A model generated the notes under the pieces. The model did no database searches and was not told where the DNA came from. It was given only the letters and a program-made list of their open reading frames with translations. From NCBI GenBank assembly GCA_905250025.1, contig CAJNOJ010000134.1, forward strand, positions 211,419 through 275,418: a stretch of 64,000 nt of DNA, in the 5' to 3' direction. Each line of letters begins with the position of its first letter. Positions within the stretch are counted from its first letter, which is position 1. The position numbers and the translations under genes were made by a program. This DNA is from Adineta ricciae. Its lineage: Eukaryota > Rotifera > Eurotatoria > Adinetida > Adinetidae. This document shows positions 1 to 64,000 of the stretch, piece after piece.

Positions 1-1717
1 CCGATATCGAAGATCGAGAAAAGATTATGATGACCGGTGTATTGAGTTTGAAAGCAAAAAAGATTCGCGGTGTTATGACGAATTTAGAGGATGTTTTCAT
101 GCTTGAAGCAAATCGAATTGTTGACGATGAACTCGTTCTCAATGTTTATGGTTATGGTTATTCGAGAATTCCTGTTTATGAAGGACAAAAGTCAGTTGAA
201 TATTACAGAAGAAATTGTTTTCGATTGAAATCTTCCTGTTGTTTAGAAATAACATCATCGGCTTGGTTTATGCCCGTGATTTTGCTTTGCCCGATACTGA
301 TTCAGGAAAATTTACTGTACGAAACATCATGAATTTCTGCAAACATCGTTATGGAACATCGATCACTCCAGATGATTCCAGTTATGATGTGTTTAATCTA
401 TTCAAAAAAGGTTTACCAATACGAAAAAGAATTGTTATGGAAAACGTTTGTATTTTGTACTTTTAGAACAATATCATTTGGGTGTGGTTGTCGAGTATGA
501 CAATACGAGTGAAAAAGATCCTCGTGCCAAAGCGATTGGAATTGTTACATTAGAAGATATTATTGAAGAAATGATTCAGGAAGAAATTGTTGATGAAACA
601 GATGTATTCAGTAAGTTCAGTGATGCCCGATGACTCGTTGATGAATTGACTTCCGATTGCTTATTCTTTAGCTGATAATCGTCGAAAAGTTCGGAATGTT
701 CTTTCTCAAGCGCAAGATTTCTCTGTTTTTATTGGTCATAACTCCAATGAAGCGATAAGTAAAATATCCGCGCAAATGAAAGTCGCTATTTTTCAATTTC
801 TTTCCACAAGTAAACCCATCCTTATTTTACATTGTCTCATATGTCTCTTATTCGACAATCTAGGTGTCGAACCATTCAAAGAAAAATACATTTCACCGAA
901 TATATTAAGTCTTCTACTAAATGCTGATTTGTACAAAGAATACGAATTCAATGAAGACGAAGCAAAATCGGGAAAAACTACGTATATATATGAATATGGT
1001 AAAGCAGTGGATTATTTCGTTTTGATCGTCAATGGAAATGCAGAGTTAGAAACGGGAAAAGAAAAAATTGTCAGTGAAATTGGATCGTTTTACTATTTTG
1101 GTGCTAGTGCATTATACGTAAGAGTCCAATAACGAAGTTTTTCTTGGTAAAAATCACCTTATGTTGTTCTTTAGAGCCCCGATGAGAAAATTGATGATCT
1201 CATTCGTTCAAAATCGAACAAATTTCGTCCGTTTACTCCTGATTTCAGTTTGCGTGTTAGTGAAACTGTACAAATCTTACGTATACGTCGTGTTCATTGG
1301 CTAGCTGCTGTTCGTGCGACATATTTCGAAAGGAAACAAACACCGAACGATAATGCATCGCTATTGGATTCCAGCGGTAAGAAAGTTGATCTCTTAGCAC
1401 AAGAATTAGAGAAGGTTGACAATGTTGATCCAGTCAATGCGACCGGTAGCATAGCCGAAGAACAGACACGTCAGCGAACATCATCATTAGCATTAACTGT
1501 TGCATCAGATAGTGGAGTTGATTACGAAAAGATTCTGGCTGAACAATTCGATAAATCCGATATAACCAATTCAAATAAAATTCTCTCAAACATGACAATA
1601 AATTCCGAAAGAAACACTCCGACTCTGACAGAAAAGCGACGAAAACAATTATTTCGTTCGTCGACAACAACAGCAGCCACGCCACCTTCACTAACTGGCG
1701 AGAGCCCAAAATACTGA
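1..1717 (+). CDS. CNNM/ACDP-type metal transporter, C-terminal part (5' end outside window)
   Basis: Cyclin M family proteins carry Mg2+ and other divalent metals across the membrane. Only the cytosolic half lies here. Six exons read in one frame: 1-190, 247-410, 467-610, 672-809, 864-1117 and 1175-1717, with introns of 54-61 bp. The peptide starts inside the linker and first CBS motif (VMTNLEDVFML, then YSRIPVY), continues with the second CBS motif (IGIVTLEDIIEEMIQEEIVDETD), which is the family hallmark, and then a cyclic-nucleotide-binding-like fold (YKEYEFNEDEAK, VLIVNGNAELETGKEK). The C-terminal tail of about 120 residues is polar and disordered. The DUF21 membrane domain must lie upstream of position 1. 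AATAAA at 1976-1981 is a likely polyadenylation signal. Confidence 0.9.
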
Positions 1718-2933
1718 CAATGACATAGTCATCACTCGTGTTTGTGTGTATGTGTGTGTAAAAAAAACAGTGCACGGAATGTAATTCTCAACTTTAAAGT
1801 AGAACAGTGACGTATTGTCGTGTTTTTGCACATGCTTTGCTTGTTCTTGTTATTACCATTCATGTCATATCCATGTAATCAATTGATTTCTTTCGTGTAT
1901 TTATATGGTTCATTGATTCTATTTTTCTAATTATATGTCTAACACAATCTGCAATTAAATCGCTTTATGATTTCTAATAAATTATATGGATAAAATACTG
2001 TCGTTCTTTGAATATGTTGCTTTGACGCATTAGTCAACCGATGAATGCGATGATATTCCAAAATTGAGTGTACGGGAGCGAAATATTATGCGAGAAGGTT
2101 CGAAAATCAATTGATTAAACGAGAAATGATGACGATACCTCGCTTTTTTTATGGGTTTGAGATTGTTATAAATATGTGATTGAAGAAGCACATGAAACTG
2201 TTTAGACAATACAAATATCATTGAAATTTTTTTTATAAAGTAAAAGAAAATGTCATAGTTGAAGATTCGAATGTACAAATTTTAAATTTAGAAGTTGAAA
2301 ACTTAAAGGAGTTTAACAGTCAAATAGAGTATATGGTTTGTACATTATTTTTTTTGTCTGAATGGACTGTATATCTCATCTGTATCAACTATAACGAAAT
2401 CATTATATCCACTGACTGTCATTATTCTTCCATCTTTTCTTTAATATTACCATTCGAATACGATACTGATAGTCACTCATAGATCCGACAGTCGTCCAAG
2501 TTTGTGATGATACATCGTATACCTGGTCTTGCTTCGTAGTTTGAAACTACGCAGAATGGTTTGTAACGAAGCGAATGTCCGTAATGGAAAAGTGGGGGGT
2601 GAGAAATCACGAAAATGTCGAAGTGTATATTGAGTACAATCACACTCAACCCTTGTCTCATGATGGGTTTTTAATATGTTATACTACCTGGCATGAGAAT
2701 TTTTAAATACGAAAATATTTTAGATTTTTAACAAGTAGACTTCTTTTAAAATAAACTGATTTCTGGGTGAGAAATTACAACAAATGATCGTCTGCCTGCC
2801 GTTCGAAACGATCACATAGGATTCGATCACTATCCCTGTCATGTTGCAACGAGTTTTATAAAATGTCTGTGTGTTTGTTTTTTTATTTAAAAGACTTGAA
2901 CAAAAATATTCGTGTTCATCGTCGTCGACAGAT
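1718..2933. other. Intergenic, no gene seen
   Basis: AT-rich spacer between the converging CNNM and ML-domain genes. It holds a GT-rich microsatellite near 1740-1760 and the AATAAA at 1976. Open frames here are short and have no coding character. Confidence 0.6.
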
Positions 2934-3569
2934 TTATTTTCGAACTTCGATTTTAGGCATTAAAACGCAGCCAGTTTGACCTGTTGCGGATAAGAAGTCG
3001 ATTTGAGCTTTAACTGTTGCCTTGGATCCAATAGGAATTGATGAGGTGAAATTCATTGCAATGACCATTTTTTGATTACCCTAAATAAAGTCATTCGTCG
3101 TTGAATCGAATCAGATAACAAGGAAACTTCTTACAGCATTAACTGGACATGGACAAGTTGGACAAGCCTTACACCAATCATCATACGTACATGAGCCAAC
3201 ACAGTTTTCACATTTAATTTTCACGGGAAAACCCAAAGCTGTAGCAACTAAATCGTATTTGGTCTAAAAACTCCACGTTGTCACTTGTCGATAAGGAAAA
3301 ATGTTTCGTATTACCTGAAGTGGATTGACGATGTTTTCGCTAACATCAACATCCAATGTGAATGTCGCAGGACCAGGTACTTTGATTGGATATGGAGAAA
3401 TAGCAAGACTTTTTAGTTTGATTTGGTCCGAAGCCCCACCACAATTGGAAAAGGTTTGTCCATCGACAATAACCTAGAGAGGCGAGTTCTGATGGTTGTT
3501 TTCAATAAAAATCTCCAGTCTTACCAATGCAACAAAGAGAACAAAGACAAGCGAATAAGTCGATAACAT
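2934..3569 (-). CDS. ML-domain secreted lipid-binding protein (NPC2 / GM2-activator / PG-PI transfer type)
   Basis: Four phase-0 exons on the minus strand: 3525-3569, 3315-3473, 3135-3263 and 2934-3080, with introns of 51-54 bp, giving 159 residues. It begins with a hydrophobic signal peptide (MLSTYSLVFVLFVAL). The mature part shows the MD-2-related lipid-recognition layout: FSNCGG near the start, PGPATFTLDVDV, FPVKIKCENCVG, a cysteine-rich CPTCPCP loop, and a C-terminal strand ending TGCVLMPKIEVRK. Such proteins bind lipids in the lysosome or outside the cell. The even cysteine pattern supports a folded secreted domain. Which lipid it binds cannot be read from the sequence. Confidence 0.8.
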
Positions 3570-4025
3570 TTTATCTTTATTCTCGTCGAGGAGTTTATGA
3601 AAAATTTGTCTCGATATCAGTCTTTTATATACAAAGAACAGTTTTCTTATCGCTGTACTTGAGATGAAGTATTTTCCTTCATAAAAAATCTTATTTTCGA
3701 ATGATTTACGCGTTTAAATATCACAAAATCGGACATTGTAAAAGATAAGAATGGCTAGTAAATCATAAAAAAGATTGATCAAAGTTTTATAACATTGTCC
3801 AAAGATCACCTTATGAAAATCTTGTTTATCGATCGTTTCTCAGCAAACATATCCATGAGAAAAGGCTTGTTTACAATCGAAATAACACGTAGAACGACGT
3901 ACAAAATATGTCGTTGGCTAAACGCGTTTTCGTCAAGGTCAAGAAGAAAAGAACGCATAACGAGTATCATATAAATGTAAACACAAGGCAAATTTTCCCA
4001 CACGACAATACCATTTTTTTGTACT

Positions 4026-4961
4026 ATGGAATCGATCGTTACCAATACACGGTTATTTAAATATGCGAAAAAAGAAACGACACCGTTTCGATTATTCGTT
4101 CAAAAAGTCAAACATGACTGGTCATTTGTCTTCTCTGGAATGTTGGCGTTTAATATTCTACTCGCACTTTTACCAATGGCGATCACATTGTTCGGTATTC
4201 TTGGTCTTGTTCTTGATAATCACCCAGATTTGAGGAATAATATCAAAAAGAAAATAATCGATTCGTTCCCTGTAGAGACGAGACATAGTATAAGACAAAT
4301 TATAAACATGGCTTTTCAAAAATTGCATCGTGATGCTGGATTTATCTTTGGTTTTGGTTTGTTATTTGCGATTCTTGGAAGTTCGAGATTATTCGTTGCG
4401 ATGGATCGATGTTTAACGATTATCTATCGAGTTGAAGAACGAAAATTTCTTCGCAAGTATCTTTTAGCAATCGCGATGTTGTTTCTTTTTCTGATTTTAA
4501 TCCCAACAATGGTCACTGCTTCACAATTACCCGCGTTACTTCTCGGTATGATTCCTAACTTCGGTGGACGCTTCGTCGTATATATTTTCGGTTTGTTAAC
4601 GAGTTTATTCTTATCATTTATACTCTTTGAAATCATTTACTTCATTATACCGAATAAGAAAATGACGATTAAAGAAACTTGGTGCGGTGCGTTGGCTGCT
4701 GCCATTGGTTTACAACTATTTATGATCGTTTTTCCGATCTACGTGAAAAATTTCATGGCGAGTTACACGGGTCAAATTGGATTTGTTGTGATTTTACTTA
4801 TATTTCTGTTCTATTCGGCTGTTATTTTTATATTAGGTGCCCAAATTAATGCTTTCTTTTTTGAACACATTCAACCATTGCCGGTGTCAATAGGAACGTT
4901 CGTTAGTGCTATTGCTGATGAATATCGCGAACGAGAAACACGAGAACCATTGAACGTTTGA
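4026..4961 (+). CDS. YihY/BrkB (UPF0761) family membrane protein, bacterial type
   Basis: A single uninterrupted 311-residue frame. Residues ~30-290 hold about six hydrophobic segments. The family signature FSGMLAFNILLALLPMAI corresponds to the bacterial YihY segment in which a conserved membrane helix follows a short amphipathic N-terminus. The following EKT-like middle and the C-terminal GQIGFVVILLIFLFYSAV...GAQINAFFFE pattern are also typical. The family is widespread in bacteria and has no settled function. There is no intron, while neighbouring animal genes have one every 100-200 bp, so a bacterial origin is inferred. It has a normal ATG, a TATA-like ATATAAAT about 55 bp upstream (near 3970) and the same AT-rich codon use as its neighbours, so it seems adapted to the host. 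Contamination is unlikely given animal-type genes on both sides. Confidence 0.87.
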   Translation: MESIVTNTRLFKYAKKETTPFRLFVQKVKHDWSFVFSGMLAFNILLALLPMAITLFGILGLVLDNHPDLRNNIKKKIIDSFPVETRHSIRQIINMAFQKLHRDAGFIFGFGLLFAILGSSRLFVAMDRCLTIIYRVEERKFLRKYLLAIAMLFLFLILIPTMVTASQLPALLLGMIPNFGGRFVVYIFGLLTSLFLSFILFEIIYFIIPNKKMTIKETWCGALAAAIGLQLFMIVFPIYVKNFMASYTGQIGFVVILLIFLFYSAVIFILGAQINAFFFEHIQPLPVSIGTFVSAIADEYRERETREPLNV

Positions 4962-5491
4962 TAAATCGAATCTTTCAATGATGTACTTTGAAATTTGTCA
5001 TAAAAAAACAAATATTAGTGGGTAGATTTAATAGAATAATTAATTTCATAAATATTTATTTACATTTCCTCCCCGACGGTTCAGTAAATAAACTTAATAA
5101 TGAAAATTTTTTTATTATACGCCTACTTCTTCGTCATCACTCGTTGTGGTCAATTCCAACTATTCTTTGCAGTCTTTTCGATCACTGAAATTAAAATATA
5201 GATTGATCAAACCGTGTTATTCAGTGCAATTCGGAATATTGACTCATGTTTCTATATCATCATGGAACATAGCAGATGTTTCTATTTGATTTTCTCTGAC
5301 ATTTTCAAGTATTTCTAATCATATCGAGAGATTTTGGTTTGGTCTCGAATGTTTTCTGTTCATGATATTCTTCTTTATTGAATTTGATGAAGATAAATTC
5401 GCAAATGAAGAACAAAAAAAAAGAGTTTTTATTCAATTTTTTGTTTCACAGAGTATCGACAAAATTGGATGTTTATTTCGTTGCTGCTTGA
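4962..5491. other. Intergenic, no gene seen
   Basis: Spacer between the YihY-like gene and the 3' end of the peptide precursor on the opposite strand. Short plus-strand frames here lie opposite the precursor's last exon or in AT-rich sequence and are not supported. Confidence 0.55.
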
Positions 5492-6655
5492 TTAATTTTG
5501 ATCATTGGAATGATGACGATGCATATGTCGTCCCGAATAACGAAGCATTCCTAATGGGCGGACACCACGTTTGAAGAAATCATTGCCTGACAACGAATCC
5601 AAACTCTAAACAACATACGAATGTTCAAAACATATTCGTTCAAATTGTCTTCTTCTACCTTTTTAAAAAAATCGTTTCCGTTCAATGAATCTAGGCTCTA
5701 AATGCAACAAAAGGTCAGCAATGAAAGAGACACATCTAACTGATGAACTACCTTTTTGAAGAAATCATTTCCACTTAATGAATCCAAGCTCTAGAAGAAC
5801 GCAAAATCATGAAAAAAAAGTCTTTTCATGCAAAGATTCTTACCTTCTTGAAGAAATCATTGCCAGACAAGGAATCCAAGCTCTAAAGATACGCGAAGGA
5901 AGAATTAATCGAAGTCGAACAACATAGAAACAAACCTTCTTGAAGAAATCTGATCCGGATAAGGAATCTAATGTTCGTTTCTAAGAATTCAAAGTCAATT
6001 TGGAAAGAATATATCGGATTAAGTATGAATAACTATTTACTTCTTCTTCACGTTTGAAAAAATCATTGCCAGATAACGAATCAAGACTCTAAACAAAGCA
6101 TTTTTTTGTGAAAAAAGAAAGAAATGAACTTGCAATGAATATTTACTTTTTTGAAGAAATCCGAGCCGGCGAGGGAATCGAGTGTTCGTTTCTAAAAGAT
6201 TTTCTTCGAAATCTTCTCAGAAAAGAAATTCTCGACTTACCTCATCTTCACGTTTGAAAAAATCATTGCCAGACAGACTGTCAAGACTCTAAAACATCCA
6301 AATTCCTTCGAAACCAATTCACTTTCCTAACTAACACTTACTTTTTTGAAAAAATCCGAGCCAGATAATGAATCAAGTGTACGCTTCTAAAAAAATCATC
6401 AATTAATCATTCTCAAACACCTTGAATTACAACATTCGATTGTTTTATGTCCGTCCAAGGACTCGTGCAAATAAATTTAACCTTTTAATATAACAGCAAT
6501 TATCCAAATGTGACTTTTCTTTATCACAGATTATTTTCGACATATCAGAGCAAATCTCGTGTTCATCATCAACAAACACTTACTTTTTCTTCGTCACCCA
6601 TGGTGCCTAATTGACAGAGAGCAGCAATAAGGAAAGCAATAAGAACTGTCGACAT
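5492..6655 (-). CDS. Multi-copy neuropeptide precursor, pedal peptide/orcokinin-like
   Basis: Ten exons in phase 0 on the minus strand: 6584-6655, 6342-6386, 6241-6288, 6147-6191, 6041-6088, 5936-5980, 5844-5882, 5752-5790, 5659-5697 and 5492-5605. Together they encode 177 residues. Exon 1 is a signal peptide (MSTVLIAFLIAALCQLG). Each other exon carries one peptide copy, (T/S)LDSL(S/A/N)G(S/N)DFF, flanked by KK or KR dibasic cleavage sites. The nine copies are TLDSLSGSDFF twice, TLDSLAGSDFF once, SLDSLSGNDFF five times and SLDSLNGNDFF once. The last exon adds a basic His-rich tail. Exon sizes of 39, 45 and 48 bp indicate growth by exon duplication. The xLDSLxGxxF core resembles orcokinin/pedal peptides and nematode NLP-14/15; that family assignment is inferred. 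No amidation glycine precedes the dibasic sites, so peptides would end in a free -FF. Confidence 0.85.
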
Positions 6656-6743
6656 TGTAGCAGTAGTCATAATATGATTTGGGTAGAAACAACCTGTTGG
6701 ATTTTTCTATGTGAAGCAATCTGGAATTGATGAACCCGTTCGA

Positions 6744-6751
6744 TTTATATA
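6744..6751 (-). promoter_or_regulatory. TATA box of the peptide precursor
   Basis: TATATAAA on the minus strand lies about 90 bp upstream of the precursor ATG at 6655. It is the only strong TATA match in this upstream region. Confidence 0.5.
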
Positions 6752-6783
6752 CCCTCTCATATTTTTTCAAGAGAAAAGGAATC

Positions 6784-6830
6784 ACTCTCTCTCCCACTCT
6801 CTCTTTCTCTCTCTCTCTCTCTTTTCTCTA
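6784..6830. repeat. (CT)n microsatellite
   Basis: Interrupted CT/TC run of about 45 bp directly upstream of the precursor promoter. Confidence 0.85.
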
Positions 6831-7298
6831 TTGTATGACACAATCATCGTCTTTCTCAGCACGACTAAAACTCCATTTTCGAAAAACATTCTTCTCAAGC
6901 TCAAGGATTAATAAGCGAAGCACATCAATAAAGGTGATGATAATCTCCAGACATTTTCCAGTAAATGGAATTTGGAAAGATGGAATTGACCATTATTTAT
7001 CTTTTGGATTCTTTTGCGTCGTTCTATTTGTCGATCGTTTTGCACCGATCGCATCAATTATTACTTAACGGAGAAGCAAAACGAGAGAAGAAATACGAGA
7101 CGAACATCTACAATTATCAATTTGAAAACACCTACATTCATTTCCTTTCGGATATGAATAGGAATATTAATGTTATCTAATGGATACTTTATTCCTATAA
7201 AACAACGAACTATATTCTTACGCCAGCGATTCAATAATCAGGGGAAATAGAGAAGAGAAGATCCGCACATCGAAATGAAACAAAGGTCAATATAACGA
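6831..7298. other. Intergenic, no gene seen
   Basis: Spacer between the precursor promoter and the 3' end of the GPCR gene. The two overlapping open frames in it are AT-rich and show no recognisable domain. Confidence 0.5.
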
Positions 7299-8366
7299 TC
7301 ATGTTTGTTGGTTATATTTCATCGTGATTTGATTGGTTTGACTATGATAAGCAGCTGAAATCGGATCTGGCGGAATGATTCTAACTTCACTAATTATTGC
7401 CAAATTTGGTCGTTGAATGTTCAATAGTAATCGTTTAACTTCTTGTCGAAAGATTTTTCCAGTGAGAGTGTAGAGATAGAAAGCAGAACAACAATTGATG
7501 TAAAGAATGAGAACAGAAACTTGAAAGAAGAAGTTTTCTTTGGTTAATTCCAACGAATCTTTCAATTGATTGAATGTTAGTGTTGAATATGCCTTTGATA
7601 TTCCCGATGGTGTTACAAGAATAACGAAGAAAAATACTTGAACTAAAAGCATCATAATCATCTGATGATCTTTTTTCTTCAATAAACGATGTTGTTGACG
7701 AGAGGCCTGAAGATTCGCGGGTAATGGACGGACTTGTTGCCGAATTTTTTGAACATTTCTTATTGTCACATAACCAAAGCTCAACATGAACATTGGAGGA
7801 ATTAAAGAGAATAGAATAAGAAATAAAACATCATTGTATGTTCGACAGACTTGATTTGGACAATAACAATTCAATGGAAATTGATTCGGTACAGCTACAT
7901 AACAATAGAATGTTTGTCCATAAAATACACAAGCAAATAACGTTGTATACATCACCATACGTCGAGCATTGTGAATACGACTGAAAGAGCGTATGTTTGG
8001 ATTTGTACTTGATGATGCCCATCGATCGACACTAGCGTAGACAAGAAAACAAGCACTCAAAGACAGTGACATGTATGTGATATAGAAACGGATTTGACAC
8101 ACCACGGTGCTCCATGCGGTTGGATCAAGATTATAACCAGAAAGTAATCTTGTTAAAAGGCCAATCCATAAACAAAGGATGTTTGCAAGTGTTGAAGAAA
8201 GAAAATAGAACGCACACGAATTCGTTCGAAGGGATTGACGTGTCAATATAAATACATTTAAGATATTCCCAATTGTTCCGAAAATTAATAATGGAATTGG
8301 TATCGATCGATTTAGATACATAGCAACATGAAGAAGGGTGGCAATAGTTTCATTTTTTGCATCCAT
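7299..8366 (-). CDS. Rhodopsin-family (class A) GPCR, orphan
   Basis: Intronless seven-transmembrane protein of 355 residues. The first in-frame ATG is at 8366; the open frame extends upstream only through a TTG codon. TM1 carries FGTIGNILNVFILTRQ with the class A GN motif. TM3 ends in VYASVDRW in place of DRY. Two extracellular cysteines (CQIRFY before TM3 and CYCPNQVC in loop 2) can form the usual disulfide. After TM6 and TM7 the tail begins KIFRQEVKRLLL, an amphipathic helix 8. An N-glycosylation site (NETI) lies near the N-terminus. Layout and motifs match the large bdelloid families of peptide-receptor-like GPCRs. The ligand is unknown. Confidence 0.85.
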   Translation of the reverse strand: MDAKNETIATLLHVAMYLNRSIPIPLLIFGTIGNILNVFILTRQSLRTNSCAFYFLSSTLANILCLWIGLLTRLLSGYNLDPTAWSTVVCQIRFYITYMSLSLSACFLVYASVDRWASSSTNPNIRSFSRIHNARRMVMYTTLFACVFYGQTFYCYVAVPNQFPLNCYCPNQVCRTYNDVLFLILFSLIPPMFMLSFGYVTIRNVQKIRQQVRPLPANLQASRQQHRLLKKKDHQMIMMLLVQVFFFVILVTPSGISKAYSTLTFNQLKDSLELTKENFFFQVSVLILYINCCSAFYLYTLTGKIFRQEVKRLLLNIQRPNLAIISEVRIIPPDPISAAYHSQTNQITMKYNQQT

Positions 8367-8441
8367 ACGCAAATGAAAATAACGAGAAATGAGTTGAAGA
8401 AAATAATGAGATGAAAGAAAACTTCCTGAACTTGTCTTCAA

Positions 8442-9303
8442 AACCTTTCTTTCGTAGGTGATGCGAAAAATAATTAATCACATAGACGTGAAGAATCGCG
8501 ATGCCAACATCATTGAAACTTTCTTAAATTTAACCACAGTGAATATCTTTTTCTCTGCATTTTACTTTAACTTTTCAGTAACGATATCAATCCATAACAA
8601 TCAACAACATAGTAAAAAGGTTTATACATGTAAATTTTAGGAGAATCCATTTGATATCAGCAGGTGTTATAGAATCATTCTTTTTAGAGAACTCAGCTCG
8701 GATATTCCGGTAGGTAAAAAGGATAATTGCACGACATTCTGATGTTCACAGAGTACATTGAAACAGTTGTAAACCCAAACTGAATAAACTGCAATTTTTG
8801 TTTTGATTTTCTCATAGTTCGATCAATCATCTTGAGAATGTATATCTGCATTCAATTTTGTTGCTGTATAATGATATTAAGATAAAGATTTAATGGAGCC
8901 GAAAGATTTGTTGTTTCTGGTGAGGAGAAAGAAAAAGAATAACAATACGAAGTGAACAAAAATAGCATGGAAATATGTGTTTTAAGAAATCCGAATTACT
9001 TAGACCACGTTTTGTATTCAATCATGTGAGCTTATTGGCATCCACACGGCTACAAGTTCTCCACGGGTTCTACCCACATTCGTTTTGTTGAAATAGAACA
9101 CCGATGTATGTTCTTAAAAATAGAACTACAAATATTTCTATATAAGTCATTGAGGGTGTTTATGTGCATTCGATGTTGTTTCTATATAATGATGTTTAAT
9201 GGAGGCGAACGATTTGTTGTTTTTGGTGTTGGAACGAGAAAACAGATAAATACGAAGACGAATCAATAAAAGCATATGAAATCTGGTTTTGATTCATTTG
9301 AAA
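8442..9303. repeat. Non-coding spacer with a diverged direct repeat
   Basis: No gene is seen. Two diverged copies of a roughly 110-120 bp block lie at about 8836-8957 and 9155-9264. Both share a TGCATTC...TTGTT...TATAATGAT stretch, TTTAATGGAG.CGAA.GATTTGTTGTTT and a closing AATACGAAG.GAA. The offset is about 310-320 bp, so this may be an old tandem duplication or two copies of a small dispersed repeat. Confidence 0.55.
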
Positions 9304-9729
9304 ATGTCTTCTTGTATTGACAATAATTGTGTTCTTTACTTGCTGATCGTAGTGCTTTGTCTCAATGGTATGATTAAAACATGAATCGAAAACAATTTTT
9401 ACACAATATTTTTTGTAGTGATCGTTATCAATTCGATTGAAATTCGTGTAGAAAATCGAGGTGCTTATGTTGCTCGTATTCTCGTCCGTTATCAGACTTC
9501 AAAAAATGAAGAGAAAATGTCGAATTCAGGTAGCTTAACATCATTCCAATCCAAAAATGTCGTCATCGAAAACAATGCCAAATCTATTGAAATTGATATT
9601 CAAATGTATGTATTCTTCAATACATTACGAACGATATTGAAGACATCAAATCCATGTCCACATACAAGATGTTTTGTAGTATGGGGAACAATTGTTAAAG
9701 CAGAGTGGAATGAACTATGTTGTCAATGA
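9304..9729 (+). CDS. Small secreted beta-sandwich-like protein, unidentified
   Basis: Two exons, 9304-9367 and 9419-9729, with a 51-bp intron, give 124 residues. The N-terminus is a plausible signal peptide (NNCVLYLLIVVLCLN). The mature part reads as alternating strands: IEIRVENRGAYVARILVRYQ, a polar loop, then VVIENNAKSIEIDIQMYVF and a closing CFVVWGTIVKAEW...CC. The NxGAYVAR...Y pattern followed by strand-turn-strand superficially recalls the C-terminal beta-sandwich domain of bacterial cholesterol-dependent cytolysins. Only a lone domain is present and no pore-forming region is seen. That resemblance is weak and no function is claimed. Confidence 0.6.
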
Positions 9730-9890
9730 CAAATTATTTCAATGAAAATATCTCTCATAGAAAAATAAAGACTTTTCATAATCTTCAAATAAGAATCACG
9801 CGAAATTCTTTTCGTTATTTATTTTAGATTTGCAAATCAGGATTTTACGAATAGACATGCGAAAAGGATATGTTCGTTTGAATAACGACA

Positions 9891-10456
9891 TTACGACCAA
9901 TAGCCTTGGCGAATATACGCTCGATTGCATAATCTGCGTCTGTCATCATTAGACAGTCCGCGTAACCAAGACTTGTATGTTCCTCGATTAGCTTCAAAAC
10001 AATCAGCAGCTGCCTTATCGCATTCGCAAACTTTACGACCGCATGTTCCATGTGCATCCGTACATTGCAATTGACCATTTGATAATCTATCATACTTATA
10101 TGATGCCCAATAGGGTGAACAATTACTATTCTGAACACTATCATAGCATTCATCATGTGTTTTGCAACAATAATCGGTTGAATCTAAAAATTCATTACCA
10201 TACGCTCCCGGTCCACACCTAATGAAAAAAAAACACATTCTTTTGTACTTTTATTTATTCAAATTCGGAAGAATAAACTCTCAGAAACGTCTTTCATTAC
10301 CTACCAACATCCATAACCATAATAATCCCAACGAGAATACCCTTTATGACTAATCATCCTGCCAAAATCCCAAAGATCCATTTTACTTGCATTTACTTTC
10401 ACACCACAAAGACAACATCCCAGTAGGAAAACTAAAAATGCTCGTAAAGCATTCAT
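9891..10456 (-). CDS. Secreted phospholipase A2
   Basis: Two exons on the minus strand, 10305-10456 and 9891-10218, with an 84-86 bp gap between them, give 159 residues. After a signal peptide (MNALRAFLVFLLGCCLCG) comes the calcium-binding loop YGCWCGPGAYG, then the active-site helix with CCKTHDECYD (catalytic His, calcium-binding Asp), and later CECDKAAADCF, which supplies the second catalytic-network Asp. Abundant cysteines fit the disulfide-rich fold. The enzyme hydrolyses the sn-2 ester of phospholipids outside the cell. The intron splits the calcium loop inside its Trp codon. A digestive or lipid-signalling role is likely; nothing in the sequence favours a specialised one. Confidence 0.9.
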
Positions 10457-10673
10457 TTTCACCGTTGTTTTGTTCTTAGTTTACACAAACTATCGAAAGG
10501 TTTATATAGTGTTCGTAAATGTTAACATGAAAAGGTCATTTGATTGCTGAAAGTGAGGCATTTCCTCAAAAACAAACTCGGAATTCAAATCGATTTCACA
10601 ATCATAAACACTTCCTCAATATGAGAAATATCAAAACTAGTCATTGAAAATAAATTTCATTGTTTATACAATC

Positions 10674-11684
10674 CTATTTATTAATGAATCGATAGGTAGG
10701 TTTGATTTCTGTCAGATGAATCTCAGAATTTGCATTGTCGTTTTGAATGATATCAGTGACTTCAAATACGCTATCGAACATAATTAAAATCTCTTTTTCA
10801 TGTGGAAATTCGGAAATATATTGAACATCTAATGCGGTATAAGAATGACGAATTCGAAATATCATCATCACAACATGTTGATCGGCGGTGTTACATTTAC
10901 GAATATATTCTTCAGCAATTGTTCGTTCTTGCGTCGTGCAAAGAAATGTTCGATTCGAAATTCTACTTCCTTTTTTAAATACGTTAAGGTCGTCGAGAGC
11001 ATTGAGACAAACACTTCGATAACAATAATCTTTGTACGAATATGTTTCGTGTAATTCGCGATTGAAATAGATTGTTTGTACGAACTCTAATAGAGGATTA
11101 TCTTCATTTCTTGACAAAAGATAATGATTGACACGTTTGTAAAAGTCTGTTTCGGCTGTATACGCTTGGATTAAGTGAATGCAATCTTTTTCTTCGACAG
11201 CTTGACGAAGAAAACGTCGAATAACGTCAAGATTGATCATAGGACGTAGTTGTGTGCATATTCGATCTATATGCAAAGCGCCATATTTTAATCGATTACC
11301 TTGAAGATAATCAGCTGGAATATTCTTTAGATTCACGTCTGGTCGAACCCAAATCGATAATTCTTCTTCGATAGAAATTCTTCCTCCAAAGCGATGCGTT
11401 GAAAAATCTCGATGAAACAAATGTTTGTTTTCATTGCTGATCTCTTCGTATGGAGTTTTATCATATTTATTCAAAATACGCCGTGTGAAACCACGTTGTA
11501 GTAATAAAACAACGACACCGACTGAATTATGAAAACATGCAACATGTAATGGTGTACTGTCATTGGGTTCCATTCGATCGAGTTCTTCCAATGTATGTTT
11601 TCGTAGTAATCGTTCGACCGAATCGAAGTCATTTGCTCTACAAGCGTAATAGAACGGACTTGGTTTCGATGCCGGCTCGCTCAT
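10674..11684 (-). CDS. Ankyrin-repeat protein with ADP-ribosyltransferase (ART)-like domain
   Basis: Intronless, 336 residues. Residues ~8-85 form two ankyrin repeats (PFYYACRANDFDSVERLL, then DSTPLHVACFHNSVGVVVLLLQRG). The C-terminal ~200 residues look like the arginine-specific mono-ADP-ribosyltransferase fold: a YRSV segment for the R of the R-S-E triad, then GSRISNRTFLCTTQERTIAEEYI (in the place of the STS-x-A segment), then SEFPHEKEILIM with two acidic residues in ExE-like spacing. The second-strand serine is replaced by Cys-Thr-Thr, so activity is uncertain. There is no signal peptide, hence probably cytosolic. TATA-like TATATA lies near 11762-11770 upstream. The ART assignment is from motif reading only. 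Confidence 0.7.
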   Translation of the reverse strand: MSEPASKPSPFYYACRANDFDSVERLLRKHTLEELDRMEPNDSTPLHVACFHNSVGVVVLLLQRGFTRRILNKYDKTPYEEISNENKHLFHRDFSTHRFGGRISIEEELSIWVRPDVNLKNIPADYLQGNRLKYGALHIDRICTQLRPMINLDVIRRFLRQAVEEKDCIHLIQAYTAETDFYKRVNHYLLSRNEDNPLLEFVQTIYFNRELHETYSYKDYCYRSVCLNALDDLNVFKKGSRISNRTFLCTTQERTIAEEYIRKCNTADQHVVMMIFRIRHSYTALDVQYISEFPHEKEILIMFDSVFEVTDIIQNDNANSEIHLTEIKPTYRFINK

Positions 11685-12409
11685 TGAGTTTCATCGAAAT
11701 GAGAATCGATGAAATTTCTGTCACTTTTAGGAGCCTTACCTTATGTCAATACGAAACTCATTTTATATACGATTCGATAAGAGAAAGAAAAACAAGTGTT
11801 TTGAAGAACAGAGAGAATGAAAAATGTTTTCGACGTAAAATTCACAAGTTTGAAGTAACGGAACAGAAAAAAATGGTCATTATCAACTGAAAAATCATTG
11901 TTCCTATAAATCAGGTTTTATTTGTTTAACCGTGAATTTAAAAATATTTATCACACATCACATGAATAGTATATGGTGTGCAAAATCATAGATTGTCCCT
12001 CTTAAGTAAATGTACACTTGTCATCTCTATTCGATCCATTAGGTTTTCATTGACAATCGTTTCAATTTATTCAAAGGTTAATACTCTTCACTTCATTGTA
12101 ATTCCACACATAAACATGATAGTGTGAAAAGAAAAGAGTGAAGAGAAATTTAGACTTTTTTTAAAGCTTAAAATCACGATAAATGCTTTGGATTTAGTTC
12201 AATTAGGAAGATACATCGTCTATATAAATAACAAATAATCATTCTTTCTATCAGAATGACAAGATGTTACAGTGGAATTCATGCAAAGGATCAATAAAAT
12301 ATCAGCAATATGCAAATAGTAGGCATTAGTTATGAATCTAACGATGAGAAAGAGGAAGAGAAATGAACGCAACGAAACTCATTGACAAAATATTGTTTCA
12401 TTTCTCTTT
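11685..12409. other. Divergent intergenic region, no gene seen
   Basis: Separates the divergently transcribed ANK-ART gene and the TM2 gene, so it must contain both promoters. It is AT-rich, with TATATAAA near 12221 on the plus strand about 190 bp before the TM2 gene. Confidence 0.5.
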
Positions 12410-13012
12410 ATGTTCCGCGATTTGATTATCAATATGCGTTATTTGATTTCGATACTAATCGTTATGTTTATTACATTGTTTTTTCTTGGATATAGTCGAT
12501 CTATTCCTGAGCAAAAATCAGATCTTATCGCTTCACGACGATGGGGACGGTGGTGCATGACGGATTTCAACTGCGGTCATGGGTATTGTCAAGGTTATGT
12601 ATGTCAATGTTACCGAGGATATATCACGCAGAGAATAATGGATGTGTGCAATTATGAACAGAGAACGAAATTATCAGCGTTTCTTCTTTCATTTTTCTTG
12701 GGAATATTTGGTAGTGATTGGTTTTTTCTATCGCGAGGAAAGACTGGTTATATCATAGGTGGCATTTTGAAATTGTTGATATCGCTAGGTTGTTTAATTG
12801 GATGGCCATTTATAATTGTTAAATATTCCAAGAAAAATCCAGGTATCGTCACTGTCGTTAATATGGTTAATGTTCTTATTAGTCTTACGGCATTTTTATG
12901 GTGGTTAACAGATTGGATTCGAATTTTAGCTAATGTATTTTACGATGGTAATGGAGCACCATTACAACCTTGGCGAAATGAATATCAGACGAAATTTCCA
13001 TATCAGATGTAA
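12410..13012 (+). CDS. TM2-domain membrane protein with N-terminal cysteine-rich module
   Basis: Single exon, 200 residues from the first ATG; an internal ATG at 12434 (MRYLIS) may be the real start, placing the signal sequence at the very N-terminus. The ectodomain has a small EGF-like cluster (CMTDFNCGHGYCQGYVCQCYRGY). Then comes the TM2 domain: KLSAFLLSFFLGIFGSDWFFLSRG, GYIIGGILKLLISLGCLIGWPF and a third hydrophobic stretch ending WWLTDWIRI, followed by a short tail. The F-G-x-D-x-F-x-L-G-x-x-x-x-G arrangement is the family signature. TM2 proteins include relatives of amyloid-beta binding proteins. The role here is unknown. Confidence 0.75.
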   Translation: MFRDLIINMRYLISILIVMFITLFFLGYSRSIPEQKSDLIASRRWGRWCMTDFNCGHGYCQGYVCQCYRGYITQRIMDVCNYEQRTKLSAFLLSFFLGIFGSDWFFLSRGKTGYIIGGILKLLISLGCLIGWPFIIVKYSKKNPGIVTVVNMVNVLISLTAFLWWLTDWIRILANVFYDGNGAPLQPWRNEYQTKFPYQM

Positions 13013-13419
13013 ATGAATGTTTTGTAAATGATGTTGTGATATGATGTATTTGAAATAAAATTCGATTATTTGCGTTCTTGAAATAACAGAGGCATTCAGT
13101 TTAGAGCAAATTCCGTTTCAATTAACTTTAATCCATTGAAAATTCAACAGATGTATAATAATCCAACGCTTTGTCAAAAATTTTGCTATTAATAGGATCG
13201 AAACCAATAGAATCGGGGACTTTGAAGATGCACATCTCTGTCTGTCAATATTGATGTAGATTACTACGTACCTTTTACTTCTTATCTCCATTATTGGTTG
13301 TGTAATGCTTTTGTTTTTCGCCCTTGTTACACTCAGTATGCTTGCGTAACATAGTCCGAAGATAAAGAAGTACCTATAAATATGTGCGATATTTGCCACA
13401 GAAAAACACATTAGTTATC
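13013..13419. other. Intergenic, no gene seen
   Basis: Spacer containing the likely polyadenylation signal AATAAA of the TM2 gene near 13055 and the short promoter region of the lipocalin gene. Confidence 0.5.
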
Positions 13420-14118
13420 ATGCAAATCTTCGCTCTCATCTTCGTTGTGCTTTCCTTGGCCAGCACATCATTCGCAAAAGAATGTCCAAAAATAGTCACA
13501 CAAAAGGTGTTCGATGTGACGAAAGTAAGTGGAAATGAATTCAATTGAGATTCTCAATTTCATCTATACGATTTAGTACGTTGGTTTATGGTATGAAGCT
13601 TATCGAAGTGATATCATTTTTGAAACCGGAAGTCGATGTGTTAATGCGACATATTCACCCAATCCAGACGGATCGGTTGCTGTGTGGAATCAAGCCGTTA
13701 ATTTGCTTGATGAATATACCAGTATTCGTGGAACAGCACGAGTCAAAAATGCCTCCGAACCAGCAGCGTTTGTCGTCACTTTTGACAATCCACGTAAATG
13801 ATGCTTTGTATTCATCAGTTTTATAAGAACTTCCTTGTTTGCTTTAGTTGAAAAAGGTGATTATAATGTGTTAACAACGAACTATGATGATTATGCGTTA
13901 GTCTACGCTTGTCGCACGGTTCCAGTTCTCGATGTTAAACTCGAATTCATCTGGCTTCTTTCGTAAGGAGAGAAAACTTTGTGTTCTTGAAGTTCTATTC
14001 TCATATTTCTAGACGTAAGAAAACCATGTCACCAGGAACTGTCAACGAATTGAAAAAGATTCTTTCCGATATGGGTGCAGATGTGAATAGTATAAAACAA
14101 ACTGAACAGAATTGTTAG
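13420..14118 (+). CDS. Lipocalin, apolipoprotein D-like
   Basis: Four exons, 13420-13524, 13577-13793, 13848-13962 and 14013-14118, with introns of 50-54 bp, give 180 residues. Signal peptide MQIFALIFVVLSLASTSFA. The first structurally conserved region is YVGLWYEAYRSD (G-x-W). The second is the T-x-Y-D-x-Y-A-L-V-Y-A-C segment (TTNYDDYALVYAC), and a third basic segment SRKKTMSP follows the last long strand. Four cysteines can form the usual ApoD disulfides, including C-P near the mature N-terminus and the final Cys. Lipocalins carry small hydrophobic molecules outside the cell. In bdelloids such proteins are often discussed in desiccation tolerance, but nothing here shows that use. Confidence 0.88.
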
Positions 14119-14235
14119 AGTTTTCTTTTTGTCATTAATATTCTTGTTTCGATGAAATAAAACGATTTCACATACGATATTGAATCATTTTAACTTTATT
14201 TCATTCTTTTACCAAGAAGAATAACAAACGAAAGG

Positions 14236-14859
14236 TTAAAATAGTGAATAACGTCGTGCTTTTTTCTTTGCAATATATCTCGCATACTTAACCGACCTGA
14301 CAATGACGAATAATGTTAATAATGTCAAAGAAATATTCGTAATTAATAACATGATTAAGATACTCGAACGAATCGATGAAGTATTTTTATCTTTCCATTG
14401 AATCCATTTGACTCGCGTAGAGTTTGGCAAGATTGGCCAAGAGAGAGACGATATCGACGAACGAATTTTATTGAGAATATCACTGGTATTTCTCGTATTC
14501 TGTGACAATGTTCCGTCTATCAAAGTTGAACAATCACCAGAATAACAAAGACGACCAAAACAAGCACCAGTTGACGATAAAGTTGTTACTTGACATATAT
14601 CTGAAATGAACGAATTTATATTTTACGTGATAATCAGAACATTTCAGTTACTTGTTTGACTTCTTTGTCGACAACAGGTAAAATTACATGAATAGAGTGT
14701 TGTATTCGTCAGAATAACTGTATGATTACTAATGGTGTCATTAGTATCACATTGATAGAGATCAACATTGACCAATGAGAGATTCTGAGCGAACAAAGTC
14801 GATGTAACGATGGTGAATTGCGAAAAGAAAAGGCCGAGTAGAAATAACTGATATAACAT
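14236..14859 (-). CDS. Type I membrane protein with short cysteine-rich ectodomain, unidentified
   Basis: Two exons on the minus strand, 14652-14859 and 14236-14600, with a 51-bp intron, give 190 residues. The N-terminus is a signal peptide (MLYQLFLLGLFFSQFTIVTS). The ectodomain has several N-glycosylation sites (NLS, NDT, NHT, NTT, NFT) and cysteine pairs (CNFTCC, CQV, ACFGRLCYSGDC). A single C-terminal helix (SSILIMLLITNISLTLLTLFV) is followed by a short, strongly basic tail (AKKKARRYSLF). No family is recognised. It converges on the lipocalin gene with only 117 bp between stop codons. Confidence 0.65.
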
Positions 14860-15076
14860 TACAAACTGAAAAGAAAACGAGTCAGATGTGTTTTATTTCG
14901 ATTGTTTGTCAATGAAACGAACACAGCTGGTTACTGAATTGATGGGCAGAAAAGAAATCATATTCACTGTTCCATTTACACATTTAGTATATTCTTTTTT
15001 CCACAGTTTTGTTTTCAATTTCGTTGTCAACAGGAAATAAATTTCGTTTCTTTTCTTTTTTTATTTGTTTAAATTA

Positions 15077-15409
15077 ATGACACGACGTCGAAAATTTCAA
15101 AAACCAATATCTTATCCATCCGTATCATCAACCGATGAGATTCAAAAGCGACCTTCGCGAAAGCGCCGTCGACGCCGCCACCGTCGGTATCGAAATCGGC
15201 AAAGTCGTTCCATGAATATGACAACTGAAGTCGCCATCAATGCATTGAATATGCTACAAATCTCCACCGAACCATTGGAATTCATTGAACGGGATGAATT
15301 AACACGATATCATGCTCTAAAGATGCCAATGAAACAACAACCGGTTGTTTTCTTGGTTAATCAGCAAAATATTTCTATCGATGACGATCATCTTTCGAGT
15401 TATGCGTGA
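15077..15409 (+). CDS. Small basic protein, unidentified
   Basis: 110 residues from the ATG at 15077. The first third is very basic (KRPSRKRRRRRHRRYRNR), suggesting a nuclear localisation signal or nucleic-acid contact. The rest is mixed with no hydrophobic segment. No domain is recognised. The frame is clean and preceded by a pyrimidine-rich stretch, so an upstream non-coding exon is possible. It could also be a chance frame. Confidence 0.4.
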   Translation: MTRRRKFQKPISYPSVSSTDEIQKRPSRKRRRRRHRRYRNRQSRSMNMTTEVAINALNMLQISTEPLEFIERDELTRYHALKMPMKQQPVVFLVNQQNISIDDDHLSSYA

Positions 15410-15657
15410 AGAATAATAAAAATTCAGCAGGTTTTGTCATTCTGTATGTCGTATAGAAGAATCGAGTAAAATGTCGTTTAAAATTCTTTGAACAAAAGAG
15501 AAAGACAGACGCAAAACGTCAAACATGAATTTCATTTTGAAAGAAAACAGAACGAGACACAAAAGTAAAAGAAAATAGTACATACATTCGATCGGCATTT
15601 ATATTTACTTCAATTAAGAATAGAAAAACTACGAATTTCGAAGTTTTATTTTGTTAA

Positions 15658-17419
15658 ATGATGGTACGTCGTCGACCATATCTATTCATCATTGGATTTC
15701 TACTTGGTGTTCCTTCAATCACAACATTCATTCGTATTCTATTGCATCCATCATCTAATTTTTCACAACAAACATTTAGTCTGATTCATGAGCCTAAAAT
15801 TTCGTTCCCTAGCGTACGTCCAACTGTCGATAAACGTCGATTCAACAGTTCAGCAGTTGAAGCACTGATCAGCGAAGTAAAACGAAATATCAAAAATACC
15901 GAACTTGCATGGTTATTCGAAAATTGTTTTCCAAATACTCTCGATACAACTGTCGACTTTACTCTCAACACAACGGACAATAATCGTCCGGATACGTATG
16001 TTATCACAGGTGATATNAAGTAAAACGAAATATCAAAAATACCGAACTTGCATGGTTATTCGAAAATTGTTTTCCAAATACTCTCGATACAACTGTCGAC
16101 TTTACTCTCAACACAACGGACAATAATCGTCCGGATACGTATGTTATCACAGGTGATATTGATGCCATGTGGTTACGCGATTCAAGTGCACAAGTTCATC
16201 CGTATTTACCACTAATGAAACATGATGCGAATCTTCGTCTATTAATCGAAGGTGTTTTACTTCGACAATTAATCTGTATTCAACGTGATCCATATGCGAA
16301 TGCATTTTATAAAACTCTCGATCGAATTAGTGAATGGAAATATGTAGATGATACCGATATGAATGATGGTGTACACGAACGCAAATGGGAATTGGATTCA
16401 CTTTGTTATGTTATAAGATTGATGTTCTCGTATTGGAAAGAAGTCGATTACGAGTCCACATTTTTTCGTAAATATGAAAGCGACTTTAAGAAAACAATAC
16501 GGATCATTGTTGACACACTCAAACTGCAACAAAGATATAATGGATCAGGTAAATTAGTATTTGAAAAACAAATGCTCTTCCAATATTCATTGTTGACTAA
16601 CTTAATATTTATTCCAATAAAATGACATTTTGCTTTTCGTTAGGATCATATCGTTTTCAACGGCAAGGTGCTCCATCTGATCCTCGTGGTAATCAAGCTC
16701 GACCGAATGGTCTAATCTATTCATATTTTCGACCAAGTGATGATCTTCAAATCTACCCGTATTTGATTCCGGCGCAATTCTTTGCTTATCATTCATTAAA
16801 GCAACTCTTAAATCTGACCAATAGTTTAAATTGGGCAGATGAGTTTCGCCTCGATATCAACAATTTAATCACCGATTTACGTAGTGTTCTCTTCGGCATA
16901 AAAAATAGTGATATCATAACAATGACCCATCCAAAACACGGTCTGATTTATCTTTATGAAAGCAATGGTTTTGGAGGCAAAGCAGCGATGGATGATGCAA
17001 ATATTCCTTCTTTACTTTCATTACCTTATCTATGTCCAACTGAATTCTTTCTCAATCGTTCCATTTATCAAAATACTCGAAAATTCGTACTCAGTAAAGA
17101 TAATCCTTGGTTTATGAGGGGAAATATTCTCGAAGGTGTCGGCGGACCACATATAGGTTATGGAACTGTATGGCCGTTAGCGATTATAATGCGAGGACTA
17201 ACGTCGAATGATGATGAGGAGATACGTTCATGTTTAAGAATGTTACAAAAATCGCATTCGAATACGGGTTATATGCATGAAGCCATTTCGGTTGATGATC
17301 CAACGCAATTTACACGGCCGTGGTTTGCGTGGGCAAATAGTCTATTTGGAGAGTTTGTATGGAAGATTTATCGAGAAAAACGATATCTTTTAAATGAAAT
17401 TGAAACTAGAAAAGTATAA
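15658..17419 (+). CDS. Glycoside hydrolase family 125, exo-alpha-1,6-mannosidase type
   Basis: GH125 enzymes remove alpha-1,6-linked mannose. Here a membrane-anchor N-terminus (RRRPYLFIIGFLLGVPSITTF) precedes the catalytic domain. Family landmarks are GDIDAMWLRDSSAQVHPYL, KWELDSLCYVIRL, DDANIPSLLSLPYL, GGPHIGYGTVWPLAI and TGYMHEAISVDDP...FTRPWFAWANSLFGEF. Exon 1 runs from 15658 to 16548 and exon 2 from 16644 to 17419, with one 95-bp intron. In the sequence as given the frame breaks at 16017 because a 142-bp block is printed twice around an N; collapsing one copy (143 bp) restores a continuous frame (see the separate entry). The family is mainly bacterial and fungal, so acquisition by transfer followed by intron gain is likely. 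The anchor suggests the Golgi or cell surface. Confidence 0.88.
15875..16159. other. Assembly artefact: exact 142-bp duplication around a single N
   Basis: Bases 15875-16016 and 16018-16159 are identical by eye, and they are separated by one N at 16017. The shift of 143 bp is not a multiple of three and breaks the GH125 frame. Removing one copy plus the N rejoins the frame exactly at GDIDAMWLRD. This is what a gap closed without merging overlapping contig ends looks like. Confidence 0.92.
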
Positions 17420-17821
17420 TGTTTTTTATTTTTTGTATAATAAATCAATATTGCCAATTTTTTCAATGGATGGTCTTTTTATAAAGGGTTGTATTTAAAT
17501 AATCAGTATATTATTTTGTTTTGAAAAACTGTTATATATACTACTTATCTGAGCAATTTAAATAGGTTTTTATCAATCATTAGTGCGTTATAAGCATCAC
17601 TGCCAATTCACGGAAATAACCCCTAGAGTTTAGGAATTACTTACCAACAAATCGATAGAGGGCGGCTTTATATCAAGTTTCAGAGATAGTATGGTGGACA
17701 TAAAACTATGAGACAACCGGAACCACACCGTCATCCTCACTGACACCCACGCCCTCAAGATTCTGATATTCATTATGTTGTAAATAGAAGAGAAAATAAC
17801 GAGTCTATATTATCAGGACAC
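17420..17821. other. Intergenic, no gene seen
   Basis: Spacer between two same-strand glycosidase genes, with AATAAA near 17440 for the GH125 transcript. No further gene is seen. Confidence 0.5.
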
Positions 17822-19771
17822 ATGCAAGATAAGGAGTTGAATACTGCTTTTCATTTGATTCAACATATCATGCAGTATATGATTATTTTTACTTTTCTTG
17901 TGTTCGTACACTCTTTACACTCGGCTGCAGTTCCATCATCAACTGTCGATAATGTTCCAAATCAATTTCTTCCATTCTATTTACAAGAAGTTCATCTGAT
18001 CAATTCGATTCACTCGCCAAGTCTTGCTGGTCAACAATTGAATCAGGCCTATTTAGATCTTTTACCCGTAGATCGCTTGTTGTATACCTATTATGTCAAT
18101 GCAAATCTAAGTGTCGAAGGTATTGAACCACTCGGTGGATGGGAATCACCAACGAGTGATATTCGTGGTGTATTTCTCGCTTTTTATCTACAAGCGTCTG
18201 CCAAAGCATACCTTGCATATAATAATACTCAGCAGTTGTCCAAAGCACAATATTTGGTTGAGCAACTCTATCGTGTACAAAAGCTTTTGAATGAATCCGG
18301 ATTTCTCGCAGCATGGCCATCGGAACATCTACGTAAATTAGAACGTTTAGAGAAAGTTTGGGCACCGATTTATTGTTACGAAAAACTGCTTCGTGGTCTT
18401 TCAGATATGTATACCTTAACTGGATTAACACTAGCTGGCCAAATGGTACACGATATGTTGAATTATTTATATACATGGATGATTCATTGTATGAACACTT
18501 ATCCAACATCACATTGGCATGCTATGATATTCAGTACGTTAGATTATGAATATGGTGGTATTAGTGAGTTTCTATATGAACAATATGGATTAACAAGTGA
18601 TCAACGGTTCTTTTGGATGGCACAACAATTCGATGATGGACAATTTCTTGGAGCTCTGGCATTGAACATGGATTTTCTGACAGGTGTACATGCAAATTCA
18701 CATGTTCCACCTGTGATTGGTAGTGGTCGACGATACTCCATTACAGGTGAACAACAGTATCGATCTATCATAGAAAATTTCTATTCATTAGTATGGAATA
18801 ATCATACGTATTCGACGGGTGGTTCGAATGGAGGGAATGGCTCTGTCGGATTCGATCAACAAGAGCATTATAGTGATCCAAATCTTCTTTCTCAAACACT
18901 CTGGAATAACAATCAAGAATTTTGTGTTCAGTATAATATGTTACGCTTGATACGGATGTTAATTCAATGGACAGGAAAAGTTCAATACGCAAATTCGTAC
19001 GAACGGATCTATGTGAATAGTATTTGGGGTACACAAAATCCAGAAGAACCCGGTCATATGTTGTATAGTTACCCATTGGGTGAAGGTGTAAGTAAACCAA
19101 CATCGGTCGGAGGTGGAGATGTTGGATATGGGACACAGTTCGATAGTTTCTGGTGTTGTTATACAACAGCTATTGATCAATGGACAAAAATGAGTGATTC
19201 GATTTATTTTCGTCAAAACTCATCGATTTATGTGAATCTATTTGTTTCGTCTGAAGTAAATTGGACAGATAAGAACTTCGTTCTCCGACAATTAACTGCT
19301 TTTCCAAGAGAATCAACAACGAACTTCACAATAAACACTTCATTCAATGAGGTTCACATGACTATCAACTTACGTGTACCATCGTGGATTGTTCTCAACG
19401 AATCTTGGATTGAAATCAATCATCTTCGTCAAAAACTCGATCTTATTCCTTCAACTTACATTCAACTTCCGAAACTCAACTGGAAACCGAACGATGAAAT
19501 CGTTTACAAAATGGCGATGAACATTCATTTCGAATCAATTAATGACAATCCACAATTAGTTTCAATCCTATATGGACCAATTGTTCTCGGTGGATTAACT
19601 AAGCAAGCAAAAGTTTTATTTAACGATGTGAATCTTATCCGAAGAATTCAGCGATCATCTTCTGAAATCTTACTGTTTGAAACAACATCGGTGGATGGAA
19701 CAAGAATTCAGTTTTTACCTTTGTATGAAATTGTCAATCAAACGTACACAGTTTATTTTCCCATTCAATGA
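17822..19771 (+). CDS. Glycoside hydrolase family 127 (DUF1680), beta-L-arabinofuranosidase type
   Basis: Intronless frame of 649 residues; the true start may be an internal ATG at 17870, which puts the signal sequence MQYMIIFTFLVFVHSLHS at the N-terminus. The (alpha/alpha)6 domain shows GWESPTSDIRG, FLTGVHANSHVPPVIGSGRRY and YSTGGSNGG. The zinc/nucleophile set known from HypBA1 (Glu, Cys, Cys, Cys) is present as E366 and C368 in QEFCVQYN and C445-C446 in FWCCYTT, so the enzyme is probably active. The C-terminal ~170 residues form the beta-sandwich modules. Family members release L-arabinofuranose from plant glycans. It is on the same strand as GH125, 400 bp downstream. The family is bacterial, fungal and plant, so horizontal transfer is likely. 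Confidence 0.9.
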   Translation: MQDKELNTAFHLIQHIMQYMIIFTFLVFVHSLHSAAVPSSTVDNVPNQFLPFYLQEVHLINSIHSPSLAGQQLNQAYLDLLPVDRLLYTYYVNANLSVEGIEPLGGWESPTSDIRGVFLAFYLQASAKAYLAYNNTQQLSKAQYLVEQLYRVQKLLNESGFLAAWPSEHLRKLERLEKVWAPIYCYEKLLRGLSDMYTLTGLTLAGQMVHDMLNYLYTWMIHCMNTYPTSHWHAMIFSTLDYEYGGISEFLYEQYGLTSDQRFFWMAQQFDDGQFLGALALNMDFLTGVHANSHVPPVIGSGRRYSITGEQQYRSIIENFYSLVWNNHTYSTGGSNGGNGSVGFDQQEHYSDPNLLSQTLWNNNQEFCVQYNMLRLIRMLIQWTGKVQYANSYERIYVNSIWGTQNPEEPGHMLYSYPLGEGVSKPTSVGGGDVGYGTQFDSFWCCYTTAIDQWTKMSDSIYFRQNSSIYVNLFVSSEVNWTDKNFVLRQLTAFPRESTTNFTINTSFNEVHMTINLRVPSWIVLNESWIEINHLRQKLDLIPSTYIQLPKLNWKPNDEIVYKMAMNIHFESINDNPQLVSILYGPIVLGGLTKQAKVLFNDVNLIRRIQRSSSEILLFETTSVDGTRIQFLPLYEIVNQTYTVYFPIQ

Positions 19772-20110
19772 TTATCGAAGACAAAGGTCTTATCTGTATC
19801 ATTCTTGAAAGTATTTTCGTTTTGATATGTTTAATAAAAGGAAATGAAATGTACAAAAATCATAGTTATATCATGATACATTAGATAATGAGATGACTTT
19901 AACTTCGATATGAATACTTAGTTTACAATCAAAGTCCAAGCATATCAAGAATCTTATCTATCATGTTAAACTTCTAGCAAAGTGCGTGTCTTCCAAACTT
20001 CAAAGATAACTATTTCGTATATCACATCGAGATAACAAACGTATAAAAGCAAGTACAAAATTCATAAAATTTCGTTCATCGAAAAGCTTATTTTTCTAAC
20101 ATATACCAAA
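19772..20110. promoter_or_regulatory. Intergenic with TATA box at 20042
   Basis: AATAAA near 19832 serves the GH127 gene. TATAAAA at 20042-20048 lies about 65 bp upstream of the next ATG (20111). Confidence 0.5.
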
Positions 20111-20812
20111 ATGCATATGTCTCCTATTTTATCTGCTGTTCTTATTGTCGTCTGCTGTGTAAATTTCACTTTTGCCAGTGGATTTGGTGTTGATTGCAAA
20201 TGTACCTGTTGTATTTCATCGAAAAAATCGGCATGCAAAGCAAATGAGCTTGGCTCAATTCACTTAGATATTGCATCATGTGATGATATGAAATGCCTTT
20301 CTGCTTGCAAACAACGTTATCCACTTTGCACAGCAGGCAAGTCAGATATGCAAACAACATGTACGTCATCGTAAGTAAAACAACACGCAAGTAATCGAAT
20401 ACTTATTTATGTATTTTACAGTGGTGAACCATCATCATCGTCAAGTACGATGACTTCAACTGCATCTACCGGATCTTCGTCTGCAACTAGCGCTCAAAGG
20501 TATTCTAGAAGAATGATTTAATTGTGTTGTCGACGACACCATTTACTTTCTGTTTGTAGCTCAAGCACAACTACAGGTGCTGGTTCGACTTCAACACTTA
20601 GCACAAGTTCCACCACAAGTGCATCATCTACTTCAACGCCGAGCACTAGCGCTACCACAAGTTCTACGACCACTTCTGGATCAAGTACAGTTACCTCAAC
20701 GACTTCTGGCAATAGCACTACATTACCATCGAATGCTAATGCAATCAAATCCATGTTTCAGTTTTCATATTTTATTCTTTTTATCACTGTATTTACTTTT
20801 TTCCGCATGTAA
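20111..20812 (+). CDS. Secreted, probably GPI-anchored mucin-like cysteine-rich protein
   Basis: Three exons, 20111-20370, 20422-20499 and 20560-20812, with 51- and 60-bp introns, give 196 residues. The signal peptide (MSPILSAVLIVVCCVNFTFA) is followed by a compact Cys module with eleven or so cysteines (VDCKCTCC, SACKANE, ASCDDMKCLSACKQRYPLC, TTC). A Ser/Thr-rich stalk of about 90 residues follows, then a C-terminal hydrophobic tail (FQFSYFILFITVFTFF) after small residues, as in GPI-anchor signals. The layout suits a heavily O-glycosylated surface protein. The Cys module is not recognised. Confidence 0.7.
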
Positions 20813-21089
20813 TCGTCTTAACGTAAACATAGGCAATAATAAATAGGTTCTTCTTCACTGACTGAAGTTTTAGTATATATACTATCATTTGGTGAACTTT
20901 CGTCATCATCCACTTCATCATTGAGCAAACAAAATTTTTTAAAGTAATTTCATCATTAGTCGTAAACAATATCATCTGAATCGATAGCACACAAAATATC
21001 TGTATCCTTATCAATACCGTCATGAGTCAGCCAAATGTAATCTTTAAAGTTTTGATCTTTTCATAGCTATATAAAAGATGATCAATGAA
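20813..21089. other. Intergenic, no gene seen
   Basis: AATAAATAG near 20838-20846 is a likely polyadenylation signal. No other feature is seen. Confidence 0.45.
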
Positions 21090-22180
21090 AGTCTATTCAA
21101 CAGAATCATGACCATCGGTGGTTATGTTCGCCAAGGCTGGCACATACGTGAATACTAATCTGAAAGGTAAAAAGTACCAATCATACACATACATTCCATG
21201 GCTAACGTCCTATAATTGAAACAGTGAGACAAATATAAGAAAATTAGCCACGAAGAAATAGAAATCGATGAGATTCATCAAATTCAGAAGGTTTCAATGT
21301 TGGCACATACACTTACCTGAATCAAAGGAGTGAATTGTCAAATGTAGGCGAAGTTGTCGGTATCTTGGGATGAATAGCATGAAGATAATCATACAATTAC
21401 TACTCGATCATATCTCGTTCGATAGAGCTCGGAGAGATCGATCGAGTAATATGCATTTCAATGTTGGCACGCATTTGAGTATGAGTGAGAAGAATGAGTA
21501 ATTCAGAGCGGAAGGTGTGTATTGTAATCTAAGCATGCTGTGTGTCATAGAACAACACGGAAAACAGCAAATGACACACCATCCGATCGATCTCACGATG
21601 GACTATCCAGCCATGCGTCTTTCAGTTAAGGCACACCTGGCATGGTGAACAGATAAATTATATCCTTTTCATCAGGCACGCAACTTGTGTTTTTGACACA
21701 CTGAGACGCAAAATCTGAAGCAGCAGCGTATATTTGTACTAGAGATCAAAGAACTCGACGAGAGCTATCGATTGATGTAAAGATCGCTTTTGGCACACGT
21801 TATCTCGTGAATCTGGAAAGGTGCAGATGTACTTGAGCAGCAACGCACACATTGAGTTGTTGAAACTTCATGCTGGAAAAGGCGACAGGTAGGACTGTGT
21901 GACACCTCTTTCGATAGATCTGAACGAGCTCTATCGAATGGTGTATATATCTACGTTGGCACACATTGATAAACGAATTCATGAGATCGATATGCTAGTC
22001 TATGTACACCTGTTGAGTTTTTCTGATCAGGTGTCTCAACGGACAGTACATATAGGAGTGAGCTTGATGTCATTTGATAGAACTCGACGAGATCTATCGA
22101 ATAGTATGCCTTTCAGCTTAGGCACATGTTCTGCCATGAATATTTTGTACAAGTTCTGAATAATGAAGACAGCTCAAAAC
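21090..22180. repeat. Diverged tandem satellite, seven units, period about 163 bp
   Basis: A TGGCACAyA-type core recurs with GGCAC at 21139, 21302, 21466, 21630, 21792, 21958 and 22121, i.e. spacings of 163, 164, 164, 162, 166 and 163. Upstream of most cores is a palindromic block like GATAGAACTCGACGAGATCTATC. Units are strongly diverged but the period is nearly constant, which shows an old tandem array. Confidence 0.8.
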
Positions 22181-23389
22181 CGTCTTGGAAGGTAAGAATG
22201 GACGGGTAATAAACACATAAACCTGGTGATGGTCGTTTCGCATAAGGACTAGTTAGGAAGTATACGATGCGAGGACAGCTAGAGTAACATTGACACAGGC
22301 ACCAAATTGAACAGATGCGTTCTCATAGAAGTATCGAGTTAGAATCTAAGCACTACTGCGTTTCACGCGCACGTGCTATAGAAAATTTTCTGCATATCAA
22401 TAACAATTACGAATGGAATATGACGATAAATCTCGTTTCCAGTGATGGAAATATGTGAGATTTCATCGACTTTCGAAATTTCTGCTGATTGTGCATGTAT
22501 GTGTATATGGTAAATTGTGTCCATAGTGTTCCAACATCTGTGTACAAGTACTAAGAAATATTAAGTCTAGATTATTGACTCAGATACATCGAGTTATACC
22601 TCATTAGTTAGAGCTTTTCATTCTGAATCGAATGGAATCGCTTTGGTGAATGGCACAGGTCGTCGAGCGAATCTATTCATGAAAAACACGAGAAAAGGTG
22701 ATTTTGGGCGGTTTTCAGTCGATTTCATGGAAACTATGAGTTAAATGGTGCGAATGAACACACTATTGGATGGAGCAAGTCGAGATGCATCGAAATACGT
22801 GACTTTTTGCAGGTTTTAGACTGAGAAAGCGAATAGTTTTGAGAAATACAGTTTTTGTGAAATTGTCCCCATGGGAAAAAATGACTTTGCGATGACTACA
22901 GGTTTTACTATTGTACTTGTTGAGAAGAGATACGTTGGAATCGATAGAGCTCGTTGAGTTCTATCTGGCACACGACAAAGAACAGTTGGCACGCCAGGTA
23001 GAACGAATCGTATTTTTGAAAGATCGAATCTCCGACCAACTTCTCTTACATTTATTATCTATTCTTCCATTACTGTCCATAATGACATAAATAAAACTAA
23101 TTAAGTTGAGGAAAAAAGAATTCAACTTTATTCCACTCTCAAAAAAAGAAAAAATGATGATCATTTTAAATACAATGAGATAATAATGAACGTATTTTAT
23201 TGGTCAACAGGTGTAATGGATTGTATTCATTGTTCTATTCATATCGTTATCGGTCACATAGAAACAAATTCGTTTCATTTATTGATTTGAAAGATGAAAT
23301 TTATAAAACATCATCATGTTAAAATAATCTTCTGTTATTATTAATGTAACTTAAACAACACATTTTTCAATATTTAATGATTAAAAAAT
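22181..23389. other. Non-coding, scattered satellite-like fragments
   Basis: No gene is seen. Short stretches resemble satellite pieces, for example near 22341-22385 and 22943-22995 (GATAGAGCTCGTTGAGTTCTATC followed by GGCACAC), but not in the 163-bp register. Confidence 0.4.
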
Positions 23390-23640
23390 ATGAAATTAGA
23401 AGATATATCAAATGAACTTTTCTTATGTATTTGGGATCAATTATCATTGGTGGACGTTATTTATAGTTTTTCTAATCTTAATACAAGAATTAATTATATG
23501 TTATTAGAATTTTGTGGTCTTTATAAAAAATTAGATTTACGTTATTGTTCATTATCAATCTTTCGTTATTTTTCTCATCGAATAATAATGAAAGATGAAT
23601 GGCGTTTAAATTTAACCGTTTTAAAAATNTCCTATTCATT
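23390..23640 (+). CDS. F-box protein fragment interrupted by a sequence gap
   Basis: An F-box is readable at the N-terminus (LEDISNELFLCIWDQLSLVDVIYSFSNLNTRINYML), followed by the start of a leucine-rich region (LYKKLDLRYCSL). F-box proteins recruit substrates to SCF ubiquitin ligases. The frame runs into an N at 23629 and stops shortly after. Sequence beyond the N differs in base composition and shows no continuation, so the remaining gene is missing from the assembly or truly lost. Confidence 0.6.
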
Positions 23641-24048
23641 CTAGTGTGTGACATAGTGCCATGATTCAGTTCAGCACTAGTAGCAATCGCAGTGCGTTTT
23701 TTCTCTTTCGAAGTCTCTGAATGTGTTCAGCATTCGGAAAAGTCTTTCAGAAAAGGGTCAGCGAATCCAAAGGATGAGCGTTACTTGTTTCGTATAGTAT
23801 GATTAAAAAGGATTAATTTTGCATGTATTGCACAGGAATATTTCGAAAAGAAAAGGAAGAGAAAAGAACAAACATATGTCAGTACTTGATAAATAGAAGA
23901 AAGAATAGATTATAATAAATAAACAGCATAGAGGAAATCAACAGATACTCAAACAAAGACAAATTACTCCTCTGATAATTTTCACTAGAGAGAGAACTAA
24001 AGCGATATACAAAAAATAAAATTAACAAAAGAATGAAAATTATATATC
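23641..24048. other. Non-coding, no gene seen
   Basis: Follows the sequence gap. Nothing recognisable. Confidence 0.4.
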
Positions 24049-24057
24049 TATATTAGT

Positions 24058-24121
24058 ATCAGTGTGCAGCTAGCACCACGGAGTATTCGTGCTAACTCCG
24101 TGGTGCTAGCTTCTCACTGAT
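24058..24121. mobile_element. Short foldback MITE copy with 9-bp target duplication
   Basis: A 64-bp near-perfect palindrome starting ATCAGTGTGCAGCTAGCAC and ending GTGCTAGCTTCTCACTGAT. It is flanked by identical TATATTAGT at 24049-24057 and 24122-24130. The termini match those of the larger copies at 28178 and 41938. Confidence 0.8.
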
Positions 24122-24274
24122 TATATTAGTTGTACTCTTATTCTTTTCTCGTTCTTGTATATCGATATTCTTCCGTTTAATTGCTATTCAATATCACTCC
24201 TTCTTTTTATTTAGTTATATTTTCAAAGAATTTACTGTATATAAAGCTGATATTTTTCGGTTCTTTTAGTTTTC

Positions 24275-24604
24275 ATGAGTTCTGATAAATCAACAACTAG
24301 CTCATCTTCCAGCAGTTTTACCTCCGATGAAAGTAGTACGGCATGTAGCGGTCCATCAACAACTGAAACAAGGAACTTACCGGCGAACACCAGTACGAAT
24401 CAATCTTCGAACCAAGGTGCATCTGGTGGTGATTCAACAACAACAAACCAAGGTACAAATGGTGGCAATTCAACAACCATAACAAACAGTTCAGCTGCAA
24501 ATCCTCCAGTTCCACGCGATCCTACTGCGACAGTGTCCATGGTTAACTATGTCGCTCCTTACAGTATGTCAAGTGTACCTTTAAATCAACCGTATCATCG
24601 ATAA
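24275..24604 (+). CDS. Ser/Thr/Asn-rich low-complexity protein, unidentified
   Basis: 109 residues with an ATG just after a TTCTTTTAG acceptor-like sequence, and TATATAAAG about 38 bp upstream of it. The composition is almost wholly S, T, N, G, P. A short imperfect repeat (SNQGASGGDSTTTNQ, then GTNGGNSTTITN) is visible. The C-terminus (MVNYVAPYSMSSVPLNQPYHR) is more ordered. No domain is recognised and a chance frame cannot be excluded. Confidence 0.4.
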   Translation: MSSDKSTTSSSSSSFTSDESSTACSGPSTTETRNLPANTSTNQSSNQGASGGDSTTTNQGTNGGNSTTITNSSAANPPVPRDPTATVSMVNYVAPYSMSSVPLNQPYHR

Positions 24605-26608
24605 AAGGTAAAACAAATTTTTTTCGAATAATAGATATTTATCTATAAAAATTTCTTTTTTTTCTACTTTTTCCGATGTTCATGTTTTGCAACATTATTA
24701 CTAGATATATAGCCATGTAAAAACAAAAATGCGAAATATTATCTGATTATTACTTTAGCAAAACAGGCGTTTTACAGGTGAACTTCTTATAAGTGATCCT
24801 TTTTGTAGTAGATTTTTCTTTTTTCTATATAATCATTTAAAGTAGATACTTTTTTTTATAATTTTAAGTTGTTTCTTCTTGCTAGTTTTTTTTTCATTTA
24901 ATTGTAAGAAATTCAAATAATAAAAGAAGTAAATTAAATTCAATAATATAAAGTTAAGTTTTATTTATAATAAATATTAACACATTCATTACGATTCATT
25001 GTTTTGGGGAAAATCTTCGAAATATATATTCTTGTTAACAGTTAACTTCTAAAAAATGCGCTTATTGCCTTTTTATTATCTTCCACTGATTATTCATTGT
25101 TCTCTTCTTTGTATCGTCACATAGTGAGTCTGTTATAGGCGACATCTCTCTCATATACATATACGGTTTTTCTCTCTCTTCTCTCTTCCTAGATCTTTTG
25201 TATTAGTGATATCTTCCTTTGTTCCTGTGATATCTATCCACTTTTTCTTTGTACGTTTGGCATACAAATATGTACGCGTGATAGCATGAACAGAGAGCAA
25301 CGAGAGGAGTGTTTTTCTACGCGTGTAACTTTTCATTTTTCAATAAACTAAGAAGTTCCGAAGCTACACTCTTGTCTATAATAGAGTCATTTTTTGCGAT
25401 CATATAAAAAATCTCTCAAGTTACTTTTGCGTTCTTTCGCATTTTACGGGTAGCACGTACAAGATAAAAGAAAGGACGGCGGACGTTAAGATGTGAATTC
25501 GGCCCCCTAGAAAACTTTCATCTTTCCTTCAAAAACTTATCATAAACCATGTTTTGAGTTGTTTTATACTGAAATCATGCAAATCTTGTATGTTCTTACG
25601 GACTTGTCATTATGTAAACCTCATGCCGAAACGTGAGTATCTGACCATATAATACCATACACATAACTAAGTAACCATTACTTTTTTCCATTATAAACTA
25701 CTATGAATTTTATATTAGATGATAGATCTCAATTAGTTCTATCATCTGATGCTAAATTATCAAAGAAAAAACCTTGGCTAAGGTTTCTGTAAGAGTAAAA
25801 ATAGTGTTTGACATGAGAAAAAGTGAATTTTTCTATCGAGTTTCATCATATGATGGCATAGAAATGATTTTCAACCATAATGAATTTTATGTCAGACAAC
25901 ATATCTCGGTTGGCTGTATCAGTTTAACTAAACCCCATGAATAAACGCTAGATACTCTTTATTGTATGTCTGGAAGGAAAAGTATTTTTCTTCGATAGTA
26001 TGTTGTAAAGATGATGAGAATACATACCTCGTAGCGCGTCATTATAATTAACATAGTAGAAATAAGGAGTTCTCGACGCAGCATGGATTGAAAAGAGCTC
26101 CGTTCCTGTGTGCAAAGATATGAATGAAATTTTTATGTGATATATGTGATATCTCGCATGTATATATAGTGGAAAACTAGCGGGTAGGCATGCACCGAAC
26201 CCGAACGTTCGAGTTCGATGTTTCGGGTTTAGATCTTCATACTAAAATGTCGACTCATTGACTGTTCATTAGACAATATTGGAATGTTTTTGTATGAAGT
26301 TCCGATGTAAGTCATTATAATCATTCAGAAATTGCAAAGCAATAAGATATGTCCAGTGAGATTCAAACTGAATCTTACAGTTAAAGTGCCACGATCGCGA
26401 AAAACGATAGAGATATTTTATTAAATTATTTTTGAACTTCTCTACGTGAAAAATCTTTTATGAAAGAGAAATCCTTTTTCGTTTGTATTTATTTTCTGAT
26501 ACACGAGAAAATTCTTTTTTATTACATAATACATGAGTAACCCAACAATAGTGGTCAAAAATACAAAAAAGACAAGTTTTCCTACACATGAACTGATTGT
26601 CAACGTTT
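24605..26608. other. About 2 kb AT-rich, no gene seen
   Basis: Long AT-rich stretch. Two diverged blocks around 25700 and 25877 share an ATGAATTTTAT core, and a GATAGA-N11-TCTATC palindrome lies at 25721-25743. No coding signal is seen on either strand. Confidence 0.45.
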
Positions 26609-28179
26609 TTATTTACCTTCACTAGATAGTTTATCTTTGAGAAATACAGAATAACTAAGATTATCCGAAGAAAGACGAGCACGTTGCTTACGTCCGTAGT
26701 ACGCAGAAATACTAAATGCTGATTCAGATTTAATACTAGTGCTAGGAGAAGCTAAATACTTTTGAGCTAATGTTGCTAAATTTGGTAATGCAAAACAGTG
26801 CTGTTTCCAAAACAAAAGCGGATCATATTGATCGACTGGCGTTGATACAAATTGAGCAGCTAATTTTTTATACGTTTTAAATTCTTCATTCAATACTTTT
26901 GTTATAGTTGTAGATGAGTGAGGGTGATCGTTAACGTCTTCGCCATCCAATGAATCAACAAAATAATCGATCAAAGATTTTTTGGACTTTTTTTCTTTCG
27001 TGAATGAATTACTATTGGTATTCAAGCACTGTTCGAATTTAGTGTTGTTGTTGCTGATGATTGATGACGAAGTTTCTGTTTGATTTCATGTTCAGCCAAA
27101 TTGATTTCATTATTTGACATAACAGACATACCATAAGAATCGAGGTATGCGTAAAACTGGAGTTAGGAAAACAAAATTGCGCTCATGAACAATGATTCAT
27201 TATTATTAATAACAACTTACTTGGATGACTTTTGATTGTAAAGAATCTTGCAAATCGTAATAGGCCATCTTCTTCAATAAACATCTTTTCATGTTAACTA
27301 ATAGTGGGTCATCTGTTGGACCACAAACAGATAGAAATTCTTTTTTAAGCCGACAATATATATATATAGAAAGCAATTCCAATTGTCGAGTATTCTGTAC
27401 CACTAAGAACTTTCGCTCCCCTGTAGAAAGGCTTGAGCACTTTTATGAGCATTTCGACCGTATGCCAACAATCACTACTAAATTCGTAAGAACTAAGTCT
27501 ATGCAACTGTTGCTTTGTTATATTCAAATTTGTTTTGTTTTGAAATAATTCATTAATCAAACTTCGATGCATATTCAATGTTTCAAGAATCTTGTAAGTC
27601 GAATTCCAACGAGTGCGTACATCAATAACTAACGATCGTCTGGTCTGCTTATTTATATTATTTTGATTGTGTTGTTCTTTTATTTTATTTAAGAAAGATG
27701 ATAAAATTGAACAGTCTTGTATCATATTGATTAAATGTCGGCTTTCTATGGTAACAAAACAAACACGAATGACGCCAATAGATACTCAAAAAAGGAACAA
27801 AATCCCTGTGGAATAACAGAGAATAAACACTAACTTTCTATGACTAATTGAATGCGATGATCTGGTTTCCCTGCTGATAAACCTTCATCTTCGTTTGAAT
27901 CAGTATTGATTCCTATTTGAAAATTATCTTCATATATTATCAAAGAATTATCATCTTCTGATTCGCTAGTTGATTTGCGATCATCATCATCATCATCATC
28001 ATCTTCTTCTTCTTCTTCATCTTCTTTATCGCCTTGCGTATAACATGAATCAATGTCATTATTTTGTTGACTGTCCTAAATAACCAGAAAAGAATAAATA
28101 ACGAATGTGAAAAGAGAAACGAAACACTGACAATTTCTTGACTTTCATCTTGTGAATCAGTATTACCAGTAACATTCAT
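26609..28179 (-). pseudogene. Decayed hAT-family transposase
   Basis: Minus-strand exons at about 28132-28179, 27835-28075, 27221-27745 and 26609-27156. The third carries the hAT hallmark DVRTRWNSTYKILE. The last carries the C-terminal hAT dimerisation region (LPNLATLAQKYLASPSTSIKSE and SDNLSYSVFLKDK). The N-terminal BED finger and catalytic part are missing. Two frame breaks are visible. One is at a (TA)n run near 27352-27370, where one TA unit too few shifts the frame. The other lies in a CAACAA run near 27035-27060. An acidic E/D tract is encoded by a trinucleotide repeat near 27978-28025. A domesticated gene with undetected introns is the alternative. Confidence 0.7.
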
Positions 28180-28402
28180 CAGTGTGAAGCTAGCACGAAG
28201 CAGCTAGCACGAAGAAACTGTGTGTAAGCTAAAAACTTTTTTCCAAAGTTTGTTCGGTTCATAAAACCTAGTCCATTCGATTCAGAATTTAATTCTGCAT
28301 CGAATAGTGGTATTTTTATTCACCGGACAAACTTCGGAAAAACGTTTTTAGCTTACACACAGTTTCTTCGTGCTCGCTCCTTCGTGCTAGCTTCACACTG
28401 AT
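28178..28402. mobile_element. MITE, 225 bp, long terminal inverted repeats
   Basis: Begins ATCAGTGTGAAGCTAGCACG and ends with its inverse. The inverted repeats extend about 60-90 bp (…AGAAACTGTGTGTAAGCT… against AGCTTACACACAGTTTCT). The centre contains CATTCGATTCAGAATTTAATTCTGCATCGAATAG, itself a palindrome. It is a non-coding member of the same family as 24058 and 41938. No clear target duplication is seen for this copy. Confidence 0.8.
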
Positions 28403-29784
28403 GTTGAACGTTTCAGTCGAAGACTCTCACCATGTCGTTGATGACGTTCTTTCCACCAATCAATACAGTGGAACAAAAGTTTACCGGATAACAGTACGAG
28501 TATTCGTAGGATTGCGTTCAAACCACCACATATGGCGATAAGAAGAAGGAATGATGCTAGCACATTACGGCGTTGTACATTGGTATATGAACAAGATTTA
28601 GGTGCACATTCATAGTAAAATTGGTCGAAATATGAATTGTTACTGATTGCTGCTTCGGAGAACAGTTCAAGCAATAAATCTTCCGTTTTGACATCACCGA
28701 AGCGACTGGGAATTGATGCATTGAGAGGTTTGATGTTTGGCGAACTTGGCGATTGAATGGCGAGCGAATAGGTTTCTTGAATATCTTTCAGATAGGTACT
28801 ATCATACCACCAACCTATCTTCGACTTAAGAAATCCAGTCAGAGGAACACAGCCTACTGTGATCACTCGGAATAAGTAAGTCAGTGGAAAGGTACCGAAA
28901 TAGGATGCATTTGTGAATAACAGAGGTAGAAGTAAACAGTTCCTTAAAACATCGGTACATGAACAGACGGCGCCGCCTGAACCTCCTGTAGCTGAGAAAG
29001 TTGAATATTGAGGATGTGCAGCAAATCGAATCCTTAGTTGATCATAAATGTCGAGATTCATCTCGAAGATAATATTTGCTCCGTTAAAAAATTGACCAGC
29101 AATAAATGCAATATCGATCCAATCAATTGTTCGTACAAAATTGTCACGAGTTGCTTCGATAAATGAATCCAGTATTGATTGAGTCTTTTGATGAAAATCT
29201 GATCGAGAAAGAACACGATCATTGATGAATTGAGTAGTAGTAAAAACATGTTGTGCATCAGCAATGTTAGTTTGAACCATTGAACAAAAAATAGATAAAA
29301 ATTGAAAATAACTAAAGCCCATTACTCGAAAATCAAAAACACCTTCACGTTTATATGATATGAATTTAGCAGTGGTTGGATCAAATAATCTCACATACGA
29401 TATCCATTCCGATGAGACTAAATCACTGAAACAGACTTGATGTAGAACGAATGTTGCATTCATGAAAGATTTATATGGAACAGATATTTGTGAGCAGGGA
29501 CATTGTAATGCTGTTGAATAATCACTATATAACTGCTCATAAGTAGACAGAGATGGATTTGATATTATTATTAACTGATTTTGTTTAGTAAGAAATATAT
29601 AAAACCCAGCACCAAGTGAAGAGATAATAAGCAGAAAAATAAAGATTTTGGTTAACAGTCGTTCGCGAAAGAGTTCTGTTGCAGTATGTGGTCTCGTGCT
29701 TTCGAATACATTCAGTGAAGTGACTAATGCTCTAATGTGTCTTGGTATGTGTTGAATATAATTGTATAGAACGTGAACTAAGCT
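28393..29784 (-). CDS. Two-TM cysteine-rich extracellular-loop protein, downstream paralogue
   Basis: One open frame of 463 codons from a splice-acceptor-like TTTAG at 29785-29789 to the stop at 28393-28395. TM1 (KIFIFLLIISSLGAGFYIFL) is near the N-terminus and TM2 (LASFLLLIAICGGLNAILRILVLL) near the C-terminus, with a ~320-residue loop. The loop has CPCSQISVPYKSF, C-C pairs (CSCTDVLRNC) and CAPKSCSYTN, all shared with the upstream paralogue. No in-frame ATG precedes TM1; the first is at 29463. The TGA stop lies inside the MITE terminus. Topology resembles DEG/ENaC or P2X channels, but no sequence hallmark of those is seen. It may be a real gene with a hidden first exon, or a pseudogene. Confidence 0.6.
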   Translation of the reverse strand, partial: SLVHVLYNYIQHIPRHIRALVTSLNVFESTRPHTATELFRERLLTKIFIFLLIISSLGAGFYIFLTKQNQLIIISNPSLSTYEQLYSDYSTALQCPCSQISVPYKSFMNATFVLHQVCFSDLVSSEWISYVRLFDPTTAKFISYKREGVFDFRVMGFSYFQFLSIFCSMVQTNIADAQHVFTTTQFINDRVLSRSDFHQKTQSILDSFIEATRDNFVRTIDWIDIAFIAGQFFNGANIIFEMNLDIYDQLRIRFAAHPQYSTFSATGGSGGAVCSCTDVLRNCLLLPLLFTNASYFGTFPLTYLFRVITVGCVPLTGFLKSKIGWWYDSTYLKDIQETYSLAIQSPSSPNIKPLNASIPSRFGDVKTEDLLLELFSEAAISNNSYFDQFYYECAPKSCSYTNVQRRNVLASFLLLIAICGGLNAILRILVLLSGKLLFHCIDWWKERHQRHGESLRLKRSTSV

Positions 29785-31073
29785 CTAAATCATTTATATG
29801 TTGTGAATGAATTGAAATATAACTTACCTGGACGTTGTGGTGTTGCTTCACTTTTTGCAATGTTGAGATTCGGTGCGACGCGATTCCTTCGATATAATAT
29901 AATCATTACAATCAAAAGAGCAAATGATCTCAATCCGAACGACAGTCCACCAACAATACCAATGATCGTTTTAACGATAAAAGCAGCATGAAAACGACGT
30001 GTATATGAATATGAACAATATTGAGGGTTACATTGAGAATAGTATACGCTAAATTTCACATCACTTTGTATCTCTTCAATCATCAGTTTATTGAAGATGT
30101 CTTCTATCGTTGATCTTGGAGAAAAACGTTTTAGTGAACTGTTTGATAGTGGTTGAATATATATAGGTAATGATTGATGTAAAAGAGAAATACATGTTTG
30201 ATTATAATAACATTCGAGTGTTGATGCGAGTGTCGCTTCGATTATCAAGCAGTCCATGATCATTCCTGGTATAATTATCAAATGACCTTGACTATCATTG
30301 AAGATAGCTGGACGTGGACAACCTTCGATATTTGTGCAGGAACAATTCCCAAACGTTCGAGGAGCCATTCGAATATCAGAGCGCGAGAAAAATTTTAGGT
30401 AATAGTTCGTTTGTAGACCGGACACAATCTGATTTCCACTTGCCATACGACGAATAGCGAATAAAGTTCGAATTATTGTTGATTGAGACAAATCGATTTG
30501 ATTTTGAAATTCTGCTTGTACTTGAGCTCGAAGCGTTTCTTCGGCAATGGCTGTCGGACTGAGAATATTTGATGTTTGAAAATTTGCAACGGCACTTTCC
30601 CAACTTGCTCGACTTGCATTACATAGTCCTCCGACAGTTTGCCAAAAGAAACTTAGTGTAACACGAAAATCATCGATCGATTGCACTGAGATATCTTCAT
30701 TCATGAATGTCATATCAAACCATGTTTGTTCAATAAATCGACTTGAACAAACAGGATGAAATCGAACTTGAGTTGTCACAAAAGCTTGGTAACTAATCGA
30801 GTATTTTGAACAGGGACATTGTATTGTACTTGGATATTGTTTTGCTAATTGTATAAATCGCGTGTATGATGGTTGAGATTCAGTTGTTTCAATTGTTCGC
30901 ATTATAAAGGCAGTTATTATTGTAATTATGATTAGAGAAGTGATGAACAAGCAGATATAGACACGAGTTGCAATTAGTTCTTTCCGAAGAGTTTGCTCTG
31001 TGCTATCAGATTTCTTGAAAAGATTTACTCGAAGAAACTTTTGCCAAAGTTGATTTGCAACGTTCAAGATCAT
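29732..31073 (-). CDS. Two-TM cysteine-rich extracellular-loop protein, upstream paralogue
   Basis: Exon 1 is 29828-31073 and exon 2 is 29732-29784, joined by a short 43-bp intron, giving 432 residues. A cytosolic N-terminus with basic residues is followed by TM1 (VYICLFITSLIIITIITAFIM). A loop of ~300 residues begins CPCSKYSISYQAFVTTQ and contains FHPVCSSRFIEQTW, SWESAVANFQTSN, FGNCSCTNIEGC and CNPQYCSYSYTRR, all typical of this family. TM2 (IVKTIIGIVGGLSFGLRSFALLIVMIIL) precedes a short tail. The family is not one I can name. It seems to be a tandem pair and is probably expanded in bdelloids. A plasma-membrane receptor or channel is a guess from topology only. Confidence 0.75.
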
Positions 31074-31645
31074 CTTAAAGTAGATTGGGCGATTAGTTTA
31101 TGTATAAGAGTGTAATCAGGAAAATGATGAATGAAACTAACAGTTAGAGAATGAACTGCAATGATGATTAGAGAAGAAAATAAAAGTGTTGAATTCATTA
31201 GGAATAATAATGGACTTTTGTCTTTCATTAAATATTTTCTGTAGAATTTAATAATAAACAGAATTTTGATAACACATGTTGTTGTTTTTTTATTCAGGCA
31301 AATATGTCGTCATGGAACATATCATTCATCTTTTTTTAACTGACATGATCTGAACACGGTAATGAGATTTTGACATTCAGTCCGGCGAGAATCAGGTACA
31401 TTGTGAATCTCTATGAAGATATAACTCTGTGTTCTACGCAAACATCCTTATTTGTCGTTCTGAGAATCATCATAGCACATACATACTTATTATAAATTTT
31501 TATTTCAAATATGTTTTCAAACAAACAAGGAAAAAGACACATTTCCTAATTTCTAATAACACCTTTTTGTATTTCTTTTTCCAAATGTTCCTTAGTAAAA
31601 CAATCTTTTACCAACTCGACTTGTTTTAATAATTGTTTCAAACGA
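31074..31645. other. Intergenic, no gene seen
   Basis: AT-rich spacer holding the upstream region of the two-TM gene and the 3' end of the HIT-like gene. Nothing else is seen. Confidence 0.5.
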
Positions 31646-32269
31646 TTAATTTTTATCTCGATGTCGAGGTATAATCACGTTTTCCCAAATATCTTTCGTC
31701 ACATCGATTTTCAAATGTAAATGTGCATGTTTTCGAAATGTTCCATGATTGATGGCCAATAAGGGATAATTGAGTTCATTAACATTACCACATTCTCGAT
31801 CAATGACTTCAACTGCATCTCGCCAAAATGCTTCTATTTCACCATTTTCATCATTCAATTCACATAACCGTTCGATATGTCGTTTTGGAGTTAAAATAAG
31901 TTTCGGTCGATTACGAGAATCCAACCATGAATAAGTATACTTCTGTTCTGATAACAATGTTGTTTGACTTAGTTCATGTTCTACGTCACACGAACTACAA
32001 ACAGCAGCTGATTTTGCTTCTTGTTTTGTTTGATCGTCACCAGCAAAGACAAACACTTCCATGTGATCAGTTTTCTTTCGATGACGTTGGATTTTGAAAT
32101 GATAATTGATCAAATTATGTTCTTCTTCGACACATTTCACAAGTTGACGAAAGAACAGAGCAGCACAATTTGTTGAGACGAGATTACCAAGACTTGTAGA
32201 GCATTGAAACTTCAGTCCATTTGGTAATTTGTCCGGAACGAGCCATTTACTTGAGATTGATGACGTCAT
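31646..32269 (-). CDS. HIT-like (histidine triad) domain protein
   Basis: Single exon, 207 residues from the ATG at 32269; the open frame extends a few codons further upstream, but only to a GTG. The C-terminal half has HIT-superfamily order: LILTPKRHIERLCELNDENGEIEAFWRDAV (the helix before the active site), then INHGTFRKHAHLHLKI, where HAHLHL supplies a His-x-His-x-His-type triad. HIT proteins hydrolyse or transfer nucleotides. The N-terminal ~100 residues have Cys-pairs (CSSCDVEHE) but no recognised domain. Subfamily and substrate are not clear. Confidence 0.65.
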   Translation of the reverse strand: MTSSISSKWLVPDKLPNGLKFQCSTSLGNLVSTNCAALFFRQLVKCVEEEHNLINYHFKIQRHRKKTDHMEVFVFAGDDQTKQEAKSAAVCSSCDVEHELSQTTLLSEQKYTYSWLDSRNRPKLILTPKRHIERLCELNDENGEIEAFWRDAVEVIDRECGNVNELNYPLLAINHGTFRKHAHLHLKIDVTKDIWENVIIPRHRDKN

Positions 32270-32526
32270 GCTATTTTTCTTTCGTTTTCTCACAGAATGA
32301 AATGTATGCAGTATTTATCTTTTGTTATTCTCTCTTTATATGTAGTGCTAACAGTATACGTCTTTCGGCGACTAGTTGGTTTTATATAATTGCGCAAGAA
32401 TATAAGAAAGTGACTAAGAATGAATACTAGTATCAGTTAAAAAATAGAATTCTGTGAATTTGCTGATATTTTATTCGAAAAATGTAGAAATAAAATAAGA
32501 CAGCTTTTTCATCCTTGTCTATGTGT

Positions 32527-33090
32527 TCAGGATACATCTTTGAAAAGTATTGTGTGCCATTCCGTACGATTGTATGTTTTGTTCGACTTCGTACTATTGA
32601 TAAACCAACAGGTATCGACTTCATCTGAAGAGAGACTTTTCACTCTCGAAAATCCTATACATTTTGCACGACAGAAACAGTGCCGTTCGCAATATTTCAC
32701 ATCACCAACGAATCGGCGTGCGTCTGAATCTTGCTGAAGTGAATGTTCGATGAAAAAATTCTCGACTATCCACATCGTAGACCACCCACTATCTACCTTC
32801 GAGTTCGTCATAGCTGGACATCCAACGCATTCTCCGAGTTTGGTCGTATCGAAAGCTCATTTTCGCGGAATATAAGACAAAACCACTTCGCGACAATTGG
32901 CAACATTACAAAATTCGAATGTAGTTGTTGTTGTTGACAAATTAATTACAAGACTAGTCGTCGATATCGTCGACCCTATGACATATAAATCGATACCTAG
33001 GTATAAAATCGAAAGCTTCGATCGCCACAAGAGTTTTATTCTCGGAAATTTTAACTCGCTAAATTTGAATATCAACTGTTTTTTTCCCAC
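32527..33090 (-). pseudogene. PAN/apple-like cysteine-rich fragment, incomplete or decayed
   Basis: Two adjacent minus-strand frames read as one broken coding region. The first has a TM or signal segment and FEFCNVANCREVVL. A stop and frame change follow near 32857. Then GECVGCPAM...FFIEHSLQQDSDARRF, YCERHCFCRAKCIGFSR and DEVDTCWFINST resemble a PAN/apple module. No clean splice pair bridges the break. Either an intron is missed or the gene is decayed. Confidence 0.35.
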
Positions 33091-33420
33091 TTAGATAACT
33101 CTTTACCTCGTGTTGTTGAATTTATACGATTTTCGTGTTTTGACGATAGTTATTGAATCAGTCGGAATGAGATCTGACGATTGAGACTAAAGAGAAAATC
33201 GACAAAATATTTCATGAGAAAACATGATAAGTTACCGTCATTCGTTAAAACTATTTTCAGAATGTTGTGCAGCGTATATAACAGCAGAATACCTGACTGA
33301 GGAAATTATGATACAAATAAAGCTGGAAACAAAAATATAGACCAACTCATTGTGTTTCTATGACGCAAACAGGATACAACTGACACAAAATTTTGAGCAT
33401 AATAACATTTTCTCTTTTTC

Positions 33421-34465
33421 TTAGCAAATAAAATTAGCAGGTGGATAGTTGACTATGCCTTGATGACACGAGAGACAACACACACTATCAGTATTGAACA
33501 TTCTATGCAGACAATTACCTTCTTCGTACGACTCAATCAAAAATTCAATGTGTTTCTGTTTGAAAACTTTTCTTTTCTTTATATCATAGATGATTTGAGA
33601 TGAGAAAAATTTATAAAAATATCTCAGTGCATTAACAAAAAGACGAACTGTTGTTGAGTTAATATCAAGTTCTGTGATTGTTTCGTTATCAAGCAAAAAA
33701 CTTTCTTTTTTCTCTAGCCATACGGCGTCATTTCCACATTCTTTATCACAAAAATCATCAAGAACTTGTTTTCAAAGTTTATCAGTACTTAAAGGGTCAA
33801 AATTTGCCTGTATGAATTGATGTTGAAAACGGAATCAACAAAGATCAATATAACAGGTATTTTCAGCAACAAAAATATTGGTTTATTTTTCATTTCTTAG
33901 TGTTCGAGAAAAGATCACTGGTCTCGTATGTTTCATGACACCGATGTACGAATCTTCGCAACGTTGTCAACAAGACGTCGAGTTCGCGAAAAGCGAAGGT
34001 ATACGGATACTTGCTTGTCGAATTCTACCTAATTGAAAATCTTCTGGTTGGCTTAGTAAGTTCGAATTGACAATCTCTATTCTGATTTGACGAATTCGAT
34101 CCAAATGTTTAGATAAAGTTACCAGCAATTTACTGATCATCAATTTACGGAATATCAATGACAAGAATTTCGAAAATAAGGTTCAAAGGTTACAACAAAA
34201 GTTAAACCGCCTTTTAGATACCCGAGGAAATTCACCTTTAATGTCTCAATCATCAGTAATCGATGCATTGATGTTGGATAATAGTTGATCTTTCAAATCA
34301 ATACATTGTTCTAGACCGATGAATTGTTTACAAGTTTTCAACGCTTCTTCCCAAGAACAAATCGAATATAGATCATCAGGAAAAACAGCCGATCAAATAC
34401 CGAATGTTGCCAACAACTTGTCGTTTATATCTACCAAATGTCATGATTTTTAGTCTTAAATACAT
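33421..34465 (-). pseudogene. Degenerate coding remnants, unidentified
   Basis: Several coding-like minus-strand segments follow one another with stops and frame changes. 33421-33810 reads FDPLSTDKL, an in-frame TGA at 33772-33774, then KQVLDDFCDKECGNDAVWLEKKE and on to CCLSCHQGIVNYPPANFIC. 34240-34440 reads FPDDLYSICSWEEALKTCKQ and LKDQLLSNINASITDD. The tone is that of a decayed intracellular protein. I do not recognise the family. Confidence 0.3.
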
Positions 34466-34826
34466 TCTGTTCAGTAAAAATCTTCGGCTAATTCGGTCAA
34501 ACAATGATATCCAAATAGTAGAGAGCAATCTGCGAGATTTATGTTAATGTACTGATTTGAACAGTTTTGTTCTATTTACTCGAAGATATATGTATCTTAT
34601 AAACCTTTTGATGTGCAAATTAACTTTGATTGAAAATTTCAAATTGAATGATCGTCTAGAAGAATACGCCCCGTGTTGCTGTTCGGATGAGGAAACTTTA
34701 TTTTGTTACATGTCAAAAGCATTCAGACATACTTTTTTCATGATAACAACTTAACAACGTTCTGTTTTGTCAAAAAACTAGGAATTCAAGATTTGATCGG
34801 AACGTCGTTATTGATACAAAATGAAT

Positions 34827-36052
34827 CTAATTCATTGTTGTCCAATCGTAGGGCTTCATCGGTTGATTCTTTAAGACCTGTTCGACTTCCTCCATAATAC
34901 TTGGTGTCAGTTTGGGAAGAAGTGCTAATGCTTTGAAATTTTCAGTCACTTGACTTGATCGACTTGCTCCTGTGATCACCGTGCTAACATGAGGATTCTT
35001 TGCGGCCCAAGCTAAAGCTAATTGCGCTAAGGTAGCATCTAATTTCTTAGCAATGGGTTTTAAGTTCTCAATTGTGTCCATGATTTTATCGACATTCTTC
35101 TCTTCTAAGCCATTGGGACCTTCACCGGATTGGAACGACGTTCGAAGCCATTTCGAGACATTGGAACCTAAACCAAATCGGCCATTTTCACCTTCCATTT
35201 GTTTGTTTTTACTATATTTTCCGCTCAATAATCCCGATGCTAATGGCGACCAGATCGTTGTTCCTAATTGAATAGGTGCTTGATAGAGCGGTGCGTATTC
35301 GATCTCGAAACGAGTACGATGTAACATATTGTCTGTAAAAGAAAACTGTCAAATTATGTTCACAAAAAAAACAAGATTTGGACTTACATTGTGGCTGTTC
35401 AGCACATGGACCGATCAAATTAAGTTTCTCGGCAACCTCACACGCATGACGAATTTGCTCGGCTGACCATTCAGATGTTCCCCAATAGAACGCGTATCCT
35501 TTATCGATAATCCAATTAAAGCCTCGCACAATCTCATCCATTGGTGTATGCGGATCCGGTCGATGTGCGAAAACAATATCAACATAATCGAGTTGTAGAC
35601 GTTTTAAACTTCCTTTGATACCTTCATACAAATGCTTACGTGATAAACCTTTTAAATTCGCTTTATTCGCTTGCGCGTGATAATACGCCGTTCCCCAAAA
35701 GATTTTCGTTGAAATAACTACATCACTACGGAGAATTCCATCTTGTTCAAACATTCGTTTAAGCACTTCACCCATCACTGTTTCGGCTTTGCCAGCAGCA
35801 TAAACTTCCGCATTATCATAGAAATTACATCCATTATCATAGGCTACTTTCATACAATTGTAAGCTTCATTCACATCCATTTGATCACCAAACGTCACCT
35901 AGAAGAAGAAAACCGAATTTAAAACCCCGAAATCTTGCTTTTATTCATTCATGGAAATTTACCCAGGCACCAAAAGACAACAAACTGACTTTGAGACCAG
36001 TCCGACCTAAATATCGATATTCCATTGTGTCTCTATTAGACTCCGTCGACAT
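34827..36052 (-). CDS. Aldo-keto reductase, Kv-channel beta-subunit-like
   Basis: Three exons on the minus strand, 35963-36052, 35388-35898 and 34827-35332, with 55- and 64-bp introns, give 368 residues. It is an NADP-dependent (beta/alpha)8 barrel: MEYRYLGRTGLKVSLLSFGAW, FYDNAEVYAAGKAE (catalytic Asp and Tyr), STKIFWG (Lys), VFAHRPD (His), YWGTSEWSAEQI and TTIWSPLASGLLSGKY. The C-terminal VITGASRSSQVTENFKAL binds the 2'-phosphate of NADP. The tetrad is complete. The AHRPD box (His, where animal Kv-beta subunits usually have Asn) and the EYAPLY...LGTTIWSPLASGLL segment look more fungal or plant than animal. A soluble reductase is at least as likely as a channel subunit. Confidence 0.85.
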
Positions 36053-37540
36053 GATAAGAATCTAAAAGCCAATCAATCAGTAAGTTAATTTATACAAATC
36101 ATCTTGTTTTTCGTTCTGATGATCGAATCATTCGATAATAAATCCAATTAATACAACGTATCATTCCCTCGTGTTTTTCTCCCGTCTTCCATTTGCTTTT
36201 CTGCATACAACTACGACCAATCGGATTGATATAATATGATTGGTGCCAGTAGTATACAATCAGAAACTTCAGCGCAACCATTTATTTATTTACTCTTTTC
36301 TCGAAAATTATGACATGCACTGACAATTCTTCGGCTAAATAGGTATAAGCTATATTTGATCTTCAACCAAGGTCAATCGTAAGCATTCTATATCAGATAG
36401 CATTTCAGTCGATATTTTCGACAAAGAAAGGCGTATTAGCAAAACAAGGGTACAAACATAGACGAAAGGTATGAGGAACGCTTTTTTTTTGTGTTTTGTA
36501 GCCGAATGAAAAACACTTCGAGGAAAAATTACTATCTGAATCAAATAAGATAAACACGCAGGTAATTTGGAAGGATTCGGCAAAGTAAGGATAATTATTA
36601 ACTTAATCTCATGATAATAACAGTTTCAAAAGCAAAAAACATAATGAAAACTCGTTTCATCATCCCCCCAGAGTGTACGAAAGACGTCTCTCCTTATCGT
36701 TTGACTACGAGACAAATTCATGATTAAATTTAACTTTCATAACAGCATTACGTACTTGACGAAACATCGCCATTGTCATTTCTCATGTAATAATATTCGC
36801 CTTCTCATTAAGTTGTTTCCTATTTTATCAGCTAATTAAACTCCTTTCTACATAGAAAATGTTATTTCATATTAAATTATTTAACTTTCTCTTCTACTCA
36901 TTCAACTGTAATCACAATCATATCATAACTGTTGAAATACCACATGGTATCATTAGGATAAAAGGCTTTTTCTTCATGAAAATTATTCAGTATCTTTGCC
37001 TTTTCTCGAAGTTATTAGCATGATTGCACATACAAACAATTCTGTTTCTTTTCGCGTCCGTCCGTTGTGTTTCTTGCCAGTTTTTTTTTCATTCTTTCTT
37101 TGTATCACTTCTAGGTTTTTCTTTTCTGTTTTTTACCGGCAGACTCATCAGCTACTAGCGGGTATGTTTGTCAAGAGAAAAAAATATCTCACCCTGCATG
37201 TGCTCACACGATTCAATGTTTTGAGACGGAGGAAAAGCGAAGAAGAAGAGAATAAGAATGTGTATTGCTACTATTATTATCATCATAGTCATTTCTATTT
37301 CATTTACGTTTATATATACATAAGTCACAGTGAGAAATATACTGTTCCATCGATTTTATCGGCAGAAGCATCGAATGAATGAAAATGTTTGTTTTTCTTC
37401 TTTGTTTTCATAGTCAGATTGATAAAATATATCTGAGAGGTCAAGACGAAACGAACGAAGGGAATGTGAAAGCACGCAGGTGATTTACTTGTTTCTTTCT
37501 TTCAGATATTTCATTATTTTGCAATTCCAGAATAACGACT
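36053..37540. other. Divergent intergenic region, no gene seen
   Basis: About 1.5 kb between the divergently transcribed reductase and the disordered-protein gene. A TTCCAG acceptor just before 37531 suggests a 5'-UTR intron of the latter. Other frames are not supported. Confidence 0.45.
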
Positions 37541-39502
37541 ATGGACACGACAGACACCGATATCAAGGACAATACAAGTTCTTCCCAAATTCAACCATCA
37601 ACTACCCCACCACCTCCTACTACGATCAATGTATGTACTTTTCTTCTCATCTATTTTCAAAAGTCATTGGGTACTTATTTCTCTATATTCCTAGTCTTCT
37701 CCAAGCTCGTCTCCATCATGTGCAACGTTGCTTGTCATAGATGATAGTTCGCATTCAGAAGAAGAACTAGCACCCGCGACAGCATCAGAACCAGTTGGAC
37801 CTCGTGCCAATGACATTCCAGTTAAACCAACACCTACTCAAACTTCTGACATTCCAGCACCAACAACTGTACCACCTTTTACACTCGGTAATAATCGTTG
37901 TGAGTTTGAGGAATGTCGAGGAGTGTCTTTGGAAAATTTAGATACAAATAATACAGCTGAACAGCAACGGCGAAGAAATTCTTCGATAGCGAAACTACTC
38001 GGTGGTCAACCATTGAATAATCATCAATATGAAGGTAGAGAGATGAGCGGAAGTCGAACTTTTCGAAAGAAATTTTCATTTTAGAAATTACTCAACAAAT
38101 TCTCGAAGACCAATCAGCTCAAAGTACAAATTACAATACTGATAGTGGTATTGATACTGGAAATCAGCGACCGCGTAGTTCAATTACTCGAACTTTGCTG
38201 ATGAATCATGGTACAGTCTGTCGCAATTAGAAATCAAAATATATTCTCCTTTAATATCAATATTTAGAACGAGCAAATAGTTTTGGTAAACTATCGCCAA
38301 AGCCTTCGACAACCTCGTCACCATCTGCACCACGAGACTTCGATTATTTAATACGTCGCGAACCAGATAAACCTGAAAATGACTATTCATCAACTACACT
38401 TCAACGAAACAGTAAATTACACTTTTGAACGAAATTTCCTCGAACATGTTTCCTTTAGATTCAGCCACACGAGTCATGCAAAATGTGAATTCTCCAACTA
38501 ATCCAAATGCTCAATTTCCAATCCAATCAAAACTGAAACGTAAAAGGTAACATCGTCTTCTCTTTTTATACTTTCTATTTGAATTTATTCATGAAGATCT
38601 CTGGTAGCGGCATCGCTTCCAACACCCAATATTCCGCCATTTTCGTTTCATGAACCGTTCGAACTGGAATCTTCAGGAACGAATTCAACACAGTTGATGC
38701 ATTCTACCCGTTCTCAAAACGATTCACTGCATTTCGATTCATCGAAACGTTCTCGTCATTCAAATTCGGAACCCTATAATCTCCCAGTGAATAACTCCTC
38801 TACACCATCGTCTTTTCCATACTCAAAATTCAACATGAACTCGACACTCTATGATCAATTTCGTATTCATCAAAATTCTGCTCATTCAAACACTTGTTCA
38901 ACATCTTGTAACTGTCCTCGGTATTCGCATTCGACAAAACTTGCCTTACCAGTCCCGGTGCCACATTATCCAGCAACACCAAGTCGTTCAAATAGTATCA
39001 GCAATACGACACCATCGGTATCGCGTAAAACCAAAGTAAATATCTGGAAAGATCTCTCATTGAAATCACTCATACGAGATTGAGTAAATTTCTTTCGCTT
39101 CTCTCGTTGATTCCCTCAGTACATTTCTATCAGAGAAGTTGAACAATGAGAAATCTCATTTGCTAATCTACCGTTAACATCATTCGGTGTAGCTAAATAT
39201 ATGCGAGCAAATATGACAATGTCGTTGAGATCTATTTATAGAAAAAAAAACTAAGATTTTAATGATTGTAGACGGATGCATAATTAATACGATCGTAGTT
39301 CATAACAGGTGCATTTGCTTTGTGCTTTTAGTCGATGTTTGGTCAGAACGATGAACATGATCCTCCACGTCAACGTTCGTATTCGAATTCATTTAATCAA
39401 TTGAATTTATCATCAGCATCATCATCGGAACCCAGTGTGCCATTGAAGAAGCGTTTACTTCATGCTTATAACAATGAACAGCGTCCTACTACACCACTGT
39501 GA
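37541..39502 (+). CDS. Disordered Ser/Thr/Pro-rich, probably nuclear protein, unidentified
   Basis: Seven exons: 37541-37630, 37695-38034, 38085-38210, 38268-38411, 38459-38546, 38597-39035 and 39332-39502, in one frame of 465 residues. Introns are short except the last (296 bp). The sequence is almost entirely low-complexity S, T, P, N, with the basic stretch KLKRKRS, a candidate nuclear signal, and several short ordered islands (SIAKLLGGQPL, SLPTPNIPPFSFHEPFELE, VPLKKRLLHAYN). Several SP/TP and RSxS sites suggest phosphorylation. No domain is recognised. Failure to remove the last intron would give a different C-terminus (VNIWKDLSLKSLIRD). Confidence 0.7.
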
Positions 39503-41937
39503 TCTCTTTTATGTTTTGTCTAGTATATATAAATATTTTTTCTTTTGTTTTTTCCTTTATAAAACTACACAACAGACCAATCTCATTACAACAAAAGAAA
39601 AAAACTGCGATTTTCTAGTTTGTTACGTGTATTTCTGTGTGCGTGTGTGTGTGTATATGCTCATTTAATTTGATATTGTTAGAGATAGATGAAATGATGA
39701 AGAAGATTATTCTTTAATGAGTTCACGAAGAATTTTATGAAATAAAAGACACAATTACTTATGACTATGTACTTTTCCTCTCGTTCTCGTCAAGATGCCA
39801 GCTGGTCGGTTTATATCGGCCGCAGTTATGTATTTGACCTTGTTGCTTGTTTGTCAAAGGTCCCGGGCGACGCATTATGCATTTGAAAGATAATCGTTAC
39901 AGAGCTCGATTAGTTCGTTTCATTACGTGCACGTGCAAATCTGTTCATGTGAGTCATACTTGAAAAATCCGGTATTCTATATCCCGTGGTGACTTCCTCG
40001 TTTCTCTCTTCTCCTCTATTCACTTTTTACAGCAATACCATACTCTTATCACCTAATCCGATCATGTATTACCACACAGAAGGCGCTCCAAAAACAATCT
40101 TTCAATTATTAGCTTAAAACTATCACCACTCCTATATATTCTTTTCTTCTCTTCATTTCCCTGCTTTCAATAACATATCTGCCTCATTTCAACTCAGCAT
40201 CTCAAATATCTTCTCAATTTTATCGTTTCTTTCAGTTCCGCTCTTCTACATTTCCTCCTATTCAACAAACACCTTTCTTGATTTTCTATGCATCATCCCG
40301 CTGAGTTCGAAAAGGATCAAGCGGGTTTCATGACGTTGTTCTTTTTCAGTGTTTTGAATTTGATCGATTAACGTGATTGAAGGATTTTGAGTTTATATCG
40401 GTTGAAACTTGTAGAAGTGAGTTGAGCGATCATAAAGTTGTGGTTATGATGCTTTTACTTTAGTTGTGTTGTAAATTATCATTGGGTGCGATGAACTAGT
40501 AAGGAAGAGGTTGATCTTTCGTTGAATAATGATGGATGTTTAGGTTCGTGGAAATTTGCGAAGAGGAAAGTCCGTAACTGGTTGGGGAAATGCCGCTCGA
40601 TGATCGGAATTCGGTATCGATAGAAATGTTGGATCATTATTACGCAGGGGTATCGGGATTAAAATATAAAAATCGGGAAGGTGGCGTTTGTAAGTGTTTG
40701 TTCAATGTTTTTGAGAAGTCGGCTAACGCTGAGAGGAAGAGAATCTCAAGATTTTATTCGTAGAATGGTGAACTGAGATTTTGCTATTTTGTTTCAGTGT
40801 ACGTGTGAAAGCAGGACGGTTCTATTTTGACGAAGCAATGGTGGTACAGCGAAACGTATATGTGATTCATCGTGTGAATAGTAAGTTCTTTTGAACGGTA
40901 AACAAGCACTCGAATGGTGTTCCTTATTGTTTGACGCTGTAGTCTTTGACTAGCTAAGGATCGGTTAGTTTAATCTTGAACGGATTTGTTAACGAAAAGT
41001 GGACGATCTGTAGGATAGAAGATGAGGTGTTGTATAGGGTCGGCGATTCTGAATCTAACACAGAATTTGGACGAATCGTATTGATTTGTTTTTGCTTTGA
41101 AGGAAGCAAAGTATGCAAAGAAACTTCAAGCTTTGAAATTTAGACGTCAAAACATAGTCTAGAGAAACGTTTCTCTTCAAGCGCATGAGTTTCTTCGCTT
41201 TTTTGAACAAGACTGCCCTGGCGCACAGACACATCTTCAGTCAAGACTTGCAACCTTTGGAAAAACTTCAGCGCTTGTGTTTCTTGAACAAGAATCCTGA
41301 CCTGATTACACAAAAGAGAGGTCAGTCTCATTTGCGATTTTGTGTTTAGATGTCGTTCGTCATAAAGTAATAACACTAGATTGCTAAAGATCATACTATG
41401 TGTGACCGGTAGTAAAGAAGTCAGTTGAACAATTCACATACGACAATGAAAAAAAAATCTTAAAATAATTTTGAAGATTAGGTATTTTACAATAACTTCA
41501 ATCATGTTTATGCGTTAAAGAACCTTGGAATTCGTCCAATTTGCATCGTTCACAAGTGATTTTTGTCCATTTCTTATAAACTATCGTTCACATTTATTGA
41601 CTATTAATAAAGTTTTATACGTAGTTGGAAAGACGAACAAATATTCGAAACCAATAATTAAATTTGAATATTGACAAAAAACTGCGATGTCAGTTAATCG
41701 AATAGAAGAAACATATACAGGAGCTTAATTCAAATTAATCGCTTCTAACATATTTACGTAGATGATCTCCATGTGTCAAGCGTAAGAATGTCTTTGTCTT
41801 GACATAGAATTCATGCAAACATTCAAGCACTTGCTAATGGACAGGGAGTTATGTACTATGAACGCATCTCAATATAGAGTCTAGTCAAACACATGAACAA
41901 AAAAGTTCGCCTAGGGGTGGACCTGTCTCATTGCTAT
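39503..41937. other. About 2.4 kb, no supported gene
   Basis: Pyrimidine-rich on the plus strand at about 40000-40300. Two isolated exon-like frames occur at 40590-40689 (ATG, then donor) and 40799-40881 (acceptor, donor), but their phases do not join. Nothing else is recognised. Confidence 0.4.
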
Positions 41938-42116
41938 ATCAGTGTGAAGCTAGCACGAACAGACAATGTATTAGGTAAAATTTTTTCCTAAGTTTGTCTC
42001 GTGAATAAAAGTACCACCATTCGATGCAAAATTAAATTCTGGGTCAAATAGTGTACTTTTCATGGACGGGACTTATTTAGTAAAAACGCTTTTAGCTGAA
42101 ACACCGTTTGTTCGTC
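41938..42116. mobile_element. MITE, truncated or diverged third copy
   Basis: Begins ATCAGTGTGAAGCTAGCACG, identical to the 28178 copy, and continues with a related centre (CCATTCGATGCAAAATTAAATTCTGGGTCAAATAG). The right arm matches through CGCTTTTAGCTGAAACACC.GTTTGTTCGT, then stops before the terminal repeat. Confidence 0.75.
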
Positions 42117-44431
42117 CCAGGTCGAACAATCCCATACTCGGACCCCATCGGATCCGAAACATGGATTTCCTGCATTTTCTAAGGGTCATCATAGAATATA
42201 GCTAGAAAGATCGCTCATAAAATTTGCAACAACCGACGGGATTTTTCTAGTCGGATTCCAATGCAATTCCGTTTCCAGGAATCCGATCGGATTTTGTCAG
42301 ATGGTCGGATCCGGTAAGATCCGATCGGATTTGTTGACCTGAGTAGATAAGGTCACGAAATCTTTCATCAAGACTTTTTCGGTTCAGAGAAAGATTGATA
42401 GGAGATTGAGATTACTAAGGAGGATCTTCAGAGTGGGAGTGTTAGCAAGACTATGTGAAAGATGTCGATCATGGTATTGGGCGAGAGTGAAGTGATGGAT
42501 GGATGTGAAGGATATGAGGTGTGAAATGACGTGAGAGTGAGAATGAGATTGGTGAGTAAACGGCTGCAGTGGAGAATGAATATCAGTAAAAGAGGCAATT
42601 GCAATAATTTCTGACGCAGAAATTAGCTTCGGTAACTCTTTTGCCTAAAAAGATATAGCCGAAATCGTCCCTTTGTGCGATGCCCGGCGGGAAAGATAAT
42701 GACCGCAAGCGTAGACATTTGAAGTATACTGACTTTTCTATCTGCTGTCGCTTTTCAACACGTATGATGCTCGATATACATATTTCTTAATTGCCACCTG
42801 GTAATTCCTCTAGTAAATACTATAAACAATAGTGAAATCCGATTTTCTTGTTGTCATAACTATATTATTTTTCGTATTGAACTAAATGGATTATATTTGA
42901 CTTCTTTTATACTAGCAGAATGGTTTCTCAGCTCCTCAAATTCATCTCATAAGAAACTGGAATAAACACGCCAAATGGTTACCTGTTGAAATAATATGTA
43001 TTTATGGATATACGTACACTGGTAAAGTATACGCTGGACGCTGTTTCGTTGGCGGGAGTTGCATGCACTGTAGCTTTGTTTCCTTCTTGCACGCTTATCT
43101 GGGTTTATTCCAACTGGATTTAACTTCTGAATAGAAGTGTTTTCTTTCCACAACTTTTAAATGAACACTTTCTGTAAATGAATATGACTTCAAAAGAAAT
43201 ACAAATGAAGATAATATAACGTCAGTGACACTGGCTCAATGTCATCGACAAAAAGTACATTTTTTTATGTTTGTAAAATAAATTCTTTGATAATAAATGA
43301 TGTTTCATTGGCTGTTTTGTTAATGTAAACTGAATCATTTTATCAAATCCGAAAACAGATCTGCCTTTTTCTACAAATTTGATTTGAACCCCTTGTTTCT
43401 CTGCTCTTCGTGTCCTGGTCTCAATAATTTTGCTCAATGATTACAAATTTTCTTGCTGGATGATCCTGCAAGATTTTGTCACAATCTTGTCTTTTTCCGA
43501 AGTTTTCGATGGTTATTATCAATAGTTGTCAGAATATTGAAATGATTGGCTTCAGGAATTATTTTCAGCTAAGTTTCTATTGAAATGGCAGAGATATGAA
43601 ACTTAAAATAAGGTTTTTGTTCTTTCTGTGAATACAAGCAGATATTGATGGAATTCAGCGGAACGAAGTTTTTTGGCCTAGTCCCGCCCAGCTCGAAACA
43701 TTGAAGAGAACGATTTCCACTTACTAACAACGTGTTCTCATACAAAGTAGACATAATTCAAACAAGTAACGCTCGTCTAGCGACTTGCTCAGCTCTTTCT
43801 CGTAGAAATATTCCTTTCAGCTGTTACATTTTAAAGATATTATTGTGCGTATTAATTTATTTGCAGTGTGCTCTTTGAAAAACAATTTTTTCATGAAAAA
43901 ATTTTAAAAGCATAATACCAGATTCCGATTCCGCAACCTTTGAAACTCTTCAATCAACTCTTATGAAAAAAAATTTTCTAAAAGGATATAAAAAACTAAC
44001 CTCAGCTTCGTGTTTCTCGGCCTTAAAAACCTTTTGGTCAAATTTTATTAAAAAAATTTTTCATAGAAAAATAGTCCTCTGTCTAGAAGATTTCTTTTTG
44101 TAAAAAATTTCAAAAAACTAACATCAGATATGAGTTCCTCGACAACGTTCAGTAACAACTTTCCTCTCTTGTCGACCTACACAACTCATCATCATCATCA
44201 TCATCACTTATGCCCACATTCAATTCAATCACAAACCAAATTGTTTTCGATACTGATCGACAAGTGAAGTGGCATTACCAATGTCGTTCTTTCGACCCAT
44301 GTTCTTACCGAATCAGCACATCTGAAAAATCATCGAATTTTCTTAGAAATCAATAAGACAATATCATATCTATTTTGTGAAGAGATCAAAGAAGAATGTG
44401 GTTATTTAGTAAAGAAACACGATGACAAAGA
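42117..44431. repeat. About 2.3 kb repeat-like spacer, no gene
   Basis: At 42130-42340 the palindrome ATCCGATCGGAT and variants (TCGGATCC, CGGATTCC) recur five or more times. At about 43910-44150 a diverged tandem block of two to three units (~115 bp) repeats AAAAAACTAACxTCAG...TTCCTCG. 42420-42560 is purine-rich. A CAT trinucleotide run lies at about 44188-44207. Confidence 0.5.
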
Positions 44432-45125
44432 TTATTCAAGTGATGTTAAAGTAGTTAATTGTTTTAGAACTTTGATTTGACTTGTTTCGCGAATTTCACC
44501 AGCCAAGAACATTTCATCGACAACCGAATAAACCTATGTCAAATATGAAATCATTCATCAAAGTCAAAATTCTTCAATTACTTTGTAAAAATTAAAGACT
44601 AAATCAAGTTCGCACACGTTATGGAAAAATCTTAAAAGAAAAGACAAAAAATTCACCGAGAACGTCTGAACATTAAACATACTCATTAAGTACTTCGACG
44701 AAATTGTGTATTGCTTCAAGATATGCCAGATTATTATCATTGACATCAACACATATACAGAAATATAAACCAGCGTAACGACGATAGACTATTTTGAAAT
44801 TGCGAAACTAAAAAGCATATTTGTTACTAATCAATAGAGGAGATGATTTCATGTATTGCTTGTCTTACTTCGACAAAACTAAATTCAAAAAGAGAGGAAG
44901 TGTGATGATGATTAGAAAGTATGACTCACTTCGTATGTTTGGCATCTCGGACAGTGACTAAAGCATGAACTTCTTCGATTAACTTTTGTTTTTCATCATC
45001 GTGAAAGTTCATAAACCTAAAATACAAGCGGGATAACAGATTTAGAAGATTTGTTCAAAACAGATATACCATTTAGCAAGACGAGTTTTACCAGCTCGGT
45101 TTTGGATAAGAATAAAACGGATCAT
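44432..45125 (-). CDS. AP2S1: AP-2 complex subunit sigma
   Basis: Six exons on the minus strand: 45070-45125, 44930-45016, 44869-44878, 44683-44807, 44582-44630 and 44432-44533. They encode 142 residues, exactly the usual length. AP-2 sigma is the small subunit of the plasma-membrane clathrin adaptor and binds dileucine cargo signals. [76 protein letters not shown] and [14 protein letters not shown] are near-identical to other animals. The third exon is only 10 nt; it supplies the last base of the Asn codon plus Phe-Val-Glu. Skipping it would destroy the conserved block. It is divergent from LMAN1, 393 bp apart. Confidence 0.96.
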
Positions 45126-45518
45126 CTTGGAGAAGTGAGGAAGTGTGTATACTCAGCTTGTATTGTATTTCAGTTTATCTATGATTGGTCATTTCGTATT
45201 TACTAATAAGAAATCGCAGCGAGCGAATATATACCCACGACATCTTCTTTTACGATGAAAAGTAAGAAATTAATGGAGAAATTTGGTTAATTTTAGCAAA
45301 AGAATTTTTTTCCGACTTTCTATTTGAGAATTGATTTTCATTCGTAGAAAACATGAGATGATGCGTCAAGCCTATGATCAAATCAAATAAATACTCAACA
45401 CCTGGCCAAGAAACTTGATTGGTGATCGATTCTATTTCGTCTATTTTCATCTCATTTCACATTTGGATTTTTGATTTAGATTATTTTTCCATCGTCATAC
45501 CGTCAGATTCACAGAGTT

Positions 45519-48059
45519 ATGATGAGATTCCACCAAATTATTCTGATTACATGCTTTTCGATTAAACTTCTACTGGCTTTCACTGATCCATCTGTAATAA
45601 ATCCACAATTGACGAAACGATTTGAATATAAACTATCATTTAAAGGACCTCATCTGGCTTTTAAAGACGGAACTGTTCCATTTTGGACACACGGTGGAAG
45701 TAGGACTTCCATAAACGATGAATCTCGAGGTTTTATTCGTGTATGATTGTTTAGGCACTATTGCAAGTGATGATCAAGTACGTGTGACACCATCAATCCG
45801 GAGTCAAAACGGTAAATTGAAGGAATTTTCCAACGTGAGTTGAACATTGTGTTGAATACAGGATGGATTTGGAGTAAAAATTCCATGACTGCTGATAATT
45901 GGCTGTTGGATGTGAAATTACGTGTGACCGGTCGAGGTCGTGTTGGTGCTGATGGAATGGTAAGAGAATCTGAATATATCTTCCATTCGACATGGTCTTC
46001 TTTGTTTGTAAAGGCGATTTGGTTCACTGAAAAGCAGGGTGTTGAAGGTCCGGTGTTTGGTGCGAATGATCATTGGAATGGTCTAGGTGTTTTTCTAGAT
46101 TCATTCGATAACGATGCTCTAGTAAGTAGCTGAAAAATCAAGAAATTTGCTTTTGTTTTCATTGCAATGAAAATCCAAATCAAATGAACAGGTTTTCATT
46201 TTTTCAAAATTCTTAGACCCCTCAATTCGTAAGTGACACGCTTCTCGTACTTCTTTTATTCACTCCACTATATTCTTTCTAAACTTTCCATACACAAACT
46301 TGACTTCCTATTGAACATTTATTCACATTTTCTCTTGGTTGTCATATATTAATCTAGTTGTTTTGTTTAAATCGATTGTACGTGTGTTCGAATCCACATG
46401 CCATCATTGGGCAGAGTCCTTAGTCTGGCAACAGACAATGATATGTGTCTCTTAATCAATGATGGCGAGAGAAATGTCGGAGTGTTAATCCCAGCATGAT
46501 GACTGTGATCACTTGGCTGATTCATGACTCCGATACAAAACTAAACAACTTCTTTAATCAGCGAAAGAAAGCAATGAGTCTCATTTTTCTTTTTCATTCT
46601 AGCAAAATAATCCAATCATAGCTGTAATGGTCAACGACGGAACGAAATCGTACGATCATCAACATGATGGTAGTGGTCAAATTCAAGGAAGTTGTATTCG
46701 AGATTTTCGAAATAAACCATTACCCATCCGACTTAAGATCGAATATATCAACAAAGGATTAACAGTGAGTGAAGAAAACGAACGATTAACGGTTTTCTAT
46801 AGGGATTTTCGTTCGTAGATTTATTTGAATAATGGCATCTCACAAGATGATAATGCTTTTGAATTCTGTACACGTATTGATGGAATTCAATTACCAAAAA
46901 CTGGTTATCTCGGTGTTTCAGCGGCGACCGGTGGTCTTGCTGATGATCACGATGTTTTGGAATTACTAACACATACATACTGGGATAAGCAAGTCATGGC
47001 TGAAAACCAAGGAGCAACTGATGAACAGGCAAAAAAATATCAAGAAGAATATGAAAAATACGAACAGGAACTTAAAAAACAACAGGCAGAGTTCGTATTT
47101 TACCTCAAGTTCTCTTTCAAATATTTCTTTCCCGTTCTTGAATTCTTTAGGTATCAAAAAGATCATCCTGATCAAACAACACCAATCAATGAGCAGGCAA
47201 TAGTATGAGGCAATCTGTTGTAATCCAATGAATTCACTCTGAAATTTTAGTACGAAAGTGAATACGATCGGGAATTTCGAACGATTTTGGAAGGTCAAGA
47301 TCAAATTCGTCTTTCTTTGGGCGCAATTGATCGAAAAATGGCTGAGTTGTTAGGACGCGTCGAACGACTTGCTTTAACTTCCAATCAACAACAAATAAGT
47401 GGACAAGCTCAAGTAATAGTTCATTTCAAAGTATCAAAATCGAACGTCCTTTTCCCATATTTCAGGGTGCATCAGCTATCCCAACCGACATTGCACGTAT
47501 TCAAGATATCAATCGTGTTATTAATTCAAATAGCGACATGACGCGAACTATTCAAAGTTTCGCGTAAGTTTCGTAAAACAGAAGGCTTTGCGTTGGACAC
47601 GACGTGCGTCTCTTTCAGACAAGTTTTAACTGATATGCAACAGAAGGTGAATAATCTTCAATCGAACATCAATATTCAACGACCGATGGGTGGAGCACAA
47701 CAAATAGCTAATTCGAATGTCGATAATACAGTTTTAAACGAAGTTCGGGAAACAGTTCGAATGATAAAATCAGAAACGAACACTTTAATACAAAAATCAG
47801 TGAGAAACATATCTGAATTATCTGAAAACCACTCAAATCATTCATTTTTTAGTCCCAAGAAATCAAATGTTCACCATCGACAACCAAAACTGATAGTTCC
47901 TGCGTCGGTTCATTTACCTTCTTTCTCGCGATTATCGTACAACTTGGTATCATCATTGGTTACTTAACATTCAAGTAAATCTTTGCTTTCTTTATAATCT
48001 TCTACAAAATATTTCGGTTTAGAACTCGTCAAGAACAGATTTCCCGAAAATATCTATGA
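45519..48059 (+). CDS. LMAN1: ERGIC-53/LMAN1 L-type lectin cargo receptor
   Basis: Twelve exons: 45519-45699, 45755-45811, 45862-45959, 46014-46121, 46603-46764, 46819-47090, 47151-47202, 47251-47412, 47466-47563, 47619-47799, 47853-47974 and 48023-48059, giving 509 residues (human 510). It carries glycoproteins from ER to Golgi. A signal peptide is followed by the lectin domain (RFEYKLSFKGPHLAF, VPFWTHGG, GWIWSKNS, WFTEKQG, GLGVFLDSFDND, GSCIRDFRNKP, GYLGVSAATGGLADDHDVL), a coiled-coil stalk and a TM helix (FTFFLAIIVQLGIIIGYL). The tail is TRQEQISRKYL, a dibasic retrieval and hydrophobic export signal in place of the usual KKFF. Intron 4 is long (481 bp); donor GTTCGT at 47091 is weak. Confidence 0.94.
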
Positions 48060-48476
48060 GTATATCAACATTTCTGCAATAATCTTCTAGTTTTTCTTTT
48101 CAAATTCAATCAAAACAATGAATGCTACCTGATTAATTCATATTTTTCCTTCCAATTTGTTATTTTCATCTTCGAAAACAACACACATGTTTTATTCTCC
48201 TTGTTTCTGTTTTTCAACGAATCAAAACATAATATAGTTTTTTTTCTTAATGAACTAGAACTTTACACGTTGAAATTATTTTTTGTTTTGTTTTGACGAA
48301 CCACTGACCGTTGGTTTCTTTTCTTTTTGTTTTGTTTTGTTGATTTTTATTTAACTTTAAAGGCAACGACAACTAAGTTCATGTCTAAGTGTGATCTCGT
48401 GCTTTCTAATAGTTTTCTTTTTGGTTCCATTTGAATGAATTGCTCATCTTAGGACGGCCTGCTTTATTATTTCTAG

Positions 48477-50326
48477 ATGTTCCTTTTTACAAAGACCTCG
48501 CCGGTTAAAACGCTCTTTTCTCCAGCGGTGTGTCCTCGGCTTTACCGAGGATTGAGTTCGAAGAGTAATCCATCAGAAAAAGAGGCAGAGGAAAGCAAAG
48601 CCCAGCAACAGAAATATCAAGAGTTAGAAAAACTTCAATATCGACCGTTGTACTTAGATGCGCAAGCGACAACACCAATGGTAAATTTTGTTTTTGATTG
48701 CGATATGTTCTTGGTGAAGATGGTTATTTAGGATCCACGTGTACTGGATCAAATGTTGCCGTACATGACGCATTTGTATGGAAATCCTCATTCGAGAACA
48801 CATGCTTTCGGATGGGAAAGTGAAAAGGCAACAGAGGATGCACGAGAAGTACAGGCGCACTTATCAGGTTTTTGAAAATAGTACAAATTATGTTTGTAGA
48901 AAGTTGCGAAGTTAATCAATGCGGATCCGAAGGAAATTATTTTTACAAGTGGAGCTACTGAGTCAAACAATATCGCTGTTAAAGGTGTTGGACGATTCTA
49001 TAAAGAAAAGAAGAAACACGTCGTGACAACACAAACTGTAAGTTTGATTCCGATGAAGATACTTCAGTGCTATTTGATTGATTTCTAGGAGCACAAATGT
49101 GTGTTGGACTCAATGAGAGTTTTAGAAAGTGAAGGTTTCAAAGTAACTTATCTTCCAGTGAACAAAAATGGACTTCTTGATTTGAAAGTAAGCTTGATTG
49201 AAACTTTTTTACTCATCTCGAGAGATGTTCTTCGTTTCGTAGGAACTCGAATCTGTTCTCACACCAGAGACAAGTTTATGTTCAGTGATGATGGTCAACA
49301 ATGAGATCGGTGTTCGTCAACCAATCGAAGAAATTGGTGATGAACTTACCTATCGAATGCATTTCTATGGATTTTCTTACTTTTATAGGCAAATTATGTC
49401 GATCGAAGAAAGTTTTCTTGCATACGGACGCCGCTCAAGCTGTGGGAAAGATTCCGATCGATGTTAATAAGATGAATATCGATCTGATGTCAATCAGTGG
49501 ACATAAAATCTACGGTCCCAAAGGTGTTGGCGCACTTTACATCCGTCGACGACCACGTGTTCGTCTTGATCCGATTCAAACTGGTGGTGGACAAGAACGA
49601 AATATTCGGAGTGGAACAGTTCCTACTCCACTCGTTGTTGGTCTCGGCGCTGCATGCCAAATAGCTCAAGAAGAACTTCCTGTAAGTCAACTCTAAATGT
49701 CTTTGAAAATATTGTGAAGATCAAAATGTTTAGAATGACGAAAAACGCGTTTCACAGTTAGCGAAACGATTAATTGATGGAATCACCAGTCAATGTACGC
49801 ATGTCATTCTCAACGGTGATGCCAAATCACGTTATCCTGGTTGTGTCAATCTCTCCTTTGCTTATATCGAAGGCGAGTCATTATTAATGGCACTTAAAGA
49901 CATCGCATTATCATCGGGAAGGTAAGATAAACTTTTGCTTCGTGATATTGACATGTAATTTATAATTTCAAGTGCCTGTACATCTGCATCATTGGAACCG
50001 TCGTATGTTCTGCGTGCGATTGGTGCTGAAGAAGATTTAGCACATTCATCCATTCGGTAATAGAATTATGATGTTTAGAAAGAATGATTTCAAGGAAATT
50101 TTCTTGTTTAAAACAGATTTGGTATTGGTCGTTTTACCACCGAAGCTGAAGTTGATTATACAATTGCCAAAACAGTTGAACATGTGAAACGACTTCGCGA
50201 AATGAGGTGAGATCGATGATGCATACAAGTCCATTATCATCTTACTTTTCTTTATTATTTAGTCCACTTTGGGAAATGCTTCAAGAGGGAGTCGATTTGA
50301 AAAGTATCAAATGGTCTCAACATTGA
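48477..50326 (+). CDS. NFS1: Cysteine desulfurase, mitochondrial
   Basis: Ten exons: 48477-48680, 48732-48848, 48900-49037, 49089-49187, 49243-49336, 49389-49681, 49734-49921, 49973-50056, 50117-50206 and 50263-50326; 456 residues, against 457 in human. The enzyme takes sulfur from cysteine for iron-sulfur clusters and tRNA thiolation, using pyridoxal phosphate. An N-terminal Arg/Ser-rich region suits a mitochondrial presequence. [50 protein letters not shown] and [10 protein letters not shown] (PLP lysine) are typical. The mobile loop [14 protein letters not shown] carries the catalytic Cys across an exon junction. The C-terminus [18 protein letters not shown] is the family ending. Confidence 0.96.
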
Positions 50327-50462
50327 ACTGACTCATTTTTTCATCTGTATATAATAACCGAGCAGTGTGTTTGTTTTTTAATATGCAAAATAAACAACAT
50401 AAGATCGTGTTTTGTGATTGACTACATTTGATTTTCATATCTTCTATAGAATTCTCTCGATT

Positions 50463-50862
50463 ATGACTGATTCGATTTGTCAACTAATGGAAAGTATCGA
50501 AGATTTGTGTAAGCGTTGCTATCATTTGCAAAAGTCGAACAGCGACATGTACGGTAAGAAAAATCTCAATGATGTATCATAAACTAGAAGTCTTGCTTTT
50601 AGATTATGTCAAAGATGATAGTGAATTACAAGAACATATTGATGAAAACGAGAAAATTATCGAGAAATATCATCGAAAGATCAATGAAATATTTCAGCTG
50701 ATTAAAGAGAATACAGATGATCAGAAGGAGATCCATTGGTCACCCATTGCGCTGGATTTCAAAAAAATGGAAGAAGAACAAAAGCGATCGTGCATGGAAA
50801 AGAAAACTCAACTAATGACTAATCAACAAAGCATTCCGGAAGACAAAGGCGTTTATTTATAA
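50463..50862 (+). CDS. Small acidic coiled-coil protein, unidentified
   Basis: Exons 50463-50553 and 50603-50862 with a 49-bp intron give 116 residues. Most of it is helical and charged (LQEHIDENEKIIEKYHRKINEIFQLIKEN), with heptad-like spacing. There is no signal or TM segment. It starts only 136 bp after the NFS1 stop on the same strand, so a shared or trans-spliced transcript is possible. Size and helix content recall small subunits such as those of Mediator, but no signature could be matched. AATAAA follows the stop directly. Confidence 0.65.
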
Positions 50863-51280
50863 ATAAAATTTCGTTACTTTTTTTTTATTAAACATCCACT
50901 CTAATCTTCTGCTCACTCATCTAACATCAAGATCAAATTAATTTCTCGAAGATTATGATAACAACGTATCTCATATGACCTCTCCACCAATTTGATATGT
51001 GTCGTCAAAATACACGAACTTCTTCGTAGGTAGCAGTTCACTTCTCTTAAGATCAAAGTTCGAAAAAAGAAAATCATAGATGCGAAACAAACATGTCGTT
51101 CTCTTGTTTGTATTTATATCAAGATCCAACCTATTTCCCCAGTAAAACGCTATAAATAGCTGACAAAATCAGCAGATCTGTCGTGTAATTTTTCTCGTCG
51201 ATTCAAATGAAAACAGAGATTCGCTTTTTATTTCTTAAACTGATGTTTATTCTGTTCATACATTCGTATGTGTTTTTTTT
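50863..51280. other. Intergenic, no gene seen
   Basis: AT-rich spacer between two converging genes. No feature is seen. Confidence 0.5.
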
Positions 51281-51624
51281 CTAATTACGATTCAATTCAG
51301 GAAAAGCTTGAGAAAGCCGTTCATGGATTTGTCGTACAAGATCGTCTTCATCATTGTAGACTTGATATGGATAATCAGCGTTCTGTTGAGATAACCCACC
51401 TACAAACACAGATTTGTGCTTCGGAAAAAGAATCATTATATAAACAAACCGTTGGACAATTGCCGCCGGCCATGTAGACGCCACGTATTAAAAGTCCATC
51501 GTTTATGACGTGTTGATAAATCCGCGGTATTGGACTTGCCTGCTGGCATCGATTGTGAAGGACAAACAAATAACATGATGATTGCCAGGACAGCAATGCA
51601 AAAGATAACTTTCGGAGAAATCAT
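51281..51624 (-). CDS. Candidate single-copy amidated neuropeptide precursor
   Basis: Exons 51450-51624 and 51281-51399 on the minus strand, with a 50-bp intron whose donor is GTTTGT, give 97 residues. The signal peptide (VIFCIAVLAIIMLFVCPSQS) is followed by a short spacer ending HKR. Then comes WTFNTWRLH-G-RR, i.e. a 9-residue peptide with an amidation glycine and a dibasic site on each side. A ~40-residue acidic C-terminal peptide (QLSNGGLSQQNADYPYQ...) closes the precursor. This layout is that of many invertebrate neuropeptide precursors with one amidated peptide. I cannot assign WTFNTWRLH-amide to a known family; it only superficially recalls the W-T-x-N-S/T start of galanin or the Trp/Phe pattern of AKH/GnRH-type peptides. 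Confidence 0.65.
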
Positions 51625-52117
51625 TTTACAAGAAGATTCTTTTTGGAATACTGTGTCTGTTGTTTGTGTGTCTTTGTCTTAATGAAAGCTACGGGTTTTC
51701 TCTTTTCTTTTTTTTCTTATTAGGAACAAAACTAATGTATCGAAGAAGAAAGGAAACGTGACATATCAACAACTGAAAATTATCACGCTTGACGATCACT
51801 ACTTGCGAATATATGATCATATTAATCAACACCGAACTAGTAATGATCGTGATTGTTCTTTCTCACTTCCTTGTATTCCGTCTGTGAAAAGAAAATAACA
51901 AATCTGCGTCTTAATGATTGTTGATTGATGGCTCTTCAGGGAGTTCATATACCTTTTCTCAAGGTTTACATGTAGATGACTTGCCTCCTACTCCTCATCT
52001 TATCGATACATGATAATCTCGATAATAATATACATGAAAGTGTAGGTGTTTCGAAGAATTTTGACGTCAATGAAACTTTTGTGATTGAGACGAACTCGAA
52101 AGAAAAACAAAAAGAAA
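51625..52117. other. Intergenic, no gene seen
   Basis: Upstream region of the peptide precursor. The plus-strand frame from 51976 overlaps the tRNA and is not a protein gene. Confidence 0.5.
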
Positions 52118-52189
52118 GGTTCGAGCGAGGTTTGAACTCGCGACCTTCTGCGTGTAAAGCAGACGTGATAACCGCTACACCATCGAACC
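52118..52189 (-). tRNA. tRNA-Val (anticodon UAC)
   Basis: A 72-nt minus-strand gene. The acceptor stem GGTTCGA pairs with TCGAACC. The D-arm has TAGCGGTTATCA. The anticodon stem-loop is TCTGC-TTTACAC-GCAGA with TAC at 52154-52156 (read on the minus strand). The T-arm is GCGAG-TTCAAAC-CTCGC. A-box and B-box promoters are intact and there is no intron. Confidence 0.95.
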
Positions 52190-52407
52190 GATGCAGGTAT
52201 GGGTCAAAAATCGAACAACGACATTGAACAAGGTTTTTATCCGAGAAGGTGACTTTATCTATATTGTTTCTGTTACTAATGAGACGAATAGCATGTGGGA
52301 GAGTCAGATCTGACTAAAAGCGGTTATCCGCTTTTACCGTTATTCATGTTCCATCTGTTCTCATAAATATCTAAGTCATGGATCGACAACACAGCAAGAT
52401 GGGCAAG

Positions 52408-52416
52408 TATATAAAT
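52408..52416 (+). promoter_or_regulatory. TATA box of the ALF-like gene
   Basis: TATATAAAT about 100 bp upstream of the ATG at 52512. Confidence 0.45.
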
Positions 52417-52511
52417 TCTTCAATTGTCCCATAGAGCGTTTAACATCAAGTAAATTATATCATTCGATTCATATCCGAAGTCTTATTTGAAAGCTTTTTT
52501 TAAAGCTAAGT

Positions 52512-52943
52512 ATGTCCCTTCAACTAATTTTACTGAGAATAATTCTGTGCATCAGCATTCAAGGTGCATTAGCACTTGATGGTAGTTCATCGGAACAAAA
52601 TTATGATTTTCCTGATACTTGTGAAATCGAAGGTCAATTGGACAATTGGAAAGATTGTGCAAATAGTTTAAGTACATATATTTGGAATAAGAATACGTGG
52701 TACGATGACCAACCAATTCAAATCTGCGATATCAAATGCTCGCGCATCATCAAAGGACACGTCAGTAGTAAATTTCAATGGGTTTGGGATGCCAAATTCC
52801 AATGCGAAGACAAAATTCCAGGCTTTATCGGTAAAGCTCGAGGCTTCAAAACTCGCCGGGAAGCGATGCAATCAGCCATGGCTCAAACCATCGAACAAGC
52901 GTTTAACACAAATCAATTAACACCGAATGACTTCAAATGCTAA
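52512..52943 (+). CDS. Secreted protein, anti-lipopolysaccharide factor (ALF)-like
   Basis: Intronless, 143 residues. A signal peptide (LILLRIILCISIQGALA) precedes a ~120-residue domain. The pattern recalls ALF/DUF3254 proteins: a first helix with Trp (LDNWKDCANSL), an amphipathic hairpin closed by two cysteines (CDIKCSRIIKGHVSSKFQWVWDAKFQC), a basic-Gly segment (IGKARGFKTRREAMQ), then a final helix (AMAQTIEQAFNTNQLT) and the typical late NDF. ALFs bind bacterial lipid A. The central loop has fewer basic residues than crustacean ALFs. The match is from memory of the family layout, so treat it as a candidate. Confidence 0.5.
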   Translation: MSLQLILLRIILCISIQGALALDGSSSEQNYDFPDTCEIEGQLDNWKDCANSLSTYIWNKNTWYDDQPIQICDIKCSRIIKGHVSSKFQWVWDAKFQCEDKIPGFIGKARGFKTRREAMQSAMAQTIEQAFNTNQLTPNDFKC

Positions 52944-53566
52944 CATTTTTCTCTAAAATAATAAATAGAGCTCATATATTTCGGTGTTACATAATAAAAA
53001 GTCTTTTGAACATGCGCAATTAACCGAGAGAAACTTTCTACACACGCACATAGAAGATTAGGACCTTGAATCTAAACTGTTTCATGTTGAGAGGATCGAA
53101 AACGGTTCGTTATTGAATGTCTGTCAATGTATAGAGTGTATACGCATATTAATTGACCTGTCATGATCGGAGAGCAAAAACAACATTTGTATATGTTTTC
53201 AAATCAATTAAGGAAGAGATTTCAAGTGAAAGAATATGTTCGAAACAAGAACAACTGAAGGTTATCAGTAATATATTCGTGAAAAAGGTATAATTTCCTT
53301 CCGTTTCTTTTTTTAATATATATTAAAACAAATGAAAGGAAAAAAAGTGAAGCATGAGCAATGGTGCGAACGCAAAAGGGAGAGAACAAAAGAGGGAGAA
53401 AGAAAAGAAATGGAGAGAAAGTGAATGAAGACACATACAGTTGCATTTTCTTTGAAGAAGAACGAACAGAATGGGATTTGTTGGTATTTAGTTTTCTTTT
53501 TCAATGACCTTGTTCAATTATTCCATTGATACATGTTTGAATATTGACAATTATTTATCTGCGTGA
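52944..53566. other. Intergenic, no gene seen
   Basis: AATAAATAG near 52966 serves the ALF-like gene. A purine-rich stretch lies at about 53330-53430. Nothing else is seen. Confidence 0.5.
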
Positions 53567-54977
53567 ATGTTAAAGTGGGCAGTGACATCGCGTTCGAATG
53601 ATGAATTCGATCAAGATGAATGTTTAACATTTGAAAAGATTATCGAACAGCAGAAATTCCCGTGTCTCGTGCGAATCGATAATAATGACTCATTAGAGAA
53701 TTATTTGATTTTATTATGTGAAACCAATGAACCGTATTTAAGTGTTTCGAATGAAACGAAACAATTTGCGATACCAATTTTATTCGATGGTTTGTTGCTC
53801 TTTCCATACCGATTCGTAATGCAAAATTTGTCTATTTTCAGGTCTTTTCGCTCTAGTCGAACACGGTATAACTCGTTACAATGTTCTCCAATCGATTCAT
53901 TCTTTATTACCACATTTAAAACTTTCATACACACATTTTACAACTTTGAAATCGTATACCGTACATCATAATTCATCGTCATGTCATTTAGATCCAGGGA
54001 CACTTCTCGAACTTTGTCATAAACCAACAACAACATCAACAGTTCGTTTACGTACGCTATTCACGAGTTTACCACATTCGCTGAATAAACATTTGCTATT
54101 GAATCATCAAACAAAATTCTCGATTAAGAAGCAATTCTCAAGCAATGAACATTTCCAGGTGAAAAGCAATGCCCATCCAGAAATTCTCACTCTCAAATCC
54201 GACTCCAAAGGAATCTTCGTTCCTGTCTATTCACAATTTCCCTCTATATCTTCTCCGAATTCCTTCTCCTATCTCTCAAATCCCATTCAAGGTCTATACA
54301 CAATTCAATTTCTAAGTGAACTAACCAATCACTACCCATTGATCGTCGAACTGATCATCAGTCGATCATTAGAGCAACACACATCCGCTACCCTCGGCTA
54401 TCCATTTCGACGCATAACAGTTCATCGATTTGTTGAAAATCATCGCCGAATAGTCGCCTACGACATGAAGAACAACAGTTTCATTGAGCTCGATCTTCAA
54501 CATCGTCTCAATCTGTATGCAGTGAAACATCCGACTCACCAAAACCAACACTATCAACCGCAATTACGTTGGTGTCAAAAATATCTGCCGTCATTTCGCT
54601 CACAAATCAAAACAATCCATCGGTCCGTCAATGAGACAATGATGTTTATCCAAACAACACAATTTACCAAACGACGATCTCAAGATTACCATCAACGACG
54701 AAATTCCTCCTCGGTAATCAAATCCACACCGAAAATGTTCTACAATTCTCAAGATTCGATCTCAACGATGAACTTCCAACTTCAAAATCATCTCGCATCG
54801 AAATTCTTTACCATATCGAACGACTCGAAATACCAACAAAATCCGAGAAAGAATGCGCGAGTTCATTTCAATGAGTCAACCATTGAACGATACTCGCAAA
54901 TGAAGAAGTATTCCAAACGCGAGAAGACCGAAAAAACTGAAGAGAATGATGATATTTTTCAATGTACTGCTTTATAA
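53567..54977 (+). CDS. CABIT-like domain protein with basic disordered tail
   Basis: Exons 53567-53789 and 53842-54977 with a 52-bp intron give 452 residues. The N-terminal ~300 residues read as a beta-rich domain: LTFEKIIEQQKFPCLVRI, LILLCETNEPYLSV, FAIPILFDGLFALVEHG, SNPIQGLYTIQFLSE. This follows the CABIT order seen in GAREM/Themis adaptor proteins, where one such module starts with a LP.LV.V-type strand. The last ~130 residues are basic and polar without TM segments. The domain call is tentative; if right, the protein would act in receptor-proximal signalling. Confidence 0.5.
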
Positions 54978-56474
<1,497 letters not shown>

Positions 56475-57519
56475 ATGAATTCAACCACTGTCACTCTGTC
56501 GATTTATCTTGCCAATGCCCAAACGCAGATCGTTCGATCCTTGCTTACACCTGTCTACATCATCGGCAACTTAACAAACCTAGCAAATATTCTCATATTC
56601 TTACAACCCACTCTTCGCTTGCACGTTTGTTCCTATTATTTCATTGGCGCATCGCTTGCACATCTTCTGTACCTCAACATGGGGTGTTCAACACGAGTCA
56701 TTTGGGCATGGACTGGTTATGATCTTTCTCTCAAATCTCTAATATTCTGTCAAACTCGAGTGTATTTTGTAATATTTAGTCTGAGTGCATCTCGATATCT
56801 TCTTTGTCTGATCTCGATTGATCGATGGATGATCACATCAAGAAACGCTCTCACTCGTCAACTGAGTACGTCCAAAACTGCTCGACGATTGATCATTAGA
56901 GGTATTGTCTTTCTACTTCTCATCATCATACATGCACCTTTCGCATATGTTTTGACCGACACGATACCTTGTGGAGCATCACCACAATCGAACCTCTTCA
57001 TACTCTATACAATCTTCAACGTAGCTCTCTCACTCATTCCTCTCACAACTCTGGTCATATTCAGTCTTCTCATACTTTACAATATCGAGCAGCTTCGAAG
57101 TCAACAAATTGCTCCTGTAGAACAGACATCAGTAATAAATAATGTTTCACATGCTGGGCGCCGATACAAAAAGAAGGATATGCAGTTCATTCGACTGGCA
57201 CTTATTCAAGTGGCTGCATATCTCATTTTCAACACTCTTCATGCCTATAATACGATTTACGCAGTTGCCACACAATATCGAATAAAGACAGCTGATCAAC
57301 GAGCGATAGAAGGATTTCTGAATGGAATAGGTCTCAATCTCCATTACACATACACTGGAGTAAGCTTCCTAATCAGATCGTACCGGTTAATTTGATACTT
57401 TTGCTTTTGTTTAGATCACATTCTTCTTATACACGATGGCATCTGTCTCGTTTCGGAAGATTTGTATCGATATTTTGCGAAGACCGTTCAAACATCCGTT
57501 AGCTTTGAGACACGAATAA
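56475..57519 (+). CDS. Class A GPCR, tandem copy 1
   Basis: Exons 56475-57359 (885 nt) and 57415-57519, with a 55-bp intron inside TM7, give 329 residues. TM1 has IIGNLTNLANILIF. TM2-loop carries HLLYLNMGCSTRVIWAW. TM3 starts at CQTRVYF and ends in ISIDRWMI in place of DRY. TM5 is FNVALSLIPLTTLVIFSLLIL. A basic third loop ends GRRYKKKDMQFIRLALIQ, and TM7 is LNLHYTYTGITFFLYT. The tail starts SFRKICIDILRRPF. The N-terminus has glycosylation sites (NST). The ligand is unknown. It is nearly identical to copy 2 from codon ~52 to the end of the shared part of exon 2. Confidence 0.88.
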
Positions 57520-58097
57520 TAAAATGAATAGAATTTAATATTCACTTTTCTTCCATTGAGATGGCTCAGGACTATGTTCCACTCATTCTTCATTGTTTCT
57601 GTTGAACCATAAAAATCTGTTGAGTAGAAATTATGTTTCTCCATGATTTTCTGCCAAGTCATGTCTGCATATTTCTATATGTTACTCTTTGTTCTGTGTT
57701 ATAAGATGACGTTTACAGCCAACAAACACAAATGGAATGGTTCATATTAATAGTATCGTTAACGTATGATAGAATACCTCAGCTTTATTTTTAACCCGTT
57801 CATCGATATTTTGAGCGTACCTGAATTCTTTTTATGAGTATGGCCTTTCAAGAATACGATGAATAAGATTTTCCAGTTTTCTATCAAAAGAATTTTTACA
57901 GTAAACTGCTTCTAAGAACAATGAAAAGCTATACAAATCCGAGACATTCTAACGACGTGTTTTATTCCGGAACAATTATCCTTTTTCTTCAAGGTTTTGA
58001 CAAGATTATTTGCTATTTTTACATTAACATCTTATCGCAGATATATAAAGAAGTATTTATACACATGATGCGCTTCTATTTTCATTTTCCATCAAAT
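57520..58097. other. Spacer between GPCR copies 1 and 2
   Basis: No gene is seen. The open frame of copy 2 extends upstream into this spacer, but the homologous start is the ATG at 58098. Confidence 0.5.
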
Positions 58098-59136
58098 ATG
58101 AATTCAACTACCGTCACTCTGTCGATTTATCTTGCCAATGTCCAAACACAGATCATTCGATCCTTGCTTACACCTGTCTACATCATCGGCAACTTAACAA
58201 ACTTGGCAAATATTCTCGTATTCTCTCAAGCCACTCTTCGCTCGCACGTTTGTTCCTATTATTTCATTGGCGCATCGCTTGCACATCTTCTGTACCTCAA
58301 CATGGGGTGTTCAACACGAGTCATTTGGGCATGGACTGGTTATGATCTTTCTCTCAAATCTCTAATATTCTGTCAAACTCGAGTGTATTTTGTAATATTT
58401 AGTCTGAGTGCATCTCGATATCTTCTTTGTCTGATCTCGATTGATCGATGGATGATCACATCAAGAAACGCTCTCACTCGTCAACTGAGTACGTCCAAAA
58501 CTGCTCGACGATTGATCATTAGAGGTATTGTCTTTCTACTTCTCATCATCATACATGCACCTTTCGCATATGTTTTGACCGACACGATACCTTGTGGAGC
58601 ATCACCACAATCGAACCTCTTCATACTCTATACAATCTTCAACGTAGCTCTCTCACTCATTCCTCTCACAACTCTGGTCATATTCAGTCTTCTCATACTT
58701 TACAATATCGAGCAGCTTCGAAGTCAACAAATTGCTCCTGTAGAACAGACATCAGTAATAAATAATGTTTCACATGCTGGGCGCCGATACAAAAAGAAGG
58801 ATATGCAGTTCATTCGACTGGCACTTATTCAAGTGGCTGCATATCTCATTTTCAACACTCTTCATGCCTATAATACGATTTACGCAGTTGCCACACAATA
58901 TCGAATAAAGACAGCTGATCAACGAGCGATAGAAGGATTTCTGAATGGAATTGGTCTCAATCTCCATTACACATACACTGGAGTAAGCTTCCTAATCAGA
59001 TCATACCGGTTAATTTGATACTTTTGCTTTTGTTTAGATCACATTCTTCTTATACACGATGGCATCTGTCTCGTTTCGGAAGATTTGTATCGATATTTTG
59101 CGAAATCCAGTCAAACACATTTTAACCTGCATATAG
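58098..59136 (+). CDS. Class A GPCR, tandem copy 2
   Basis: Exons 58098-58982 (again 885 nt) and 59038-59136 give 327 residues, with the TM7 intron at the same place. By eye, about 12 differences from copy 1 lie in the first ~155 coding bases, then only about two differences through exon 1, the intron and the first ~60 bases of exon 2. The C-terminal tails then differ (RNPVKHILTCI here). The 5' part (NILVFSQATLRSH) is closer to copy 3. This mosaic suggests gene conversion or a very recent partial duplication. Confidence 0.88.
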
Positions 59137-60143
59137 CGACAGTGAAATGATCAAAGAATTTTGTAAAACTTTTACATCTTCTCGGAAATTTCTGCTTTAA
59201 AAAATAAATTCAATAAATAGACTTCGTTATGCTTATTATACTTTTGAGTCAATTTTACTTCTCGTGATCAATCGCGATGGTACGATCACATCACGAAACA
59301 AGTGTTTGAAATTCCTTACAACTTACCACCTGGATAAACGAAGTTCACTCACATTTCTTCATTCAGATATATATATATATATAAATGCCGTTATAGAAGC
59401 AAATCATAAATTTTCTACGACGAAAATAGATTGATGGAAGTGAAGCGTATCACGTTTCATTCTCTCATCAGTGGAAGAAAAAGTAATCCGAAAAGTATTT
59501 ATCTTTTTCTTTATTGATTACGAATGGTGAATGTACAAATGTCATCCTTGTCTATCATGTCAGAGACATTTCTTACCTTAGGGAAAATATATCACGGAAT
59601 TTATGACGAAGTTCGACGAGAAACGAAACAAATAATATGTAAAAGCCATAAAACTAATGTTTTCTTATTGCTGTAGAATTGGGAATACCGTTTAATATTC
59701 CGCCTCTACCAGATCTGTCTGACTGATTTCATATCCTCACTTTGTGCGTTACCTAAAAAGAAGTCAATGATCAGGTTCTCTATGTATAATAACGTAGACA
59801 TACCGTAAGACGACGTATTTTGGTGTAATTTCTATTTTTGTATCTTGAACAGCTTAAATTCTTACCATGTCTTACAAGGGCATTACCAGTCAAAGAAATA
59901 ATAACGTTCTTAACCAGAGTGAAACCCAACACATCTTCCATCAAAAACTTGTTTTCAATCTAAGCCACGAGACAGAGGCAACCTATAAATGTGTTAATAA
60001 CTTATTTTATTTCAAATGGAACATTTCCTTGTTCCTGTCATTATTTTAATGAGTTTTCTTTTCTTTTAACAATATTCTTATTTTATAGCCCCCTACGTAG
60101 GTAAACATAGTTACACTTGTTTTTCCTTAGCATCAACACAAAT
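59137..60143. other. About 1 kb spacer, no gene seen
   Basis: AATAAATAG near 59210 ends copy 2. A (TA)n run lies at about 59370-59382. A short frame at 59867-60049 has no coding support. Confidence 0.45.
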
Positions 60144-61197
60144 ATGAATTCAACTACTGTCACTCTGTCAGTTTACCTTGCCAATGTTCAAACACAGATC
60201 GTTCGATCACTCCTCACATCTATCTACATCATCGGTAACTTAACAAACCTAGCAAATATTCTCGTATTCTCTCAAGCCAATCTTCGCTCGCACGTTTGTT
60301 CCTATTATTTCATTAGTCTATCACTTGCACACCTTTTGTATCTCAACATGGGATGTTCAACACGAGTCATTTGGGCATGGACTGACTATGATCTTTCTCT
60401 CAAATCCTTAGCTTTCTGTAAGGCTCGAATTTATTTTGTTTTGGTAGGCTTAACCACTGCTCGTTATCTTCTTTGTCTGATCTCGATTGATCGATGGATA
60501 ATCACGTCAAGACATGCACTCACTCGACGACTAAGTTCGCGAAAAGTTGCTCGGCGACTAATTATCGGGGGGATCATCTGTTTACTTTTCATCATCATAC
60601 ATACATCTTTTGCTTACACCATAATCAGAAATACAACATGTGCAGTACCAACCGAATCGGATTTTTTTATACCCACTACTATTTTTAATGTCGCTTTATC
60701 TCTTGTTCCTCTCATAGTCCTTATTATATTTAGTCTCCTCATGCTTTACAACATTCACCATGTTGAAACACAACAAATTACTCCCGCAGAACGATCTATG
60801 GTGACAAATGTTGCCTCATTTCATGGACGGCGATACAAAAAGAAAGACATTCAGTTTATCCGACTTACACTTCTTCAAGTGACTGCGTATTTCGTCTTCA
60901 ATACACTTCTCGCGTATAACACGATCTATACCGTTGTCACACAATATCATATAAAAACAATGGATCGACAAGCTTTTGATGAATTCTTATATGGGTTAGG
61001 TTTGAATCTTCATTACACATACACAGGAGTAAAGTTTCTAGCGAGAATAATACGATTCATTGGTATCTATTACTATTTAGGTCACCTTCTTCTTGTACAC
61101 AATAGCGTCGAGGTCGTTTCGAAAGATTTGTATTGAATTCTTACAACGATTGTACAGAAAACTGTTCAATGCAACGTACTTACGGGCAAATCATTGA
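60144..61197 (+). CDS. Class A GPCR, tandem copy 3
   Basis: Exons 60144-61028 (885 nt) and 61081-61197 with a 52-bp intron at the same TM7 site give 333 residues. It is clearly a paralogue of copies 1 and 2 but more diverged: CKARIYFVLVGLTTARYLL in TM3, ISIDRWII, IICLLFIIIHTSFAYTII in TM4 and HGRRYKKKDIQFIRLTLLQ in loop 3. The tail is longer (RLYRKLFNATYLRANH). The equal length of exon 1 in all three copies shows no indels since duplication. Confidence 0.88.
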
Positions 61198-64000
61198 GTT
61201 ATTATACTATATACGGTAGTCTTTGCAGCATGGATTCGAGTAATATTCATATGATTCAATCAAAAGTCTTTCTCGAAACAATTATTGGTTGAATCTTCTT
61301 CGATACATTGATGTTGCTGAAAAACACTACAATAAATTCCAATACAACTGATCTGTCCAGACCTAAAATCATCTTTCGCATGTTTCTGTTAAAAGAAAAA
61401 CTTGTTTCATTTGATTATTGATTCTTTTCACTCATGACGTTCTTATATTTACTTTCCAAATAATCGCATTTTCAGTTAAGTGTGTGTGTGTGTGTTTATG
61501 TTCATTTGTGAGCGAACACCGGTAGTCACACGTCTATGTCAATGTACATTTATTCTTCATGATGGATAGAGACAGACAGACAGGCAGGCTGTCGTCATCG
61601 TCGTGGATCATTGGTGTCATAAGACGATCAACACGATTGAGCAAAATAATATTGAACTAAGAATGTCTTTCGTTTCGTCCTTTTCTTCTTATTTTATCTA
61701 ATGTATTTTCACACATTTTGTCGAACAACGAATGAAAAAACGCAGTTAACGTGTTGTTGATTCAGTAAAATGACACAAAAAGAAAATTCTCAATGCACCG
61801 ATCAAACGTCCCTGTTTTCATTTGATGTCACCGGTCGATTTCCTCTTTCGAAATCAAACTCAGTTTTCAATCTCTCTCTTTTTCTGTGTCACTCTCATGC
61901 GTCGTGTCACATACCCATATCATCAACAAAACTCAATTAGCTCTCACTTTTCCCTTCGACTGATAAGTTTCATTAGCATCAGCAGATGATAAGACATTCC
62001 GTATGATTGCATTCATTTTTGTCTTCGACATTCTAAAGCAAAGAAAGGCGGAGTTTCTTATTCTTTCGGTCGACTGCTCTAAATAAATCAATGAATAAAA
62101 TGAACAGTTTGAATGCTATTGCTAATAATCAAATCAGATCTGTTCCACCTTCCGGTTTTTACTTCAGGCTGTTCTATTCATAGAATAGACAAAGTGACTT
62201 ATCAAGAATCATCTGCTGAACGTGATACGACAAGAGAAATTTTGTCAAAAAATCTTTCATATTGGATTTCCGTTTCGTTGTCGGCATCTGCTTCGTCTTG
62301 TTCGTCAAATAGATCAATGCACGTGCTGATCAAGTCCTCGGAAATCGAACTCATCAGTGGAAATGTATGCTGACCGCCTGTGGTGTTCAGTTGACCTGAC
62401 AGAGATCGATTAATGCGTGTTGTTCATCAACGAACAATATTGTTGTCGTCGTCTGTCAATCAGCCGTGATGCAAGAGCAATTTAGTATTTATTCGCCGCT
62501 CGCTCGCACGCGCACCTTTGTCTTCCTCGAAAAGAAAAAGAACTTTTCAACACGTGCCTTAATCATGTCTTTCTCTTTATTCATCGAAGCGAATTTTTAA
62601 TAGGGCATTATTTACACTTGAATGTAAAGGTATTTCCTCCATCGAACAACAAAGAAAAAGAAGAATAAGGCCTATTATTTCTCCCACAGATCAAACGTCT
62701 TTTCATTCTCAAGAAGAAAATCATCATCATCATCATTATTATTAGAAAACACATAGCCAAGCTAATTAGTCCGAGCATTCGAAAAATAAATCACCTGCGT
62801 GATCGCGTGTGCGCAGGAAACTAATATTTGATGGGTTGGGCAGTTCTCATCCCGACGTGATATCGATAATAATGATCGATAGCAATGTTGATTATGCAAT
62901 TGAAAAAGAAGCGAAAGACGATTAACTGATATATGTGTATGTGTGTGTGTTTGTGTTTGTGTACATTGGATGATAAATCAAATATCCATGTCAATAGTTG
63001 AGGAAAAAACTGAAAGTTAATTAAATCGAAAGGGAAAGATTTCGAGAGAGAGAATAAAACTTCGATATTAAAATTTGTCTTGAATAATTAACAGAAAAGA
63101 AAAGATGTTTATTGACATTCAACACACAAGTCAGAAAGCTTCTTCACTAACATCAACGGAAATGTTTCTCATTTCGTATGCAGTCTAGAAACATCATTCA
63201 TTCTTCCACCTTGTTAATTTACATTTTGTTTTCTTCTAATATTGACTAAAAAATGTGTTCTTCGTTTCTCACTCATCTGCGAGATTCCATTACATCCATC
63301 GGACTCTAATAGACTACATTACGTTGATGTCGGAAATCAATTTTCTTGATGTATTCGCACGCAGAGAGACTTTTTTGTCTATATTTCCAAACATGCTAGC
63401 AGATATGTAATAGTTAGAGAGGGAGAAAGAGAGGAACACAGTGCGCAGTCAATTTTTTTTCAGGAAATAACTATTGATGCTTGAACTTTGCCAGGCAAAA
63501 GAATAGATAATGTGAGCACAGAGGAAAAAAGCTGGGAGACAGTTACTTCCGTTGTCGTCAAAATAAATGAACAAAAGAAGTTGGCTCGGACATGATCAGA
63601 TTGAATTTGATTAGGAATAAATTTATTCAAACTCAAAAAATCTTCTCACGTAAAATCTTGTCATTTATTGTTTTTCAATCGATAAAGAATCTGTCTTCAT
63701 CCAATCGTCGTTTTTACGTGTCGAAGAGGAAAAGAAAGAGAAGAGAACGAATATGTGAGCTTGGTGATAGATTAATCAGAACGAGGAAGAGAATCATTAT
63801 GATTGGTGAAAATTTTTCATTGGATGTGCAGACATGCGAAGAGATTGATGAAATGATTTTTTTTTCTATGAGAGAAAAGAGAGCGAGAGAGACGGAAAAG
63901 GCTCAGTTCCTGCTTCCTTCTGCTCCTCATTCGTCATTACTACTTGAACGTTGTCGTCAACTTCCACAAGAAGAAATCAAACGGCAGTGACAACGGAGAT
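61198..64000. other. About 2.8 kb, no supported gene
   Basis: (GT)n runs at about 61482-61497 and 62938-62965, and a GACA/GGCA run near 61570-61590. A GC-richer patch near 62490-62520 (CGCCGCTCGCTCGCACGCGC) may belong to the promoter or 5' region of a gene beyond the window. The frame at 63592-63990 is basic and purine-rich without a recognisable domain. Confidence 0.4.

Follow-up and report, generated by a model that had tools for sequence, protein, structure and literature searches.

The 64-kb window, the whole stretch of DNA analysed here, contains a peptide gene on its minus strand at 6670-5492, which spans 1179 bp and has a coding sequence of 549 nt including the stop codon. Peptide copies and exon borders were located by a motif and splice-border search, and the ten coding exons, when spliced, give a predicted precursor of 182 residues. 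The motif LDSLxGxDFF occurs nine times in the window, always on the minus strand and within this gene (zero times on the plus strand), and was absent from all 50 mononucleotide shuffles of the window. The exons are listed below from first to last.

6584-6670, minus strand: exon 1, signal-like, MTTATMSTVLIAFLIAALCQLGTMGDEEK; hydrophobic stretch, exon ending in DEEK, donor GTAAGT
6342-6386, minus strand: mini-exon 2, 45 bp, KR TLDSLSGSDFF KK (T-type); counterpart in the second gene described below
6241-6288, minus strand: mini-exon 3, 48 bp, SLDSLSGNDFF KR EDE (S-type with acidic spacer); counterpart in the second gene
6147-6191, minus strand: mini-exon 4, 45 bp, KR TLDSLAGSDFF KK; counterpart in the second gene
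6041-6088, minus strand: mini-exon 5, 48 bp, SLDSLSGNDFF KR EEE; positional counterpart in the second gene
5936-5980, minus strand: mini-exon 6, 45 bp, KR TLDSLSGSDFF KK; donor GTTTGT, identical in the second gene
5844-5882, minus strand: mini-exon 7, 39 bp, SLDSLSGNDFF KK; groups with copy H6 of the second gene, support 36
5752-5790, minus strand: mini-exon 8, 39 bp, SLDSLSGNDFF KK; S exon without a clear counterpart in the second gene
5659-5697, minus strand: mini-exon 9, 39 bp, SLDSLNGNDFF KK; groups with copy H7 of the second gene, support 59
5492-5605, minus strand: exon 10, 114 bp with the stop codon, SLDSLSGNDFF KR and the tail GVRPLGMLRYSGRHMHRHHSNDQN; the tail has 24 residues, several of them His

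All nine introns of the window gene are of the GT...AG type and in phase 0; intron 1 is 197 bp long, and introns 2-9 measure 49-60 bp. Retention of a single intron would introduce an in-frame stop in six of nine cases and a frameshift in the rest. Several donors are weak (GTTTGT, GTAGTT and GTAGAA). A TATA-like box starts 81 bases before the first in-frame ATG, at 6670; a second in-frame ATG lies at 6655, the stop codon occupies 5494-5492, and an AATAAA begins 14 bases past it. A previous sequence-only reading had placed phase-0 exons between 5492 and 6655, and the stop codon and an ATG fit these ends, although the strand had gone unstated. That reading had also assigned each of nine copies to a separate exon of 39, 45 or 48 bp, which holds for eight of them, whereas the ninth shares the last exon with the tail.

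As that reading had described, the copies are arranged as T, S-acidic, T, S-acidic, T, S, S, S, S. Its claim that they are flanked by KK or KR was borne out for all nine. The mature peptides predicted from the window gene are nine 11-mers, three TLDSL(S/A)GSDFF and six SLDSL(S/N)GNDFF, so that every copy ends in GNDFF or GSDFF; calculated [M+H]+ values are 1201.537 for SLDSLSGNDFF, 1188.542 for TLDSLSGSDFF, 1172.547 for TLDSLAGSDFF and 1228.548 for SLDSLNGNDFF. None of the nine has a Gly before KK or KR, in agreement with the free Phe-Phe end proposed earlier, and free C-termini without amidation are expected because no Gly precedes any post-peptide cut site.

A relative of the window gene was found by DNA search on contig C165 of the same assembly, where the region 154000-163000 was examined. 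This second gene carries eight peptide copies, arranged as T, S-acidic, T, S-acidic, T, S, S, S; all are bounded by dibasic sites, one ends in Phe-Leu, and they include TLDTVSGSDFF, which is isobaric with TLDSLSGSDFF. Its exons are in phase 0 and 39, 45 and 48 bp long, with seven of the eight copies on a mini-exon of their own, and its terminal exon carries a different His-containing tail. All eight introns are of the GT...AG type; retention of intron 3 (54 bp) is possible, because it is free of in-frame stops and its length preserves the frame. In both genes, all internal exons are a multiple of three in length and in phase 0, a TATA-like box lies upstream and an AATAAA downstream, and the precursor has a hydrophobic N-terminal stretch, the two signal-like exons being only loosely alike. 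A 72-residue protein query gave nine matches in the assembly up to E 10, all at the two loci (contigs C134 and C165). A 28-residue query returned nothing at E 0.001 and missed the known gene too, indicating that short queries are blind, and searches of the genome with FCAP-repeat and pedal-peptide/orcokinin-repeat queries, which gave no candidates, also missed the window gene and are hence uninformative.

The two genes lie in a collinear block, with the same order and orientation on both contigs. First comes an upstream stretch of 251 bases that matches at 73%, then a BrkB-type gene with 58% protein identity between the blocks, then the peptide gene and finally a GPCR gene, whose protein aligns in two pieces at 59 and 58%. 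In the window, the BrkB/YihY-type gene (PF03631, E 2.8e-41) lies at 3981-4961 on the plus strand; it encodes a bacterial-type membrane protein and is possibly an old horizontal acquisition. The gene that adjoins the peptide gene in both blocks, at 7299-8477 on the minus strand of the window, encodes a class A GPCR. A ligand-receptor linkage of the two was considered, but their proximity is probably incidental given the very large size of the GPCR family, for which the genome yielded 1375 first-look candidates, 114 scored, and at least 115 matches. Similarity of the adjoining GPCR to solved receptors is weak, with four sequences up to E 0.001 and a best value of 4.4e-05.

Several other open frames in the window are of separate interest. 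Three tandem GPCR-like frames lie at 56457-61136 on the plus strand; the middle one matches 7tm_1 (E 1.8e-08), and the first two look, by eye, nearly the same along the greater part of their length. At 17744-19771 on the plus strand, a frame of 675 aa resembles GH127 beta-L-arabinofuranosidases (PF07944, E 4e-70) and is possibly a horizontal acquisition. Ankyrin repeats are fused to an NAD:arginine ADP-ribosyltransferase domain (PF01129, E 3.4e-07) at 10674-11690 on the minus strand, and two neighbouring long frames of 463 and 435 aa, similar by eye, lie at 28393-31097 on the same strand. A bdelloid rotifer as the source would fit the 130-Mb assembly, the diverged pair of collinear blocks, the BrkB, GH127 and ankyrin-ADP-ribosyltransferase genes, and the published Rotaria precursors discussed below. 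TGTGGG, the telomere repeat of bdelloids, also occurs in the genome, but its control was the same repeat in another register, and it is uninformative.

Between the two peptide genes, 80 of 88 peptide residues are identical, compared with a protein identity of 58-59% for the neighbouring genes. With W and H denoting copies in the window gene and in the second gene, respectively, dN over 115 codons in eight exon pairs was 0.045 when W6 was paired with H6 and 0.053 when W7 was paired with H6, and dS was 1.52 or 1.66. The calculation did not include the signal exon, the tail or the one unpaired window S exon, and each pair was trimmed to the length of its shorter exon. The resulting dN/dS, 0.030 or 0.032 over the 115 codons and 0.039 or 0.046 for the 88 peptide codons, is approximate since dS is near saturation. 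Signal exon and tail align poorly between the genes, and the peptides are better conserved than the remaining precursor. When the cores of introns 2-9 were compared with those of introns 2-8 of the second gene, eight of 56 comparisons gave z > 2, the highest being 3.4 and 3.3. The match at 3.4 joins the last introns of both genes, a positional pair, and the first five positional pairs gave z of 0.2, -1.7, 1.6, -1.3 and -0.1. The introns are thus mostly unalike, and the last one may keep a trace. A blastn search returned one 672-column match at 68% that spans exons and introns of both genes. Because the peptide exons are strongly conserved between the genes and the intron cores mostly unalike, the mini-exons are very probably coding and spliced. 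The signal-like exon, the dibasic sites, the repeated peptides and the purifying selection on peptide codons uphold the earlier identification of a neuropeptide precursor, and on this sequence evidence the locus is in all likelihood a prepro-neuropeptide gene.

Five and six Pfam families were matched by the two precursors up to E 0.1. One of these, a phage receptor-binding neck domain, scored 32 bits in the window precursor against a cut-off of 27, but this was a sum over repeats of which no stretch passed alone, and the candidate was rejected; the remaining Pfam families on both precursors were all below their curated cut-offs. NCBIfam gave no family for the window precursor, and Rfam gave no match at gathering score in 4900-7300.

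Evidence on the family of these peptides came from a comparison with 20 published peptides, comprising 11 candidates and nine controls, two of which were other Bombyx orcokinin-gene peptides; all shuffle p values are uncorrected for multiple tests. The best matches were Bombyx orcokinin B, NLDSLGGANF, and Locusta SGLDSLSGATFGEQ, with scores of 30-34 and p of 0.0002-0.0012. The comparison covered two of three Hermissenda FCAPs, which scored 24 (p 0.0018-0.0054), and other orcokinin-gene peptides of Locusta and Tribolium scored 20-23 (p 0.004-0.011). Matches to Aplysia pedal peptide were weak (scores 19-20, p 0.025-0.035), and a sea-cucumber pedal-type peptide gave p of 0.22 and 0.045. Peptides of the orcokinin A type (p 0.31-0.82) and starfish SMP (p 0.53-0.57) were at chance against the rotifer peptides, as were all nine controls (p 0.28 or more). 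The membership in the pedal peptide/orcokinin superfamily that the sequence-only reading had suggested is therefore only partly sustained: there is a good match to peptides of the orcokinin B type, but pedal peptide matches weakly, classical orcokinin is at chance, and rotifer peptides that are apparently the same have been published under the name FCAP.

Two family names need to be weighed, both of them compatible with a neuropeptide gene. The first would make the rotifer peptides true members of the pedal peptide/orcokinin family, closest to orcokinin B, and not FCAPs of the molluscan type. It is favored by the scores of the Bombyx and Locusta peptides, which exceed that of FCAP (30-34 vs 24). 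The insect peptides, from orcokinin B or orcokinin genes (Bombyx, PMC11817372; Locusta, PMC4237046), have the LDSL(S/G)G core in common with the rotifer ones and, after it, a Phe in the corresponding position, and the Bombyx peptide is printed without a final Gly, as here, although it comes from an arthropod and ends in a single Phe instead of Phe-Phe. Interpretation is confounded by the length of the peptides, since 10-15 residues are too short to settle homology. Moreover, crayfish orcokinin, Bombyx orcokinin A and starfish SMP were at chance, and the C-terminal SGFx described for pedal peptides of sea urchin and Aplysia (PMC5860471) is found in none of the nine window copies. Aplysia pedal peptide PLDSVYGTHGMSGFA (PMC5656890) resembles the rotifer peptides in its multicopy precursor and LDS start and differs in its SGFx end; classical orcokinin NFDEIDRSGFGFN (PMC5656890) likewise comes from a multicopy precursor, but its peptide matches at chance level. 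A survey of precursors (PMC6425005) also grouped those of rotifers with FCAP. On balance, the orcokinin B assignment is credible, at somewhat less than an even chance.

The second name, rotifer FCAP orthologue, follows that 2019 survey. In favor of this assignment, the FCAP core LDSLGG is present as LDSLSG, so that an LDSL(S/G)G core is common to the rotifer peptides and two Hermissenda FCAPs, and the survey's FCAP-related peptides of Rotaria have 11 residues in eight or nine copies. However, molluscan FCAPs (Hermissenda GLDSLGGFQVHGGW and relatives, PMC8735849) are longer, and their C-terminal half of the FQVHGGW type is not found in the rotifer peptides, which have NDFF or SDFF instead; the alignment is limited to the six-residue core. 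Molluscan FCAP precursors are reported to hold 6-28 copies (PMC6425005). We consider FCAP orthology a serious possibility that falls a little below even odds.

Whichever name applies, peptides of this family have probably been published before. FCAP-related precursors are reported by De Oliveira et al. (2019; PMC6425005) for three species of Rotaria, with a fixed peptide length of 11; the precursor of R. tardigrada has nine copies, and those of R. sordida and R. socialis have eight each. The peptides described here have the same length, and the two genes hold nine and eight copies; from length and copy number, they probably belong to the same family. The main text of the survey, whose sequences are in its Supplementary Note S4, contains neither the word "exon" nor the strings LDS, DSL or DFF. 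The survey found very few rotifer precursors, and rotifers are described as poorly sampled for neuropeptides (PMC8557429).

The main new point therefore seems to be the mini-exon layout and not the peptide family. One peptide per mini-exon at such a scale was not found in the literature searched, mainly its openly readable part, with the original FCAP and Lottia papers outside it. The accessible text on insect orcokinin genes (PMC11817372, PMC4237046) does not describe such a layout. A parallel is found in beetle periviscerokinin genes (Veenstra 2019, PMC6585902), where peptide exons were likewise duplicated between introns of the same phase with the frame kept; those genes are reported to have one to four such exons in phase 1, whereas the mini-exons of the window gene number eight, are in phase 0 and, at 39-48 bp, have room for little beyond the peptide and its cleavage site. 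Sea-cucumber neuropeptide genes are reported with one to five coding exons (PMC6586643), and in SALMFamide genes the signal exon is followed by a phase-0 intron (PMC9793003).

The exon order common to both genes implies that the T,S units and the S exon bearing N are older than the block duplication and that one S exon has been gained or lost after it, leaving nine copies in one gene and eight in the other. In an exon tree, S-type exons were separated from T-type exons with support 92. The pairs W2-H2 (99), W3-H3 (66), W8-H7 (59) and W6-H6 (36) were recovered; W4 grouped with H8 (73) and not with H4, and W1, W5, H1 and H5 were without clear pairs. Within-gene comparisons of introns, with intron 1 left out, gave no clear trace of duplication, the highest z being 2.8 in 28 comparisons for the window gene and 2.3 in 21 for the second gene. 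The growth by two-exon and one-exon duplications that had been proposed from the sequence is thus favored by the exon order in both genes and by the T/S split, although support is low at several nodes and no clear trace is left in the introns. Exon duplication fits these data, is not proven by them, and gene conversion between exons is possible.

The predicted path from gene to peptide can be set out as follows. A transcript would join the ten phase-0 exons into the precursor, the signal peptide would route it into the secretory pathway, and prohormone convertases would cut at KK or KR, the basic residues then being trimmed. Nine free-acid peptides of 11 residues would be released, presumably by nerve cells, and would probably act as neuromodulators through a G-protein-coupled receptor. 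In other animals, Aplysia FCAP together with CP-2 is described as potentiating synaptic transmission or raising excitability in the feeding circuit via cAMP (PMC8222659), pedal peptide has foot muscle and cilia as its targets, and orcokinin acts on the hindgut (PMC5656890, PMC4772807); according to a 2018 review, no receptor was known in any phylum for pedal peptide/orcokinin peptides (PMC5818035). That the peptides modulate muscle, cilia or feeding in the rotifer is a guess.

Each mini-exon would be a frame-neutral cassette of peptide and cleavage site, and copy number could therefore change by exon duplication or loss with the frame intact. S exons with an acidic spacer (EDE and EEE in the window gene, NDE and EE in the second) are followed by a T exon beginning with KR in four of four cases, and S exons ending in KK are followed directly by another S exon. 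Because the acidic-spacer S exon and the next T exon are always paired, and the KR of the T exon is the next cut site, the two would act as a unit. Gain or skipping of KK-ended S exons or of T+S units would leave processing unharmed, which would not be so for a T exon alone.

These properties raise the possibility that alternative splicing of the mini-exons, with some skipped in some cells, produces variable peptide mixtures. The internal exons of both genes would permit this by their length and phase, and some donors are weak. There is also a parallel with the micro-exon genes of schistosomes, which likewise pair a signal peptide with short exons (3-81 bp) and encode a secreted product (PMC10526429). 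The likeness is an analogy of layout only: introns of the schistosome genes reach 5 kb, and dibasic-processed repeat peptides are not among the features described for them in the available text. Peptides within a type are nearly identical, however, so skipping would mostly alter dose, and skipping of a T exon alone would fuse the acidic spacer to the next peptide. We regard such splicing as unlikely. A decayed or chance repeat array without a protein product, which the shortness of the tandem units might suggest, is highly improbable given a dN/dS of about 0.03 between the genes, splice borders at every intron of both, and the absence of the motif from the shuffled sequences.

A more far-reaching reading, less likely than not, is that a bdelloid signalling-peptide gene has turned into an almost pure array of exon cassettes, each a phase-0 exon of 39-48 bp with one peptide and its cleavage site. 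Whole exons would come and go in evolution, changing the number of copies and the T:S ratio, and skipping may add further tuning. Neuropeptide genes elsewhere are described with few coding exons, as in sea cucumber, or few duplicated peptide exons, as in beetles. In the present genes, almost all peptides have a frame-neutral exon to themselves, such that copy number and peptide ratio would be changeable by gain, loss or skipping of whole exons, and the nine- and eight-copy genes within one genome form a record of copy-number change. The window gene also supplies a gene model from genomic DNA for this signalling family, in animals whose neuropeptides are described as poorly sampled (PMC8557429), and its LDSL(S/G)G core bears on a possible kinship of FCAP and orcokinin B.
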